Source: Roseobacter sp. SK209-2-6
Lineage (GTDB): Bacteria > Pseudomonadota > Alphaproteobacteria > Rhodobacterales > Rhodobacteraceae
DNA length: 64,000 nt
Direction: 5' to 3'
Assembly (NCBI RefSeq): GCF_000169455.1
Contig: NZ_AAYC01000006.1
Coordinates: 124,001 to 188,000, forward strand
Shown: positions 1-64,000 of the stretch, piece after piece
How positions within the stretch are numbered: the stretch's first letter is position 1
Layout: the number at the start of each line of letters is the position of its first letter
Made by a program: the position numbers and the translations under genes
Notes under the pieces: generated by a model
The model's input: the letters and a program-made list of their open reading frames with translations, nothing else
Told to the model about the DNA's origin: nothing
Database searches by the model: none

Positions 1-2
1 CC

Positions 3-530
3 TATCCCGCTGCGTTTCTGGAAGCCTACTATGATGCAGATCTCGCACTCCGCGATTCGACACTGCAATTCGGGTTAACCCAAAACGGTGTTACCAGCTG
101 GATCGAACTTGAAGAGCAAGGCTGGGATAACACCACATTCCTTTTGGCCAAGCAGTTTGGGATTGAAGACGGCACCTGCTTTGCCATTGAAGTTGAAGGC
201 CGCAAATCGATAGCCAGCATTTCCCACAAGACGGGGCAACAGCCGCCACAATCAGTGCTGGATCGCTGTATGGATGCCCTCAAGCTCGCGACTTTGAGCG
301 TGGCACAGGAACGACGCACTCCCTCCTACTCACAATGCACGATGGAGTATCTTGAAGCTGTTGCTGCGGGTGGATCTCTCAATGAGGTCGCCGAGACTTT
401 GGGATTAAGTTACCATGGCGCCAGGGCAAGGCGGATCAATGCACATAAAGAAATTGGTGCTAAGAATGATGCCCATGCCATTGTGATTTCAATCCGGGAG
501 GGTGTGTTCAGCCCCTATCGAACAGTATAG
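3..530 (+). CDS. LuxR-family quorum-sensing regulator (5' truncated by window)
   Basis: This is the C-terminal part of an autoinducer-binding LuxR-type transcription factor. The reading frame is open from base 3, so the start lies outside the window. About 100 residues of the ligand-binding domain tail are followed by a C-terminal helix-turn-helix of roughly 60 residues containing EVAETLGLSYHGARARRINA. That HTH is a variant of the usual LuxR type: the typical glycine and tryptophan positions before the recognition helix are absent. The stop is 58 bases upstream of a LuxI-type synthase in the same orientation, so the pair probably senses and makes an acyl-homoserine lactone. Signal specificity cannot be read from sequence. 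Confidence 0.85.
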   Translation, partial: YPAAFLEAYYDADLALRDSTLQFGLTQNGVTSWIELEEQGWDNTTFLLAKQFGIEDGTCFAIEVEGRKSIASISHKTGQQPPQSVLDRCMDALKLATLSVAQERRTPSYSQCTMEYLEAVAAGGSLNEVAETLGLSYHGARARRINAHKEIGAKNDAHAIVISIREGVFSPYRTV

Positions 531-559
531 ATAGCCTACCACACCCCTAAAGGTATTCT

Positions 560-583
560 GCTCCTACTACTCAATTTAGGAGC
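560..583 (+). promoter_or_regulatory. Hairpin covering the luxI ribosome binding site
   Basis: Two 7-base arms (560-566 and 577-583) form a perfect inverted repeat. The right arm contains the AGGAG Shine-Dalgarno sequence, six bases before the luxI ATG at 589. If transcribed, the hairpin would sequester the ribosome binding site. A regulatory role is inference. Confidence 0.4.
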
Positions 584-588
584 GAACC

Positions 589-1254
589 ATGATTTCGATA
601 GTCGGCCCCAATCCACACCAGGTTAGTTACCAGAATTTGTTGGATTTTTCCCGCCTGCGCAAGCAGGAGTTTGTTGATCGGCTTGGCTGGGATCTCACCC
701 ATACAGAATCAGCCGAATGGGACGAGTACGACAACCCTAATGCCCTCTATGCCATCGCTTATGAAAACGGCAAATGTGTTGGTGGTGCTCGTTTGCTACG
801 CACGGACAAGAATACGCCTCGCAAAGGTTCCAGTGATCTGACCTTCATGCTGGCGGATTTTCTGGCTGGTCGCCTTTCGACCAGCATGTCCGATGAGGAT
901 ATGAAAGCGACAATTTCGCCAAGTCCGGAAATCTGGGAAATGACCCGATTTGTTGGCAGCCCCAAAGTAACCAAAGCCCTGCTTGGGCATGTAAATGGCT
1001 ACCTGGCACTTCTTGGGGCTCATTCGGTCCTGACACTATCCCCACGATTGATGCCGATCGCGCTAAAACGACTGGGCTATTCTGTGAACGTGTTGAGCAA
1101 ACCCATCGAATTTGATGGCAAGGAATATGTGGCCCTGCAAACGCTGATCCAGCAGCGCTCCGTCCGGAACACACGTATTACAGCCAAAGTGCCGACCAAA
1201 CGTCTCCCAGCGGAGCATCTTCAGGCTCCTGCTGAAATCGCGGCTGTCTTATAG
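589..1254 (+). CDS. luxI: Acyl-homoserine-lactone synthase (LuxI family)
   Basis: It makes an acyl-homoserine lactone signal from S-adenosylmethionine and an acyl carrier. The protein is 221 residues, normal for the family. Invariant LuxI positions are visible: Arg24, Phe28, Trp34, Asp45, Asp48, an Arg in GGARLLRT (68-71 region), and Glu117 with Arg120 in the WEMTRF motif. The ATG at 589 is supported by AGGAG at 578-582. It follows a LuxR gene in the same orientation, a classical pair. A short inverted repeat lies just after the stop (1271-1300) without a clear T-run. The acyl chain made cannot be predicted confidently. Confidence 0.95.
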   Translation: MISIVGPNPHQVSYQNLLDFSRLRKQEFVDRLGWDLTHTESAEWDEYDNPNALYAIAYENGKCVGGARLLRTDKNTPRKGSSDLTFMLADFLAGRLSTSMSDEDMKATISPSPEIWEMTRFVGSPKVTKALLGHVNGYLALLGAHSVLTLSPRLMPIALKRLGYSVNVLSKPIEFDGKEYVALQTLIQQRSVRNTRITAKVPTKRLPAEHLQAPAEIAAVL

Positions 1255-1367
1255 CTGAAAAGCTCTCTTTCCTGGCCGTCATCTTTGCAGGTCGGCCAGG
1301 CGTATTCCCCACCCAGTAGGATATCGATCGCATTGGCAATGCCTCTACCGAGTGATGCTTCAAAGGC

Positions 1368-1505
1368 GACCCAGACCGCCAAAATCCACATGCCTAAAGC
1401 TCTCATGAACCGCGTCAACGAACCCGGAATGGCCAAGGTCGAACGCGTGGCCTGAACGCAATGGGAAAGGGAAAACTCGCTCAGTTTCTGGGTTCTGCAA
1501 CAAGG
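1368..1505 (+). mobile_element. IS5-family element remnant (3' end only)
   Basis: About 135 bases match the segment at 35003-35143, where the same sequence encodes the last residues of a decayed IS5-type transposase (MNRFYELGMAKIECVA there, MNRVNEPGMAKVERVA here) and the bases after its stop. Only the end of the transposase gene is present. It is a fossil and cannot code for a working enzyme. Confidence 0.65.
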
Positions 1506-1839
1506 TCCTGCATAGCCATCTTGAGCTACAAATTTGCCGTTCAGCACAACCATAACCGTCCCTCACTTTGGCTTGTTCGCTTGCCCGCCAAGAGCGACTG
1601 CATCGACTTTTAGCCGCACTCGTGAATCAAGCCGCCAGAGGAAGTGACTGCGATAATTTTGGCTTACGCAAGACCTTCAGGGAAGCCACAGAGGCGCCCC
1701 TCAAACAGTCTAACTAACCCCGCAAATTTGCCCCGAAACGGGAACCTCCGTTTCGCCCAGCGCATCCGGAGGCCCCATGACCTTAGCTCACATTCCAGCA
1801 GGAGCAAAGTTTGTCACCAGCGTTCAGGCTATTCGGTCA

Positions 1840-1870
1840 CCGCCCAGCCCTTTGGGCGGGGAATTTTTTT
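1840..1870 (+). terminator. Rho-independent terminator-like hairpin
   Basis: A 6-bp stem CCGCCC (1840-1845) with GGGCGG (1854-1859) is followed within five bases by a run of seven T. It lies some 590 bases after luxI with no gene between, so what it terminates is unclear. Confidence 0.45.
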
Positions 1871-2013
1871 ACAAGATGGTTCGCGAAGGCCGGATAGCTC
1901 AGCAACACCCCTATCCTGGCTCACGCCCTGCGTATTCCGTCGCTCAAATCGATGGCTTGTACGTGAATCCCAGTGACGATCAGAGTGGAGCCCAAAAAGG
2001 GGATCAAATCTCC

Positions 2014-2031
2014 CCCCAAAAAAATTTGGGG
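2014..2031 (-). terminator. Probable terminator of the tRNA-Leu gene
   Basis: A 7-bp perfect stem (2014-2020 with 2025-2031) with a 4-base loop sits 16 bases beyond the 3' end of the tRNA on its transcribed strand. Its own loop and arm form a T-run when read on the minus strand. Confidence 0.5.
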
Positions 2032-2046
2032 TTTTCGATATTTAAT

Positions 2047-2337
2047 TGGTACGGGCGGGGGGACTTGAACCCCCACGGGCTTGCGCCCCACGGATTTTCT
2101 TACCAGCTACGGCTTTCACCGCCACCCCTAGGGGCTTTGTGGTCTGGACTATCCCTTCACCCTAGCTTTCGCCTTAGGCGCTGCCCGTCTAGTCTCTACA
2201 CCTTCCCCCTTTCGGGGGCTTGGCTCGGGATTGCCATTTGACAGGTTTCCCCGAATTTGAGCAGTTCTACACCAGAGTTTCCAACCGGCGCACTCAATAA
2301 TCTAAGTCCGATGCGTCTACCATTCCGCCACGCCCGC
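2047..2337 (-). tRNA. tRNA-Leu(UAA), interrupted by a group I intron
   Basis: The 5' half at 2337-2304 has acceptor strand GCGGGCG and the leucine-type D arm ending in GGACTT. The 3' half at 2098-2047 begins AAAATCCG and carries a long variable arm, a GGGGG/CCCCC T arm and encoded CCA. Joining the halves gives the anticodon loop CTTAAAA, so the anticodon is UAA. The acceptor stem pairs over seven positions with one G-U at the end. The pair between positions 27 and 43 is a T-T mismatch. The split falls after U34, the position used by cyanobacterial tRNA-Leu introns. Confidence 0.9.
2099..2303 (-). ncRNA. Group I self-splicing intron in tRNA-Leu(UAA)
   Basis: It is 205 nt long and has no ORF. 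On the minus strand the 5' exon end ACTT pairs with GAGT eight bases into the intron, making a P1 helix with the required U-G wobble at the splice site. The intron ends in G, the omega G. Conserved core segments are visible: AGAGACTAGACGGGC (R region, P3/P7) and AAGGGATAGTCC (S region). Length and core are close to the small bacterial tRNA introns such as that of Azoarcus tRNA-Ile. Splicing is expected from family knowledge but not shown here. Confidence 0.9.
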
Positions 2338-2456
2338 ATCCTTGCTCCATATAGCCGAGGCGAAATCTGTCGCCAAGCGAAAATTCCAAAATTACAGAGA
2401 GATAAGAGAAAACAAGCCGGACCGGGTTTTCTGCTCCTCTCAAGGGATGACTTGCC

Positions 2457-3080
2457 TTAGATGTCTTCGCCTTGCTCTGACGGGAGTTGATCCGAAGGCG
2501 CTGCCAGCGGGCCACCTGGAACAGCCAGCCTACGCTCTGGAAGCCAAGGGTTGAGCAAGAGAGCCTCTCTCAGAGCGATCCTGGCCTCGGGGATCCGCTG
2601 GAGTCCATAGAGTGACAAGGCCCTCCCGCTATGGGCAGCCACATGACGCGGGGACAATTCTATTGCCTGCTCCAGGTCAGCTAGGGCCTGCGCGAAATCG
2701 CGTTGCAGAAAATGGACAAAAGCACGCTGGTTGTAGCCTTCGGCGTAGTTCGGACAATAAGAGATCAGCTGATCGAAATCCTCTAGCGCGCCAAGGTAAT
2801 CATAGGACGCTCTTCGGTTCATTCCCCGATCCAGGATTTCCTGAGCTTGTGCATTCGGGGCATCGGCCCAAAACGCCCACATCTGATTGGAGATCTCGAA
2901 AGCCTCCCCCTCATTCTCAGCACGCTGGACCTGTGTGATCAATGCTTCAAGCGAACCGCTATGATCTGGCGCGCCGGGGCAAGTCTCTGCTTCCGCAAAA
3001 GAAGGGGAAAGCCCCAGAAGACTGGCAAAAACAACTGCACTCACAGCCCTTAGCTTTGCCAGACGATTGCGGGGAAACAT
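2457..3080 (-). CDS. Exported tetratricopeptide-repeat protein
   Basis: The protein has a clear signal peptide (basic start, hydrophobic stretch, cleavage after a SFAEA-type site) and then about 180 residues with three TPR-like helical pairs in the second half, seen as spaced A, Y, A and P positions such as YDYLGALEDFDQLISYCPNY and the following ALADLEQAIELSP. TPR domains mediate protein contacts; the partner is unknown. Its product is predicted to be periplasmic. I chose the ATG at 3080 because it begins a good signal peptide; in-frame starts at 3110 and 3116 are possible. It is transcribed toward the tRNA-Leu gene on the same strand. Confidence 0.8.
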   Translation of the reverse strand: MFPRNRLAKLRAVSAVVFASLLGLSPSFAEAETCPGAPDHSGSLEALITQVQRAENEGEAFEISNQMWAFWADAPNAQAQEILDRGMNRRASYDYLGALEDFDQLISYCPNYAEGYNQRAFVHFLQRDFAQALADLEQAIELSPRHVAAHSGRALSLYGLQRIPEARIALREALLLNPWLPERRLAVPGGPLAAPSDQLPSEQGEDI

Positions 3081-3200
3081 ACCCTGGGGGAAAACAAAAC
3101 GCGTCACCATAAACACTATGCTGCGGCAAAAAGGTTTAATTTCAAGTCAAGTTTTAGTGTAAAATGCAGCTCAGCACCATTCAGCACCCAGTAGCGCGCC

Positions 3201-3683
3201 TTAGAAACCTCCTAATGGGCCGTCCTCTTTCACCGCCTGCATCGCCACATAGGTCGAGGTAGAGGCAACATGCGGCAGCGAGGAAATCTTCTCACCCAGC
3301 ACCTGGCGATAGGCCGTCATCGATTGCGTTCGCACCTTGAGCAGATAGTCAAAATGCGACGCCATCATATGGGCTTGCTCGATTTCAGGCACCTTGGTGA
3401 TCGCGGCGTTGAACTTGGTCAGAGCTGCCTCTCGCGTGTCGTCAAGCTTCACCTCAACAAAAGCGACATGGTCCAGACCCAGTCTGATTGGGTCCACCAA
3501 AGCCCGATACCCGGTGATCACCCCTTCGCTTTCTAGCCGACGCAGCCGCGCCTGGGTTGGAGATTTTGACAGGCCAATCCGGCGGGCCAGATCCGCTATG
3601 GAAATCCGCCCCTCTGCAGCCAACACATTGAGAATCTCCGTGTCATAGCGATCCAGCTGCACGGCACTCATTTGGACTGTCAT
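3201..3683 (-). CDS. putR: Lrp/AsnC-family regulator of proline use (PutR)
   Basis: This 160-residue Lrp/AsnC regulator has an N-terminal winged HTH (IADLARRIGLSKSPTQARLR, about 29-48) and a C-terminal RAM ligand-binding domain. It is divergent from putA with 114 bases between the starts. This arrangement is standard for PutR, which activates putA in response to proline in alphaproteobacteria. The ATG at 3683 (MTVQMSAVQLD) fits the family start; an upstream start at 3725 would add 14 unlikely residues. Assignment as PutR rests on the neighbour rather than on residues unique to it. Confidence 0.9.
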   Translation of the reverse strand: MTVQMSAVQLDRYDTEILNVLAAEGRISIADLARRIGLSKSPTQARLRRLESEGVITGYRALVDPIRLGLDHVAFVEVKLDDTREAALTKFNAAITKVPEIEQAHMMASHFDYLLKVRTQSMTAYRQVLGEKISSLPHVASTSTYVAMQAVKEDGPLGGF

Positions 3684-3797
3684 TTTCGAAACCTCGACGC
3701 AAATGAACCAAAGATTCAGAAACAAAAGTCGATTGTCCTGAATACTTCGATGTAAACTGCATCAAACGCCTATCGCAACCCATTTGGAGACCCAGGT

Positions 3798-6700
3798 ATG
3801 AGCCAGTTGAACAAATTGCGTCACCAGATTGATGCCGGAACCTATGTGGATCAGCAGGAAAAATTTCACGAACTGTACGCTATGGCTGCACTGAGTGAGG
3901 CTGACCGGAAAAAGATCTCCGCCAATGCGGCAGCCCTGGTGCGCGATATTCGCGGCCATTCAAGCCCCGGTTTGATGGAGGTTTTCCTTGCGGAATATGG
4001 GCTATCCACTGATGAGGGCGTTGCCCTGATGTGCCTGGCCGAAGCCCTCTTGCGGGTGCCGGATGCCGATACCATCGATGCCTTGATCGAAGATAAAATC
4101 GCCCCTTCGGATTGGGGCAAGCACCTGGGCAAATCCTCGTCCTCTCTAGTCAATGCCTCAACCTGGGCCCTAATGCTGACCGGCCGGGTTCTGGACGAGG
4201 ACCGCAGCCCTGTTGGTGCCCTGCGCGGAGCCATCAAGCGGCTGGGTGAGCCAGTGATCCGTACGGCTGTTGGCCGAGCGATGAAGGAAATGGGGCGTCA
4301 GTTTGTGCTGGGCGAAACCATTGAAAGCGCCATGAAACGGGCGGCAGGTATGGAAGAAAAGGGCTATACCTATTCCTATGACATGCTGGGCGAAGCCGCG
4401 CGCACCGAAGCGGATGCAGCGCGCTACCACCTGGCCTATTCCAAAGCGATCTCGGCGATTGCAGCAGCATGCTCGAGCGACGACATCCGCAAGAACCCCG
4501 GTATTTCCATCAAGCTCTCGGCTCTGCACCCTCGCTATGAGTTGGCCCAGGAAAAGCGGGTCATGGAAGAGCTGGTCCCCCGGATCAAGGCGCTCGCCCT
4601 CTTGGCCAAGGCCGCCAAGATGGGCCTTAACATCGATGCTGAAGAAGCGGATCGCCTGTCTCTGTCGCTGGAAGTGATTGAAGAGGTCGTGGCGGATCCC
4701 GCGCTTGCAGGGTGGGACGGTTTTGGCGTGGTGGTGCAGGCCTATGGCCCCCGCACAGCCGCAGCAATTGATGCGCTATATGCAATGGCAGAAAAATATG
4801 ACCGCCGCTTTATGGTTCGCCTGGTCAAGGGCGCGTATTGGGACACCGAAGTCAAACTTGCCCAGGTCGAAGGTGTCGATGGTTTCCCAGTCTATACCAA
4901 CAAGGCCCTGACCGATGTCTCCTATATTGCCAATGCGCGCAAACTTCTGGGCTTGACGGACCGGATTTATCCTCAGTTTGCCACCCATAATGCCCATACG
5001 GTCAGCGCCATACTGCATATGGCCGAAGACAAGGAGGCCTATGAGTTCCAACGCCTCCACGGTATGGGGGAAACCCTGCACAATATGGTGTTGGAGCAGA
5101 ACCAGACCCGTTGCCGGATTTACGCCCCTGTCGGTGCGCATCGTGACCTTCTGGCCTATCTGGTGCGCCGTCTTCTGGAGAATGGTGCCAACTCTTCCTT
5201 TGTGAACCAGATCGTGGACGAAAACGTCTCACCCAGCATTGTAGCGGCGGATCCCTTTGTCGCGGCCTCTGATTGTGCGAACCAGATCCCGACAGGCCCT
5301 GATCTGTATGCTCCGGAACGTCCAAATTCCATCGGCTTCGATCTGGGTCACGCCCCGACACTGGAACGTATTGAGGCGGCCCGCGCCTCTTGGCGGCGCA
5401 TGCGCTGGGAGGTGACTCCTCTGCTGGCTGGCGAGGCGGAGCCGGAAGCGGCGGAAGATGTGACCAATCCCGCCGATCTCTCGGTCACTGGCAAGGTCTC
5501 ACCCTCCTCCGCTGCTGATGTGGAACTCGCGCTTGCCTCTGCCGCCCCCTGGGATGCCCCTGCCGCTGAGCGCGCAGAGATTTTGAACCGGGCTGCCGAC
5601 CTCTATGAGCAGAATTTCGGAGAGCTTTTTGCAATCCTGGCACGCGAAGCAGGCAAGAGCATCCCGGATGCGGTGGCCGAACTTCGCGAGGCGGTGGATT
5701 TCCTGCGGTACTACGCGGCCCGCATTCCGGATGCACCGGCCGCAGGCACCTTTACCTGCATTTCGCCATGGAACTTCCCTTTGGCAATCTTCTCTGGCCA
5801 GGTCGCCGCAGCGCTGGCCTGCGGCAATGCAGTCCTTGCCAAACCCGCAGAGCAGACGCCGATCATCGCATTCCGTGCAATCTCCCTTCTGCACGAAGCC
5901 GGAGTACCCCGTGCGGCCCTGCAGCTGCTGCCCGGTCGCGGATCCAAGATCGGGGGCGCTCTGACAGGTGATCCGCGCGTGAACGGTGTTGCCTTTACTG
6001 GCTCTACCGCCACGGCCCTGCGCATTCGTAGCACCATGGCCGAGAACCTTCAGCCCGGCGCGCCCCTGATCGCTGAGACAGGTGGTTTGAACGCCATGAT
6101 CGTCGACAGCACAGCCCTGCCCGAACAGGCCGTCCAATCCGTGATCGAAAGCGCCTTCCAGTCCGCAGGACAGCGTTGCTCCGCTCTGCGGTGCCTCTAC
6201 CTGCAAGAGGATATCGCCGATGACGTGCTGACCATGCTGGAAGGCGCGATGGACCTGCTGAACCTCGGCGATCCATGGCATTTGTCCACGGACAGCGGCC
6301 CGGTCATCGACGCCAATGCTCGCGCAGGCATTCTCGCCCATATCGACCAGGCACGCAGTGACGGTCGCGTCCTCAAAGAGTTGCGACCACCACAGGGCGG
6401 CACCTTTGTCGCTCCGACCCTGATCGAAGTCTCCGGGATTGGAGATCTGAAAGAAGAAATCTTTGGGCCTGTACTGCATGTGGCGCGTTTCAAATCCCAG
6501 GATCTCGACCGGGTGATCAGCGGCATCAACGCAACGGGCTATGGGCTGACCTTTGGTCTGCACACCCGGATTGATGACCGGGTGCAATATGTCTGCGACA
6601 AGGTCCATGCCGGCAATATCTATGTCAATCGCAACCAGATCGGAGCAATCGTCGGGAGCCAGCCCTTTGGTGGTGAAGGCCTTTCCGGCACCGGCCCCAA

Positions 6701-7205
6701 GGCGGGTGGCCCCAATTATCTGGCCCGCTATTGCGCGCCGGATCGTCAGAAAAGCAAAGAGAGCTGGGGCAACACGATTGCTGATCTCCCCGGTGAAAGC
6801 GGCATCCCCGGTCGTCCGGTCACAACCTCCCTGCCCGGCCCAACAGGCGAATCCAATCGCCTGACCACCTCTGCCCGCCCGCCACTTCTGTGCATGGGAC
6901 CCGGTCCTGAGGTTGCAGCGGCACAGGCCAAAGAAGTGATTGGCCTGGGTGGCACCGCAATCGAAGCCCATGGCATGTTCGACCTGCACCGGTTGGAATT
7001 CATCCAAGGTATCGCCGGGGTCCTATGGTGGGGGGATGAACTGACCGGGCGTGAGATTGAGCGCACGCTGGCCAAGCGTGACGGTGCGATCCTGCCCCTG
7101 ATCCCAGGCCACCCGGATCGTGCGCGCGTTCTGGCAGAACGGCATGTCTGCGTCGACACAACGGCTGCTGGCGGCAATGCCTCGCTGCTGGGTGGAGCTG
7201 GCTAG
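3798..7205 (+). CDS. putA: Bifunctional proline dehydrogenase / P5C dehydrogenase PutA
   Basis: It oxidises proline to glutamate in two steps, FAD-dependent then NAD-dependent. At 1135 residues it is a full-length bifunctional PutA without the N-terminal ribbon-helix-helix DNA-binding domain of the E. coli type, which agrees with a separate PutR regulator. The proline dehydrogenase barrel covers roughly residues 60-480 and includes RLVKGAYWDTE near 340. The aldehyde dehydrogenase part covers about 560-980, with AETGGLN and the catalytic cysteine in SAGQRCSALR near 793. A C-terminal extension follows. The enzyme is expected to be peripherally bound to the inner membrane. The minus-strand ORF opposite it is a shadow. 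Confidence 0.97.
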   Translation: MSQLNKLRHQIDAGTYVDQQEKFHELYAMAALSEADRKKISANAAALVRDIRGHSSPGLMEVFLAEYGLSTDEGVALMCLAEALLRVPDADTIDALIEDKIAPSDWGKHLGKSSSSLVNASTWALMLTGRVLDEDRSPVGALRGAIKRLGEPVIRTAVGRAMKEMGRQFVLGETIESAMKRAAGMEEKGYTYSYDMLGEAARTEADAARYHLAYSKAISAIAAACSSDDIRKNPGISIKLSALHPRYELAQEKRVMEELVPRIKALALLAKAAKMGLNIDAEEADRLSLSLEVIEEVVADPALAGWDGFGVVVQAYGPRTAAAIDALYAMAEKYDRRFMVRLVKGAYWDTEVKLAQVEGVDGFPVYTNKALTDVSYIANARKLLGLTDRIYPQFATHNAHTVSAILHMAEDKEAYEFQRLHGMGETLHNMVLEQNQTRCRIYAPVGAHRDLLAYLVRRLLENGANSSFVNQIVDENVSPSIVAADPFVAASDCANQIPTGPDLYAPERPNSIGFDLGHAPTLERIEAARASWRRMRWEVTPLLAGEAEPEAAEDVTNPADLSVTGKVSPSSAADVELALASAAPWDAPAAERAEILNRAADLYEQNFGELFAILAREAGKSIPDAVAELREAVDFLRYYAARIPDAPAAGTFTCISPWNFPLAIFSGQVAAALACGNAVLAKPAEQTPIIAFRAISLLHEAGVPRAALQLLPGRGSKIGGALTGDPRVNGVAFTGSTATALRIRSTMAENLQPGAPLIAETGGLNAMIVDSTALPEQAVQSVIESAFQSAGQRCSALRCLYLQEDIADDVLTMLEGAMDLLNLGDPWHLSTDSGPVIDANARAGILAHIDQARSDGRVLKELRPPQGGTFVAPTLIEVSGIGDLKEEIFGPVLHVARFKSQDLDRVISGINATGYGLTFGLHTRIDDRVQYVCDKVHAGNIYVNRNQIGAIVGSQPFGGEGLSGTGPKAGGPNYLARYCAPDRQKSKESWGNTIADLPGESGIPGRPVTTSLPGPTGESNRLTTSARPPLLCMGPGPEVAAAQAKEVIGLGGTAIEAHGMFDLHRLEFIQGIAGVLWWGDELTGREIERTLAKRDGAILPLIPGHPDRARVLAERHVCVDTTAAGGNASLLGGAG

Positions 7206-7269
7206 GGTATCCAACCCAAAAGCTCCCTTGCCCCTTGACGCTGGGCTGAAACAAGCCCAGCGTCAAACC

Positions 7270-8040
7270 ATGTTTCCAGTGCGTGATCACAATCCTTCCG
7301 GGCGGGTGCCCTATGTTCTCTACGGGCTCATCGCAAGCAATATCCTCGCCTATCTGTACTATAGCTACGCCTATAGCAGCCCTTTTGAGCTGGCCCATTT
7401 CTACCAGGCCTATGCCATCATTCCGGCCCATGTCACCACAAGTGGCGATGGCCAATCCCTGCTCAGCTCCATTTTTGTCCATGCAGGTTTGATGCATCTG
7501 GCGGGCAATATGCTTTTCCTCTGGATCTTTGGCGACAACATGGAAGAGGAGATGGGGCATATCCCCTTCCTGCTGTTCTATCTCGCCAGCGGCATCGGCG
7601 CCGGTTTGATCCACGTCTGGAGTGCGCCGAATTCGCTTGTACCAACCGTAGGCGCCTCTGGCGCGATTGCCGGGGTGATGGGAGGCTATTTGTTGCTTTT
7701 CCCAAAAGCCAAGGTCGATATCTTGCTGTTCCTGATCGTCTATTTCCGAATAATCACAATTCCTGCATTCATCATGCTGGGCCTCTGGTTTGTCATCCAG
7801 TTCATTGGAGGCATCGGGTCCAGCCCTGAGCAAGGTGGGGTGGCCTATTGGGCACATGCGGGAGGGTTTGTTGTCGGGCTCATACTGACCATTCCTTTGT
7901 GGTTGCTCAGGGGTGGTCCGGCGTTCTGGAATGAAACGGATGGATCCCCTCCCTATCCGGGGAATGAATATACCTACAGCGCCAGCCACATCCCAAAACT
8001 ACCGCGTAAACGACGTTCGCCTGGGCCCTGGGGTAAATAG
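7270..8040 (+). CDS. Rhomboid-family intramembrane serine protease
   Basis: This 256-residue inner membrane protein has about six hydrophobic segments. The rhomboid catalytic dyad is intact: Ser130 in GASGAIAG and His196 in YWAHAGGF. The N-terminal HLAGNMLFLWIFGDN stretch, with the helix-2 His/Asn positions, is also typical. The ATG at 7270 starts with MFPVRDHNPSGR, the usual opening of the family, so the in-frame upstream extension inside putA is discarded. It lies 64 bases after putA on the same strand; co-transcription is possible but no functional link is evident. Substrates are unknown. Confidence 0.92.
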   Translation: MFPVRDHNPSGRVPYVLYGLIASNILAYLYYSYAYSSPFELAHFYQAYAIIPAHVTTSGDGQSLLSSIFVHAGLMHLAGNMLFLWIFGDNMEEEMGHIPFLLFYLASGIGAGLIHVWSAPNSLVPTVGASGAIAGVMGGYLLLFPKAKVDILLFLIVYFRIITIPAFIMLGLWFVIQFIGGIGSSPEQGGVAYWAHAGGFVVGLILTIPLWLLRGGPAFWNETDGSPPYPGNEYTYSASHIPKLPRKRRSPGPWGK

Positions 8041-8154
8041 GTAAAAGGAAGCTAGCAGATCTGACTCATTCAATCGGGGCAGCGGCAACTGCTATGCCCC
8101 TGATTATGACCAGTCCCGATCTGGCAAAGAGCGACTATGAAGAAGGAAACTAAG

Positions 8155-8487
8155 ATGTCTGTTCTTGTTTTTGCGCTTACCACCCCCAACCCAAATGACA
8201 TCGAAGCGCTGAACATATATATCGGCACCACCAAACCTCTGCTCGAAGAGGTTGGCGCTGAAATTATCCAAGGATTTGAGATTTCTCAAACAATTGTGGG
8301 TGAAGCACTGCCAGACGTGGTCACCATCGTTCGCTACCCAGACCGGGCCGCAGTTGATCGGGTCTTTGAAAGCACCGAATATCATGCGTTGCGCTCCATT
8401 CGTGAGCGCGCATTTCTAAAATACCAAATTGGGTTGGTCCTGGAACAACCAAGCCAGACCGAATTGAATTCACAACCACCCGCTTAG
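8155..8487 (+). CDS. DUF1330-family small protein
   Basis: A 110-residue protein with the ferredoxin-like alpha-beta pattern of the DUF1330/dimeric barrel group: MSVLVFALTTPNP, then a PLLEEVGAEII helix, a central VTIVRYPDRAAVDRVFESTE segment and a final YQIGLVLE strand. The function of the family is not established. The ATG at 8155 has AAGGAAA eight bases upstream; an earlier in-frame ATG at 8137 is less likely because it lies before that site. A strong terminator follows at 8505-8530. Confidence 0.75.
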   Translation: MSVLVFALTTPNPNDIEALNIYIGTTKPLLEEVGAEIIQGFEISQTIVGEALPDVVTIVRYPDRAAVDRVFESTEYHALRSIRERAFLKYQIGLVLEQPSQTELNSQPPA

Positions 8488-8504
8488 GTGACTACCAGAA
8501 AAGC

Positions 8505-8530
8505 AAAACGCGGTACTGAGACCGCGTTTT
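8505..8530. terminator. Intrinsic terminator between converging genes
   Basis: A 10-bp perfect stem (8505-8514 with 8521-8530) with a 6-base loop ends in TTTT on the plus strand and has the mirror A-run, so it can serve both the DUF1330 gene and suhB, which converge here. Confidence 0.8.
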
Positions 8531-8553
8531 GAATTCTCCAATTGTCTAGATGA

Positions 8554-9339
8554 CTAACCTCGGATTACCTTGGCAAAAGTCTCATAAATTGGCTCATTGG
8601 CGCAGATCACTTCTCCGCTTTCCAGAATGCTTTCCTCTGGGTCGATTGCCTCAGCAAGACCACCGGCCTCTTTGACGATGATGATACCAGCGGCCAGATC
8701 CCATGAATTCAGGCGGCGCTCCCAGAAGCCTTCGTAGCGGCCAGCTGCGACATAGGCCATGTCCAGTGCAGCAGATCCAAAGCGACGCACACCAGCAGTT
8801 GCGGGCAAAAGGCGTGCTAGATCCTGCAGGGTTTCTGGCAGGTCGGAACGCCCGCCAAATGGCAAACCTGTCGCAAAAATAGACTCGATCATGCGGTGAC
8901 GCGCAGAGACACGAATGCGGGTTTCATTCATCCAGGCGCCAGCGCCCTTCTCTGCAAAGAACATCTCATCCTTGGCGGGGTCATAGATGACACCGGAGAC
9001 AATGTTTCCCTTGTGCTCCAGAGCGATGGAGATCGCCCAATGGGGCAAACCGTGCAGAAAGTTGGTGGTACCGTCCAACGGGTCAACGATCCAGCGGCGG
9101 GTTGGGTCCTCGCCTGGGGTCTCACCGCCCTCTTCAGCCAACCAGCCATAAGACGGGCGCGCGCCCATGAGTTCATCTTTTAGGATCTTCTCAGCGGCAA
9201 TATCAGCTTTGGAAACAAAATCCCCAGCGCCCTTGCGAGACACCTGCAGGTTTTCGACTTCGCCAAAATCTTTTACCAGGGAACGGCCGGCCTTGCGGGC
9301 GGCTTTGATCATCACATTGAGGTTTGCGCTGCCAATCAT
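8554..9339 (-). CDS. suhB: Inositol-1-monophosphatase family protein SuhB
   Basis: A 261-residue member of the metal-dependent inositol monophosphatase family, which removes phosphate from myo-inositol 1-phosphate and related substrates. Visible motifs are the Glu pair in WLAEEGGE (69-70), WIVDPLDGTTNF (83-94) and the second metal motif SWDLAAGIIIVKEAGG near 213-228. Length is typical of the family. In E. coli SuhB also takes part in antitermination of ribosomal RNA operons; whether it does so here cannot be told. It stands alone, converging on the DUF1330 gene. Confidence 0.93.
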   Translation of the reverse strand: MIGSANLNVMIKAARKAGRSLVKDFGEVENLQVSRKGAGDFVSKADIAAEKILKDELMGARPSYGWLAEEGGETPGEDPTRRWIVDPLDGTTNFLHGLPHWAISIALEHKGNIVSGVIYDPAKDEMFFAEKGAGAWMNETRIRVSARHRMIESIFATGLPFGGRSDLPETLQDLARLLPATAGVRRFGSAALDMAYVAAGRYEGFWERRLNSWDLAAGIIIVKEAGGLAEAIDPEESILESGEVICANEPIYETFAKVIRG

Positions 9340-9571
9340 ATCTGCAGAATCCTGTCACGTCGGGGAGATGTCGGTCAAAGGGTGCCTATACGCGTCGAAC
9401 CCTCTTTTGCCAAGGGTCAATCCCGCGCAAAACCCTATCTCAACACTTTGCGAAGCAGCATCTCTGCCGCAAGGTCACTAAAGCAGCGCTGTTGCCAAAA
9501 TAAAAACTGAACCGCAGGGTTTAGTTGAGCTTGATGACCTATCGTCCTCGGCCAACCAAAGGGAGATCCGT

Positions 9572-10612
9572 ATGAGTGAAATGATGCAAGAAATTGTCCT
9601 GGCAAGCCGCCCCTCTGGTGCTCCACACCCGGAGAACTTCCGACTGGAAAGCCATGCCCTGCCAGAGCCCGCAGAGGGCGAAGTCCTTGTCAGGGTACAC
9701 TATATGTCGCTTGACCCCTATATGCGCGGACGCATGGATGATGCAAAATCCTATGCGGCGCCCGTCCCGATTGGTGGCCGTATGGAAGCCGGCGGCGTCG
9801 GCGAGGTAATCGCGTCCAACAGCCCCCATTTTGCACCTGGAGATTTTGCTTTTGGCATGTTCGGCTGGGCAAGCCACGGCTGCCTGCCAGCAAAAGAGCT
9901 GCGTAAACTCGATCCAAACCAGGGTCCGATCACAGCTGCGCTTGGCGTTCTGGGCATGCCAGGGTTTACCGGATGGCATGGCTTGTCGGCCTATGGCCGT
10001 CCAAAAGCAGGTGAAACCCTGGTTGTTGCCGCAGCAACCGGTCCCGTCGGTTCCATGGTTGGACAACTGGCTAAGCAAGCGGGGCTGCGTGTTGTCGGCA
10101 TTGCCGGAGGGGCAGAGAAGTGCAAACTGGCGGTTGAGACATTTGGCTTTGACGCCTGCCTTGATCACTACGCCTATGATGATGCCAAATCGCTGCGCAA
10201 GGAACTCGCAAACGCCTGTCCGCAGGGGATCGACATTTATTTTGAGAATGTCGCCGGTAAAGTGCTGGAAGCAGTTCTACCCCTAATGAACAGTCATGGA
10301 CGCATTCCGATTTGCGGCATGATTTCCTGGTACAACGCCGGAGCTCTTGGCGCTGGAGCCAGCGACAACGTGCTGACCGGCCCCAATATCTGGCGCAATA
10401 TCCTGGTAAAATTCCTCTCGGTGAATGGATTTATCATTTCCAATCACTTTGATCGCTATCCGGAATTCCTGAAAGAGGTTGGGCCACTGGTCGCCAAAGG
10501 CGAAGTCCGCTTTTTGGAAGATACTGCGGAAGGTCTGGAGAACGCCCCAAAGGCCTTTATGTCGATGCTCAAAGGGGGCAACAAGGGCAAGCAGATCGTC
10601 AAACTGATCTAG
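9572..10612 (+). CDS. NADP-dependent oxidoreductase, CurA/leukotriene B4 dehydrogenase type
   Basis: A 346-residue zinc-free medium-chain dehydrogenase/reductase. The opening (YMSLDPYMRGRMD near 47-60) and the absence of the catalytic zinc cysteines place it with the YncB/CurA and prostaglandin reductase group, which reduce alpha,beta-unsaturated ketones with NADPH. The nucleotide-binding Rossmann part shows VVAAATGPVGSMVGQLAKQA (about 151-170) and DIYFENVAGKVL. The ATG at 9572 has GGGAG at a proper distance. It is a monocistronic cytosolic enzyme by context; the physiological substrate is unknown. Confidence 0.9.
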   Translation: MSEMMQEIVLASRPSGAPHPENFRLESHALPEPAEGEVLVRVHYMSLDPYMRGRMDDAKSYAAPVPIGGRMEAGGVGEVIASNSPHFAPGDFAFGMFGWASHGCLPAKELRKLDPNQGPITAALGVLGMPGFTGWHGLSAYGRPKAGETLVVAAATGPVGSMVGQLAKQAGLRVVGIAGGAEKCKLAVETFGFDACLDHYAYDDAKSLRKELANACPQGIDIYFENVAGKVLEAVLPLMNSHGRIPICGMISWYNAGALGAGASDNVLTGPNIWRNILVKFLSVNGFIISNHFDRYPEFLKEVGPLVAKGEVRFLEDTAEGLENAPKAFMSMLKGGNKGKQIVKLI

Positions 10613-10793
10613 CGATCTCCAGGGTTTCCCCCCGGGACAACGCCAACCCGTAGAAATGCGAGCTTGGCCCTGGATTTCTCTATTGCTGTCGCCCCTCTTT
10701 GACCACTTCAAGCGGGGCGGCAGCCAAGAAACATTGTACAACTAAGGTCGCGAGGCCCTGGCGTCTTACTTCTAGATTGGCACCAAGAAATTC

Positions 10794-11993
10794 CTATAGG
10801 GCGCCAAGTTCTGTTGCGATCCGCTCTGCCAGTTTCTGGGCAACCTCGACCTTGTCCATTCGTGGCCAGGACTCTGCGCCGCCCTCGGTAATCAAGGTCA
10901 CAGCATTCTCACTGCCGCCCATGATCCCGGTTGCCGGTGAGACATCATTGGCGACGATCCAATCGCAGCCTTTGCGCAGGCGCTTTGCTGTTGCATTCTC
11001 CAGCACATCATTGGTTTCGGCAGCAAATCCAACCATCAAAGGAGGGCGCCCTTCCTCCAGATGCGAAATGGTCTTGAGAATGTCCGGGTTTTCTTTGAAT
11101 ACCAGTTCAGGCAGACCGTCCTTTGATTTCTTGAGTTTCTGATCCGAAGCACTGGCAACGCGCCAATCCGCGACAGCCGCTGCAAAAACACCTGCATCCA
11201 CAGGTAGGGCGCTTTTGACCGCAGCCTCCATCTCCAGCGCGCTTTGCACCGCAACGACAGTGACACCCTGCGGCGGAGGCACCTCTGCGGGGCCTGTTAC
11301 AAAAATAACTTCGGCGCCCAAATCACGCAGCGCGGCCGCAATCGAACTGCCCTGCGCGCCGGACGACCGGTTGGCGATATAGCGAACTGGATCGATGGGT
11401 TCATGGGTCGGGCCGGAGGTCACCAAGACACGCCTCCCCTGCAACGGCCCCTGCTTAAAATGATTGGCAATGGCAGTTAGGATCTCTTGGGGCTCCGCCA
11501 TGCGGCCCGGTCCAAATTCACCACAGGCCATATTGCCTTCATTGGGTCCTACCACCTTCACGCCATCCTGCTTCAGGAGAGAGAGATTGCGTTGTGTTGC
11601 CTTGTGCTCCCACATCCTGACGTTCATCGCAGGCGCCAAAAGAACTGGGGTATCTGTCGCCAGAAGTAAGGTGGAAGCCAGGTCATTCGCATGGCCCCGC
11701 GCCATCTTCGCCATCAGATCCGCAGTAGCAGGAGCTACAACCACGAGATCTGCGCTTCGCGAGAGTTGAATATGCCCCATCTCTGCTTCTGAAGTCAGAT
11801 CAAATAGGTCCTGATGAACCTTCACTCCAGCGAACGCCGAGACTGACAATGGGGTAACAAATTCGGTTCCGGCCCTGGTCAGAACTGGCACAACACTCGC
11901 CCCTGCGTCCTGAAGTCGTCTGATCAGTTCCAGCGATTTATAGGCTGCGATGCCACCGCCAATAATCAGAAGAATACGCTTTCCTGCCAGCAT
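10794..11993 (-). CDS. coaBC: Bifunctional CoA biosynthesis protein CoaBC
   Basis: It couples cysteine to 4'-phosphopantothenate (CoaB) and decarboxylates the product to phosphopantetheine (CoaC). At 399 residues both domains are present. CoaC, about 1-180, has the catalytic His74 in MGHIQLS, the PAMN motif at 121-124 and the active-site Cys157 in GNMACGEF. CoaB, about 185-399, starts with VLVTSGPTHEPIDPVRYIAN and has the KKSKDGLPELVFKENPDIL loop. It is the only gene of the pathway here. Confidence 0.96.
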   Translation of the reverse strand: MLAGKRILLIIGGGIAAYKSLELIRRLQDAGASVVPVLTRAGTEFVTPLSVSAFAGVKVHQDLFDLTSEAEMGHIQLSRSADLVVVAPATADLMAKMARGHANDLASTLLLATDTPVLLAPAMNVRMWEHKATQRNLSLLKQDGVKVVGPNEGNMACGEFGPGRMAEPQEILTAIANHFKQGPLQGRRVLVTSGPTHEPIDPVRYIANRSSGAQGSSIAAALRDLGAEVIFVTGPAEVPPPQGVTVVAVQSALEMEAAVKSALPVDAGVFAAAVADWRVASASDQKLKKSKDGLPELVFKENPDILKTISHLEEGRPPLMVGFAAETNDVLENATAKRLRKGCDWIVANDVSPATGIMGGSENAVTLITEGGAESWPRMDKVEVAQKLAERIATELGAL

Positions 11994-12119
11994 CTTACTC
12001 TACCCTTTTCGGACCTACCCCATGAGGCCAAGCAGACAGTACTGCCTGCGCCGCCCAGAGGGAAACAGTTTTCCTATCTCCAAAGCTGTCACAAAGCCTT
12101 AGGGATCAGGAATAGTGGT

Positions 12120-12971
12120 CTAGTTTTGTTTGGAAAACGCAAGACAGGGGTCTGGGCGCGTGATCCCGGGGCTTGAGAGCGTCACATCAAAATCCCCTTG
12201 AATGCCGCCCTCTTCCGCCTGACCGAACGCGCGCAGATCGAGCCTTGGCTGGGCCTTTGACAGATATACAAAGAGGCCGTGATCTTTGCGCGCATGGCCA
12301 TTCCCGGTGATCACCACCACAGGACCTCCGGTTTCAAAATAGGCGCGCTCAGCAACCTGTGCCAATTTGGCATCCCGCAGGCGTTGGATATCCACCAGGA
12401 TCGGCAACATTTCCACTGGCATCGCATTGCAATGATTTGCCAGCTGATCCGCCTCACGCTGGCTCTGCGCTTCTTGATCGAGAGGTTGGGTGAGCCCAAA
12501 TCTGTCAGCCTCCGCGCCAAAGTATGAGGCTATACCTGCCTCCATTGCTGCGCCCACTGCGCCACGCGGGACCCAAGCACCAAAATGGCGCGCGTTTTCT
12601 GCCGCCTGAAACACCGGGGCGTAGATTTCAAACTCCGGCCAGCCTGACCTATCCCATTGCAAATATGCTTCCAACGCATCCAGATCCTGCAGGGTTTCAA
12701 GTTTCAGCTCTGCCGCCAGCTCAGGTGCAACCATTTCCCAAACAATGGCCGCGGGCTTCAGCGTTGCAATCAATTGGGCCTGAACCTGGTGATGTGCAGG
12801 ATTGTCATGGATCTCACCAAGTGCAATCACATCCGCACCCGCAAGTTGCAACACTATGGCTTCAATTGCGGCGGCTTCATCCGCTTGTGTTTCAGGGGCT
12901 TGCACCACGAGTCCCAGGCCAAGACCCAAAACCATTGCGCCAATTCTGACAAAAAAACTACGCTTTCTCAT
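12120..12971 (-). CDS. ChaN-family (heme-binding fold) exported protein
   Basis: A 283-residue protein with a signal peptide (MRKRSFFVRIGAMVLG...) and the ChaN fold signature: ALGEIHDNPAHH near 55-66, IVWEMV, and late VVITGNGHARKDHG. ChaN of Campylobacter is an iron-regulated lipoprotein that binds heme; no lipobox cysteine is seen here, so this one is probably soluble in the periplasm. The ATG at 12971 overlaps the rpoH stop as ATGA, indicating translational coupling. An upstream in-frame extension into rpoH is rejected. A link between heat-shock sigma factor expression and this protein is suggested only by the overlap. Confidence 0.82.
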   Translation of the reverse strand: MRKRSFFVRIGAMVLGLGLGLVVQAPETQADEAAAIEAIVLQLAGADVIALGEIHDNPAHHQVQAQLIATLKPAAIVWEMVAPELAAELKLETLQDLDALEAYLQWDRSGWPEFEIYAPVFQAAENARHFGAWVPRGAVGAAMEAGIASYFGAEADRFGLTQPLDQEAQSQREADQLANHCNAMPVEMLPILVDIQRLRDAKLAQVAERAYFETGGPVVVITGNGHARKDHGLFVYLSKAQPRLDLRAFGQAEEGGIQGDFDVTLSSPGITRPDPCLAFSKQN

Positions 12972-13846
12972 GAAAGCAGGTTTTGGACCTCCCGTGCGTG
13001 ACTTGCAAGGGCCTTGCGCATCTTTTTTAAAGCTGCCGCTTCCAGCTGCCGCACGCGTTCTTTGGAGAGGTTCAACTCCTGGCCAAGGTCCTCCAGTGTT
13101 CGAAACGGTTCCTGCAGCTTGCGGGCCACGATGATAAATCTCTCTCGCTCGGTTAAGCTTTGCATCGCTTCGACCAGCCACTGGCGCAATTGCCGCCGAT
13201 CATGTGTTCCTTCGACCTGCTCTGCCCCTTCAGCATGTTCGTCTTCCAGGGCGTCAATCCATTCACGGCCGTCGTTATCGCTTGCCTGATTGGCATTCAG
13301 CGAAAAATCACTCCCAGACAGCCGACCATCCATCATTTCGACATCGCGCAGCGGCACCCCGATTTCAGAAGCAATTTTCTGATGCAGCTGGTGCCGGTCC
13401 AATCGGTGCCCATCTGCATAGGCGCGCCGCTCAAGCTGCGCCTGAACCCTACGCAGATTGAAGAACAGGGTTTTCTGCGAGGAGGTCGAGCCTGTCCGCA
13501 CCATGGACCAGTTCCGCATCACATAGTCCTGTATCGAGGCTTTGATCCACCAGACCGCATAGGTCGAAAACCGCACCCCACGGTCTGGGTCGAATTTGTC
13601 AGCAGCTTTCATCAGACCCAATCCAGCTTCCTGGATCAGGTCATTCATGGGCGCACCATAGCGGTTAAATTTCGCAGCCATCGAAATTGCCAGGCGCATA
13701 TAGGCATTGGTCAGCCGATGAAGCGCCTTTACATCGCGCTGGTCCCGCCAAGCATAGGCGAGTGCGCGTTCCGTTTCGGCATCCAAAAGTTCCGCCTTCA
13801 TTGCCTTGCGTGGCAAAGGATTCGTCGCAATATGGTCAAGTGCCAT
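12968..13846 (-). CDS. rpoH: RNA polymerase heat-shock sigma factor RpoH
   Basis: A 292-residue sigma-70 family factor of the RpoH group. Region 2 runs through DLIQEAGLGLMKAADKFDP and RFSTYAVWWIKASIQDYV (about 69-109). The RpoH box appears as QKTLFFNLRR (about 124-133). Region 4 (about 225-285) ends in LSKERVRQLEAAALKKMR. Roseobacters commonly carry two rpoH copies; which this is cannot be settled without comparison. The start has a strong AGGGGGA site. Its stop overlaps the next gene's ATG. An inverted repeat lies in the leader at 13886-13925. Confidence 0.93.
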   Translation of the reverse strand: MALDHIATNPLPRKAMKAELLDAETERALAYAWRDQRDVKALHRLTNAYMRLAISMAAKFNRYGAPMNDLIQEAGLGLMKAADKFDPDRGVRFSTYAVWWIKASIQDYVMRNWSMVRTGSTSSQKTLFFNLRRVQAQLERRAYADGHRLDRHQLHQKIASEIGVPLRDVEMMDGRLSGSDFSLNANQASDNDGREWIDALEDEHAEGAEQVEGTHDRRQLRQWLVEAMQSLTERERFIIVARKLQEPFRTLEDLGQELNLSKERVRQLEAAALKKMRKALASHAREVQNLLS

Positions 13847-14163
13847 GTAATCCCCCTGGAAAAGCTCTGGTCTTGAAACCTGCTGTTCCAGCGGAGAATT
13901 CGGCAGATAGGCTTTCCTGCTGGAAACACAGAACGTCCGAAGCTACGCAACGGCACAGTCTCATCAGTCATGGTAAATCCGGGAAGTTCTCCCGCAATCG
14001 CACCCGCTTCAAAGGCGAAATTGGCTGAGAGCTAAGCCGGTTCACCAAATGGCGCGACAAAGCTCAATGCGCACTGAGGCCAAAAACGTCTTCTCCCCTT
14101 GTTTTGGACAGGTCCAACGGGTAGGCAAAAGGATGAAACCGTTCAAAATCAAGGATAAAGCAC
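13847..14163. other. Divergent spacer between rpoH and the cobinamide kinase gene
   Basis: It contains the rpoH leader with an inverted repeat (TTCCAGC at 13886-13892, GCTGGAA at 13919-13925). I looked for a cobalamin riboswitch before the cobinamide kinase gene and saw none of its conserved boxes. The rest has nothing recognisable. Confidence 0.4.
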
Positions 14164-14685
14164 TTGCCTGCACCTGTCACATTCATTCTTGGAGGAGCTG
14201 CTTCGGGCAAGTCTGAATTCGCCGAGAATCTTTGCTTTAAGTCAGGTAAATCAAAGTGTTACTGGGCCACTTCACAAATACTTGATGATGAAATGCAAAT
14301 TAAAGTGGATCGTCATCTCAAACAGCGTGGCAGTGGCTGGAAAACCCTCGAAGAACCGCTACTGGCCAAAGCGGCTTTGGCCCATTTGCAACCCGATGAA
14401 ATCTGCCTCGTGGACTGCGCCACGATGTGGCTCAGCAATCATTTGATGGCTGAAAACGATCTATCTGAAGCACAGGCAGAGCTGCTGACAGCAATCGCGG
14501 AATGTGAGGCCGAACTGATCATCGTTTCCAACGAAACCGGCCTTGGTATTGTGCCAGATAATGCGCTGGCAAGGCGCTTTCGAGAGTCGCAAGGTCGCTT
14601 GAACATCGCGCTCGCAGCCCAGGCGGATCGGGTCATTCAAGTGACCGCCGGGCTACCTTTGGTCTTGAAGGGGGCGCTGGATTGA
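14164..14685 (+). CDS. cobU: Adenosylcobinamide kinase / guanylyltransferase
   Basis: It phosphorylates adenosylcobinamide and transfers GMP to it in the assembly of the lower part of vitamin B12. The protein is 173 residues with a P-loop GGAASGKS (10-17), the His51 region (VDRHLKQRG) that carries the GMP in the family, GWKTLEEP (58-65) and the DCATMWLSNHL motif. The start is TTG at 14164, supported by AAGGA about nine bases upstream and by the conserved opening. It overlaps the next gene by a few bases. CobP is the synonym used in the aerobic pathway. Confidence 0.92.
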   Translation: MPAPVTFILGGAASGKSEFAENLCFKSGKSKCYWATSQILDDEMQIKVDRHLKQRGSGWKTLEEPLLAKAALAHLQPDEICLVDCATMWLSNHLMAENDLSEAQAELLTAIAECEAELIIVSNETGLGIVPDNALARRFRESQGRLNIALAAQADRVIQVTAGLPLVLKGALD

Positions 14686-15260
14686 CGCGCCTCTTTCTTG
14701 TCCGCCATGGGCCAACGCATGCCAAGACAATGGTCGGATGGTCGGATTTACCGGCTGACCTTTCAGACACGGCGGCCCTTTCTCGCCTTGAGCAGCACCT
14801 CCCGCAGGAGGCATTGGTCGTCTCATCAGACCTCTCTCGTGCTGTCGACACCGCAAGTGCAATTCAAGGCGAACGACTCCGCTTGCCGCATGTTCCCGCA
14901 CTTAGGGAAATCAATTTCGGTGCTTGGGAATTGCGCAGTTGGAAAGAGATTGATGCCGAAGACCCGGAACGCATTCGTGCCTATTGGGAGAACCCTGGCG
15001 ATGTAACCCCTCCTGGAGGTGAAAGCTGGAACCAGGTTTGTGCGCGCGTCAACAATGCGATAGATACACTCATCAGCAGTCACGAAGGTGCGAACCTGAT
15101 TGTCGTCGGCCATTTCGGCCAGATCCTCACCCAAATCCAACGGGCAGAGGCGCTGGCCCCAGAAGAAGCCTTTGGGCATCGTATTGACAATCTATCCGTC
15201 AGCGAAATCTCATTCACGAGTGGCGACTGGAGCACACAGATCATAAATCAAATTTTGTGA
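14682..15260 (+). CDS. Histidine phosphatase family protein, possible alpha-ribazole phosphatase
   Basis: A 192-residue phosphoglycerate-mutase-like phosphatase with the phosphohistidine motif LVRHGPTHA (6-14), a conserved Glu region (REINFGAWE) and the second histidine in VVGHFGQIL. It starts with TTG at 14682, overlapping the cobU stop by four bases, so translation is probably coupled. In cobalamin clusters this position is taken by CobC, which removes phosphate from alpha-ribazole phosphate. Context supports that role, but the family is broad and sequence alone does not prove it. Confidence 0.8.
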   Translation: MTRLFLVRHGPTHAKTMVGWSDLPADLSDTAALSRLEQHLPQEALVVSSDLSRAVDTASAIQGERLRLPHVPALREINFGAWELRSWKEIDAEDPERIRAYWENPGDVTPPGGESWNQVCARVNNAIDTLISSHEGANLIVVGHFGQILTQIQRAEALAPEEAFGHRIDNLSVSEISFTSGDWSTQIINQIL

Positions 15261-15318
15261 TGGAATAGCTAACAAATATTCCATTTTTAAATACATCATT
15301 CAGGGGTAGCCTCCCCTT

Positions 15319-16002
15319 ATGACTTATGAACTGTATATTGGCGATCGTATGTATTCCAGCTGGTCCTTGCGCGGCTGGTTAATGCTTGAAAAATTCACCA
15401 TCCCTCACGAGGTGACGCTAGTGGGGCTTTACTCTGGCACGATGGCGCAGGATCTGGCCCATCTGGCCCCTGCCCGATTGGTGCCTGCCCTAAAGATGCC
15501 GGACAGCACTGTCGTGGGAGAAAGCCTGGCCATGGCCGAAACCCTGGCGGAACGTCATCCCCAAGCAGGGCTTTGGCCCAGTGATCCGGCGCTGCGGGCG
15601 ACTGCGCGTTGGTTGGTTGCTGAAATGTGTTCGGGGTTTGCCGCATTGCGCACTGACTGCCCGATGCAGCTCTCTCATGTCTGGCAGGGTTTTGAGCCAT
15701 CAGAGGCCGTGCAGAAGGACCTGAACCGGATTGAAACCCTGTTTTCTCATGCACGCAAGCTCAGCGATGCTACAAATGGCCCTCTGTTCGGAGCCTATTC
15801 TCTCGCGGATGTGTTTTATACTCCCGTAGCAATCCGTATCCTCGGCTATGATTTGCCAGTCTCGGCTGAGACCCGCGCCTATTGCATGGATCTGATCCAA
15901 GACCCGGTTGTGAAGAGCTGGCGCAAACAAGCGCAGGAGGTCACATACGACCCAGAGCCATATGCGCTGAACCTTGAGCGCGGCGACTGGCCGGTGATAT
16001 AG
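15319..16002 (+). CDS. Glutathione S-transferase family protein
   Basis: A 227-residue protein with the thioredoxin-like N-terminal GST domain (YELYIGDRMYSSWSLRGWLM; Ser13/Ser14 region at the glutathione thiol) and an all-helical C-terminal domain from about residue 90. The SWSLRGWL type is common in alphaproteobacteria and its substrate is unknown. An inverted repeat follows the stop at 16021-16059. It is separated by 58 bases from the phosphatase gene and probably has its own promoter. Confidence 0.88.
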   Translation: MTYELYIGDRMYSSWSLRGWLMLEKFTIPHEVTLVGLYSGTMAQDLAHLAPARLVPALKMPDSTVVGESLAMAETLAERHPQAGLWPSDPALRATARWLVAEMCSGFAALRTDCPMQLSHVWQGFEPSEAVQKDLNRIETLFSHARKLSDATNGPLFGAYSLADVFYTPVAIRILGYDLPVSAETRAYCMDLIQDPVVKSWRKQAQEVTYDPEPYALNLERGDWPVI

Positions 16003-16020
16003 AAAGTCAGGCACCTACAG

Positions 16021-16059
16021 CGTTTCGGCGGGAAACCTACGTAAATTCCCGCTGAAACG
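16021..16059. repeat. 14-bp inverted repeat after the GST gene
   Basis: Arms 16021-16034 and 16046-16059 pair over 14 positions with one G-U. No T-run follows on either strand, so it may be a weak terminator or a REP-like palindrome. Confidence 0.4.
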
Positions 16060-16126
16060 AGGACGCGTTAACGACTCTCTTCTGAGATTGGCTAGACTTC
16101 CTCCTTGAGATTTCAGGAGGGTGTCT

Positions 16127-17629
16127 ATGATCGCGCGCGCTCACACGGTTACCTTCCAAGGGATCGAAGCCCGCCCCGTGGAAGTACAGTGCTCCTTGGC
16201 AGCAGGGCTACCCGCCTTCTCCATTGTTGGGCTACCAGACAAGGCCGTCAGCGAAGCGCGAGAGCGTATTCGCGCGGTATTCTCTGCGATGTCTATCGCA
16301 CTGCCTGCCAAACGGATTACGGTCAATCTCTCCCCGGCGGACCTGCCCAAGGAAGGCAGCCATTTTGACCTTCCCATCGCGCTTGCACTGCTGGCTGCCA
16401 TTGGCCTTATCCCGCCAGAAGTCCCCGAAGACTATGTCGCTTTGGGGGAGCTTTCCCTGGATGGTTTACTGGTGCCTGTCGCTGGCGCCCTGCCTGCTGC
16501 GGTCTATGCTGCCAGCGCAGCCAGGGCCCTAATCTGCCCCAAAGCCTCCGCCGCCGAGGCGGCTTGGGCCGGAGAAGCCCTTGCCTTTGGCGCAGCAAAT
16601 CTGAGCGAAGCACTGCGCCATTTTACAGGCGATATGCTTATTTCGGCGGCCCAGCCCGGTGAAGTAGCGGCGTCGCAGAACACGCGCGATCTGAGGGACA
16701 TAAAAGGGCAGGAACAGGCCAAGCGTGCGCTTGAAATCGCAGCGGCCGGACGGCACCATCTCTTGATGGTGGGCCCGCCGGGATCTGGAAAATCCATGCT
16801 GGCAGCAAGGCTGCCAACCCTCCTGCCCCCTCTGTCACCTGCAGAAGCGCTGGAAACATCGATGATCCAATCCCTGTGCGGACAGATCGAAAGCGGTGGA
16901 ATCAATCGCTCTCGCCCCTTCCGCGAGCCGCATCATACCGCTTCTATGGCTGCAATTGCTGGCGGTGGCCGCCGGGCCCAACCTGGGGAAATCAGCCTCG
17001 CCCACAATGGGGTTCTGTTTTTGGATGAGTTGCCAGAGTTCAGTCGCCCGGTGCTGGAAACCCTCCGCCAGCCGCTTGAGAACGGTGAGGTCATAATCGC
17101 CCGTGCCAATGCCCATATCCGCTACCCCTGCCGCTTTATGCTGGTGGCCGCCGCCAACCCTTGCAAATGCGGTCAACTTGCGGACGCCTCACGCGCCTGT
17201 TCCCGTGCGCCCAATTGCGGCGCTGACTACCTGGGACGCATTTCCGGCCCTCTGCTGGACCGCTTTGATCTTCGTGTGGAGATCCCACCGGTCGCCTTTG
17301 CGGATCTAGAACTCCCCCCAGCGCGCGAGGGCTCAGCGGAAGTTGCGCAACGTGTAGCTGCCGCACGCGATCGCCAGATGGCGCGATATGAGGAGTATCC
17401 GGTAGTTTCTTTGAACGCCGATGCAGAAGGGACGCTGCTGGATCAGGTAACAACCCTGGAAGCAGAGGGTCGCGATCTTTTGCAAAGGGCTGCAGATCAT
17501 TTTGGCCTAACTGCGCGGGGCTATCATCGCGTCTTGCGCGTCGCACGCACCATTGCTGACCTCGATGGTGAAGACCGGTTACAGCGTCAGCATATCGCGG
17601 AAGCCATAGGCTTCCGCATCTCTTTCTAA
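16127..17629 (+). CDS. comM: ComM/YifB-family Mg chelatase-like AAA+ ATPase
   Basis: A 500-residue hexameric helicase-type AAA+ protein. The N-terminal ChlI-like domain opens MIARAHTVTFQGIEA. The ATPase part has Walker A GPPGSGKSML near 216-225 and Walker B with VLFLDELPEF near 295. The C-terminal domain has the RGYHRVLRVARTIADLDG motif. In Vibrio and Haemophilus ComM promotes branch migration during integration of transforming DNA; the homologue is widespread also in bacteria not known as competent. The ATG at 16127 is six bases after CAGGAGG; the GTG at 16121 lies against that site and is rejected. It converges on gshB. Confidence 0.93.
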   Translation: MIARAHTVTFQGIEARPVEVQCSLAAGLPAFSIVGLPDKAVSEARERIRAVFSAMSIALPAKRITVNLSPADLPKEGSHFDLPIALALLAAIGLIPPEVPEDYVALGELSLDGLLVPVAGALPAAVYAASAARALICPKASAAEAAWAGEALAFGAANLSEALRHFTGDMLISAAQPGEVAASQNTRDLRDIKGQEQAKRALEIAAAGRHHLLMVGPPGSGKSMLAARLPTLLPPLSPAEALETSMIQSLCGQIESGGINRSRPFREPHHTASMAAIAGGGRRAQPGEISLAHNGVLFLDELPEFSRPVLETLRQPLENGEVIIARANAHIRYPCRFMLVAAANPCKCGQLADASRACSRAPNCGADYLGRISGPLLDRFDLRVEIPPVAFADLELPPAREGSAEVAQRVAAARDRQMARYEEYPVVSLNADAEGTLLDQVTTLEAEGRDLLQRAADHFGLTARGYHRVLRVARTIADLDGEDRLQRQHIAEAIGFRISF

Positions 17630-17651
17630 ACTCGGCTCGGCCAATACAAGA

Positions 17652-18587
17652 TCAGGCCAGTCGTGCCTCAATCGCCAGCCAGATTTTTTCGGCGATATTC
17701 ACGCCATCAAAGCGCTCCAGTTCCTGAATGCCGGTTGGCGATGTTACGTTGATTTCAGTCAGATAATCGCCGATCACATCGATCCCAACGAAGATCTGCC
17801 CTTTTTCGCGCAGAAGCGGGCCGATGGCAGCACAGATCTCCAAATCGCGCTCCGTGAGGCCGATTTTCTCTGGCCGACCACCTACATGCATGTTGGACCG
17901 GGTTTCTCCGGCTGCCGGCACCCTGTTGATCGCGCCAACCGGTTCACCATCCACCAGGATCACGCGTTTATCGCCATTGCTCACGTCCGGCAGGAACTTT
18001 TGCACGATCAAAGGCTCGCGACTGAAACCCGTGAACAATTCATGCAAAGAAGTGAGGTTGCGGTCATTGGCATCAAGACGGAAAACACCTGCTCCACCGT
18101 TACCATAAAGCGGCTTTAGAATGATATCGCCATGCTTGGCCTTAAAGGCTTTGATCGTATCCAGATCGCGAGCAATGGCCGTGGGCGGGGTGAGGTCTGG
18201 GAAATCCAACACCAGCAGCTTTTCCGGGTAGTTACGCACCCAGAATGGATCATTCACCACCAGGGTCTGCCCCTTCAACCGATCCAATAAATGGGTGGAA
18301 GTGATGTAATGCATATCAAATGGCGGATCCTGACGCAGCCAGACCACGTCGAAATCAGCCAGATCAACTTCCCGCATCTGGCCCAGGATGGCCGGAGTTC
18401 CTGCCACGCGCTGAATGGTCATATCCTGACCTCGTGCAGTTATCCGGCCTTCTTGATAAGCCAAATGGTCCGGGCTGTAGAAAAACAGCTCATGCCCCCG
18501 CTTCTGCGCTTCCTCTGCGAGACGGAAACTACTGTCGGCATTGATATCGACCCCCATGATCGGGTCCATCTGGAATGCGATTTTCAT
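17652..18587 (-). CDS. gshB: Glutathione synthase
   Basis: It ligates gamma-glutamylcysteine and glycine with ATP, the last step to glutathione. The protein is 311 residues with the GshB N-terminal domain ([20 protein letters not shown]) and an ATP-grasp domain with [16 protein letters not shown] near 140 and [21 protein letters not shown] near 265-285. The ATG at 18587 gives the canonical start; an in-frame extension to 18707 is rejected. It follows rsmI and yraN on the same strand with 67 bases of spacing, a cluster order often seen in alphaproteobacteria. Confidence 0.96.
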
Positions 18588-18654
18588 AGGCCTATCCTTT
18601 TGTTCCCGCAATAGATGGCCCAGCGCGACGCCATGTTCAACCATTGCAACGCTG

Positions 18655-19065
18655 TTATTCAAACCCCAGACCGTTTTCGAGGATTTCGACCTGCCCTTCT
18701 GCATCAATCAAAACAGCATCCAGCCGCACCTCTTCGACCTGCTCATTCGGAAACCGATCCAGATACAGCGTTGCACTTTGCCTGATGCGCTGAACTTGCT
18801 TTTGCGAAATGCGGGTGGCGGCTGTTTCAAAATCTGTCGACTTTTTCACCTCGGCGAAAACCCATGTTGCCCCTTGGCGAAGGATCAGATCAATTTCACC
18901 GGCCTCCCCACGCCATCGCTCTTCCACCACCTCAAACCCCAGTGCTTCATAGGCCCGTGCGGCCTGATGTTCGGCAGAAAGACCGCTCAGGTGGGATCTC
19001 AATCCTCGGTTTTGCCCCCGCTTCAGGCCTTGTTTCTGGCCCCGTTTCTGTTGAGGGTCTGACAT
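18655..19065 (-). CDS. yraN: YraN (UPF0102) family protein
   Basis: A 136-residue protein with the restriction-endonuclease-like core seen in the YraN family: [13 protein letters not shown] then TWVFAEVKK, which supply the Glu, Asp, Glu and Lys positions of a PD-(D/E)XK type site. The biochemical role of the family is not established. The N-terminal 25 residues are very basic and rich in Gln, Arg and Gly ([15 protein letters not shown]), an unusual extension. The ATG at 19065 overlaps the end of rsmI, so the two are translationally coupled. Confidence 0.88.
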
Positions 19066-19066
19066 T

Positions 19067-19972
19067 CTAGTCGCTCTTGGCGAGTTTGAGAGCCAGTTGA
19101 TAGACCTTTCGGCGCGGCTGCCCATGCGCCTCTGCCACAATTGCAGCGGCATCCTTGACGGAGTTGTCGCGCAGCGCGGCTTTCAAATCACTTTCCAAGT
19201 CATTTTCGCTCACCTCGCTCTTGGCCGCTCGATCCACCAAAAGGACTATTTCACCCTTCACCGGTGCATCCTCCAAGGAGGTCACAAGCTCATTCAGGCT
19301 ACCTCGACGGATCTCCTCGAACTTCTTGGTCAATTCCCTGCAGATTGCGGCAGGTCGATCCCCAAGGACATCCGCCATATCTGATAAAGAGGCCGCCAGA
19401 CGTTTGGGCGATTCATAAAAAGCCAAAGTGCCAGGAATTTCTTTTACGTCTTCAAGACGTCGTCGGCGTGCAGCAGTGGTATTTGGCAGAAAACCTGCAA
19501 AAAAGAATGCATCCGTCGGCAGCCCGGCCAGGGCCAGGGCAGTAGTAACAGCGGTCGCTCCGGGTGCGGAGGTCACCAGAAACCCTGCCTCGGACGCATC
19601 GCGTGCGAGCCCGTACCCCGGATCTGCAATCAGGGGCATTCCCGCTTCAGAGGCGTAGGCCACAGATTGCCCTTGTTCTAAAGCGGTCAAAAGGCGCGCT
19701 CTGGCATTCGTCCCGCTGTGATCATGATAGGAAAGAACCTGTCGCCCATTCAAAGGCACGCCATGGATTTCCATCAGCCTTCTCAGCGACCGCGTGTCCT
19801 CTGCCGCGATCAGATCAGCAGAGGACAATACATCCAAGGCGCGCAGTGTAATATCGCGTGCTGTACCCAGAGGTGTGGCCACAAAATACAATCCCGGCAA
19901 CAAATTGACGATTTGATGATTCACGCTGGACCCGCCTTTTTGGTCGTTTATTATTCCCCCCTGAACCAACAC
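19067..19972 (-). CDS. rsmI: 16S rRNA (cytidine1402-2'-O)-methyltransferase
   Basis: RsmI methylates the ribose of C1402 in the ribosomal decoding centre using S-adenosylmethionine. The protein is about 300 residues of the tetrapyrrole methylase fold, with FVATPLGTARDITLRALDVL near 30-50, AAEDTRSLRRLM, GMPLIADPGYGLA and the PTDAFFFAGFLP motif. The start is uncertain: GTG at 19972 or GTG at 19924 (VNHQIVNLLPG), the latter fitting the family better. It leads the rsmI-yraN-gshB cluster and is divergent from the LpoA-like gene. Confidence 0.95.
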   Translation of the reverse strand: MLVQGGIINDQKGGSSVNHQIVNLLPGLYFVATPLGTARDITLRALDVLSSADLIAAEDTRSLRRLMEIHGVPLNGRQVLSYHDHSGTNARARLLTALEQGQSVAYASEAGMPLIADPGYGLARDASEAGFLVTSAPGATAVTTALALAGLPTDAFFFAGFLPNTTAARRRRLEDVKEIPGTLAFYESPKRLAASLSDMADVLGDRPAAICRELTKKFEEIRRGSLNELVTSLEDAPVKGEIVLLVDRAAKSEVSENDLESDLKAALRDNSVKDAAAIVAEAHGQPRRKVYQLALKLAKSD

Positions 19973-20011
19973 GGCGCAGTGACGCCGGACAAGGGGAGTT
20001 TCTAATCCATT

Positions 20012-21178
20012 ATGTTTGCTGTTTTCAAAAACGCCCGCAAGGCTGCATTCTCCGCTTTGCTCGGTATTTCAGCTCTTTCTCTGGCGGCCTGTAACCCGGT
20101 TGCCTTAGGAAATGGGCCATCTATCAATACTTCGAAGCCCGTCAAAGTTGCTCTGCTTGTTCCCAAAGGCTCGCCACAATCCGGTGATAGTGTCTTGGCC
20201 CAAAGCCTGGAAAACTCCGCCCGTCTCGCGATCGCCGATCTGCAAGGTGTTCAGATCGATCTGACAATCTATGACACAGCCGGTGACCCGGCCCGCGCTG
20301 CTTCCGTTGCAACGGAAGCCGTGAATGGCGGTGCGCAGATCATTCTTGGGCCGGTTTATGCCGAAGCCGCAAACGCCGCCGGCATCGCGGCGGCAAAACG
20401 CGGCGTGAACGTGCTGTCCTTCTCCAATACGCCGTCCATCGCGGGGGGCAATGTTTTCATTCTAGGTTCCACCTTTGACAACAGCGCCCGTCGCCTGGCC
20501 AATTTCGCCAAACGTCAGGGCAAGAACAGCTTTGTCATTGCAAGTGGGACCAACGCCGCCGGGCAGGCCGGAGAGGCCGCGGTACGCCGCGCCGCCGCAC
20601 AGGCAGGTGTCACTGTCACTGGCAGCATCGGATATGAGCTTTCACAGCAGGGCGTAATCAATGCGATTCCGCAAATTCGCGATGCCTCTGCTCAATCTGA
20701 TGTCCTGTTCCTCACCGCCACAACCGCCGGGGCCCTGCCTCTGCTGACCCAACTACTGCCGGAAGCCGGAGTGAAACCTGGTGATATCCAATTTGTTGGT
20801 CTTACGCGTTGGGATATTCCGGCACAGACTCTTGCGTTGCCCGGCGTTCAGGGCGGGTGGTTCACCCTGCCAGACCCAGCCCGCGCCACCCGGTTCCGGG
20901 ATCGCTACGCTTCGGTCTATGGCTCTTCTCCCCATGCGATTGGCGGATTGGCATATGATGGCATCGCGGCGATTGGCGCCCTGGTGGGTGCCGGCAACTC
21001 CAACGCGCTGACTGCAGCCGCCTTGACCCAAGGAGCGGGCTTCCAGGGAACCGGCGGCATTTTCCGCCTGCGTCCTGATGGCACCAACGACCGCGGCCTC
21101 GCCGTTGCAACAATCAAAGAACAGAAGGTAGTGGTCATTGACGCAGCCCCCAGCAGTTTCTCAGGCGCCGGATTTTGA
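20012..21178 (+). CDS. LpoA-like penicillin-binding protein activator lipoprotein
   Basis: A 388-residue lipoprotein: signal peptide with lipobox SLAAC (cysteine at 27) followed by a periplasmic binding protein type I fold (KVALLVPKGSP..., DLTIYDTAGDP..., ILGPVYAEAANAAG...). This matches the C-terminal half of LpoA, the outer membrane activator of PBP1A in E. coli, without its N-terminal TPR half, as is normal in alphaproteobacteria. A role in peptidoglycan synthesis is therefore inference. It overlaps or abuts glnD and may share its transcript with glnD and murJ. Confidence 0.85.
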   Translation: MFAVFKNARKAAFSALLGISALSLAACNPVALGNGPSINTSKPVKVALLVPKGSPQSGDSVLAQSLENSARLAIADLQGVQIDLTIYDTAGDPARAASVATEAVNGGAQIILGPVYAEAANAAGIAAAKRGVNVLSFSNTPSIAGGNVFILGSTFDNSARRLANFAKRQGKNSFVIASGTNAAGQAGEAAVRRAAAQAGVTVTGSIGYELSQQGVINAIPQIRDASAQSDVLFLTATTAGALPLLTQLLPEAGVKPGDIQFVGLTRWDIPAQTLALPGVQGGWFTLPDPARATRFRDRYASVYGSSPHAIGGLAYDGIAAIGALVGAGNSNALTAAALTQGAGFQGTGGIFRLRPDGTNDRGLAVATIKEQKVVVIDAAPSSFSGAGF

Positions 21179-23960
21179 AGACGATCTGAAAACCCTCGCA
21201 GTTTCACCTCCTCAGGGGTTGATCTGCGAAGCCTCAGACATCTTTGACGCAGCAGCTGTTCAAGCTGAGCTTGAGCAGCTTGCATCTGAACACCCACCGC
21301 AGGCCCTTCGCGGTGAAGTCGTTAAGCTGCTGCGGAACGCCAATAAGGCAGGCCGTGCTGCCATTGCCGAGGGCTTTGCCAAAGATCCGTTCAAAGCGCA
21401 GAGCCTGACCCGCTCCTATAGTTATTTGACGGATGGTTTGGTGCTGACCGCATTTCAGGTTGCAACCAAGTTCCTGCATCCATTGTCCAACCCCACCGTT
21501 GGGGAGCGCATCGCCGTGATCGCTGTTGGCGGCTACGGACGCGGGGAAATGGCGCCTTTCTCGGACGTCGACCTGATGTTTTTGACGCCTTACAAGATCA
21601 CCGCCTGGGCCGAGAGCGTGATTGAATCCATGCTCTATATCTTGTGGGATCTGCGACTAAAGGTTGGGCATTCCAGCCGAACAATCAAAGACTGCCTGCG
21701 CCTGGGGCAAGAGGATTTCACGATCCGCACTGCCATGCTGGAGCAGCGTTATCTGACCGGTGATGCTGAACTGGCAGAAGAACTGGATAAACGCCTGCGC
21801 AAGGAGCTGTTCTCTAGTGATGCGCAAGAGTTCGTAGAAGCAAAGCTTTCGGAGCGCGACCAAAGGCACTTGAAGCAGGGTCAGCGCTACATGGTTGAGC
21901 CCAATGTCAAAGAGGGCAAAGGGGGCCTGCGCGATTTGCAGTCCCTCTATTGGATCGCCAAATATGTCTACCAGGTTCAGGACGTGGCAGAGCTGGTCCC
22001 ATTAGGGCTGTTCAACGTGGAGGAATTTCAATCCTTTGACGCAGCCGCCAATTTTCTATGGGCAGCGCGCGCGCATATGCACCTCACGGTGGGACGCGCC
22101 ACAGAGCAACTCAGCTTTGATTTGCAGGCCGAAGTCGCCAGCCGCATGGGTTATCAGGACCGGGCCGGACGGCGCGGTGTTGAGTTCTTTATGCAGGACT
22201 ATTTCCGTCACGCAACCAAGGTAGGCGATCTCACCCGTATCCTGCTGACCAAACTGGAAGAGAGCCACAAGAAAGGCGCGCCCCTGCTGGAGCGGATTTT
22301 CCGCCGTCGCCCCCGTGTGAAACCTGGCTATAAGGTAATCCACAATCGCTTGGATATTCAGGATCCTGATGCATTTCTGAATGACAAACTGAACCTCCTG
22401 CGGATTTTCGAAGAAGGTCTGCGTACTGGCATGTTGATCCACCCGGACGCCATGCGACTGGTCAGTGCCAATCTGGACCTCATCGATGATGAGATGCGCG
22501 CCGACAAGGAAGCCTGCCGGATTTTCCTTGATCTCCTGCTGAAGCATGGCAATCCAGAACGCGCGCTGCGCCGCATGAACGAACTGGGTGTGCTCTCTGC
22601 CTTCATCCCCGAGTTTGAGCCGATTGTGGCGATGATGCAGTTCAATATGTATCATTCCTACACGGTGGATGAGCATACCATCCAGGTCATTTCCAACCTC
22701 ACCTCCATTGAAAAGGGCGAGCTGGAGGATGAGTTGCCGCTCTCCTCCGAGGTGATCCGCAAAGGGTTGAACCGCAAAGTCCTGTTGGTGGCCATGCTGC
22801 TGCATGACATCGGCAAGGGCCGCGAACAGGATCATTCCATCCTTGGCGCACAGATCGCCCGCAAAGTGGCGCCGCGCCTGGGTCTCAGCAAGAGCGATTG
22901 TGAGACCGTTGAATGGCTGGTGCGCTACCACCTGTTGATGTCGGATATGGCGCAGAAACGTGATATTGCCGACCCCCGCACGGTGCGTGGTTTTGCAAAA
23001 GCCGTTCAAACAGTGAAACGGCTTGATTTGCTACTGGTTCTGACTGTTTGTGACATCCGCGGGGTCGGGCCGGACACCTGGAACAATTGGAAAGCTGCCC
23101 TCTTGCGCGCGCTTTACAACCAGACCCGCGAAGCGCTGGAAAACGGTATGGAAGCCCTGAACCGGGAACACCGGGGCGCGGCAGCCAAAAAAGCCCTGCG
23201 CGCCGCCCTGCCTGACTGGAGCAAATCTGATCTGAAGAAGGAAACCTCCCGGCACTATGATCCCTATTGGCAGGGGTTGCATGTTACGGCCCATATTGAT
23301 TTTGCCGAAATGCTACGGGAGCTAGACGCAAAGAACGACCCAGGTGGCGTTGTGATCCGCCTCGATCCGGATGAAGACCGCGACGCCACGCGGGCCTGCT
23401 TTACCATGTGGGACCATCCCGGCATCTTTGCGCGGGTTTCTGGAGCGCTGGCCCTGGTTGGGGCCAACGTCGTGGACGCACGTAGCTATACCACCAAAGA
23501 CGGCTATGTGACCGATGCCTTCTGGATCCAGGATGCAGAAGGTCACCCGTTTGAAGCCTCGCGCCTCAAGCGGCTCAGCCAGATGATCCGTAAAACGCTG
23601 AAGGGCGAAGTGATCGCCAGGGACGCGCTTGTATCGCGGGACAAAATCAAGAAACGCGAAAAAGCCTTTCGGGTTCCCACCCATATCACCTTTGATAATG
23701 AGGGTTCCGAGATCTACACCATTATCGAGGTGGATACGCGAGACCGGCCAGGCCTGCTTTATGATCTGGCTCGCAGTCTGGCATCCGCCAATGTCTACAT
23801 CGCCAATGCGGTGATTGCGACCTATGGGGAACAGGTGGTTGATACCTTCTATGTCAAAGACATGTTCGGCCTGAAGTACCATTCACTCTCCAAGCAGAAA
23901 ACACTGGAGAAACGCCTTCGTGAAGCCATTTCCGAAGGTGCAAAGCGGGCCGGATCATGA
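21138..23960 (+). CDS. glnD: [Protein-PII] uridylyltransferase / uridylyl-removing enzyme
   Basis: GlnD is the nitrogen sensor that adds and removes UMP on PII proteins according to glutamine. The protein is about 940 residues. It has a nucleotidyltransferase domain with GGYGRGEMAPFSDVDL near 129-144, an HD domain with LLHDIGKG near 553 for UMP removal, and two C-terminal ACT domains (about 755-830 and 865-935; DHPGIFARVSG and DRPGLLYDLARS). The start is uncertain: TTG at 21138 overlaps the previous gene by 41 bases, while TTG at 21219 would leave the conserved LICEASDIFD region at the N terminus. Confidence 0.96.
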   Translation: MTQPPAVSQAPDFEDDLKTLAVSPPQGLICEASDIFDAAAVQAELEQLASEHPPQALRGEVVKLLRNANKAGRAAIAEGFAKDPFKAQSLTRSYSYLTDGLVLTAFQVATKFLHPLSNPTVGERIAVIAVGGYGRGEMAPFSDVDLMFLTPYKITAWAESVIESMLYILWDLRLKVGHSSRTIKDCLRLGQEDFTIRTAMLEQRYLTGDAELAEELDKRLRKELFSSDAQEFVEAKLSERDQRHLKQGQRYMVEPNVKEGKGGLRDLQSLYWIAKYVYQVQDVAELVPLGLFNVEEFQSFDAAANFLWAARAHMHLTVGRATEQLSFDLQAEVASRMGYQDRAGRRGVEFFMQDYFRHATKVGDLTRILLTKLEESHKKGAPLLERIFRRRPRVKPGYKVIHNRLDIQDPDAFLNDKLNLLRIFEEGLRTGMLIHPDAMRLVSANLDLIDDEMRADKEACRIFLDLLLKHGNPERALRRMNELGVLSAFIPEFEPIVAMMQFNMYHSYTVDEHTIQVISNLTSIEKGELEDELPLSSEVIRKGLNRKVLLVAMLLHDIGKGREQDHSILGAQIARKVAPRLGLSKSDCETVEWLVRYHLLMSDMAQKRDIADPRTVRGFAKAVQTVKRLDLLLVLTVCDIRGVGPDTWNNWKAALLRALYNQTREALENGMEALNREHRGAAAKKALRAALPDWSKSDLKKETSRHYDPYWQGLHVTAHIDFAEMLRELDAKNDPGGVVIRLDPDEDRDATRACFTMWDHPGIFARVSGALALVGANVVDARSYTTKDGYVTDAFWIQDAEGHPFEASRLKRLSQMIRKTLKGEVIARDALVSRDKIKKREKAFRVPTHITFDNEGSEIYTIIEVDTRDRPGLLYDLARSLASANVYIANAVIATYGEQVVDTFYVKDMFGLKYHSLSKQKTLEKRLREAISEGAKRAGS

Positions 23961-25546
23961 AACCAGTCAAACTTCTTTCCGGGTTCATGACCGTTGGGTT
24001 CTGGACCCTCGCCAGTCGTATTCTGGGCTTTGCCCGCGATATCATGATCGCCAGCTTCCTGGGCACCGGCGCCGTGGCAGAGGCCTTTCTGGTTGCTTTC
24101 AGCCTGCCCAACATGTTCCGCCGTTTCTTTGCCGAAGGCGCGTTCAACACGGCCTTTGTGCCGCTGTTTTCCAAGAAGCTTCAAAAGGATGAGGATCCGA
24201 TTGGATTTGCCCGCGATGCTTTTTCGGGTCTTGCCACCCTTCTGATCCTCTTTACCCTGCTGGCCCAACTGATCATGCCCTGGCTGGTCCTTGCCATGGC
24301 CAGCGGGTTTCAAGGCGACATCAGGTTTGATCTGGCTGTTGATTTTGGCCGGGTTACCTTTGCCTATATTCTGTTCATTTCGCTGGCTGCGCTGCTCTCT
24401 GGTGTGCTCAATGCTTCGGGGCGGTTCGCTGCCGCCGCCGCCGCACCAGTTTTGCTAAACATAGTCCTCGTCACGGCCCTCTTGCTGGGGGAAACGGGGC
24501 TATTCGGAAATCTGGGCGAAGCACCAGAACCGGGTCTGCAGGGGTACTCCCAGGGCATCCTCTTGATCTGGGGGACCTTGATCGCGGGTCTGGCACAGAT
24601 GGCTCTGGTCTGGATTGCTGCAAAACGGGCAGGCTTTGCTCTGCTCCCACGCCGCCCTCGCCTGACCCCGGATCTGAAACGCCTTGCCATCATTGCCGGT
24701 CCAGCAATGCTGGCGGGCGGTGTTGTGCAGATCAACCTGCTTGTTGGACGTCAGGTCGCCAGCTTCTTTGACGGAGCAATTGCTTGGCTCAGCTATGCGG
24801 ATCGGCTGTATCAATTGCCTCTTGGCGTGGTGGGCATTGCCGTCGGTATTGTCTTACTACCAGACCTCTCACGCAGGTTGGCTGCTGAGGACACCAGCGG
24901 TGCCAAAACAGCGCTCAGCCGCGCGGGAGAGGTCTCTCTTGCCCTAACCATCCCGTCAGCTGTCGCCCTGATGGTCATTCCGCTGCCATTGGTCTCTGTC
25001 CTCTTTGAACGCGGTGCATTCGACTTTGAAGACAGCCAAGCCACCGCCCTAGCGGTTGCGATCTATGGGCTCGGCCTGCCTGCCTTTGTCATGCAGAAGG
25101 TTCTTCAACCGCTTTACTTTGCTCGCGAGGACACGCGCAGCCCGTTCAGATATGCGCTAATCGCTATGCTGGTGAATGCTGTGGTAGCCATTGGCTGTGC
25201 CTATCTGTTCGGTTTTACCGGGGCAGCCTTTGGCACCACCTTTGCGGGCTGGTGCATGGTTGCCCTTTTGCTGCGCGGCAGTGGAGCAATGGGGGATAGC
25301 GCCAGGTTTGATGCACGGTTTAAAACCCGCATCTGGCGCATTCTGGCGGCCTCCCTCGTCATGGGCGCCTTCCTGGTTGGCCTGTCTTGGGCGCTGGAGC
25401 CCTGGCTCTTTGGCAGCCCGCTTCGCTACCTGGCACTGGCCCTGTTGGTTCTGAGCGGCATCGTCAGCTACTTTGCCTTTGGTCAGTTCATCGGCGCCTT
25501 TAGACTGGCGGAGTTCAAAAACAACCTGCGGCGCGGCAAGAGCTGA
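23957..25546 (+). CDS. murJ: Lipid II flippase MurJ
   Basis: MurJ moves lipid-linked peptidoglycan precursor across the inner membrane. The 529-residue protein has about 14 membrane segments and typical MOP-superfamily motifs such as RILGFARDIMIASFLG near 18-33, NMFRRFFAEGAFNTAFVP and PLYFARED. The ATG overlaps the glnD stop as ATGA, so translation is coupled. A glnD-murJ-trpS neighbourhood is common in Rhodobacteraceae; here a rhomboid homologue on the other strand lies between murJ and trpS. Confidence 0.96.
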   Translation: MKPVKLLSGFMTVGFWTLASRILGFARDIMIASFLGTGAVAEAFLVAFSLPNMFRRFFAEGAFNTAFVPLFSKKLQKDEDPIGFARDAFSGLATLLILFTLLAQLIMPWLVLAMASGFQGDIRFDLAVDFGRVTFAYILFISLAALLSGVLNASGRFAAAAAAPVLLNIVLVTALLLGETGLFGNLGEAPEPGLQGYSQGILLIWGTLIAGLAQMALVWIAAKRAGFALLPRRPRLTPDLKRLAIIAGPAMLAGGVVQINLLVGRQVASFFDGAIAWLSYADRLYQLPLGVVGIAVGIVLLPDLSRRLAAEDTSGAKTALSRAGEVSLALTIPSAVALMVIPLPLVSVLFERGAFDFEDSQATALAVAIYGLGLPAFVMQKVLQPLYFAREDTRSPFRYALIAMLVNAVVAIGCAYLFGFTGAAFGTTFAGWCMVALLLRGSGAMGDSARFDARFKTRIWRILAASLVMGAFLVGLSWALEPWLFGSPLRYLALALLVLSGIVSYFAFGQFIGAFRLAEFKNNLRRGKS

Positions 25547-25576
25547 TCTTGCCGTGACCGCGACCTGAGGCGGGTC

Positions 25577-26263
25577 TCAGTCTCGTCGGATATTGCGGCG
25601 AATGCTGGCCCAGCCACCGGGCGCCAGAAAGAAGGACAGCCCAAACCCGGTAGCAAAACCACTTAGGTCTGCCACCCAGTCCTTTTGCCCGCCAAATATG
25701 AGACCAAAGAGCAACTGCGCTCCCATAAGAAACGCGATTAGGGAAAAAGCCCGGCTTTGCTGAGCACCCACCAGGGCTAGCTGTCGCCACAGGATATAGG
25801 TAAATGCCCCGATCAGGCCGTAGACCGCAGGGAAGCCACCAAACAGGGGCACCTCGGCATCCAGGAAGATTGCATAGCCCAGCGCGCCGCCAATGGCGGA
25901 ACAGACAAAGATGATCACCATTGGCAGATCCCCAAAGACCTCTCCGACCATTTTGCCCATGGCCAGGATAAAGACGCAGACAAAAAGCGCATGGGTGAAA
26001 CTGCCATGCACAAAGGCGTAGGAGAGAAACCTGATCAGATGCTCCGCAGGCCATTGCCCGGTTTCCTGCATCCACCAGAAAACCTGTGATGAGAAGGCGT
26101 AGGACTGGAAGGCCTCCAATCGCCAACCCACCGCTTCTGGCCCACCGATGATGCCACGGACACCAAGGGAAAAAGCGGCCTCAATCCCCATCACAACAAG
26201 CACAAGGGCGACAACCGCCGCTGGCAAGGGATTCACCGGAGAGGGGTTTGGATCACTGCTCAT
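25577..26263 (-). CDS. Rhomboid homologue lacking catalytic residues
   Basis: A 228-residue membrane protein with six hydrophobic segments and the rhomboid layout, including HGSFTHALFVCVFILAMGK where active members have the HLLFNMLFLWVFG type. The active serine motif GASGAIYGLLGAF is replaced by GGFPAVYGLIGAF, putting Phe144 in place of the serine, and the histidine of the HLGGF type motif is Asp199 (ADLSGF). Both catalytic residues are therefore gone, so it cannot be a serine protease of the usual type. It may be an iRhom-like pseudoprotease that binds membrane clients. It converges on murJ. Confidence 0.85.
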   Translation of the reverse strand: MSSDPNPSPVNPLPAAVVALVLVVMGIEAAFSLGVRGIIGGPEAVGWRLEAFQSYAFSSQVFWWMQETGQWPAEHLIRFLSYAFVHGSFTHALFVCVFILAMGKMVGEVFGDLPMVIIFVCSAIGGALGYAIFLDAEVPLFGGFPAVYGLIGAFTYILWRQLALVGAQQSRAFSLIAFLMGAQLLFGLIFGGQKDWVADLSGFATGFGLSFFLAPGGWASIRRNIRRD

Positions 26264-26414
26264 CTGTTCTTGCTCCTGGTCTTGGGCCGGTTGTCAGGGG
26301 TTTTTCTAAGGCGCAAGCGCTTTCCGGCGGCTTTCGGTGCGGCACCTGTTGACGATGCCTAGGCCCATGGGTAAGCGACTAAGACCCATAATTCCAGACG
26401 GGAGTTACGCCAAT

Positions 26415-27443
26415 ATGAGCGACACTGCATTCACGCCGCGCGTCTTTTCCGGCATTCAGCCAACCGGCAACCTGCACCTGGGCAACTACCTTGGTGCCCT
26501 GAAGCGCTTTGTCGACTGGCAAGCCCGCGACGCGGAAACCATCTATTGCATGGTCGACCTGCATGCGATCACCGTTTGGCAGGATCCCAAGGATCTGATG
26601 AAGTCCACCCGCGAACTCTGCGCAGGTTTCATCGCGGCCGGTCTGGACCCAGAACAATCAATCCTGATCAACCAGAGCCAGGTGCCCGAGCACGCCCAGT
26701 TGGCCTGGGTCTTTAACTGCGTCGCCCGTATGGGCTGGATGCAGCGGATGACCCAGTTCAAGGACAAAGCGGGCAAGAACGCACAAAATGCCTCGCTTGG
26801 GCTTTTCGCCTACCCGGCGCTGATGGCGGCGGACATTCTGGTGTATCACGCCACCCATGTGCCCGTTGGCGAAGACCAGAAGCAACACCTGGAACTGACC
26901 CGCGACATCGCCACCAAATTCAACCACGACTACGGCGTTGATTTCTTCCCGATCACCGAACCCGTGATCGAAGGTGCCGGGACCCGCGTGATGTCCCTGC
27001 GAGATGGCTCCAAGAAGATGTCGAAATCCGATGTCTCTGACGCCAGCCGCATCAATATGACCGATGACGCCGATACCATCGCCAAGAAGATCCGCAAGGC
27101 CAAGACAGATCCCGACGCGCTGCCCTCAGAAGCCAAAGGTTTGGAAGAGCGCGCCGAAGCCCGCAATCTGGTCAACATCTATGCTGCTCTTAGCGAGCAA
27201 AGCGTGGACCAGGTGCTGGCCAAAGTAGGCGGCAAGCAATTCTCCGAGTTCAAGCCCATGCTGGTCGATCTCTCGGTTGAGAAACTCGCCCCTATTTCCA
27301 CAGAAATGGCCCGCCTGATGCAGCATCAGGATGAGATCGACAAGATCCTTGCGCGCGGGTCCGAGCGTGCCCGTGCCATTACCGCACCGATCCTGCGCCA
27401 ATGTTATGAGATCATCGGAATGGTGCCTCCAGTCGAACTCTGA
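26415..27443 (+). CDS. trpS: Tryptophanyl-tRNA synthetase
   Basis: A class I aminoacyl-tRNA synthetase of 342 residues that charges tRNA-Trp. The HIGH-type motif is PTGNLHLGN (16-24) and the KMSKS loop is GSKKMSKSD near 197-205. The ATG at 26415 gives [18 protein letters not shown], the normal bacterial start; an in-frame extension to 26337 is rejected. A strong bidirectional hairpin terminator follows at 27468-27499. Confidence 0.97.
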
Positions 27444-27467
27444 GCCAGGGGAGTTTCAGAAACAAAA

Positions 27468-27499
27468 AAAGGCCGCCAGAACCTGATCCGGCGGCCTTT
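27468..27499. terminator. Bidirectional intrinsic terminator
   Basis: A 10-bp perfect stem (27468-27477 with 27490-27499) with a 12-base loop has A and T runs on opposite sides. It separates trpS from the converging tmpB. Confidence 0.85.
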
Positions 27500-27520
27500 G
27501 CTTTTTCTGTGAACAAATGA

Positions 27521-28120
27521 TCATTCTGACGCTGGTGGACAGTGCCGGTCCACCATGCGCTGCACCATTGGGGCAAAATGCCAGTAGTCCGGCGTTTCCA
27601 TGCCCGCACGCTTGCCCGCTTCATCCAGATAGCGCACGGCGATGATCTCTTTCAGATTTGGGTTGGCTTCAAAAACCGCCACTTCTTCTGCGTTCATCGG
27701 CCCACCCTGCAGCTCTAGCGTATGCACCGAGGCCGGGCTAAGACGCTTGAAATACTCCGGTTTGGTCGCGCAGAGATACCGCTTGGCCGCCACGTGGTAC
27801 CGGCAGCAATCGGTGATCACGCTTGGGAAAAACTGCTCCAGCACCTCGGCGCCTGCATCCTCATGATGACGGTCTTCGGTGTCATCAGGGTGATAGGTTC
27901 CGAACTCTGAAGTGAAGTGGCCAATGTCGTGCAGCAGCGCGCCAACGATGATCTCTTCGGCCTGCCCATTCTGTTCGGCGATTGTAGCCCCCTGGAGCAT
28001 ATGCTCCCCCATGGTCACAGGTTCTCCCAGGTATTCCTCACCGCCGCGGCGTTCAAAGATTGAGCCAAGAAACTCAACGATATTGTCGCGATCGAGGCTG
28101 GCGATATCTGGCTTGCTCAT
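27521..28120 (-). CDS. tmpB: TmpB-type HD-domain mixed-valent diiron phosphonate oxygenase
   Basis: A 199-residue HD-domain oxygenase of the PhnZ/TmpB family. TmpB cleaves the C-P bond of (R)-1-hydroxy-2-(trimethylammonio)ethylphosphonate, giving glycine betaine and phosphate. Metal ligands are visible: His40, His64-Asp65 (LLHDIGH), His85/His86 and His109, with an Asp in RYLDEAGK. Tyr30 and Glu33 (EYLGE) have the same spacing as the Tyr24 and Glu27 pair that controls substrate entry in PhnZ. The ATG at 28120 is taken because it begins at the domain and lies 11 bases after the tmpA stop. Distinction from PhnZ rests on the neighbouring TmpA. Confidence 0.88.
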   Translation of the reverse strand: MSKPDIASLDRDNIVEFLGSIFERRGGEEYLGEPVTMGEHMLQGATIAEQNGQAEEIIVGALLHDIGHFTSEFGTYHPDDTEDRHHEDAGAEVLEQFFPSVITDCCRYHVAAKRYLCATKPEYFKRLSPASVHTLELQGGPMNAEEVAVFEANPNLKEIIAVRYLDEAGKRAGMETPDYWHFAPMVQRMVDRHCPPASE

Positions 28121-28131
28121 AGTCCTACCCT

Positions 28132-29310
<1,179 letters not shown>

Positions 29311-29357
29311 CTATAAAATCAAATCAGCAAAAAGGCAGATGAGACTCAGATTTACTT

Positions 29358-30230
29358 ATGCATAATTCCAAGACGGGTGACTCGAAATTTGACTCTATTC
29401 CACTGGAATGGGTGCGGGCCTTTGAAACCACAGCGCGGCTGGGCAGCTTCACAGCGGCCGCCCGTGAAACCGGGCTGACCCAACCCGCGATCAGTCAGCG
29501 CATTGCCAATCTGGAGCATCAGCTGGGCACCAAGCTCTTTGTGCGCAAGACCCGCGCCATCCATCTGACAACTGAAGGCGAGGCCTGGCTACCGCATGTG
29601 CAGGCCGCGCTGAACTCCCTGCGCGACAGTTCCGAAGCGCTGTTTGGGGTCGGACGGAACAAGATCGTGATCTCCGCCAGTTCCTCCATTGTGCAGCACT
29701 GGATCACACCGCGCCTGCCCGCCCTGCTGGAAGCCAGCGGCGCAGAAGTGACCATCAATACAATGGTTCTGTCGGGGGATGCCGCCGAAGAGGATGGCAC
29801 CGTCAAGATCCGCTATGGCGCAGGCGATTGGCCGGGATTGTATAAGGCGCCCCTGTTTGAGGAACGTATCACGCCCATGGCCGCGCCCCCCCTTTTACAA
29901 AAAGCTGAGGATTGGCGCGACCTGCCCCGTCTGTCCGTCTCTGGCCCCCGCCCCAGTTGGCGCAACTGGCGCGAATTCACCGGCCAGCCAACCACCTCGC
30001 CCACCGCATTGCGCTATGACACCTTTGCTTCGGCCCTCTCCGCGGCTCGCGCGGGACTGGGCGTCTTGCTGGGCTCGCTACCTCTCTGTCAGGCCGATCT
30101 GGAAAGTGGTGCATTGATCCAGATGAGCACAGAGGTGATGCCACATCATGAAAGCTATTGGCTGCTGGCCTCCAAAGAGCGCATTTCCCGGCGGCAATGG
30201 GAGGTGCTGCGCGCATCGTTGACGAAATAG
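29358..30230 (+). CDS. LysR-family transcriptional regulator
   Basis: A 290-residue LysR regulator with an N-terminal winged HTH (TAAARETGLTQPAISQRIAN, about 33-52) and a periplasmic-binding-like effector domain, closest in style to GcvA. It is divergent from tmpA with 101 bases between the starts, the usual arrangement for a regulator controlling its neighbour. It therefore probably responds to the trimethylated phosphonate or a product of the pathway; this is inference. No transporter gene for the substrate is present nearby. Confidence 0.88.
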   Translation: MHNSKTGDSKFDSIPLEWVRAFETTARLGSFTAAARETGLTQPAISQRIANLEHQLGTKLFVRKTRAIHLTTEGEAWLPHVQAALNSLRDSSEALFGVGRNKIVISASSSIVQHWITPRLPALLEASGAEVTINTMVLSGDAAEEDGTVKIRYGAGDWPGLYKAPLFEERITPMAAPPLLQKAEDWRDLPRLSVSGPRPSWRNWREFTGQPTTSPTALRYDTFASALSAARAGLGVLLGSLPLCQADLESGALIQMSTEVMPHHESYWLLASKERISRRQWEVLRASLTK

Positions 30231-30343
30231 CGCTTTTAGGGCGCTTAAACAGAAGGGCGACAATACAGGCCTGTAACAAAGCCCATTATTTAAACTGTAC
30301 CTTCCAGAAAATCACCACGTCCGAACCGAGGTGCGGGAAGCAA

Positions 30344-30375
30344 AGCGCCCGCCCCGTGGGGGCGGTTCGGGCGCT
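30344..30375. repeat. Nested GC-rich palindrome
   Basis: Outer arms AGCGCCCG (30344-30351) and CGGGCGCT (30368-30375) are perfect and enclose a second short palindrome CCCCGTGGGG. It marks the junction between the tmp locus and the accessory stretch that follows. No T-run follows. Confidence 0.45.
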
Positions 30376-30484
30376 GCCAAAGCGGAGCCATAACAACTGG
30401 CGTATGGACTGATTGCTGCGGACTTCGCAGCCGCTCTTCGAGCCGTCAATGGGGGAGCATTCGAGGTAGTTGCGCTTAGCAAGA

Positions 30485-30901
30485 TCACTCAACTTCAATT
30501 CGGCCGTAGCAACAGAAGACCGTCTTGGACTCATCTGTTGTTCTGTCAAAAATAGCCCAAGACGGTTGGCCTTTTTCCGTCATGAATGAAGTGCAAGACG
30601 CCCCATTTGCGAAGTCGATTTGGATTTCTGGAAGCTTACCAAGCAATGAAATGCCCGAAACAGATTGCCCACCAATCACTGAAAACCCACGCTGCCAATC
30701 TTCTTCATCAGACCAGCTCCCGCAGATTATACTCTTCTTACCGTCAATTCGCCAACTCCATTCGATCATGACTCCCCAAACACCACGAGGATTTTTGAAG
30801 GAACCGCCCAGACGTTGTCCCGTGTGAGAAAGGTTCCCAAACTCTAGAAAAAGAGCAGACCCCTGCCCCATCCAAATGTGGCTTAGACTTGTTCCAACCA
30901 T
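30485..30901 (-). CDS. Conserved-looking hypothetical protein
   Basis: The family is not recognised with certainty. The protein, 138 residues from the codon at 30901 or 150 from a TTG at 30937, has a compact beta-rich look with many Trp and Gly, including IEWSWRIDGKKSII, GSWSDEEDW, GKLPEIQIDF and SFMTEKGQPSWAIF. Ordered hydrophobic strands and regular spacing argue that it is a real coding region. Single-domain orphans of this kind near breakpoints are sometimes immunity proteins, but no toxin gene is adjacent and no function is claimed. Confidence 0.6.
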   Translation of the reverse strand: MVGTSLSHIWMGQGSALFLEFGNLSHTGQRLGGSFKNPRGVWGVMIEWSWRIDGKKSIICGSWSDEEDWQRGFSVIGGQSVSGISLLGKLPEIQIDFANGASCTSFMTEKGQPSWAIFDRTTDESKTVFCCYGRIEVE

Positions 30902-31044
30902 TCTATTCGCCACTGATTGAAATGCCTTATGGGTCAATTACGCCTCAAGGATAGATTGAGTTGAATTTGACTAGCTCCATCGCACATCCGTAGCGCTTTT
31001 GCCAGTTTTAGAATGGCAACTCAGGACACGAAGCAGTTTTTACT

Positions 31045-31698
31045 CTACAGCCCCCGCACCCCGTTCAGGGTCAGGTTGGCGACCAGCTCGGCGTAGTCCT
31101 CACGCGCCTTGGGACCGGCGCCAGAGTTCCACATATAATACCAGTTCAGCATGCCAAAGACCGACATGGTGGCAGAGCGCAGTTTCTCCGCATCATTCGC
31201 AAAAACCTCTGGCGCGACGACCTGCAGTGTATTGCGGAGGAACTGCACCATCTCGCGCTGGTATCCGCGCAGGAGCTTTTGCTGATCCTCCGGCAACGCC
31301 CCCATAGAGCCCGACTGCACCTTGTGCTCATAATCGGCGCCCTGATAGGCGAGCAGGATCTCCGCCACCACCTGGCGCAGCGCCTCATCTGGGGCAAGCT
31401 GGGCGACTTCGACACCGCAGACCCGGTCGCGCAGGTCAGAGAGGTAGGTATCAAGGAGGCCGAAAAGCACAGCATCCTTGCTGTCATAGTAGTGGTAGAT
31501 ATTGGCCTTGGAGATCCCGCACTCGCGCGCCAGTTGGGTCATCGAAGCCCGATCATAACCGGCCTCGGCAAAGACCCGCATCGCATCCATTCGGCCGGAT
31601 TTATAGAGCTCGATCTGGTAGTATGGCGCCAAGCCGCCAGTGGCCAGGAGCTGCTCTTCGATCTGGTTGGGGAAGACATTCACGCCGCGCAGGATCAT
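31045..31698 (-). CDS. TetR regulator fused to a C-terminal fragment of phenylacetate-CoA ligase
   Basis: Residues 39-217 are a TetR-family repressor lacking its usual first residues: HTH around TQLARECGISKANIYHYYDS (54-73) and a ligand domain like that of regulators near phenylacetate genes. Residues 1-38 (MILRGVNVFPNQIEEQLL and on) are not TetR but match the C-terminal domain of PaaK. The PaaK reading continues upstream of the ATG (GTFSRSDDI) until a stop near 31754. A deletion has evidently joined the end of a paaK gene in frame to the start of the regulator. Whether the chimera is expressed is unknown. Confidence 0.75.
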   Translation of the reverse strand: MILRGVNVFPNQIEEQLLATGGLAPYYQIELYKSGRMDAMRVFAEAGYDRASMTQLARECGISKANIYHYYDSKDAVLFGLLDTYLSDLRDRVCGVEVAQLAPDEALRQVVAEILLAYQGADYEHKVQSGSMGALPEDQQKLLRGYQREMVQFLRNTLQVVAPEVFANDAEKLRSATMSVFGMLNWYYMWNSGAGPKAREDYAELVANLTLNGVRGL

Positions 31699-32017
31699 AA
31701 TGTCATCGCTACGCGAGAAGGTGCCGCTGCCCGTCGCGACGATGTAGGTTTATCCCGATCATGATTCTGCTGCTTATCTGTGCCTACCCGAACATAAAGT
31801 TCAATCGAGACTTCCCGGGTTTCGAACAAGACGTAGAACGGCGTGGTCTTGGTAAGCCGTCAAGCGGCATAAGAGAAAAGATGTCGGACCGTTTCGCTCG
31901 ATCGCGCGGGGTACCGCAGCCGCCGATGATGCCTGTTGTGCATTGGCGTCGCCCGTTCTATCGGTCATTGTCTTCCAATTCCTTAGCGTGTCTTGCACTT
32001 TGCCGTCGGTATCTACT
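31699..32017. other. Spacer with paaK remnant, otherwise unrecognised
   Basis: The first 50 bases or so (31699-31752, minus strand) continue the PaaK-like reading frame in front of the fusion gene. The rest up to lysE has short ORFs in several frames, none recognisable. It is probably scarred DNA from the rearrangement that made the fusion. Confidence 0.4.
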
Positions 32018-32665
32018 TCAGTTTCGCTCGGTTGCGAGGCGCATACCAAACACAATCAACACGCCCCCAATCGCGCGCGCGATCCAGGCTCTGCATCGGT
32101 CATAGACGCGCCTCGCGCGGCCGGTTGACAACGCAACGACTACGAGCCCATACCATGCGATCTCGATGGCGAAAGAGGACACAAGGATTGTCGCCTTCGC
32201 CCACAGCGCCGCGTCGGGCGGAACGGCGACAGCATAAAGGCTGACGAAGAAGGCAATCCCCTTGGGGTTGGACAGGTTCACCAGCGCGCCAAGGCGCACG
32301 CCGCGCCACGTCTCGCGTCGGTCGGCAATGAGACTGAGCTCGCCCGTCTCGGCAGTGTTCGCCACCGCGCCCGCGTTGCGCCATGCCTGAACACCCAACC
32401 AAATGAGATAGAGCCCACCGCCCATCTGCACCATCCGCGTCAGCCAGCCAACCTGCTGAAGGAACGCCGACAACCCGACCATCGCCAGCATCCCGTAAAA
32501 AGTAGCCGCCATAGCCAAGCCAAGAGTCGCTCCCCATGCGGCCTTATCTTCTCTGCTTAGAGCCAAGCGCGACACAAGCGCGAAGTTTGGACCTGGGCTA
32601 ACGACAATTGCGACGTAGAGTGCGAGAACCGTAAGTATGACGGACAGGTCAGAAATACCCGCCAT
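32018..32665 (-). CDS. LysE-family amino acid exporter
   Basis: A 215-residue inner membrane protein of the LysE/RhtB family with about six membrane segments. The family signature ALYVAIVVSPGPNFALVSRL lies near 15-34, and GALVNLSNPKGIAFFVSLY is near 125. It should export an amino acid or derivative. The ATG at 32665 overlaps the ridA stop (TGATG), so the two are translated together; a GTG three bases earlier is in frame. Pairing with ridA suggests removal of a reactive amino acid intermediate, which is inference. Confidence 0.9.
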   Translation of the reverse strand: MAGISDLSVILTVLALYVAIVVSPGPNFALVSRLALSREDKAAWGATLGLAMAATFYGMLAMVGLSAFLQQVGWLTRMVQMGGGLYLIWLGVQAWRNAGAVANTAETGELSLIADRRETWRGVRLGALVNLSNPKGIAFFVSLYAVAVPPDAALWAKATILVSSFAIEIAWYGLVVVALSTGRARRVYDRCRAWIARAIGGVLIVFGMRLATERN

Positions 32666-33051
32666 CACACGCTGTCTTTCATGGCGATGGCTTGTATCTT
32701 TATTTTCGCACCAAAGGGCAGCTTCGCGGCCTCGTAGACCGTCCTTGCCGGAAATTGTGAGAACCGCGTTCGGCAGACTTCATTTACCTCCGCCAGGTCG
32801 CGTTCAATGTCGGAAAATGCGATATCGACATAAGCGATGTCTTCCGAACAGAAACCGGCTGCGGCAGCAATCTTGAACACCAGATCAAAGGCACGATCAG
32901 CCTCCGCGCCTGCGCTGCCGGATCGGTAGCCGTCATCGTATACAGCCAGTTGGCCCGAGATGTGACAAGTGTTTCCGACGACAACAGCGTTGGATATTGG
33001 AGACGGCGACGCGGGAACGCCCGGAACTTTCTTGATATACTTACGCGACAT
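32665..33051 (-). CDS. RidA-family protein
   Basis: A 128-residue YjgF/YER057c/UK114 protein. RidA enzymes hydrolyse reactive enamine and imine intermediates from PLP enzymes. The substrate-binding Arg103 is present in PARTVYEAAKLP, but the usual Glu120 of the IEIEAIA motif is Gln120 (IKIQAIA). The protein may thus belong to a subfamily with another or weaker activity. It is divergent from a GlxA-type regulator with 55 bases between starts and overlaps lysE. Confidence 0.88.
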   Translation of the reverse strand: MSRKYIKKVPGVPASPSPISNAVVVGNTCHISGQLAVYDDGYRSGSAGAEADRAFDLVFKIAAAAGFCSEDIAYVDIAFSDIERDLAEVNEVCRTRFSQFPARTVYEAAKLPFGAKIKIQAIAMKDSV

Positions 33052-33106
33052 GTGATGGTTATCGTTTTGCTGGGATCTGTTGACAGCAGCCTATACTCCA
33101 TGACTG

Positions 33107-34129
33107 ATGTCGGGTATGATCGCAAACCTTCAAAATCAGACAAAACGCCTTCAATCTGTTTTCATCATGGGCTTCAATGGCGTCCTGCTCATGGATGTGG
33201 CCGGTCCTGCTCAAGTGTTCGCATCCACAAACAAGGTCCTGGGTTGGAAAGCCTACGACATTGCAATTGGGAGCGAGGACGGCGGAGATGTTGCGACGGA
33301 CACCGGTTTGACCTTGTGCGCTGATGTTTCCTTCGCCACGGTTGCTCGCGCGGATGTCTTTATTGTTCCTGGCGGCCCCGGCATCGATCAACGGCTTGAT
33401 GATCCACTACTGCAGCGTTTTCTGAAGCGGGTGGCACCTCATATGGAGCGTTTCGTATCGATCTGCTCAGGTAGCCTCCTCACCGCTTCCGCTGGCCTCT
33501 TGAACGGTAGGAAGGCCACGACGCATTGGGAGCGCGTTAACCTCGCTCGCGAGCGGTTTCCAAGTGTAGATTGGCATCTGGACGAGATTTTCACCCATGA
33601 CGGCAAGTTTCATTGTTCGGCGGGTGTGACGACAGGCATCGACCTAGCCCTTTCGCTTGTTGAAGCAGATCACGGAAGGCGTGTTGCTCTCAGTGTGGCC
33701 CGCGAAATGGTAGTGTTCATGCAAAGGCAGGGAGGACAATCCCAGTACTCGGAACCACTCAAGGCACAAGCGACAACAAGCAAGCGCCTGTGCGACCTCT
33801 ATTGTCAAATCGAACAAGACCCTACTGCTTTATAGAGCGTGTCAAGAATGGCCGAGATCGCAGGGGTGACGGAACGTACGCTGCATCGTGATTTCACACA
33901 AGAATTTGGAAAGACACCCGCAAGCTTTGTGGAGGAGCGACGGCTTGCTGTTGCTCGGGTGTATTTGGAGGGCAGTAGAAAGTCTATCAAGGAGATCGCA
34001 GCCCTTTCAGGGTTTGTAACTGAACAGAAAATGCGGCGTAGTTTCGTGAAGCTGTTAGGCATATTGCCGACGGACTATCGAAACCGTTTTGGGGAAGTTG
34101 CCATACGTGCCGAGCGCAGCATTCGGTAA
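33107..34129 (+). pseudogene. GlxA-type AraC regulator interrupted by an in-frame amber codon
   Basis: The N-terminal DJ-1/PfpI-like domain (residues 1-190, with FIVPGGPG and the nucleophile-elbow cysteine in SICSGSLLTASAG) is followed by a C-terminal AraC HTH domain (EIAGVTERTLHRDFTQEFGK, FVEERRLAVARVYLEGS). A single TAG at 33833-33835 separates them, but the reading frame is the same on both sides and the HTH continues to a stop at 34129. Without suppression the product lacks its DNA-binding domain. It probably regulated the divergent ridA-lysE pair. A sequencing error is the alternative explanation. Confidence 0.8.
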
Positions 34130-34600
34130 AAGGGGCTCTGAGCCGAATTGCGGCGATGCGGCTGCACGGCTGCGGCGAAACCTCGCCTGGTCGCAACCGC
34201 CAGATGAAACCAGCCAGCGCAAAGCGGTCATCACCTTCCTAGCGCCAGAGAGACAAGCTGATATTCGCTGCCTCCGCGAAGGTGTCGCTTCGCACTGCAA
34301 TATAGACCATTCATACTGAAATGATCAGACTATCTAAACTCTGCTAGCCCCAATACCGGAACGAAATCCCATCGTCCTGTTCGAGAAACAACACCGCCTA
34401 TAAGTTTGTTGGCCTTGGCACCCTGGAGAATATCACTCGTGCCACTCGATTTCACACCTAGGATTAGGTGTTTGTCATCGCCGTTGATTTGGCCTGTGTC
34501 AGATATGTGGTGGTCGGTTTTCCCGGTGGCCATCTGGAGGACTGGTGGCGGGCCATCGCGCGGCAGGCACGCTGAACCTGATGAACACCGGCACCGGCGG
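34130..34600. other. Spacer between regulator pseudogene and IS remnant
   Basis: No gene is recognised. The part after about 34450 may be the worn 5' half of the IS5-family element that becomes recognisable from about 34600, but I cannot align it. Confidence 0.3.
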
Positions 34601-35143
34601 CATCTGGACGGTGGAGTTCACCTCCAGCGACAAGTGCGACAGTCCGGTCCTGCCCGAACCGCTGAGCCAGGTGCCGCAAGAGGAATAGATCAACACCCTT
34701 ACCGGCGAGAGCGCCTAGGACACACGCCGCTGCCCTGCGGCCATCCTGGATCGAGGCGCCGCCGTCGTTATCCACATCCGCAAGAACGGGCGCCTTTGAA
34801 AAGAAGACTGTTCGGCCGCGATGGCTCAGAACGAGATCTGGCGCGCCACCCGGCACCCTGGGCAAGCCATCTGGAAGCGATGGACCGACTATCGTGCCCG
34901 AAGTCGGGTCGGGGCCAACCCTTTCGTGACCTCGCTCTGCAAAGCACTGCCGGGCAGTGGATGCGATGCACGAAACCCTTCGGCGAACGCATCGGCTCAC
35001 GAGACCCAGACCGCCAGGCCGCCGAAATCCACATCCCCATCGCTCTCATGAACCGCTTCTACGAACTCGGCATGGCCAAGATCGAATGCGTGGCCTGAAC
35101 GCAATGGAAAAGGGGAAACTCGCCCCGTTGCTGGATTCTGCAC
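34600..35143 (+). pseudogene. Decayed IS5-family transposase
   Basis: Conceptual translation across stops and frameshifts gives, in order, SPVLPEPLSQVPQE, DTRRCPAAILDRGAAVVI, IRKNGRL, MAQNEIWRATRHPGQAIWKR, a DYRARSRV block and RDPDRQAAEIHIPIALMNRF. These line up with the C-terminal half of IS5-type transposases (the AYDTRKCHEAIADRGAHAVI, PRKNA, RNEALRASKYLGRALWRRWSGY and YHRRSRVE blocks known for the family). At least two in-frame stops and two frameshifts are present. The last 135 bases also occur at 1368-1505. Confidence 0.75.
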
Positions 35144-35341
35144 AATGCCACTCCAATGTGGCGATCACCTGCCAGACATATGCCAGATTCGCTCCTGACC
35201 ACCTTCAAAATGCAGCAGACATTCTGGGTTTCGTCCAAATTCGGCAAGCCCGCTAAAGCTGGCCTAGGTTCAGCGAACTAGGAAACACTTTGCAAATGCC
35301 CCATCCATCTGAACAAGTATCAACATTTTCAGGGAAATATA

Positions 35342-35417
<76 letters not shown>

Positions 35418-35491
35418 GTTGACGTGGGATTTAGACAAAGACGGGAACGGGCGCAAGAGGGGGAAGGCACTTTTTTCAAAGAAAAATACCT

Positions 35492-36064
35492 TTACTTCAA
35501 AAGCCGCTCTGAACCCTCTTCCAAAAGGTAGATACAGCCCTGTTCATTGCTCAGTTTGGCCATTTCAGACCGGGGCAAACCCAAAACGATCCCACGCATA
35601 ACCTGCCCCAGCAAACCATGGGCTACCACCACGCTCGGCCCTTCAAGCGTAGTCATAAAATCATGGATACGGTTGAAAAAGCTGTCAAAGCCCTCCCCCT
35701 CGGGTGCGGCGCAAAACAAATCCAGATGACAAGGGTTTGCCCGGTAAATGTCCGGATAGCGGCGCTCCACCTCGTCCAGCGTCATGCCCTGAAGCAATCC
35801 CGCATCGGCCTCTGCCAGGCGGGCATCAGTTCGAAACCCAAGGCCCCGAAGCGCAATTTCCGCGGTTTGCTGTGCCCGTCCCAAGGGTGAGGCATAGCAA
35901 GCAGGGTTTTGCTGCAAAATCGGCGCCATAAGGTCGGCCTGTCGCCGCGCATGTTCCAGACCTAGATGGCTCAGCCGCGATTCCAATTGTCCCTGAATGC
36001 GACGCTCCGCATTCCACTCCGTCTGCCCATGACGCAAAAACCAGATTTTTGGGAAGTGGGCCAT
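35492..36064 (-). CDS. Histidine phosphatase family protein
   Basis: A 190-residue phosphoglycerate-mutase-like phosphatase with FLRHGQTEWN (9-18), ASPLGRAQQTAE near 65 and the second histidine in VVVAHGLLG near 153. The substrate is not predictable; the family includes metabolite and protein phosphatases. The ATG at 36064 (MAHFPKIW) is chosen because it precedes the first strand closely; an in-frame start at 36100 is less likely. It is divergent from the GST gene and ends close to tRNA-Val. Confidence 0.88.
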   Translation of the reverse strand: MAHFPKIWFLRHGQTEWNAERRIQGQLESRLSHLGLEHARRQADLMAPILQQNPACYASPLGRAQQTAEIALRGLGFRTDARLAEADAGLLQGMTLDEVERRYPDIYRANPCHLDLFCAAPEGEGFDSFFNRIHDFMTTLEGPSVVVAHGLLGQVMRGIVLGLPRSEMAKLSNEQGCIYLLEEGSERLLK

Positions 36065-36256
36065 GGCCAGAGGCCTCCTGCTTTTAGCACAATTGCGCAA
36101 GTGGTAGCGCCCGACAGCCGCAATGAAAAGCCCCAGCCACCAGCGGAGCGGCGAAAACCCTTTCTCCCGGCAAAACTGCCCCGGTCCGTGCTCGACCTCT
36201 TGCCGCCTTTGCTCTGTCCCAATAGGATCCGCCCAGCTTCACAAGTAAAATCAACC

Positions 36257-36901
36257 ATGCGCCCCATCCTCTACTCCTTCCGCCGCTGCCCCTATGCCAT
36301 GCGTGCCCGGCTGGCGCTTTATGTGGCAAAACAGCAGGTAGAACTGCGCGAGGTTGCTCTGCGCGACAAACCCACGGCCTTTCTGGCGGCCTCTGCCAGC
36401 GGCACGATTCCCTGTCTGGTGACCGACGAGGGCGCGATTGATGAGAGCCTCGACATCATGATCTGGGCCCTGCGCCGCAATGACCCCCAGTATTGGCTGG
36501 ATATGCCAGAGGCGGGTTGGGACTGGATTGCCAAGGGAGACGGGCCTTTCAAGAAAGCGCTGGATCAAACCAAATACGCCAGCCGCTACCCGGATCAGGA
36601 TCCGGAGGTCTCCCGCGCCAAAGCCGCTGCCTTTCTTACGGATCTGGACCAACAGCTGCGCCAGGATCCCGGTGGCTGGATTTTTGCCAGGCCAACGCTG
36701 GCGGATTTCGCCCTGCTGCCCTTTGTGCGCCAATTCGCTTTTATCGACAAAAATTGGTTCGACGCCCAAGCCTGGCCAGATCTGCAAGGCTGGTTGCAGC
36801 GCTTTCTGGAATCAGAGGTCTTTGCCGAGATCATGCCCAAGTTTGCCCAATGGAAAGATGGGGACCACCCGACCCCCTTCCCAAACTCAATGCCTGACTG
36901 A
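36257..36901 (+). CDS. Glutathione S-transferase-like protein
   Basis: A 214-residue protein. The N-terminal thioredoxin-like domain opens MRPILYSFRRCPYAMRARLA with Cys11 in the position of a GST or glutaredoxin-like active site (RCPYA), followed by GTIPCLV and an Asp/Glu-Ser (DESLDIM) pair that binds glutathione. The C-terminal domain is helical. The cysteine suggests an omega or beta-like reductase rather than a conjugating enzyme. The ATG at 36257 begins the domain, and the longer frame to 35966 is rejected. Confidence 0.88.
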   Translation: MRPILYSFRRCPYAMRARLALYVAKQQVELREVALRDKPTAFLAASASGTIPCLVTDEGAIDESLDIMIWALRRNDPQYWLDMPEAGWDWIAKGDGPFKKALDQTKYASRYPDQDPEVSRAKAAAFLTDLDQQLRQDPGGWIFARPTLADFALLPFVRQFAFIDKNWFDAQAWPDLQGWLQRFLESEVFAEIMPKFAQWKDGDHPTPFPNSMPD

Positions 36902-37379
36902 ACTGCGTTAGTTCGGCCAATCGAGGCCTGCCCAAGCGGGATGGGCTCAGAAAGGCCAGGCCCTTCGCTGACGCCAAAGCTTTGGACGGTGACTATTGCG
37001 AGCGATCCCCTGTGTGTCAGGCCCCAGCCTGACCTTCGGTCCGGGAGTTCGAACCGGTCCGCGCAGCGGCAAACGCTCCGGGGGAGCGTTTGAGGTTCGG
37101 ACGGGCGGAGCCCTTCGCATCCAACCATGCAGTTCGAAGAGCGGCGCTCGCAGGATGTCCCCTGGGGCGTGAGGCGCTAGCCGCACGGCCCGCGCCTGAC
37201 CTTCCCGTCATGCCGGAGGCATGCTTCCAGCATGGCGAAGGCGCTTCACGCCTCCCCAAAGGTCAGGCACGAGCCTTGTTGCGGGGAAAGGAGGCAAGAA
37301 AGCGTGTCTTGGGCTCCGCCTGAAAAATGTTCCTTAGAAAGTTTCCCTGCAAGTCTCAACCCACCTCAACAAGGAATAG
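36902..37379. repeat. GC-rich spacer with several inverted repeats
   Basis: Perfect hairpins are present: AAACGCTCC/GGAGCGTTT (37071-37079 with 37083-37091), GCCTGACCTT/AAGGTCAGGC (37194-37203 with 37259-37268), and a small CATGCCGGAGGCATG palindrome inside the latter. The heptamer CGGTCCG occurs twice in 37036-37062, and CCTGACCTT also occurs at 37028. No credible gene is present. This looks like a dispersed intergenic repeat or a structured RNA. Confidence 0.45.
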
Positions 37380-38072
37380 TTATTGGAGAGGCTTGCTGTC
37401 CGGCTTGGGAAGAGACTTGGGCTTTTCTTGCTCAGCAATTTTTTTGTATCCGTCTACTTTCCTTTCGGTAACTGTCCTGGCTGTTTCAATCGCTTCCGCA
37501 ATCGGCTGCGCATCCTCGCCAAATTTTTTTACCAAGCCTGATACATCAGCCGCCGCAGCTAGAAACGCTTTGAAACCGGATATCTCCTTGTAGAGTTCAT
37601 TCTCCACATCAGAAATTCTATGATTGATTCTGCGTTTGTGATCTTGGGATAAAAAGTCGGCCTCGTCGGTTAATATCCGTGCCTTTGAGAGGAGATCTCT
37701 TATTTTTCCCTTTTCGCTATCAGATAACTTAGCTTGATCGAAAGAGGAAATGCAATCTTGATCTAGGAAGTGTTTTTCAAAACCCGAAAGATACAGCGAT
37801 TCTTGAACTCTTTCAATATCTTCTCGATATTCATTGGCGGATTGCTGATCTTCAAATTCCAGATTGCCTTTCGCAATTTCCTGTAAATCCTCGTCATCTA
37901 TTCTTTGAATTACTATGGCGGCGGCGCGCGCCAATAAACGAATTTCCGAAGTTTGCTTGTAATTTAGTTCTCTTATTTTTTCGTTGGTGTGTGGAACTAC
38001 TTCAAGCATCGCGATTAATAGCTCACTTAGCGCGTCTTCTGGTTTTCGTGGTAGCGCCTTTAAATCAAACAT
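37380..38072 (-). CDS. Orphan hypothetical protein with helical/coiled-coil content
   Basis: Unrecognised. The 230-residue product is almost all predicted helix, charged, with heptad-like stretches (EYREDIERVQESLYL, HKRRINHRISDVENELYKEI), no signal peptide and no clear membrane segment, ending in a Lys/Pro-rich tail. The coding sequence is visibly richer in A and T than its neighbours, with many ATT, TTT and AAA codons, which suggests recent acquisition. It sits 27 bases downstream of parE on the same strand, so it may read through from parE. No function is proposed. Confidence 0.7.
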   Translation of the reverse strand: MFDLKALPRKPEDALSELLIAMLEVVPHTNEKIRELNYKQTSEIRLLARAAAIVIQRIDDEDLQEIAKGNLEFEDQQSANEYREDIERVQESLYLSGFEKHFLDQDCISSFDQAKLSDSEKGKIRDLLSKARILTDEADFLSQDHKRRINHRISDVENELYKEISGFKAFLAAAADVSGLVKKFGEDAQPIAEAIETARTVTERKVDGYKKIAEQEKPKSLPKPDSKPLQ

Positions 38073-38099
38073 CTTCGTCTCTTTTGTTTTCCTGAGGTA

Positions 38100-40058
38100 T
38101 CAAACATCCAGCTCCTCCACGAACTTCGCATTTTCCTGGATATACTGGAAGCGGAGTTCGGGTTTCTTGCCCATCAGGCGCTCGACCAGATCACCTGTCT
38201 CGCCGGGCTCATCCTCATCAATTGTGACGCGGATCAGTTTGCGGGTGGTCGGGTCCATGGTGGTCTCTTTCAGGTCCTTGGCGTCCATTTCGCCAAGCCC
38301 CTTGAAGCGGGAGACATCAATCTTGCCTTTGCCGCCCAAACCTTTCTCTAACCATTTGTCGCGCTCAGCCTCGTCCAGGCAATAGACGCGCTTGGCTCCC
38401 TGGGTCAGGCGGAACAGCGGTGGACAGGCCAGATACAGATGGCCGCCATCGATTAGGGGCCGCATCTGGGTGAAGAAGAAGGTCATCAGCAGGCTGGCGA
38501 TATGGGCGCCGTCGACATCCGCATCGGTCATGATGATGATCTTGTCATAGCGCAGATCGTCCAGGTTGAACTTGGTACCCAGCCCAACGCCCAGCGCCTC
38601 ACAAAGATCGTTGATCTCAGCGTTGGAGCCCAGCTTGTTGGAGGCCGCACCCAGCACGTTCAGGATTTTACCCTTCAGCGGCAAGAGCGCCTGATTGACC
38701 CGGTTGCGCGCGCCCTTGCCAGAGCCACCGGCCGAGTCGCCCTCCACAATGAACAGTTCAGTGCCCGAGCGGTCCTTGGAGGTGCAATCAGTGAGCTTGC
38801 CGGGCAGGCGTAGTTTCTTGGTAGCGCTCTTGCGTTGAGTTTCCTTCTCCTGCCTGCGGCGCAGGCGTTCCTCGGCGCGCAGGATCAGGAAATCGAGGAT
38901 GGCGCCGGCCGATTTGGTATCCGCCGCAAGCCAGTTGTCGAAATGGTCACGAACCGAGTTTTCGACCATCTTGCTAGCAGATTCGGTGGAGAGGCGGTCC
39001 TTGGTTTGGCCGACAAAAGCCGGGTCAGCAATAAAGCAGGAGACCAGCGCGCAGCCGCCCGCCATCAGGTCGTCACGGGTAATCTGCCCCGCCTTCTTGT
39101 TGCCGACCAGCTCGCCATAGGCCTTGATGCCCTTTAGGATCGCAGACCAGAAACCCGCGACATGCGTCCCGCCCTCGGGCGTTGGGACGGTGTTACAGTA
39201 ACTTTGGGTGAACCCGTCGCGCGATGGCGTCCAGTTGATCGCCCATTCCACATAACCCGGCTCGCCGAATTTCTCACGGAATTCCACTTTACCGGCAAAG
39301 GGTTGGTCTGCGTAGATGGAGGATTTGCCCAGCACCTCTGTCAGATAGTCCTTGAGGCCGCCTGGGAAGTGGAAAGTGGCCTCGGTCGGGGTCTCATTAT
39401 CGTCAATCTCTGATTTCCAGCGGATTTCGACGCCAGAGAACAGGTAGGCCTTGGAGCGCACCAGGGTAAAGAGGCGCTTGGGCTTGAAACGATGATGGCC
39501 GAAAATTTCCTCATCCGCGTGGAAGGTCACAAATGTCCCGCGCTTGTTCGGTGCAGCGCCGATCTTCTCCACCCCACCCAGTGGAAGGCCACGGGAGAAG
39601 CGCTGCTCAAAGAGCTCCTTGTTCTTGGCGACCTGAACCACCATGGAATCCGACAGCGCGTTCACGACGGAAGAGCCGACACCGTGCAGACCGCCAGAAG
39701 TCTGATAGGCCTTACCTGAGAATTTGCCGCCTGCATGCAGGGTGCAGAGGATCACCTCCAGCGCAGATTTGTCCGGGAACTTGGGGTGCGGATCGATCGG
39801 GATGCCGCGGCCGTTATCCGAGATGGTCACCGAGAAATCGGAATGCAGCGTCACCTCGATACGGTTGGCATGGCCTGCGACCGCCTCATCCATCGAGTTG
39901 TCGAGGATCTCCGCCACCATATGGTGAAGCGCGCGCTCATCGGTGCCGCCGATATACATGCCAGGTCTCTGGCGAACCGGTTCCAGCCCCTCAAGCACTT
40001 CGATTGAGGAGGCGTCATAGGTCTCGGATGCGGGCGTGCTGAGAAGGTCGTTGGCCAT
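38100..40058 (-). CDS. parE: DNA topoisomerase IV subunit B
   Basis: The ATPase subunit of topoisomerase IV, which unlinks daughter chromosomes together with ParC. The protein is 652 residues. The GHKL ATP-binding domain contains EILDNSMDEAV near 51-61 and the DNGRGIPIDPHPK region. The TOPRIM domain has EGDSAGG near 440 and DADVDG near 511. The length and lack of the gyrase-specific insert separate it from GyrB. parC is not in the window. Confidence 0.95.
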   Translation of the reverse strand: MANDLLSTPASETYDASSIEVLEGLEPVRQRPGMYIGGTDERALHHMVAEILDNSMDEAVAGHANRIEVTLHSDFSVTISDNGRGIPIDPHPKFPDKSALEVILCTLHAGGKFSGKAYQTSGGLHGVGSSVVNALSDSMVVQVAKNKELFEQRFSRGLPLGGVEKIGAAPNKRGTFVTFHADEEIFGHHRFKPKRLFTLVRSKAYLFSGVEIRWKSEIDDNETPTEATFHFPGGLKDYLTEVLGKSSIYADQPFAGKVEFREKFGEPGYVEWAINWTPSRDGFTQSYCNTVPTPEGGTHVAGFWSAILKGIKAYGELVGNKKAGQITRDDLMAGGCALVSCFIADPAFVGQTKDRLSTESASKMVENSVRDHFDNWLAADTKSAGAILDFLILRAEERLRRRQEKETQRKSATKKLRLPGKLTDCTSKDRSGTELFIVEGDSAGGSGKGARNRVNQALLPLKGKILNVLGAASNKLGSNAEINDLCEALGVGLGTKFNLDDLRYDKIIIMTDADVDGAHIASLLMTFFFTQMRPLIDGGHLYLACPPLFRLTQGAKRVYCLDEAERDKWLEKGLGGKGKIDVSRFKGLGEMDAKDLKETTMDPTTRKLIRVTIDEDEPGETGDLVERLMGKKPELRFQYIQENAKFVEELDV

Positions 40059-40201
40059 CGGCGGGAGCTGCTCTCTTCCTTAGTTTTGATTGCCGTCATT
40101 ATGGCAGGTGTTGTGCCTATGGGAAAGGGCTCCGCAAGACCTGTGGAAAACTCCCCGCTTTTATGGCAAGAGGCAGCCGCGGCTGAACAAAGGGGCATAG
40201 C

Positions 40202-41632
40202 ATGGCGTATTCAGGACTGGACCCGCAGGATTGGGAGGCGTTCCGGGCCAAGGCGCATCAGATGCTGGATGCGGCCGTGGATCAGATGGCCGATGCCGCC
40301 GGGCGACCCTGGCAGCCGCTGCCGGAGGATCTCTCAACCCGCTACGCCATTGGACAGTCCGGCGATCTGGTCAAGCGCCTAACGGAGGACGTGCTGCCGC
40401 ATCACGGCGGCAATATCCATCCGCGCTTCTGGGGCTGGGTGCAGGGCACCGGCCTGGCCTCTGACCTGCTGGCTTCGATGGCCTCGGCGGCGGTGAATGC
40501 CAATCTCGGCGGCCGCAATCACGGCGCCAATGAGATGGAGCGGGTTGTCATTGACTGGACACGCAGCAGGATGGGCCTGCCGGAGGGGGCCAGCGGTGTC
40601 TTTGTCACCGGCACCTCTCAGGCAACGGTGCTGAGCTTCCAGGCCGCCCGGGTGCGGGCTTTAGAGGGCCTGCGCCGCTACGGCCAAGACGGACGCCGCC
40701 TCACCGCCTACGCCGGTGCCGGGGTGCATAATGCCACCTCAAAAGCGCTGGAGCTTTTGGGCATTGGCAGCGGGAACCTGCGCAGCGTGCCGCTGCTTGA
40801 CGGCCGGATCGACTCCGAGGCGCTGCGGCACATGGTGCAGGAGGACCGCAAGGCCGGCGCCCTGCCCTTCCTGCTGGTCGGCACAGCGGGTTCGGTCGAC
40901 CTCGGTCTGTTCGATGATCTGAACGCGCTTGCGGATGCCGCGGCAGAGGAGAAACTCTGGCTGCATGTGGACGGTGCCTTTGGCGCCTGGACCCGGCTGG
41001 CGGAACAGCCCTACAGGGGTTTGAGCGACGGGATCGGGCGTGCTGACAGTATCGCACTGGATTTCCACAAGTGGTTTTACGTCGGTTATGACTGCGGCTT
41101 GTGCCTGATGCGCAGCGAGGATGAGCACCGCGCCGGTTTTGCCGCCCGCCCAGCCTATCTGGAAGGGGCTGCCCGGGGGCTGGCCGGGGGCGAGCCCTGG
41201 TTCTGCGACTACGGCATCGACCTCAGCCGGGGCAACCGGGCGATCAAGGTCTGGGCCGCGCTGGAAATGTTCGGCGAAGAGGCCTTTGCCCGCGCCATCA
41301 CTGAAAACTGCCGTCAGGCGGCGCTGATGGCTGATCTGGTCACCGCTGAACCGGATATGGCCCTGGCCCATCCGGTGGTTTCAAATATCTGCGCCTTCAC
41401 CGCCCGCCGCGATCTGCCGCCGGAGGCTCAGTCGCGCCTGAATTCGGAGATTGCCCAAAACCTGCAGGAAAGCGGCGAGGCCGTCTTCTCCACCACCCGC
41501 GCAGGAGGGGTTCAGGTCCTGCGCGCCGCCATCGCCAACCACCGCACCCGGGAAAGCGATATCCGCGCCGCCATCGCTGCGGTTTCAAGGGAGGCAAGCG
41601 ATCTGCAACTTCCAGACACTTGCGCAGGATAG
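40202..41632 (+). CDS. PLP-dependent aromatic amino acid decarboxylase-like protein
   Basis: A 476-residue group II decarboxylase of the aromatic-L-amino-acid/tyrosine decarboxylase type. The PLP lysine is Lys290 in LDFHKWFYVGYDCG, with the HVDGAFGAW Asp upstream and NLGGRNHGANEMERVVIDW near the N terminus. The substrate could be tryptophan, tyrosine, DOPA or another amino acid. The coding sequence is distinctly more G+C-rich by eye (GCC, CCG, CTG codons) than its neighbours, consistent with transfer from a higher-GC relative. It stands alone, divergent from parE. Confidence 0.9.
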   Translation: MAYSGLDPQDWEAFRAKAHQMLDAAVDQMADAAGRPWQPLPEDLSTRYAIGQSGDLVKRLTEDVLPHHGGNIHPRFWGWVQGTGLASDLLASMASAAVNANLGGRNHGANEMERVVIDWTRSRMGLPEGASGVFVTGTSQATVLSFQAARVRALEGLRRYGQDGRRLTAYAGAGVHNATSKALELLGIGSGNLRSVPLLDGRIDSEALRHMVQEDRKAGALPFLLVGTAGSVDLGLFDDLNALADAAAEEKLWLHVDGAFGAWTRLAEQPYRGLSDGIGRADSIALDFHKWFYVGYDCGLCLMRSEDEHRAGFAARPAYLEGAARGLAGGEPWFCDYGIDLSRGNRAIKVWAALEMFGEEAFARAITENCRQAALMADLVTAEPDMALAHPVVSNICAFTARRDLPPEAQSRLNSEIAQNLQESGEAVFSTTRAGGVQVLRAAIANHRTRESDIRAAIAAVSREASDLQLPDTCAG

Positions 41633-41639
41633 AAGTTCG

Positions 41640-42083
41640 CTAGTTCTGGTGACCGGAATGCCCCTCCTCGAAATCCCAAACTTTGTTTCGGAATCCCGTT
41701 TCAAGAAAGACAAAGACCTTCTCTAAGTCAGTGTTCTTTGGGACATCCACCGAATAGAGATCGTAGCCAAAACTTCCCTGCTCATAGGTGCAGCCCTCCG
41801 CCGCAATCGGGGCCCAATACCGATGGAAGAGATCTTTTTCAGCCTCTTCAAGCAAAATGATCCGATACGTCGAATGCCCCGACGGGGCCAAGATGCGCTC
41901 AAACACCAAAGCATCATCTTCTTTTATGGCTTGAACCTGATCTTTATAGCTCAAGCCTCTGCCGAAAAAGGGTGAATTCTCCAGCCTAAAGCGATCGGGA
42001 CCGAGCCTCGTCACCCATAAGCTTTCCATCGAATAGCCATGCCAGGCATCCTCTGGAAGCCGGATGTGCATTTTCTCCATCAA
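41640..42083 (-). CDS. DUF4265 domain protein
   Basis: A 147-residue protein with the DUF4265 pattern: ESLWVTRLGPDRFRLENSPF, then FGRGLSYKDQVQA, LAPSGHSTYRIIL and a C-terminal GCTYEQGSFGYDLYSVDVPKN part. The family has no established function and is often found as a single-domain protein. It converges on the decarboxylase gene with seven bases between their ends. No partner gene is obvious. Confidence 0.75.
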   Translation of the reverse strand: MMEKMHIRLPEDAWHGYSMESLWVTRLGPDRFRLENSPFFGRGLSYKDQVQAIKEDDALVFERILAPSGHSTYRIILLEEAEKDLFHRYWAPIAAEGCTYEQGSFGYDLYSVDVPKNTDLEKVFVFLETGFRNKVWDFEEGHSGHQN

Positions 42084-42234
42084 CTGCGTTTTCTCCCCAA
42101 TATCCGGCTACTCCGGCAATGCCCAAAATCTATAAACGCAATTGCTATTGATCAAACAGCAGATGACGTGCCGTTTTTGCTTCTTCACGCGCTACCTTTG
42201 CGTATTCTCGCTTGAATAACAAAGGGAGAACCAC

Positions 42235-42843
42235 ATGGCCTGGATCAAAACCGTTCCGTTTGAGGAAGCCACCGGGAAGCTGAGAAAACTCTATGACCGG
42301 GTGACCGGGCCGGGTGGCAATGTCGACAACATCATGATGATGCACTCGCTGCGGCCACATTCGATGGAGGGCCATATGGCTCTCTATAAGAATGTGCTGC
42401 ATCACACCGGCAATCAGATCCCCAAGTGGTTCCTAGAGGTTCTCGGGGTTTGGGTCTCCTCACTGAACGACTGCGCCTATTGCGTCGAACATCACTTTGC
42501 CGGGCTGCAGCGCCTCTTGCGAGATGAGGAGAAAGGACTGGCAATCCGATCCGCAATCGAAGAGCGCACCCCTGAGAAGGCGCCTCTGGATGCCGCGCAG
42601 AAATGCGCGCTGGCCTATGCCCGCAAACTGACCGAGGCCCCAGCCTCTCTCCATGAGGAGGATGTGAAGGCGCTGCGTGCGGCCGGGTATGACGATGGTG
42701 AAATCCTGGAGATCAACCAGGTGACTGCCTATTTCTCTTATGCCAACCGCACCGTCCTGGGCCTGGGCTGTTCCACCAAGGGCGATGTCCTGGGGTTGAG
42801 CCCAAATAACTCTGAGAATCCAGATGACTGGGGCCACAAATAG
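42235..42843 (+). CDS. AhpD-like peroxidase-related (carboxymuconolactone decarboxylase fold) protein
   Basis: A 202-residue protein of the uncharacterised peroxidase-related group within the AhpD/CMD family. The redox motif is Cys80-Ala-Tyr-Cys83 followed by Val-Glu-His86-His87, matching the CxxC-x2-H proton relay of AhpD. It probably reduces peroxides or other oxidants with a thiol partner not identified here. The ATG at 42235 follows AGGGAGAACC. It is monocistronic. Confidence 0.88.
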   Translation: MAWIKTVPFEEATGKLRKLYDRVTGPGGNVDNIMMMHSLRPHSMEGHMALYKNVLHHTGNQIPKWFLEVLGVWVSSLNDCAYCVEHHFAGLQRLLRDEEKGLAIRSAIEERTPEKAPLDAAQKCALAYARKLTEAPASLHEEDVKALRAAGYDDGEILEINQVTAYFSYANRTVLGLGCSTKGDVLGLSPNNSENPDDWGHK

Positions 42844-42936
42844 ACCAAGACTGCAGTTAACACTGCTGTGAAGCCTGTTGCTCGATAGAGATGTGCTTCC
42901 TAGTCTGAGGGGCAAAGCCTCAGCCAGGAGCACATC

Positions 42937-43701
42937 ATGAGTTTTATCGCCGAAAACCAGTTGGTTTTGATTCTGGCTTTCTTTCTGGCGGGTCTTGGCG
43001 GCACAGCGCTCCTGTTTCGCAAACCCGCCGGACACAGAGCCTGGAAACTTGCAGACCTGGTCTGGGTGATCCTAGGGGGTTTTGGCGCTTTGGTGGCGGT
43101 CATCGCGGGGATCTATAAATCCGACAGTAGCCATCTGGAACGCCAGATTGATGTGGCCTATGCCGCCATCGCCGCCTTTGACCGGGATGCTGCCCGCTTT
43201 CGCCTGCGGTTTTGCGACCCGGCCTATGATGGCGACATCGCGGTCCTATGCGAGAAAATCGAGTTTCTCTCGGCCTCGACCGCAGGCAATGCGGAACTGC
43301 CACTCTTTGTTGCTGTCACGGATGAGGTTTCACCGCTGCAGGGGCTGAGCTTCTTGTTTGGCGGTCGCAATGACGCGGACCAAATGAAAGAGATGGCAGC
43401 AAAGGCCGAGGCCTTTGACCCGGAGGCCTTTCTGGTCTTTGCGGCGCTGGATGAGCCGACCCAGGCCGCGGTAGAGACCATGCGGCGCAAAGTTCCAACA
43501 ATCGCCGGTGATTTCCTGATCCTGGCACGGGCCTATGACGAGTTAATCGAGCAGATCCGCCGACTTAAGGAAGAATGGGAATATCTTCAGGAAAACGCCT
43601 ACATCTTGATGTTGCAGCTTTTTGCCCTTTGCCTTGTAGCCTTTGCCGCCCCCTTTCGTCTGGGTAAATCCCTGGTGGAGTTGCGACCCTTCCGTCGCTA
43701 G
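42937..43701 (+). CDS. Hypothetical membrane protein
   Basis: Not recognised. The 254-residue protein has two N-terminal membrane segments (about 7-27 and 40-62), a soluble middle of about 150 residues with a helical, acidic character and two cysteines (RFCDP and VLCEK), then a coiled stretch (LIEQIRRLKEEWEYLQENA) and a third membrane segment near 222-240. The layout suggests an inner membrane protein with a large extracytoplasmic or cytoplasmic domain. It precedes the hotdog thioesterase gene on the same strand by 29 bases. Confidence 0.75.
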   Translation: MSFIAENQLVLILAFFLAGLGGTALLFRKPAGHRAWKLADLVWVILGGFGALVAVIAGIYKSDSSHLERQIDVAYAAIAAFDRDAARFRLRFCDPAYDGDIAVLCEKIEFLSASTAGNAELPLFVAVTDEVSPLQGLSFLFGGRNDADQMKEMAAKAEAFDPEAFLVFAALDEPTQAAVETMRRKVPTIAGDFLILARAYDELIEQIRRLKEEWEYLQENAYILMLQLFALCLVAFAAPFRLGKSLVELRPFRR

Positions 43702-43730
43702 TCTGTTTGAAACCCCAGGAGGTAGAGCAG

Positions 43731-44153
43731 ATGACGGAACAGAGCGAGTTGCCCCTTCAGGATGCTGAACAGCTCCTCCAGGACAATTTTGCTGAATGGG
43801 TGAAAGCACTCGACCTTTCGATAGAGAGCTTCACGCCCAAAGCCGTAGTGCTGCGCATGCCGCTGGCCCCGCATCTGGCGCGGGTCGGTGGCATCGTTTC
43901 AGGCCAAGCTCTTGCCGCCCTTGCAGATACGGCCATGGTCCTCTCTGCCGTTGCCCATGCAGGTGAAATGAAGCTCTTTGCTACAACGGATCTGCATACG
44001 CAGTTCCTGCGTCCCGGCACCGGTACAGCCATCCTCTGTGGTGCTGAGGTTGTGCGGGCCGGAAAATCCCTGGTCTTTGCCCGCGCAGCGATGGAAGAGG
44101 AAGATAGTGGCAAAGTGGTTGCCACCGCAACCGCCACTTTCTTTGTGCCCTAG
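43731..44153 (+). CDS. PaaI-type hotdog thioesterase
   Basis: A 140-residue hotdog-fold protein like PaaI and related acyl-CoA thioesterases. Typical parts are MPLAPHLARVGGIVSGQALA with the GG-IVSGQ helix start, the LADTAM helix and the TTDLHTQFLRP strand. The catalytic Asn/Asp-Gly position is occupied by the VGGIVSG type segment. Substrate unknown. AGGAGG precedes the ATG at 43731 at a good distance, so an upstream start at 43707 is rejected. It probably shares a transcript with the neighbouring tag-like gene. Confidence 0.85.
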   Translation: MTEQSELPLQDAEQLLQDNFAEWVKALDLSIESFTPKAVVLRMPLAPHLARVGGIVSGQALAALADTAMVLSAVAHAGEMKLFATTDLHTQFLRPGTGTAILCGAEVVRAGKSLVFARAAMEEEDSGKVVATATATFFVP

Positions 44154-44184
44154 AGCCACCTGATCCTGGAAAAAGGCCCTTAAC

Positions 44185-44841
44185 ATGCGCAGTTTTGATG
44201 AAATTTTTGAAATTTCTGCCGCCCGTCATGGCGGCACTGACGCTCTGGAAGCCAAACTGCAAAAGCCAGATCCGAAGGTCTCCAAACTGCCAGAGGATCG
44301 CTGGCTGGCCCATATGACGCGCTGCATTTTTCAGGCTGGCTTTAGCTGGAAAGTGATAGAGGCCAAATGGTCTGGATTCGAAGCGGCATTCCACGGGTTC
44401 GAGATTGCACGCAATGCCTTCATGGATGAGGAAGCCTTTGACAGCCTGCTTTCCAACAAAGAAATCATCCGCAACGGCGCCAAGATCCAGGCAGTACGTG
44501 ACAACGCCGCCTTTCTGCTGGACCTGCGCAACGAGGGAGGTGTTGGCGAGATCCTGGGGAACTGGCCTGCCGAAGACTTCTGCGGGCTTTTGGAAATGCT
44601 CAAAAAACGCGGCAGTCGCCTCGGCGGCAATAGCGGACAGATGGCGATGCGGTTTGCGGGGCGTGACGGCTATGTCCTGTCACAGGATGTCACCGCCCGC
44701 TTGATAGCCGAAGGGATCATCGACAAGCCCGCCACCTCGAAACGTGCCATGCTGTCGGTTCAGGAGGCTTTCAATGCATGGCACAGTCAATCCGGTCGGT
44801 CGCTGTTGGAAATCAGCAAGACGCTGGCCTTCAGTTGCTGA
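44185..44841 (+). CDS. DNA-3-methyladenine glycosylase I-like protein
   Basis: A 218-residue protein of the Tag family of helix-hairpin-helix glycosylases, which excise 3-methyladenine from DNA. Recognisable are the FQAGFSWKVIEAKWSGFEAAF core (compare the FQAGLSW motif of Tag) and the later IIRNGAKIQAVRDNA helix. The N-terminal Cys and His residues that hold zinc in E. coli Tag are not obvious, so it belongs to a divergent branch and its activity needs demonstration. It follows the thioesterase gene by 31 bases. Confidence 0.75.
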   Translation: MRSFDEIFEISAARHGGTDALEAKLQKPDPKVSKLPEDRWLAHMTRCIFQAGFSWKVIEAKWSGFEAAFHGFEIARNAFMDEEAFDSLLSNKEIIRNGAKIQAVRDNAAFLLDLRNEGGVGEILGNWPAEDFCGLLEMLKKRGSRLGGNSGQMAMRFAGRDGYVLSQDVTARLIAEGIIDKPATSKRAMLSVQEAFNAWHSQSGRSLLEISKTLAFSC

Positions 44842-44927
44842 CGCTTTCTTGGACCTGGCAGGAAAAAATCCATAGCGTTGAGAATTCCTGTCTAGGCCTC
44901 AACGAAAGGCCAAGCTAGGGTCACACC

Positions 44928-45611
44928 ATGGTGCTGCGTTTTTGTCTGATCTTTTTGCTGCTTGCAGCCTGTGGTCGCCCCCTTAGCGAGACCGAACGCG
45001 CCTTTCTTTCCGACATCCACGGAGAGGGGATCAACCTGGACAAGGTTCGTCTGGTCAAGGGCGCCCCGGTTGCAGCCATTACCTTTCGTCGAAAACCCAG
45101 GCCGCGCGTCACCTGCCGCGAACGTATCTTACCGCCGGTCAGAAAAGAGGAGGTCATCACCTCCTCTCCGGCAGCGGTTGCCCTGTTCAACCGGATCTTT
45201 TTTGTCAAAGACTGGTATACTCAGAATTACCTCCCGGCCTATCCGGATAGGCTCTATCTGGTTGAAGCCATGCTCCTGGCGCATGAGATCACCCATGTCT
45301 GGCAGTGGCAGAATAGACGGCAAACCGGATATCATCCCCTGCGTGCAGCGGCCGAACACAGCGGCAATCCGGATCCCTATTTGTTTGAACTGAACGGCAG
45401 CCCGGATTTCCTGAGCTATGGCTATGAACAGCAGGGCGCCATTGTCGAGGAATATGTTTGTTGCCGCGCCCTCGCTCCGCAGGCCGCCCGCAGCAAACGC
45501 CTGCATGCCATGCTCAAAGACGTGATGCCGGTCCGGGATCTGCCTAAAGCGCCCGAAAGCGACGTCTATCTGCCCTGGAAAGAGGCTGAGATAGAAGGCA
45601 TCTGCTCCTAG
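44928..45611 (+). CDS. Putative lipoprotein with an HExxH metallopeptidase-like motif
   Basis: The 227-residue product has a short signal peptide with lipobox LLAAC (cysteine at 15). The middle shows AHEITHVWQWQNR with HEITH at 119-123, the zinc-binding HExxH arrangement, followed by YGYEQQGAIVEEY, where a downstream Glu could be the third ligand. The family is not recognised; related exported proteins in roseobacters are annotated as hypothetical. A membrane-anchored metalloprotease is possible but not proven. Confidence 0.72.
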   Translation: MVLRFCLIFLLLAACGRPLSETERAFLSDIHGEGINLDKVRLVKGAPVAAITFRRKPRPRVTCRERILPPVRKEEVITSSPAAVALFNRIFFVKDWYTQNYLPAYPDRLYLVEAMLLAHEITHVWQWQNRRQTGYHPLRAAAEHSGNPDPYLFELNGSPDFLSYGYEQQGAIVEEYVCCRALAPQAARSKRLHAMLKDVMPVRDLPKAPESDVYLPWKEAEIEGICS

Positions 45612-45643
45612 TTTCAACGACACATACCCATGACGTAAACCTA

Positions 45644-45698
45644 GTATCGAAGCCCAAATGATGGACCCGGTAGAAATACGGTCCGGAGGTTTTGATAC
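45644..45698 (+). promoter_or_regulatory. Two-tier stem structure upstream of a DMT transporter gene
   Basis: Arms 45644-45654 and 45688-45698 can pair over 11 positions with two G-U pairs. An inner stem GGACC/GGTCC (45663-45667 with 45680-45684) lies inside. It begins 32 bases after the lipoprotein gene and ends 71 before the transporter ATG. It may be a leader RNA element or a terminator. Confidence 0.35.
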
Positions 45699-45769
45699 TT
45701 GATCCTCGGCGGCCCTCCCTCTCTAGTTGGGAACTGCAGAAGACATGAGCCAAGGACAGGATCCTCAGA

Positions 45770-46204
45770 ATGCTACATTACGCGCTAATCATGCTGGCCG
45801 CTGGCCTTGGCATTCCGGTTCTTGCAGCGTTGAACGCCGCCCTGGGACAGTTCATCGGCTCTCCTGCTGCCTCTGGCGTTGTGCTCTTTGCAGTCGCCTT
45901 TCTTGCGGCACTTGCCTATTGCCTGATTAAAGGGCCCGCCGCTCTGATGCTCTTGCCGCAAGCTCCCAAGCATTTGTTTCTGGCCGGTCTTTTAGTGGCC
46001 TTCTATGTTCTTTCAATCACCCATGTAGCGCCGCATTTCGGGGTCGGAAATGCAGTTTTCTTTGTTTTGCTTGGCCAGTTGGTCAGCGCCGCAATCATTG
46101 ATCATTTCGGATTATTTGGCGCGCAGGTCAGTCCCCTCAGCATGACCCGCGCCGCTGGTATTTCGGTCATGGCTTTGGGGGTCTGGATCACTCAACTTGC
46201 CTAG
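45770..46204 (+). CDS. DMT-superfamily (DUF606/YdcZ-like) membrane transporter
   Basis: A 144-residue protein with about five membrane segments. The opening AGLGIPVLAALNAALGQFIG and the later HVAPHFGVGNAVFFVLLGQL, then DHFGLFG, are characteristic of the DUF606 branch of the drug/metabolite transporter superfamily, whose members work as half-size dimers. The substrate is unknown. It is preceded by the stem structure at 45644-45698. Confidence 0.85.
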   Translation: MLHYALIMLAAGLGIPVLAALNAALGQFIGSPAASGVVLFAVAFLAALAYCLIKGPAALMLLPQAPKHLFLAGLLVAFYVLSITHVAPHFGVGNAVFFVLLGQLVSAAIIDHFGLFGAQVSPLSMTRAAGISVMALGVWITQLA

Positions 46205-46316
46205 GCCCTCAGACCCGGATCAAGGTACAGGACTGCTCCCTTCTACCTAGTCTCCACTCATTGGAATCGAAGAGCCAAAGTAAAAAATGCGTTCTCGGCC
46301 CGCTTTGGCAGCCAGA

Positions 46317-47000
46317 TTAAAAGGGTTCCAATCTGCCCGCTTCAAGCTTAACCCGGCGATCCATTCGTGCGGCAAGCTCATGGTTATGGGTTGCAACCAG
46401 GGCCGAAAGCCCGGTTCCCTTGACCAGATCCATCAAAGCCGCAAAAACTTGATCCGAGGTTCCCGGATCCAGGTTGCCCGTGGGCTCATCCGCCAGAAGC
46501 ACCCGTGGGGAATTGGCCAAAGCCCGACAGAAAGCCACGCGCTGCTGCTCCCCACCAGAGAGGGCCGCCGGGCGATGATCAGCTCGGGCACTCAACCCAA
46601 CGAGCTCCAGCAGCTCTTTTGCGCGCGCCTCTGACGCTTGCTGTGAAGTGCCGTTGGCCAGCTGCGGCAAAGAGATATTCTCCAGCGCGGTAAACTCCGG
46701 CAGCAGATGATGGAACTGATAGACAAATCCAACCTCCTGACGCCTGAGAGCCGTTCGGGTATTGTCCCCCCGCCCTGTTGCCTCTTGCTCGGTCAGGTGA
46801 ATGCTACCGGAATCAGGAGTGTCCAGAAGGCCCGCAATGTGCAGCAATGTGGACTTGCCCGCTCCCGAAGGAGCCACCAGGGCGACCATCTCTCCGGGCC
46901 TCAATGAGAAATCAATGCCCTTTAGCACTTCTACCTGCCCCGGTTGTCCGGGGTTATAAGATTTGGCAACATTCTTCAGCTCTAGAACCGCATCATTCAT
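46317..47000 (-). CDS. lolD: Lipoprotein-releasing system ATP-binding protein LolD
   Basis: The ABC ATPase that drives release of outer-membrane lipoproteins from the inner membrane. The 227-residue protein has Walker [10 protein letters not shown] near 39-47, ABC signature LSGGEQQRV near 142-150 and Walker [13 protein letters not shown] near 161-172. The ATG at 47000 overlaps the end of the permease gene by eight bases. The next genes downstream are convergent. Confidence 0.95.
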
Positions 47001-48279
47001 AGCGCAGAGCCTCCACTGGATTGAGGCGCGCTGCACGGCGCGCCGGGAAGATTGTCACCACAAAGGAAAGCCCCAAAGAGAGCGAGATCGCCGACAGGAC
47101 ATCCTCCAGCCGCAGCTCTGCCGGTAGCGCATAGATCCCACGGATAGATGGATCCCAGACGCCGCCGCCCATAACGTAGTTCACGAAAGAGAAAATCGGA
47201 TCGATATAGATGGCAAAGAGACAGCCCAGGACAACACCGCACAGGGTCCCGATGACACCTGTAAAGGCGCCGCAGATAAAGAAGACCCGCATCACCGATC
47301 CCTCGCTCAGGCCGATTGTGCGCAGGATACCAATGTCACGGCCCTTGTTCTTGACCAGCATAATGAGGCCCGAAACGATATTCATCGCGGCGATCAGCAC
47401 CAGGATCGACAGGATGATGAACATCACATTGTCCTCGACCTCCAGCGCACGCAGGAAGCCGCCAGAGGCATCGCGCCAGGTCCAGGCCCCGACAGCCCCT
47501 TCAGCTGCCCCAAGAAGGGGCAGGACCATCAGATCCACCGCCTCTGGGTTTTCCACCATGACTTCGATCTCATCGGCAAAACCCTCGCGGTTGAAATAGC
47601 TCTGCGCCTCAGCAAAGGGCATGTAGAGACGGGTCTTGTCGATATCATAGCGCCCAGCGGTGAAGACATAGACCACCTCATAGGCACTGACTCGCGGGCT
47701 GGTGCCAAAGGGTGTTTTGACACCATTGGGTGAGATCAGCTTGATCTTGTCACCAACAGTGACCCCGAGTTCGCGCGCGACCCCGGAGCCAATAGCGACC
47801 CCTTCTTCAAACCGGTCGAGATCACCGATCGAACCATCGCTCTGGGCGACGCCGGGAATGGTCTGCACCCCGGTTTTGGAAATGCCAAAGACCTGCACGC
47901 CCGCATTGCGCTGGCCTGCATTGGCCATGACCTGGCGTTTGATCAACGGTGCGGCTCGGGTGACGCCGGGAACCGCTGCCACGCGCTCTGCCATGGCGTC
48001 AAAATCCGTGAGATTGCGTTCGAATTGCCCCGCTGCGTTTAGCTCTCCGTGGGCATAGATCGAGACATGAGCATTGGCACCCAAGATGGTTCCGACAAAT
48101 TCCGAACGAAAGCCCGAGCGTACCGCAAGCGTCGCGATCAGTGCAAAGACCGCCAGTGTAATCCCAACCAGGCTGATCACGGTCATCACCGAAATCCCGC
48201 CTTCGGCCCGACGCGCGCGCAGGTAGCGCCAGGCAATCATCCATTCAAATCGCGCAAATGGCGGCGGTGTTTTGGCCAT
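46993..48279 (-). CDS. lolC: Lipoprotein-releasing system permease LolC/LolE
   Basis: A 428-residue inner membrane protein with four membrane segments, one near the N terminus and three in the last third, and a large periplasmic MacB/FtsX-type domain between. It works with LolD to extract mature lipoproteins and pass them to LolA. Alphaproteobacteria usually have one permease acting as a homodimer. The ATG at 48279 ([20 protein letters not shown]) fits the family start. It lies 265 bases downstream of proS on the same strand, an order often seen in Rhodobacteraceae. Confidence 0.94.
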
Positions 48280-48487
48280 ATCGGCTCCTGCTCGCAAATT
48301 TTGCGCCAAACTGCGGGTTCAGGCGCCTTTGGTCAAGCGAGGCTTCGCAATTCAGGCGGTATTCCCCCGCCCAAGGGCCAGGCCTACACCCACAACCGGC
48401 GGCTCTGAGCATTCAACGTACATAGAAATTCGGATCTAAAGCCTTGAATAGAGGTGAGCACTGAACAAAAAAGAGGAATTCAAAGCA

Positions 48488-48521
48488 GTGATCGGGCAAG
48501 CTTTGGCGCTCGCCCGATCAC
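48488..48521 (-). terminator. proS terminator
   Basis: A 10-bp perfect stem (48488-48497 with 48512-48521) lies 22 bases after the proS stop on its strand, and a T-rich stretch follows some ten bases later. Confidence 0.7.
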
Positions 48522-48543
48522 AAAAACCACGTTTGGCTGCATC

Positions 48544-49899
48544 TTAGAAACCACGGCCGGTGTGGTGTTTGGCGTAGATCTCAGCCACTTTTTTCACCGC
48601 CTCTTCCGGCGACATCTCTTCGCTTTCACCGGTGCGGCGCGAGGTCAGCTCGACAACACCGTTCTTCAGCCCGCGCGGGCCCACGGTGATGCGCCAAGGC
48701 AGACCGATCAGATCCATGGTAGCAAACTTGCCGCCGGCGCGTTCCTTACGGTCATCATAGAGAGGCTCCAGGCCCACTGCTGAGAGAGCTGCGTAGATCT
48801 TCTCACAGGCCGCATCCGCTTCGTCATCGCCCTGCTTGAGGTTGACGATACCGCAGTGGAAAGGCGTGACCCCTTCGGGCCAAATGATGCCTTTATCGTC
48901 ATGGCTGGCTTCGATGATCGCCCCCAAGAGGCGCGACACGCCAATGCCATGAGACCCCATATGAACAGGTACGCTGCCGCCATCGGCTGTCTGCACGGTC
49001 GCGCCCAGCGCCTCGGAGTATTTGGTGCCAAAATAGAAGATCTGGCCCACCTCAATACCCCGCGCCACACGGCGGCGCTCTTCCGGGATCTCCTTGAACA
49101 GGGCCTCATCATGGGTCTCATCGGTGCGGGCATATTTGGAAGTGAACTCCTCCAGCACGCCTTGACACTGCTCGACGCTGTCATAATCGATCTCGCGGTC
49201 GCCGAAGGTCAGGTCGGTGACGGCCGAGTCATAGAAGACCTCGCTCTCGCCGGTCTCCGCCAGCACCAGGAATTCATGAGTGTAATCGCCGCCAATCGGG
49301 CCGCCATCGGCACGCATCGGAATCGCCTGCAGCCCCATACGCTCATAGGAGCGCAGATAGGTCACCAGATGGCGGTTATAGGCGTGCAGCGCATCCTCTT
49401 TGGTGAGGTCGAAGTTGTAGCCATCCTTCATGTAGAATTCACGCCCCCGCATAACGCCAAAGCGCGGGCGGATCTCATCGCGGAATTTCCACTGGATATG
49501 GTAAAGCGTCAGCGGCAGGTCCTTGTAGCTGCTGACATGGCCGCGGAAGATATCGGTGATCAGCTCTTCGTTGGTGGGGCCATAGAGCATATCGCGCCCG
49601 TGGCGGTCGTTGATCCGCAGCATTTCTTCGCCGTAATCGTCATAACGGCCGCTTTCCTTCCACAGATCCGCCGACTGCAGGGTCGGCATCAGCATCGGGA
49701 TATGGCCCGCGCGCATCTGCTCATCATGCACGATGGTTTCGATCTTTTTCAAAACCTTAAAGCCAAGCGGCAGCCAGGAGTAGATCCCGGCGGAGGATTG
49801 CTTGATCATGCCAGCGCGCAGCATATAGCGGTGGCTGACAATCTGCGCCTCAGAAGGCGTCTCTTTCAGAACAGGCAGAAAATAGCGGGACAGGCGCAT
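48544..49899 (-). CDS. proS: Prolyl-tRNA synthetase
   Basis: A class II aminoacyl-tRNA synthetase of 451 residues that charges tRNA-Pro. The length marks the alphaproteobacterial type without the INS editing domain found in the 570-residue E. coli enzyme. Class II motifs are visible: motif 2 in [19 protein letters not shown] near 149-167 and motif 3 in [18 protein letters not shown] near 312-329. The ATG at 49899 opens [15 protein letters not shown], the family standard. Confidence 0.96.
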
Positions 49900-50075
49900 C
49901 TTGGCTCCATGGGTGATGTGAATGGGCGTTTGCAGCCGGTTTAGTGGGTGTCAATCCTGCAAGCAAGGGGGTGCAGAAAAGGGCCGAACCCAGCGACTAG
50001 GTTTGTTCAACGCCTCAGAGCCTGCCGAAGAGAAGATTTCCTCAACAGGCTTTCGCAAAACACCTGCGCAAAGAA

Positions 50076-50101
50076 AGACGCTCGCCGATTGGCGAGCGTC
50101 T
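50076..50101 (-). terminator. Terminator after the VPLPA-CTERM gene
   Basis: An 11-bp perfect stem (50076-50086 with 50091-50101), a 4-base loop and a T-rich tail on the minus strand lie 25 bases past the stop of the CTERM gene. Confidence 0.75.
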
Positions 50102-50747
50102 CATTGGTTCTATTCAGATGTAAAGTCAGACAGACCTGCGGCGCCGCATCAGTCCTAGACCGCCCAGAGCACCAATTAGCAGCATCCCTCCTGCGGGAAG
50201 GGGAACCGCAGCGATGGAATTCCCTAGGATCGAAAACTGCTGTTCCCGCTGGTAACTCAGGAAGGTGTCGAAAAGCATGTTATCGCGTGACTGACGCAGG
50301 TTCCCTGAGGGGGTGCTTATACCCCAATCAGAGTAGCTTCCGGCGGAATTCACCCCATTGAAGGCAAACCAATAGTCGCCAGCACCAAGGTTAACGTTCA
50401 GGCCAGAAATAGTCGCCTCGTAAATCCGGTAGCCGCCAGTTGTCGCAATCTGAGTACCGGTAACCGATACATTTTGTTGCAGAAAAAGATTGTTCATTGA
50501 GCTGTCATACAGCCCGATATCAAGAAGCGCCTGCGTTACATCACTGTTTGTAAAGCCAAAGGCAAAAGTAACTCCTGTTACAGTCGTATTCGTACCCAAG
50601 GTAAAATCGTCGGCGATTCCATAGATATTACCTGCATTTCGATTGTTACCATTGCCGATCACACCATTATCATAGACAACTGTGGCGGTAGTGATCTTCC
50701 CCCACTGAAGTGATCCGCCCGTATAGTTAGGAAACGGAGGATCAGAT

Positions 50748-51026
50748 ATGGGAATCAAGCGACACAAGCCCGAAGAGATTGTCACGAAGTTACGGCAGGT
50801 TGAGGTGCTTTGCGGCCAAGGGATGCCGCGCGTAGACGCCATTCGACAGGTGCAGATTACAGAACAAACCTTCTATCGCTGGCGCAAGCAATATGGCGGT
50901 ATGGGAACCGACCAACTGAAGGAACTAAAGCGACTTCAGAAGGAGAATGACCGGCTGCGTCGGGCAGTTTCTGATCTGACATTGGACAAGCTCATTCTGT
51001 CGGAAGCTGCACGGGGAAACTTCTGA
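50748..51026 (+). CDS. IS3-family transposase OrfA
   Basis: A 92-residue protein with an N-terminal HTH (DAIRQVQITEQTFYRWRKQY, about 30-49) that binds the IS ends and a leucine-zipper helix (LKELKRLQKENDRLRRAVSD). The heptamer GGGAAAC at 51014-51020 is in the correct phase (G GGA AAC) for a -1 slip into the OrfB frame just before the OrfA stop, so an OrfAB transframe protein is expected. Confidence 0.92.
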   Translation: MGIKRHKPEEIVTKLRQVEVLCGQGMPRVDAIRQVQITEQTFYRWRKQYGGMGTDQLKELKRLQKENDRLRRAVSDLTLDKLILSEAARGNF

Positions 51027-51058
51027 GCCCCTCGCGCCGCCGTAACTGCATTGATCAT

Positions 51059-51874
51059 GTGCGACGCCAGTTCCACGTCTCAGAGCGTCGCGCCTGCCGT
51101 GTTCTGGGACAGCACCGTTCCACACAGAGGCGGGTGCCTGTTGGACGTGCTGACGAAGACCGGTTGGTGTCTGACATGATCGAACTGACACGCCAATATG
51201 GTCGATACGGTTACCGTCGGATAGCGGCTCTTCTGAGAGACGCCGGCTGGCAAATCAACGACAAACGTGTTGAGCGCCTATGGCGGCGTGAGGGGCTGAA
51301 AGTTCCAATGAAACAACCGAAGAAAGGACGGCTCTGGCTGAACGACGGGTCGTGTGTTCGACTCCGGCCCGAATATCGTGACCATGTCTGGTCCTATGAC
51401 TTCGTGCACCATCGAACGGATGACGGGAAAGCGTTCCGGACACTGAACATTCTGGATGAACACAGCCGGGAATGCCTGGCGATCCGGGTGAAGAGGCGCT
51501 TGAACTCGGCAGAAGTTATTGACGCGCTGACAGATCTTTTCATCCTGCGTGGCGTTCCTGCTTTCATCAGATCAGATAATGGCCCAGAGTTCATTGCTCA
51601 GGCCGTTCGAGATTGGATCGCAGCGGTCGGTGCCCAAACGGCCTACATTGAACCAGGATCACCTTGGGAGAACGGATGCTGTGAAAGCTTCAACGCGCGC
51701 TTCAGAGACGAGCTGCTGAATGGAGAGGTATTTTACAGCCTGCGTGAAGCCCAGATCCTGATTGAACAATGGAGAAATCACTACAACACAAAACGGCCGC
51801 ATAGTGCTCTGGGCTATCGCCCACCGGCTCCGGAAGCCATCGTTCCGGTGGAAACCAGGCCGATCATGCACTAA
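51059..51874 (+). CDS. IS3-family transposase OrfB (DDE integrase domain)
   Basis: The 271-residue part from the GTG at 51059 carries an HTH_21 segment and the rve catalytic core. The DDE triad is visible in WSYDFVHHRTDDGK, FIRSDNGPEF and PWENGCCESFNARFRDELLN. The family reading (KLLSPSRRRN...) starts before this codon, in the region of the GGGAAAC slippery site, so the true product is the OrfAB fusion made by -1 frameshifting. Confidence 0.93.
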   Translation: MRRQFHVSERRACRVLGQHRSTQRRVPVGRADEDRLVSDMIELTRQYGRYGYRRIAALLRDAGWQINDKRVERLWRREGLKVPMKQPKKGRLWLNDGSCVRLRPEYRDHVWSYDFVHHRTDDGKAFRTLNILDEHSRECLAIRVKRRLNSAEVIDALTDLFILRGVPAFIRSDNGPEFIAQAVRDWIAAVGAQTAYIEPGSPWENGCCESFNARFRDELLNGEVFYSLREAQILIEQWRNHYNTKRPHSALGYRPPAPEAIVPVETRPIMH

Positions 51875-51951
51875 CACTCACACTGGACCACTTCGATGGG
51901 GCTGATCAACACAAAGGCGAATACCTTTGTTAGCAATTTCAAAAAATACAT

Positions 51952-52332
51952 TTCACCCCCGGAGAACTTGTTTTCAATTCAAACTTAACGCTACGTTAAC
52001 CTTTGTTAACATTTTTGTTACATCCAATCAATGACCGACTTCACTTCATTCATCGCGCCCTTTTTCCTCCAGCAACTGACTACAGATTGAGGGTGATCAA
52101 TTGTCCTTCTTACCCCCTCTTGTTGTGGTGAACCCTACGGAGGGCAAAACTGAACCGCCAACCTTTTCCGCTTCGCCTTCTAACAACGGCAGGTATCCTC
52201 GGGTCCCTTGTGCTGATGTCGTTTTTGCACTCTCTCGCCGCAAAGGAACTTGAATGACGGTACAAGAATCGAGTTTGTTAGCGGAAACGCTTTGAACGTC
52301 CAAAGCAGGCATCAGTCTTTAGGGAGAAAGAC
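51952..52332. other. Spacer upstream of the CTERM gene and the FAD oxidoreductase
   Basis: It holds an AT-rich patch with two GTTAAC motifs near 51996-52010, likely part of the promoter of the split CTERM gene. Just before the oxidoreductase ATG, arms GTCTTT (52315-52320) and AAAGAC (52327-52332) flank AGGGA, so the Shine-Dalgarno would lie in a hairpin loop. No gene is recognised. Confidence 0.4.
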
Positions 52333-53697
52333 ATGACAAAAACCATCCTTGAACCCGCGCGCGAAATCCCGGTCATCCATGAAACCGAGGTGCTGGTTGT
52401 GGGCTCTGGACCAGGTGGCTTGGCGGCTGCTCTGGCGGCGGCGCGGGCGGGCGTGGAGGTGACGCTTCTGGATCGCTTTGGCTGCTTTGGTGGCAATATC
52501 ACCACCGTCGGAGTTGAGGGCTTTGCCTGGTACCGGCATGAGCAAACCGTCGAGGCCGGCGGCATTGGCTGGGAATTCGAAGAACGGGCCAAAGCCATGG
52601 GGGCCGCAGTGCCCGAAAGCCAGTCCCTGTCCTATGAGCTGGATAGCGAAGGTTTCAAGCTGGTCGCAGACAGGCTGGTTGAAGAAGCAGGCATCCATCC
52701 GATGCTGCATCGGGTCTTTGTCGCACCTATCCGGGAGGGCAATCGCATCACTGGTGTCATCGTTGAAAGCAAGGCCGGCCGCGAGGCGGTGCTGGCCAAA
52801 CGGGTGATCGATGCCACCGGCGATGCTGACATCGCCCAAATGATGGGCGCGCCTACTCTGAAAACTCCGGTAGAAGAGATGCAAGCGGCCAGCGTCATGT
52901 TCCACATTGCTGGCGTCGACAAGCAGAAGTTCATGGAGGGCGTCAAAGCCGACCCGCAGACCTATGCCAACTGGTCGACCGGCGAATGGCAGGTGGAGAC
53001 CTCGGGCAAAGAAGACGACATGTTCTCGCCCTTTCTGGCCAAGCCATTCGGCCAAGCGATCCGCGACGGAGTCATTCCGGCGCATCTGAATACCATCGGC
53101 GGCACCTGGGGCGCGGTGCATGACAGCGGTGAGATGACCTATATGAATCTGGTGCATCTGGCGGAGATCGACGGCACTGATCCAGACAGCATGACCCGTG
53201 GTGAGATCGAAGGGCGCAAACAGGCAATGCACGCCATCGACGCTCTGCGCGCCTATACGCTCGGCTGCGAAAGTGCTCGCCTACGCAATTTTGGCATGAC
53301 CATCGGCATCCGCGACACCCGCAAGATTGATGCCCACCACAACATCACTGAGGATGAGACCCGCAATCAGGGCCGCTTTGACGATACCATCGGGATTTAC
53401 CCTGAGTTCATCGATGGCTACGGGGTGCTGATCCTGCCGACGACCGGGCGCTACATGCAGATCCCCTATCGCTGCATGCTCCCTAAAGACGTGGAGGGCC
53501 TTCTGGTGACCGGTCGGGCAATCGGCGGTGACAAGATCGCCCATGCCGCCACCCGCAATATGGCCTGCTGTGCAGTTGCGGGCCAAGGTGCGGGTGTGGC
53601 AGCTGCCCATTCAATCAAACTGGACTGCGCCCTAAGCGAAGTTGATATTTCCGCCGTTCAAGCAGAGTTGAAACGCCAAGGGGTCAGAATTCACTGA
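52333..53697 (+). CDS. FAD-dependent oxidoreductase
   Basis: A 454-residue flavoprotein of the FAD_oxidored group (Pfam clan of NAD(P)-binding Rossmann proteins). The dinucleotide fold is at the N terminus (LVVGSGPGGLAAALAAARAG, about 21-40), a LLDRFGCFGGNITT segment with a conserved Cys follows, and VIDATGDADIAQMMGAP lies near 158. The C-terminal VTGRAIGGDKIAHAATRNMACC segment carries a conserved Cys pair. Substrate and partner are unknown; relatives are annotated only as oxidoreductases. Confidence 0.88.
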   Translation: MTKTILEPAREIPVIHETEVLVVGSGPGGLAAALAAARAGVEVTLLDRFGCFGGNITTVGVEGFAWYRHEQTVEAGGIGWEFEERAKAMGAAVPESQSLSYELDSEGFKLVADRLVEEAGIHPMLHRVFVAPIREGNRITGVIVESKAGREAVLAKRVIDATGDADIAQMMGAPTLKTPVEEMQAASVMFHIAGVDKQKFMEGVKADPQTYANWSTGEWQVETSGKEDDMFSPFLAKPFGQAIRDGVIPAHLNTIGGTWGAVHDSGEMTYMNLVHLAEIDGTDPDSMTRGEIEGRKQAMHAIDALRAYTLGCESARLRNFGMTIGIRDTRKIDAHHNITEDETRNQGRFDDTIGIYPEFIDGYGVLILPTTGRYMQIPYRCMLPKDVEGLLVTGRAIGGDKIAHAATRNMACCAVAGQGAGVAAAHSIKLDCALSEVDISAVQAELKRQGVRIH

Positions 53698-53872
53698 TCT
53701 CACCGCCCATGGATGCCATCTGAGGTGAACCCGGCAATTGCACCCAGCCTTTGCCGGCTTATCCACGCCTAGCCCACAGGGGATTTTGTACTGCCCCTTG
53801 CATGCCTGCGACGCATGGGGGATGACTGGTGCAATTCTCCCTGAACGGGGATGTGTAACAGACAGGCGAACC

Positions 53873-54958
53873 ATGGCGCTACCGGCAAAGAAACAGTTGA
53901 AATACTGGGGCATCACCGCGGTGATTTTTGCCCTTGTCCTTTGGTTTCTTGGGGATGTGCTCCTGCCCTTTGTGCTAGGGGCTGCCATTGCCTATATGAT
54001 TGACCCAATTGCGGACCGGCTCGAGGCTATGGGGTTAAGTCGCGCTGGATCCACCGCGGTGATCATCATCGTCGCACTGGTTGTCTTCCTAGCGACGCTT
54101 TTGGTGATCCTGCCAACATTGATCTATCAGCTGATCGATTTGACACGCGTTCTGCCCGAAGCCTTCCGTGATCTGCGCAGTTTTGCGCAGGAGCATTTCC
54201 CCTCCCTCTTCACCGAGGGCAGCCGGGCACAACAGACCATTGCCTCGATCGCGGGCACCCTGCAGGGCAAGGGTATCGAACTGGCCGAGGGCATTGTCGG
54301 CTCTGCGGCCTCTCTGGTGAATGTCATTGTCCTTATGGTGATTGTGCCGGTTGTCGCGGTCTATCTGCTGCTTGACTGGGACCGTATGGTCGACCGCATT
54401 GATGAGCTGGTGCCGCGTGACCATCAACCAGTGATCCGCCGCCTGGCCCGCGATATAGACGCGGTCCTGCATAGCTTCATTCATGGCATGGGAACCGTTT
54501 GCCTGATCCTTGGTAGCTATTACGCTGTTGCCCTGATGATCGTTGGCCTGAATTTTGGCCTGGCCGTGGGCTTCATTGCTGGTCTAGTCACCTTCATTCC
54601 CTATCTCGGTGCACTGATTGGCGGTGCCTTGGCCATCGGTCTGGCCCTGTTCCAATTCTGGGGGGATTGGTGGTCCATTGGCGCCGTTGCGGCCATATTT
54701 GCCTTTGGTCAGGTGATCGAAGGCAATTATCTGACCCCAAAACTGGTGGGCAACTCTGTTGGGCTGCATCCGGTCTGGCTCTTGCTCGCGCTCTCTGTTT
54801 TTGGCGCCCTTTTTGGCTTTGTCGGCATGCTGGTTGCTGTCCCTATCGCCGCCGCGCTGGGTGTTCTAGCCCGATTTGTGGTTGAGCAATATCTGGAAAG
54901 CCGTCTTTACAAGGGCTTAAGCCACCCCCTTTCGCAGCGACAGCAGGACCAGGACTAA
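53873..54958 (+). CDS. AI-2E / PerM-family membrane protein
   Basis: A 361-residue inner membrane protein with about eight membrane segments and a soluble loop after the second pair, typical of the AI-2E transporter (PerM, YdiK) family. The LPFVLGAAIAYMIDPIADRL start and the late VGNSVGLHPVWLLLALSVFG segment are characteristic. Members export diverse small molecules; the name does not prove an autoinducer role. The ATG at 53873 is taken as the start. The stop lies one base before the hdaA ATG, so the two form an operon as usual in roseobacters. Confidence 0.9.
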   Translation: MALPAKKQLKYWGITAVIFALVLWFLGDVLLPFVLGAAIAYMIDPIADRLEAMGLSRAGSTAVIIIVALVVFLATLLVILPTLIYQLIDLTRVLPEAFRDLRSFAQEHFPSLFTEGSRAQQTIASIAGTLQGKGIELAEGIVGSAASLVNVIVLMVIVPVVAVYLLLDWDRMVDRIDELVPRDHQPVIRRLARDIDAVLHSFIHGMGTVCLILGSYYAVALMIVGLNFGLAVGFIAGLVTFIPYLGALIGGALAIGLALFQFWGDWWSIGAVAAIFAFGQVIEGNYLTPKLVGNSVGLHPVWLLLALSVFGALFGFVGMLVAVPIAAALGVLARFVVEQYLESRLYKGLSHPLSQRQQDQD

Positions 54959-54959
54959 C

Positions 54960-55667
54960 ATGGCCAAACAGCTGAGCTTTGACCTCCCGGCGAAACCCGC
55001 GCTGGGACGTGATGATTTCTTTGTCGCCCCGTCCAACGCCATGGCCGTTGCGCTGCTGGATCCCAGCTTTGCCTGGCCCAGCGGCAAGCTGGTGCTGACC
55101 GGGCCCGCAGGGTCGGGTAAGAGCCATCTGGCGCATGTTTGGGCCAGCCAGTCCGGCGCAAATATCCTGCAGGCCGCAGATATCCACGAAGAGCTGGTGC
55201 CGGATTTTGCCCAAGGCTCCGTCGTCATCGAAGACGTACCTCGAATTGCAGGCGATCAAGTGGCTCAAAACGCCCTGTTTCACCTACACAATTTGGTTTT
55301 GGCCAATGGTCATGCCCTGATGTTGACGGGCCGGGCGGCGCCAAATCTCTGGCAACTGACCCTGCCCGATCTGCAAAGCAGGGTTCAGGCCGCCACTCAC
55401 GCGGAACTTCAACCCCCTGACGATGCCCTCCTTTCGGTTGTCCTGGCCAAGCTTTTTAACGACCGGCAGGTCACACCCAAACCGGATGTGATCCCCTATC
55501 TTGTCGCGCATATGGATCGATCCTTTGCGGCAGCAGCAGATATTGTCGACCAGTTGGACAGGCTGGCCCTTTCCGAAGGGCGGACCCTTTCTCGCCCGCT
55601 TGCGATCCGCCTGATGTCCGCTGAGGCGCCAGGACAGGCAAAAAACTCCGACCAGACAGACTGTTGA
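54960..55667 (+). CDS. hdaA: DnaA regulatory inactivator HdaA
   Basis: A 235-residue AAA+ protein homologous to the ATPase domain of DnaA. It promotes hydrolysis of DnaA-bound ATP after replication starts, in complex with the sliding clamp. The N-terminal KQLSFDLP (3-10) is the clamp-binding motif, Walker A is GPAGSGKSH (48-56), and VVIEDVPRI near 90 replaces a canonical Walker B. The C-terminal DnaA HTH is absent. It is co-transcribed with the upstream PerM-type gene. Confidence 0.92.
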   Translation: MAKQLSFDLPAKPALGRDDFFVAPSNAMAVALLDPSFAWPSGKLVLTGPAGSGKSHLAHVWASQSGANILQAADIHEELVPDFAQGSVVIEDVPRIAGDQVAQNALFHLHNLVLANGHALMLTGRAAPNLWQLTLPDLQSRVQAATHAELQPPDDALLSVVLAKLFNDRQVTPKPDVIPYLVAHMDRSFAAAADIVDQLDRLALSEGRTLSRPLAIRLMSAEAPGQAKNSDQTDC

Positions 55668-55721
55668 CCTGCCCCGCTGCATTGCGCATCGTGGCGACGA
55701 AGAAAATGAATTGAGGCGCCT

Positions 55722-57266
55722 ATGACCCCCGTTCTGGACCCTTCCACCTCTGAGTGGGGCCCCTTTGGCCGCCCTGTATTCGAAGATCCCGGCGCCCGCG
55801 CCCTGTCACGGGTTGGCGTTGTTGATGTGGGCTCAAACTCTGTCCGCATGGTGATCTTCGACGGCGCGGCCCGTAGCCCTGCCTATTTCTATAATGAAAA
55901 AATCATGTGTGCGTTGGGTGCGGGGCTGTCTGAAACCGGTCATTTGAACCCAAAGGGGCGTGAGCGGGCTCTCTCAGCGCTGCGCCGATTTCAACACCTT
56001 GCCCGTGGCATGGGGTTGCCTGGCCTGTCCGTAGTAGCCACAGCAGCGGTGCGCGATGCCAAGGATGGAGCAGAATTCTGCGACGAAGTTGAACGCGAAA
56101 CCGGGCTGAAGATCTGGGTGATCGACGGACGCGAAGAGGCCCGCCTTTCTGCTCAGGGCGTGCTGTTGGGGTGGCCAGGGTCCTATGGCCTTGTCTGCGA
56201 CATCGGTGGTTCCTCAATGGAACTGGCCGAAATCCACGACGGCGAAGTTGGCAAACGCGTGACCTCTTCTCTTGGGCCTTTGAAGCTACGCGATATCAAA
56301 GGCGGGCGACGTGGCCGCAAAGAACATATCGCCCAGGTCATCGAAGGGCTGCGCAGTGAAATGGGTGAGCAATCCGACCGATTGTTCCTGGTCGGCGGCA
56401 GCTGGCGTGCCATTGCGCGCGTCGACATGATGCGCCGGGGGTACCCTTTGCGCGTCCTGCATGAGTATCGCATGACAGCGCGCGATGTGCGCGAAACCTT
56501 AAAATACATCGATGCCACCGACATTGAGGAACTACGCAACGCCTGTGGCATTTCCAATGCACGTATGTCGCTTGTGCCCTATGCCATCGATGTGCTGGCA
56601 CGGCTGGTCAAGACCTTCAAACCCAAAGATATTGCCGTTTCCAGCTATGGCATCCGCGAAGGGCTGCTCTATGAGCAGATGCCCCAAAGGCTGCGAAAAC
56701 GCGATCCGCTGATCGAATCCTGCCGTTTTGCCGAAGCTAAGGATGCGCGACTGCCGGGTTTTGGCAAAACGCTCTATGAATTTGTCCTGCCGCTTTTCAG
56801 CAATGACAGCCAGACCAAGAAACGTCTGATCAAGGCCGCATGTCTGCTGCATGATGTTAGCTGGCGTGCCCATCCTGATTACCGAGCCGAGGTTTGCTTT
56901 GAAAACGCAACCCGCGCCAACTTGGGTGGGCTGAAACACTCAGAGAGGATTTTCATCGGGCTTGCCCTGCTGCATCGCTACCGAAACAAGCGCCAAGGCA
57001 CCGCCTATGAGTATCTCTATGATCTTCTGGACGAAAAAGGGCAGAAAGAGGCTGAAATCTTGGGCAAGGCCATGCGTTTTGGCGCCATGCTGATGGTGAC
57101 AGAAAGCGGTGACATTGGCCGTTTGAAGTGGCAACCGCGCAAACGGCATCTCTCCCTGGAGCTACCAAGCAAATGCGAAGACCTCTTTGGCGAGGTTGCG
57201 CAATCTCGACTGAAATCTCTGACCAATGCACTTGAGGCGGAGCTCTCGGTCAAAATCACCAAATAG
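55722..57266 (+). CDS. ppx: Exopolyphosphatase / guanosine pentaphosphatase family protein
   Basis: A 514-residue Ppx/GppA protein of the ASKHA fold: VDVGSNSVRMVIFDG near 34-48, VVATAAVRDAKDG near 106, VCDIGGSSMELAEI near 163-176 and a C-terminal HD-like domain (LLHDVSW, residue 380 region). It degrades polyphosphate or converts pppGpp. In many relatives a polyphosphate kinase gene lies between hdaA and ppx; here only 54 bases separate them and no ppk is present. Confidence 0.9.
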   Translation: MTPVLDPSTSEWGPFGRPVFEDPGARALSRVGVVDVGSNSVRMVIFDGAARSPAYFYNEKIMCALGAGLSETGHLNPKGRERALSALRRFQHLARGMGLPGLSVVATAAVRDAKDGAEFCDEVERETGLKIWVIDGREEARLSAQGVLLGWPGSYGLVCDIGGSSMELAEIHDGEVGKRVTSSLGPLKLRDIKGGRRGRKEHIAQVIEGLRSEMGEQSDRLFLVGGSWRAIARVDMMRRGYPLRVLHEYRMTARDVRETLKYIDATDIEELRNACGISNARMSLVPYAIDVLARLVKTFKPKDIAVSSYGIREGLLYEQMPQRLRKRDPLIESCRFAEAKDARLPGFGKTLYEFVLPLFSNDSQTKKRLIKAACLLHDVSWRAHPDYRAEVCFENATRANLGGLKHSERIFIGLALLHRYRNKRQGTAYEYLYDLLDEKGQKEAEILGKAMRFGAMLMVTESGDIGRLKWQPRKRHLSLELPSKCEDLFGEVAQSRLKSLTNALEAELSVKITK

Positions 57267-57368
57267 CCAACTCGGCCTCCCCCCGGCCCAGTGCCTTTCA
57301 ACTGTATCTCTATACCAAAGCAATCACCTTCAGGGGCAGGAGCTAATCATTCACCAGAGCACCGGTGA

Positions 57369-57737
57369 CTAGAGGTCCGTTATGCCGCTTTCAGGATCTG
57401 TGCTTACTTCCGGCTCCGGTTTTAGTTTTTGCTTTTTGCGGATGATGATATCGCCATTGGGCAAGATTTCTGGAGCCTCATAGGCGCTCCAGTCTTCGAC
57501 TTTCTGCGCAATTTCAGCCAGGGCTGGACCCATTTCCTGTAAAAACGCTTGCATGGAGGGGCCAATGGTAGCAACCAGCCCCTCGAGCTCTTTCAGTGAG
57601 GGGGCCATCTCCTTGCGCAGGCCTTCCCAGAACATCTCTGCCCCTCGCTCCATCAGGTTGGAGCCACCTTCCTCAGCCTGAAGAGGCGTGGAAAGCATCA
57701 AAAGGGCGAAACTGACTGGGGCGAGGATCTGTTTCAT
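57369..57737 (-). CDS. Small exported hypothetical protein
   Basis: A 122-residue protein with a signal peptide (MKQILAPVSFALLMLSTPLQAEE) and a helical domain rich in Met, Glu and Leu (EMAPSLKELEGLVATIGPSM, FLQEMGPALAEIAQKVEDW), then a short strand-like part (LPNGDIIIRKKQK) and a disordered tail. Similar AAS-type periplasmic proteins are widespread in Rhodobacteraceae but unstudied. The ATG at 57737 starts the signal peptide. It follows the hydrolase gene on the same strand and may be co-transcribed. Confidence 0.75.
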   Translation of the reverse strand: MKQILAPVSFALLMLSTPLQAEEGGSNLMERGAEMFWEGLRKEMAPSLKELEGLVATIGPSMQAFLQEMGPALAEIAQKVEDWSAYEAPEILPNGDIIIRKKQKLKPEPEVSTDPESGITDL

Positions 57738-57763
57738 TGGGCTAACGGCCTTTCTAAAAGGGA

Positions 57764-58759
57764 TCAAGATAGGTTCAAATCTAGCGTGACCGGAAAGTGA
57801 TCCGATGCGGCCAACAGAGCGTTGCGAAGATCCTCATCCTCATAGCATTCCGCATCCTCAAAAGGATGCCAGATCCGCCACTTTGGCTCGCCGGACAAGA
57901 GACTGTTCGAGATCATAACATAGTCCAAAAGAGCGCTGAAATAGCGTTTGGTCTCGGGATTGAAGAAGCGCGAAGTAGAGGGCAACACGTGCCTGCGCGG
58001 CTTTAACAGGCTTTGCGCATGGGGGTCTGTCAGTTCTTGCCCCATGACAATCTCAACCGAAGACCGGCCAAAAAGCCGCTCGTATTCATCCAAGCCAGGC
58101 CCGTCATTCAGGTCCCCCAGGACGATCAGATCTTCCCTGGCTTGCACATGTTGCTTTACGCGGCGATGCAGCCAAATTGCCTGGGCCAGCTGCTTACGGC
58201 GGTTGGCAATGGAAATCTGGACAACATCTTCTTCATTGCGCGCGCCATGCGGCGCCTTGGACTTCAGATGCGCCCCGATCAATCGGATCGCCCGGCCCGA
58301 CTTTGTGGTCAATGCAAGTTCCAGTGGCGGTTTTGAAAACCGCACCTCATCCATCTGATCATCCACATCAAGATCAATACGAAAGACCCCGTCAAACCTG
58401 GGGGCCTTGGGGGCCGATTTTGGATCGTGCCTGACACTCAGAACTGCCGGGTCATAGAGCAAAGCAATTTCCTGGTGGGTATCATTGGCAAAGCCTGCAA
58501 TGGCCTCGCTGGTTCTAAGCCCAGCTTCTGCGGCAAAGTTTGCGAGAGCGCGGGTGCTGCGTTGCTCACGACCTGTATTTGGCGCTTCCACCACTAGAAT
58601 TGCATCCGCATCCAGCCGCTGAAATACAGCCGCAAGCGCCATGGCCTGACTGTAGCGGTCAATCCCATAGCGTCCGGAAGGGTGGTCATCCAGCAAGAGC
58701 TGATCCTGCGGGCCAAAGAGATTGGCGAACCATTCAACATTATAGGTCGCGAGACGCAT
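57764..58759 (-). CDS. Endonuclease/exonuclease/phosphatase-fold hydrolase
   Basis: A 331-residue protein of the EEP superfamily: MRLATYNVEWFANL start, ILVVEAPNTG for the metal-binding Glu, LIGAHLKSKAP near 160, LIVLGDLNDGPG near 210 with the catalytic Asp and Asn, and ASDHFPVTLDLNL at the C terminus. The family cleaves nucleic acid or phosphoester substrates. The ATG at 58759 is at the first strand and overlaps the djlA-like stop by 20 bases; two earlier ATGs are possible. Confidence 0.87.
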   Translation of the reverse strand: MRLATYNVEWFANLFGPQDQLLLDDHPSGRYGIDRYSQAMALAAVFQRLDADAILVVEAPNTGREQRSTRALANFAAEAGLRTSEAIAGFANDTHQEIALLYDPAVLSVRHDPKSAPKAPRFDGVFRIDLDVDDQMDEVRFSKPPLELALTTKSGRAIRLIGAHLKSKAPHGARNEEDVVQISIANRRKQLAQAIWLHRRVKQHVQAREDLIVLGDLNDGPGLDEYERLFGRSSVEIVMGQELTDPHAQSLLKPRRHVLPSTSRFFNPETKRYFSALLDYVMISNSLLSGEPKWRIWHPFEDAECYEDEDLRNALLAASDHFPVTLDLNLS

Positions 58760-59441
58760 AGGCTCCGCATCCGTTGATTTCATCCCAAGCACGGTTGATG
58801 TCGATCATTCGCTTTTCGGCAAGGCGTACGGCCTCTTCCGGAACCCCCCGCGCAATCATCGCATCCGGATGGGTGTCGCGCACCAGTTTGCGCCAATACT
58901 TGCGGATCTCTTCCTTACTCATTTCCCGTGTCACACCCAGAACCGTATAGGGGTCCTTGGGGGCATCCGGAACAAAGCGCGCGCGCAGAGCCATGAACTG
59001 CTCTGGCGTTTGGCCAAAGATCCGGCTCACGTCTTCAAGGAACTCATTCTCGCCGGGGTGATAGAAGCCATCCGCCATTGCGATGTGAAACAGGCCCTCC
59101 ATCAAATCGCAGAGCGTTGTGGGGTCAGAAGCAAAGAGCCGTTGGATCCGAGCGGCATATTCCTGATAGCCAGCCACATCCTTGCGCGCCATGTTGAAAA
59201 CACGCGCAGCTCCGGCTTCATCTTCGCGCGCGATCTGAAACACCTCGCGAAAGGCCGTCACCTCGTCACGGGTCACCTGCCCGTCTGCCTTTGCCATTTT
59301 GGCGCCCAAGGCAATCACGGCAATGGCAAAGCCCACGGTCCGTTCGGGAGGCGCGCGCAGCCGATCAAAAACCTCGGACAGGCTTTCGCCCTGCGCAAGT
59401 GCAGAAAGCGCGTCGGATATGCGGGACCAGAGTGACATCAT
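58740..59441 (-). CDS. djlA: DjlA-like co-chaperone (TerB plus J domain)
   Basis: A 233-residue protein with a TerB-like helical domain (about 30-150; KMAKADGQVTRDEVTAF and a second MADGFYHPGENEFL repeat) and a C-terminal J domain with DPYTVLGVTREMSKEEIRKY and the DTHPD motif that stimulates DnaK. It lacks the N-terminal membrane segment of E. coli DjlA, as alphaproteobacterial forms usually do. It overlaps the downstream EEP hydrolase gene, so the two are coupled. Confidence 0.9.
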   Translation of the reverse strand: MMSLWSRISDALSALAQGESLSEVFDRLRAPPERTVGFAIAVIALGAKMAKADGQVTRDEVTAFREVFQIAREDEAGAARVFNMARKDVAGYQEYAARIQRLFASDPTTLCDLMEGLFHIAMADGFYHPGENEFLEDVSRIFGQTPEQFMALRARFVPDAPKDPYTVLGVTREMSKEEIRKYWRKLVRDTHPDAMIARGVPEEAVRLAEKRMIDINRAWDEINGCGAYASRDL

Positions 59442-59545
59442 CCAAGCCTAGTGCGGAAATCCTGCAATGTCAGCGCCCCGTGACGGGTGAGTAAGTAAAT
59501 CCCTGTGGAAACAAGCAAACTCTTGCCCAGTTGCGGTAGGAAAGC

Positions 59546-60148
59546 TCATCTCAGGAGACGCAGACCATGGGGGGTATCGATTTCTGCCTCAAAACCAGGG
59601 GCACCGGTCTCAAAAGCAATGCGTGGTTCCGCAAGGCTCAAGATCTGGAACAGATCTGCGGCTTGCGGGTGCGAAACCGTAAATCTGCGCAGGCTGCACC
59701 CCTGTTGTTGCAACCGCGGAGCTGGATGGGGGGAATGCCATTCGATCAGGGCCGGAAAGCAATTGTCATAGGGTAGGATGCCATCTGTCGGAACCGCCAT
59801 ATCCCAGCTGAGATCGCCCCGCGTCAGCGCCACAGTCTCGCCCGCCCCATTTGGTAGATCCTCCAGCAAATCAGCCAGCCCCGTGCAATTGCAGATCCAA
59901 TTGCTAATACGCGGCGCGCCGGAAAAGCGATCCAGATCGAACCAACGCGGCTGCCGCTGCGGCGTGGCTTCCGGATTGATGACAATCGCTTCCAGGTACA
60001 GCCCGTCAGCGAGCCCCAACAGGACATTATGGGTGCCAAAAACCGCATGTTCTCCGCCTGGCTGCATCGGCACGCCGAGGGCTTCTTCGACATGGGCCCT
60101 AGCCTCTTCCAGCGTTTCGCCCGCCACGGCCAGGTGATCGAATTTCAT
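59546..60148 (-). CDS. Glyoxalase-like (VOC superfamily) protein
   Basis: A 200-residue protein of the glyoxalase-like domain family (Pfam Glyoxalase_3 type): MKFDHLAVAGETLEEARAHV, GEHAVFGTHNVLLGL and a YLEAIVINPEA strand near the N terminus, then ILPYDNCFPALIEWHSPHPA in the second half. His5 and the Glu in YLEAI match metal-ligand positions of the superfamily. No substrate is known for the family. The ATG at 60148 is the domain start; a longer frame to 60265 is rejected. Confidence 0.85.
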   Translation of the reverse strand: MKFDHLAVAGETLEEARAHVEEALGVPMQPGGEHAVFGTHNVLLGLADGLYLEAIVINPEATPQRQPRWFDLDRFSGAPRISNWICNCTGLADLLEDLPNGAGETVALTRGDLSWDMAVPTDGILPYDNCFPALIEWHSPHPAPRLQQQGCSLRRFTVSHPQAADLFQILSLAEPRIAFETGAPGFEAEIDTPHGLRLLR

Positions 60149-60311
60149 CCTGCTGCCCCTTACAAATTCACTGTTCAAATCTAGTGAAGAGCGGTCAGAC
60201 CGCAAGGCGAAACCCCTGGGCCTGTTGGGGTTCGCGAGGTTTGCCTTGCAAAACCCCTGACACAACCAATAATTGCAAGAGCCCTTGTTTATTTCGGAAC
60301 TCCCCTTTGCA

Positions 60312-61223
60312 ATGAAGCCTTTTGATTTCAGAACACATCAGGTCCTGTCGGATCTTCGCGCATTATGCCGCTTCCTTGAACCTGAGGGCCTGTTTCCAAA
60401 TCCTGCCCTGGCAGCTGAGTTTTCCGAATGGTTGGATGCCTCCTCGGCGGCAGGCAAGCTGGCGTTTTCAAAAGAGCTGAATGACGCCCTTTGGATGGCA
60501 GCTGTGTCTCCGGAACTGCAGAGAGACGCCTTTCTGACCAGCACCGCAGCCCTGCTGATGGGCTCCCTGCAGAACACTCAATTTCCGCAGGACCTGAGCT
60601 GGTTTTGGGAGGACTTCAACAGCATCTACCGGACAGCTCCTCCACCGGTGCGGGCCGCCTTGATGAACGGGTACGAACGGCTGCGGCACAATTGCCTTCT
60701 GTCAGTTGATTGCAAACCCGCACAGGAAGACCTGCTGACCCGCAGCCTGTCGGAAGTAGAAGATCTGCTTATTCCAATTGCCCGCAGGATGACGCCTGCT
60801 GAAATCGAAAGCATCGCCGCAGCGGACTATGGGATGGACAAGGCCCGGCACAAGACAGCCCTGGAGGAATTGTTAGACAGCCCTTCCCTAGCCTATCCAA
60901 AAGGCGAAGTCTGGTACCCTGCTGAAGTCATCGAGCTGACCTCTTATGTTCAAGGAGCAGCGGGCTGGCTCCCCTGTACGGCAATCGTGCTGCTGGACGC
61001 GGTTCGCACATTGGATGACCGGTCAAATGCCGAATTCAATTTCGGGGGCCAGTGGCGCGACTACAGCCGCCTTCCAGCTCTAACACGGTCTGCTGTTCAC
61101 GCAGCCTTCAGGTATCTCTATGAAAGTGACGAATTCTGGGATCCAAGTTTCAAAGGCCGCGCTCGATTCAAAAGCAGTGGTCTTCCCACTCTCGACTGGG
61201 GCATACAGCCTGCATGCCAGTAG
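60312..61223 (+). CDS. Hypothetical protein
   Basis: Unrecognised. The product of 303 residues is mostly helical with many Trp, Leu and Asp, no signal peptide and no membrane segment. Segments such as ELNDALWMAAVSPELQRDAF and GAAGWLPCTAIVLLDAVRTL are compact and hydrophobic, typical of a globular protein. The ATG at 60312 is chosen; an in-frame start at 60273 would add 13 residues. It is divergent from the glyoxalase-like gene and converges on the mutase gene. No functional link is apparent. Confidence 0.7.
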   Translation: MKPFDFRTHQVLSDLRALCRFLEPEGLFPNPALAAEFSEWLDASSAAGKLAFSKELNDALWMAAVSPELQRDAFLTSTAALLMGSLQNTQFPQDLSWFWEDFNSIYRTAPPPVRAALMNGYERLRHNCLLSVDCKPAQEDLLTRSLSEVEDLLIPIARRMTPAEIESIAAADYGMDKARHKTALEELLDSPSLAYPKGEVWYPAEVIELTSYVQGAAGWLPCTAIVLLDAVRTLDDRSNAEFNFGGQWRDYSRLPALTRSAVHAAFRYLYESDEFWDPSFKGRARFKSSGLPTLDWGIQPACQ

Positions 61224-61304
61224 CGGCAAACGCTGCTTCTACCGGCATTCCTGCTTTTTCTTTCCCGGGTGGTGTCCGGGGGACTGGCGCCCCCCGGCAT
61301 GCGA

Positions 61305-63434
61305 TCAGCTGCGGGCTTCGCGGATCAGTTTCAGGATGTCCTGGGCGGCTTCCGGAATATTGGTACCGGGGCCAAATATCGCTTTGACGCCTTTGGAATA
61401 GAGGAACTCATAATCTTGCTGCGGAATGACGCCGCCGCAGATCACGATGATGTCGCCTGCGCCCTCGGCCTTCAGCGCCTCGACAAGCTGCGGTGCCAGG
61501 GTCTTGTGGCCTGCGGCCTGGGACGAGATGCCGATTACATGCACATCGTTGTCGATGGCGTCCTGTGCGGCCTCGGCCGGGGTCTGGAACAGCGGGCCCA
61601 CATCGACGTCGAAGCCGATGTCGGCAAAGGCGGTGGCAATCACCTTGGCGCCGCGGTCGTGGCCGTCCTGGCCCATCTTGACCACCAAGAGGCGCGGGCG
61701 GCGGCCCTCTTCTTCGGCGAAGTCCTCGATCGATTTCTGGATCGCGGCAAAACCCTCATCGCCCTCATAGGCTGCGCCATAGACGCCTGCCAGGGTTTTC
61801 ACCTCGGCACGGTGACGGCCGAACTCCTTTTCCATCGCCATAGAGATTTCTCCGACTGAGGCCCGCGCGCGGGCGGCTTCGACCGCGGCTTCCAACAGGT
61901 TGCCGCCTTCTTTGGCGCGGCGGATCAACTCGTCCAGTGCCCCCTGACACGCTGCTTCGTCCCGATCTGCACGCATTTTTTCTAGCCGCGCGATCTGTGA
62001 CTCGCGTACCGCAACATTGTCCACATCAAGGATGTCGATCGGGTCTTCTTTGTCTTTGCGATACTTATTGACACCAACGACAACCTCTTCGCCACGATCA
62101 ACCATAGCCTGACGACGGGCCGCGCTTTCTTCGATACGCAGTTTGGGCATGCCGGACTCGACCGCTTTGGTCATGCCGCCCATTTCCTCGACCTCTTCCA
62201 TCAGGGCCCAGGCTTTTTCAATGAGGTCATTGGTCAGGCTCTCAACGTAATAAGAACCCGCAAGCGGGTCGACCACATTGGTGACACCAGTTTCCTCCTG
62301 CAGCACCAGCTGAGTGTTGCGAGCAATACGGGCAGAAAAATCGGTGGGCAGCGCGATGGCCTCGTCCAGAGCGTTAGTGTGCAGCGATTGAGTGCCGCCC
62401 AGCACCGCCGACATCGCCTCATAAGCGGTGCGGATCACGTTATTATAGGGGTCTTGCTCCTGCAGTGACACACCCGAAGTCTGGCAGTGAGTGCGCAGCA
62501 TCTTGGAACGTTCCGACTTAGCGCCGAACTCTGTCATCACCCGGTGCCACAGGGTGCGGGCGGCGCGGAGCTTGGCTATTTCCATGAAGAAATTCATGCC
62601 GATGGCAAAGAAGAACGACAGACGCCCAGCGAATTTGTCCACGTCCATGCCCGCATCAATCGCGGCGCGCACATATTCGCGACCGTCTGCGATAGTATAG
62701 GCCAGCTCCTGCACCAGGTTCGCGCCAGCTTCCTGCATGTGATAGCCGGAGATCGAGATCGAGTTGAACTTGGGCATCTCATTCGAAGTGTATTCGATGA
62801 TGTCCGAGATGATCCGCATCGAAGGCTCTGGCGGATAGACATAGGTGTTGCGGACCATGAACTCTTTCAGAATGTCATTCTGAATAGTGCCCGCCAGCAA
62901 GCTCCTGTCATGTCCCTGCTCTTCACCGGCAACAATGAAGCTCGCCAGAACCGGGATCACCGCGCCGTTCATGGTCATCGAGACCGAGACCTTATCCAGC
63001 GGGATGCCGTCAAAGAGGATTTTCATATCCTCAACACTGTCGATGGCCACACCGGCTTTGCCGACATCGCCGACCACGCGCTCATGATCGCTGTCATAGC
63101 CCCGGTGGGTGGCAAGGTCGAAGGCGACCGAGACGCCCTGCTGGCCTGCAGCCAGGTTGCGGCGGTAAAAGGCGTTGCTTTCCTCGGCAGTAGAAAAGCC
63201 CGCATATTGCCGAATGGTCCAGGGCCGACCGGCATACATAGTGGCCTTAACGCCGCGGGTAAAGGGGCCAAAGCCCGGCAGCGTGCCCATGTGGGGCAGC
63301 TCTTTGGTGTCATCTGCGGTATAGAGGGGCTTGACCTCGATACCTTCAAGGGTGTTCCAGGTCAGGTCCTCAAGCGGCCGGCCACGGAGCTCTTTCTCAG
63401 CCAGAGCCCGCCAATCGTCTGTCTTGCTTGTCAT
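61305..63434 (-). CDS. mcm: Methylmalonyl-CoA mutase
   Basis: It isomerises methylmalonyl-CoA to succinyl-CoA with adenosylcobalamin, the last step of propionate assimilation and part of the ethylmalonyl-CoA pathway. The 709-residue single chain has the substrate barrel ([49 protein letters not shown]) and a C-terminal B12-binding domain with the cobalt-ligating histidine in [10 protein letters not shown] near residue 590. The [12 protein letters not shown] end is standard. It overlaps its upstream neighbour; the B12 supply gene at 14.2 kb belongs to the same chemistry but not the same operon. Confidence 0.97.
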
Positions 63435-63999
63435 GGGGTCTTCCTCTTGTCAGTTCGTTTTGGGGCAGGTTTTCTCCCGCCACCAGTTGTTCAGGATCCT
63501 CAACCAGCTGAGCCAGCCCATCGGCGCCCGCAGTCAGCCACATCAGATCATCCGCATAATTTTCGCGTAGCATCGCCGTGTGTTGGGCATTGAAGGGACG
63601 CCAACGTCCTTCGCCCTCTGGCAGGTTCTTTGCGGTTGCCTGCAAAAGATGCGCCCGCAGATCCTGCAGCCGGAAAGAAGCATTCAGCCGCACGCGGGCA
63701 TGTCGCAGCGGCGCGTCAATCCCGCTGAGCAGCGAGAGCTGCGTCTCTGGACGCCCGCTGTAGACCTCAAAGGGCAGAACCTTTATCGCGACCCCCGGCA
63801 TAGCACAGGCGATATCGGTGATCACATCGCGCCAGCTGCGTTGGCTCTCTGCAAGCTGCTGCAACTGGTTCTCACCGGGGACACGATGACCACGCGCTAC
63901 CGCATAGGTGAGCGCAGAGGTCCAATAGGTCTCTAGGCTGCGAATATTCAGCGCGACTGTATTGATCTGGTTGTCAAAGGCCTCTGCAAAACGGGCCAT
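63397..63999 (-). CDS. Hypothetical protein of the propionyl-CoA / methylmalonyl-CoA locus
   Basis: Unrecognised. The 200-residue product lacks a signal peptide, has no known motif and is rich in Leu, Arg and Ala. Its end overlaps the start of mcm by about 38 bases, so it is co-transcribed and probably translationally coupled with it. Small proteins of unknown function often sit between propionyl-CoA carboxylase and mutase genes in Rhodobacteraceae. The ATG at 63999 lies at the window edge; a start further upstream cannot be excluded. Confidence 0.7.
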
Positions 64000-64000
64000 G

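Follow-up and report, generated by a model that had tools for sequence, protein, structure and literature searches.

A group I intron in a roseobacter tRNA-Leu(UAA) gene and kindred introns in other bacteria, phages and plasmids

Group I introns of bacterial tRNAs are generally assigned to subgroup IC3. The one in Azoarcus tRNA-Ile is a small proteobacterial anticodon-loop intron, in another tRNA and at another site than the intron described here. The trnL intron of cyanobacteria and plastids presumably sits at U34/A35, as does the present intron. In its passages on tRNA introns, PMC4033280 assigns the intron of tRNA-Leu(UAA) to cyanobacteria and plastids and, elsewhere in the text, puts most bacterial and plastid tRNA introns at 37/38. 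The corresponding passages of PMC7717549 describe tRNA-Arg(CCU) introns for Alphaproteobacteria, and report that the Bartonella bacilliformis intron splices in vivo and in vitro. According to one section of a 2014 review, all phage introns then known lay in protein genes (PMC3984707).

Here we analyze a 64,000-nt stretch of the Roseobacter sp. SK209-2-6 genome (the window), in which a tRNA-Leu(UAA) gene is interrupted by a 205-nt insert. We are highly confident that the insert is a group I intron, with the two-step splicing proposed below, and that it stayed at, or came to, its locus by exchange of tRNA alleles. It shares its core, size range and anticodon-loop location with the alphaproteobacterial tRNA-Arg(CCU) introns, and the homology of these cores was supported by an alignment of 25 introns (A1), an intron model (R1) and our trees. 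The two differ in host and site: Arg(CCU) introns follow U36 of tRNA-Arg(CCU) and have the guide GGG, whereas the window intron follows U34 of tRNA-Leu(UAA) and has the guide GAG. The cyanobacterial and plastid trnL intron occupies the same tRNA-Leu(UAA), but its core letters differ from ours in comparison with a single sequence.

Anatomy of the interrupted gene

The gene occupies window positions 2337-2047 on the minus strand as a 34-nt exon, the intron and a 52-nt exon; the coordinates (2047-2337) and intron length of the original prediction were exact. The 5' exon (2304-2337, minus strand) covers tRNA positions 1-34 and ends in GGACUU, its last base being U34, by both the sequence and a splice-site classifier written for this analysis. 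The 3' exon (2047-2098, minus strand; sequence and classifier) starts with A35 A36 and ends in an encoded CCA. The intron between them (2099-2303, minus strand), delimited by Rfam match, alignment and sequence, has a GC content of 55.6% vs 56.6% in the window and is too short to hold an endonuclease gene.

The classifier placed the insertion after U34 in the loop CUU^AAAA, with anticodon UAA, a guide match of 4/4 and an anticodon stem of 4/5 pairs. The internal guide sequence GAGU (2292-2295, minus strand) forms a P1 of only 4 bp with the exon (ACUU:GAGU), including the U34.G pair at the 5' splice site, and the final intron base is the omega G (2099, minus strand). Both the U.G pair and the terminal G were read from the sequence; the classifier demands a T before the intron and a G at its end and is therefore not independent on them. 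Insertion after U34, a P1 with U-G and a terminal omega G had all been predicted, and all were found. P10 appeared weak by eye.

The claim of a group I intron was borne out by Rfam and by covariation in the P3/P7 core. Intron_gpI (RF00028) scored 58 bits over window 2313-2125, above its gathering score of 50 (E 3.9e-12), and this was the sole match of this model in the whole genome (E 6.6e-14). The strands of P3 are CUGCUC (2259-2264) and GGGCAG (2181-2186), and those of P7, which is pseudoknotted with P3, are GACUA (2190-2194) and UAGUC (2147-2151), all on the minus strand. Alignment A1 contained 25 of 30 typed introns from the family, the window's included (L040, L046, L051, L052 and L054 were left out), and we scored P2, P3, P4, P5, P6, P7, P8 with its extension, P9 and a further hairpin. 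In this structure 94.9% of 1118 cells were paired, vs 84.2% in shuffles and 27-45% when partners were slid by 1-3 columns, a comparison with some bias in favor of the named structure over the slid versions because it was partly derived from the same sequences. Its covariation score was 0.329 vs 0.139. P3 and P7 were fully paired in all 25 introns, with changes on both sides in 3/6 pairs of P3 and 1/5 of P7, where the varying pair goes from A-U to G-C in 10/25 sequences. P2 was the weakest helix (76% paired). Chance or artefact as the source of the match was ruled out by the Rfam score, the covariation and the many relatives.

Three neighboring genes, identified by Pfam and synteny, served as syntenic markers: a TPR-repeat protein gene upstream of the tRNA (2457-3116, minus strand), a gene for an Lrp/AsnC-type regulator (3201-3725, minus strand) and putA for bifunctional proline utilization (3798-7205, plus strand). 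Five flanking ORFs were compared with Pfam for a phage or plasmid beside the gene; four had matches, none phage-like. A scan of the plus strand found no promoter-like and one terminator-like site, against 0.2 and 0.9 in shuffles. Window 144-1254 holds a LuxI-type autoinducer synthase gene (Pfam match) preceded by an ORF that had no Pfam match and may be LuxR-like.

Occurrence in bacteria, phages and plasmids

Bacteria. The original prediction implied that such an intron is rare, which did not hold: many Pseudomonadota, and viral contigs too, carry an intron at the same site. Within the family, RF00028 matched 30/394 genomes, 14 of them over the cut-off, a lower bound because five candidates were scored per genome. 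All 30 loci were typed, leaving out a second match in G109: 19 were Leu(UAA) after U34, six Arg(CCU) after U36, two Arg(UCU), two Thr(GGU) and one Thr(UGU). By eye, the guide sequence was GAG for Leu CUU, GGG for Arg CCU, GCC for Thr GGU and GCA for Thr UGU. The intron family occupies anticodon-loop sites of several tRNAs, and its guide sequence is adapted to each of them.

With R1 at E 1e-10, at least 49/385 genomes of the class and at least 41/398 of the phylum matched, with few candidates per genome scored. The best-scoring 51 of these loci were typed by the splice-site classifier, as brute-force ARAGORN typing was ambiguous. They comprised 30 Leu(UAA) including the window's own, 15 Arg(CCU), three apparent Lys loci (the stem of one being weak), one Thr(GGU), one read as Leu(UAG) and one unparsed, shares biased by the construction of R1 from Leu and Arg introns. 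A pattern scan of genome contigs, designed for Leu introns and thus not a census of sites, picked up at least 120 stretches and gave at least 80 loci, 78/80 of which matched R1 at E 0.01 (two of these weakly). After L348, L362, L380 and L390 were left out as cut or weak, typing of 75 matches gave 67 Leu(UAA), seven unparsed and one without a 5' flank. Kindred Leu(UAA) introns occurred in Alpha- and Gammaproteobacteria, Bacteroidota and Acidobacteriota records. Hosts included Rhodovulum, Poseidonocella, Caulobacter, Phenylobacterium, Sphingomonas, Bradyrhizobium, Carnimonas, Peristeroidobacter and Phaeodactylibacter, as well as three metagenome-assembled Acidobacteriota records, and metagenome bins may be contaminated. 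Introns of the same family were also seen in apparent actinobacterial tRNA-Lys(UUU) genes of Microbacterium ihumii (L360) and Tsukamurella sp. 8F (L361).

Phages. A specific 3' splice-site pattern matched at least 120 stretches of viral contigs, among which all 73 new loci matched R1; many of the at least 80 loci of a looser, earlier pattern failed to match. Among the viral matches typed, 94/112 parsed as Leu(UAA), near-duplicates included (L089-L094, L100 and L176 were left out); with two plasmid copies counted in, the figure was 96/114. The phage identity of these contigs comes mainly from their collection of origin. Ten proteins of seven contigs were searched against PHROG; six matched, one of them clearly structural (a tail lysozyme in L226), and four had no match. 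The L226 exons were 96.6% and 89.4% identical to the intronless tRNA-Leu of the isolated cyanophages S-TIM5 and S-CAM4, respectively. Both cyanophage tRNA-Leu(UAA) genes read CUUAAAA without the L226 insert, making them exact empty sites, and an R1 search of the two loci returned no match. Agrobacterium phage Atu_ph07, an isolated jumbo phage, carries an intron-bearing tRNA-Leu(UAA) that is absent from its annotation (L483 1494-1855, R1 152.7 bits), and a 735-kb phage genome likewise has this intron in its tRNA-Leu(UAA) gene (159.2 bits).

Two further viral loci were of other kinds. In Pelagibacter phage HTVC120P an intron of this family (L484 1457-1653, 129.1 bits) lies between two ORFs annotated as capsid protein. 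A 281-kb viral contig holds three consecutive intron-bearing tRNA-like genes: an apparent Arg(UCU), an unparsed Leu-like gene and an apparent Lys(UUU) (L153 3560-5017).

Some of the viral tRNA-Leu(UAA) introns contain endonuclease genes. HNH-like ORFs, sense or antisense, occur within introns of 671-861 nt from viral contigs and from five gammaproteobacterial metagenome records, and one intron has LAGLIDADG_2. Thirteen HNH-like ORFs were compared with Pfam: five reached the curated cut-off, six matched below it and two had no match at 0.001; the likeness of the remaining ORFs was judged by eye. The gammaproteobacterial metagenome introns (L394, L386, L346, L358 and L350) are ~690 nt long, lie in tRNA-Leu(UAA), and have an antisense HNH-like ORF much like those of the viral introns.

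Plasmids. The window gene as query matched 1275 plasmid records, and a 451-base query from a plasmid copy matched 1317, 1313 of them at ≥99%. Five plasmid records were opened. In three, from Citrobacter, Escherichia and Acinetobacter (L097, L098 and L101), aac(3)-II is annotated 0.7-2.2 kb from the tRNA; the other two, from Bradyrhizobium, had none, and in one of these (L100) the intron matched and a 5' exon match was absent. Across 11 loci compared, the plasmid intron-bearing tRNA was 92% identical to the Enterovirga aerilata copy over 353 nt, and the longest flank match was ~170 nt upstream, in L337. The plasmid tRNA-Leu(UAA) was most like alphaproteobacterial copies among those compared. 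This intron copy may mark where the aac(3)-II plasmid segment came from.

Movement and site changes. That kindred inserts occupy this spot in phages and in other bacteria suggests that the intron travels between them. Plausible carriers would be the phages and plasmids whose tRNA-Leu genes hold such an intron, in some phages together with an endonuclease gene; the trees contained no phage or plasmid copy close to the window intron. The trees left out introns >300 nt, rows without a Leu(UAA) typing, four genome loci duplicating those of the family, and viral rows more than 90% identical in a plain count of positions; for the careful tree and the AU tests, eight long-branch or doubtful rows were also removed. 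Arg(CCU) introns, six of the 30 family loci, lay among Leu introns in the best trees, and the best careful tree had three site changes in a Leu background, with unsettled bootstrap. A nesting of Arg and Thr introns within Leu introns was considered; the trees settle neither its direction nor the order of the site changes. Three alternatives were not rejected by AU tests: a single clade of all non-Leu rows (p 0.55), a single clade of the bacterial non-gamma Leu rows (p 0.40) and Arg(CCU) with phage and gamma rows (p 0.50); for the phage rows as one clade, p was 0.075. An Anabaena trnL intron, the sole cyanobacterial sequence used, formed a long branch among phage rows.

We tentatively propose a broader picture, which we consider possible and somewhat improbable as a whole. 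A single mobile tRNA-Leu(UAA) intron lineage, which in phages and a number of Gammaproteobacteria includes HNH-like or LAGLIDADG genes, would move between phages, plasmids and bacteria of at least three phyla (four if the Actinomycetota tRNA-Lys versions are counted) and seed chromosomal tRNA-Leu genes at one invariant site. Through changes of guide it would have given rise to the known Arg(CCU) introns and to the Thr, Lys and Arg(UCU) versions. A transfer may also link it to the trnL intron of cyanobacteria and plastids, which is commonly regarded as old and vertically inherited.

History of the copy at the lrp-putA locus

We searched twelve genomes of the genus for tRNA-Leu(UAA) and for the locus. 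In all 11 congeners a tRNA-Leu(UAA) gene without an intron lay at this locus, within ~1.3 kb of the lrp-putA block, leaving unsupported the idea that a whole new tRNA gene had been inserted at a new place. In nine congeners this gene was an identical 87-nt sequence. The other two (L513 in G397 and L514 in G395) carried an intact intronless tRNA-Leu(UAA) next to an incomplete copy of another, as if alleles had been replaced.

The exons of the window gene are closer to those of another genus than to those of a congener. G126, from another genus, has exons 98.8% identical to the window's and a PutA of only 65% identity, and G096 has exons at 96.5%, the intron at 95.1% and PutA at 70%. Congener G340 shows the reverse, with exons at 83.5% (80% by BLAST) and PutA at 87% over 181 residues. 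The G138 allele is also close (exons 97.7%, intron 94.0%), and the 13 kb examined there showed neither lrp nor putA nor a TPR gene. Because exon identity runs against the order of PutA, the data fit either an exchange of alleles or an intron-bearing allele kept here and replaced in the congeners. The intron would then have stayed at, or reached, the conserved lrp-putA locus by tRNA-Leu allele exchange among related genera.

The main rival is strict vertical inheritance, in which the intron was ancestral at the lrp-putA tRNA-Leu(UAA) of the family and most lineages, the 11 congeners among them, have since lost it. Intron-bearing tRNA-Leu(UAA) genes do lie near lrp and/or putA in L379, L342, L041, L049, L373, L356, L359, L331 and L404, and the nearest introns all come from genomes of the same family: in the tree the window intron groups with L036, L047 and one more row, and the sets of two, three and four rows containing it had support of 100/89, 100/84 and 98/84. 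The set of all five nearest rows, however, had none (18/0). Plain loss would leave exons alike, but here exons change together with the intron and against the neighbor genes, two congeners hold an intact tRNA-Leu(UAA) alongside pieces of another, and the close G138 allele lies away from lrp-putA in the 13 kb examined. We therefore regard strict vertical inheritance as unlikely, at perhaps one chance in a few. The original prediction had asked whether the intron was inherited vertically or transferred; the answer was mixed, with a conserved locus and an intron-bearing tRNA allele that departs from its neighbors.

An origin of the window intron by direct transfer of the classical trnL intron, from cyanobacteria or from plastids, would fit the shared tRNA; part of PMC4033280 gives that intron one and the same position in both groups. 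We consider such an origin very improbable: the window intron lies among proteobacterial introns in the trees, and a cyanobacterial-type pattern matched 0 viral contigs.

The only UAA gene and the meaning of the intron

The tRNA covariance model gave 49 matches over the cut-off in the genome (29 contigs). Leucine tRNA genes typed elsewhere had the anticodons UAG, CAA, CAG (two) and GAG. Zero-mismatch pattern matches fell in two places, the UAG gene and the intron-bearing UAA gene, and BLAST of the joined exons returned their own two halves, the UAG gene, the CAA gene and a 31-nt piece. A second tRNA-Leu(UAA) was therefore found neither by the RNA model nor by BLAST nor among the 3-mismatch pattern places listed, the situation in which the original prediction held splicing to be essential. 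A tRNA-Tyr gene was likewise not found in the 29 contigs by the tRNA model or one pattern, so the tRNA census may be incomplete and a second UAA gene may have been missed. The absence of tRNA-Tyr could reflect an assembly gap, a filter miss or another interrupted gene. The Arg(CCU) tRNA gene of this genome (L020) is uninterrupted.

UUA accounts for 32/1733 leucine codons, in 21/47 mechanical ORFs of the window. With this as the single tRNA-Leu(UAA) gene found, the reading of UUA probably depends on splicing. After transcription, guanosine would attack after U34, and the freed U34 would then attack after the terminal G of the intron. The exons would thereby be joined into a CUUAAAA anticodon loop and the tRNA matured. 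This reaction is predicted from the anatomy of the intron and from the splicing reported for the Bartonella tRNA-Arg(CCU) intron. Default ARAGORN called only a tRNA-Val in the window and missed the tRNA-Leu gene, as might be expected of a decayed, unspliced copy with UUA read by another tRNA, but intact tested helices and splice sites, the absence of another UAA gene from the searches and the use of UUA codons make this the least probable reading, with hardly any weight. With introns allowed, ARAGORN found the frame, misplaced the junction and called the gene Ser(aga).

In the open-licence literature we found no title or abstract on this intron in proteobacterial tRNA-Leu or phage tRNA genes, and the word "intron" has zero occurrences in PMC7162821 and PMC10747093; the wider pattern of tRNA-Leu introns may be new. 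In the passages concerned, the literature names cyanobacteria and plastids as hosts of the Leu(UAA) intron (PMC4033280) and Alphaproteobacteria as hosts of the Arg(CCU) intron (PMC7717549), and here Leu(UAA) made up 30 and Arg(CCU) 15 of the best 51 loci. Such introns may explain tRNA genes missing from annotations, because tRNAscan-SE 2.0, according to part of its description (PMC8450103), was not designed to detect them. The viral tRNA-Leu introns, some with endonuclease genes, and the exact empty cyanophage sites offer a possible vehicle for the scattered distribution, and the spread of tRNA-Leu introns can be tested in a cultured phage, Agrobacterium phage Atu_ph07.
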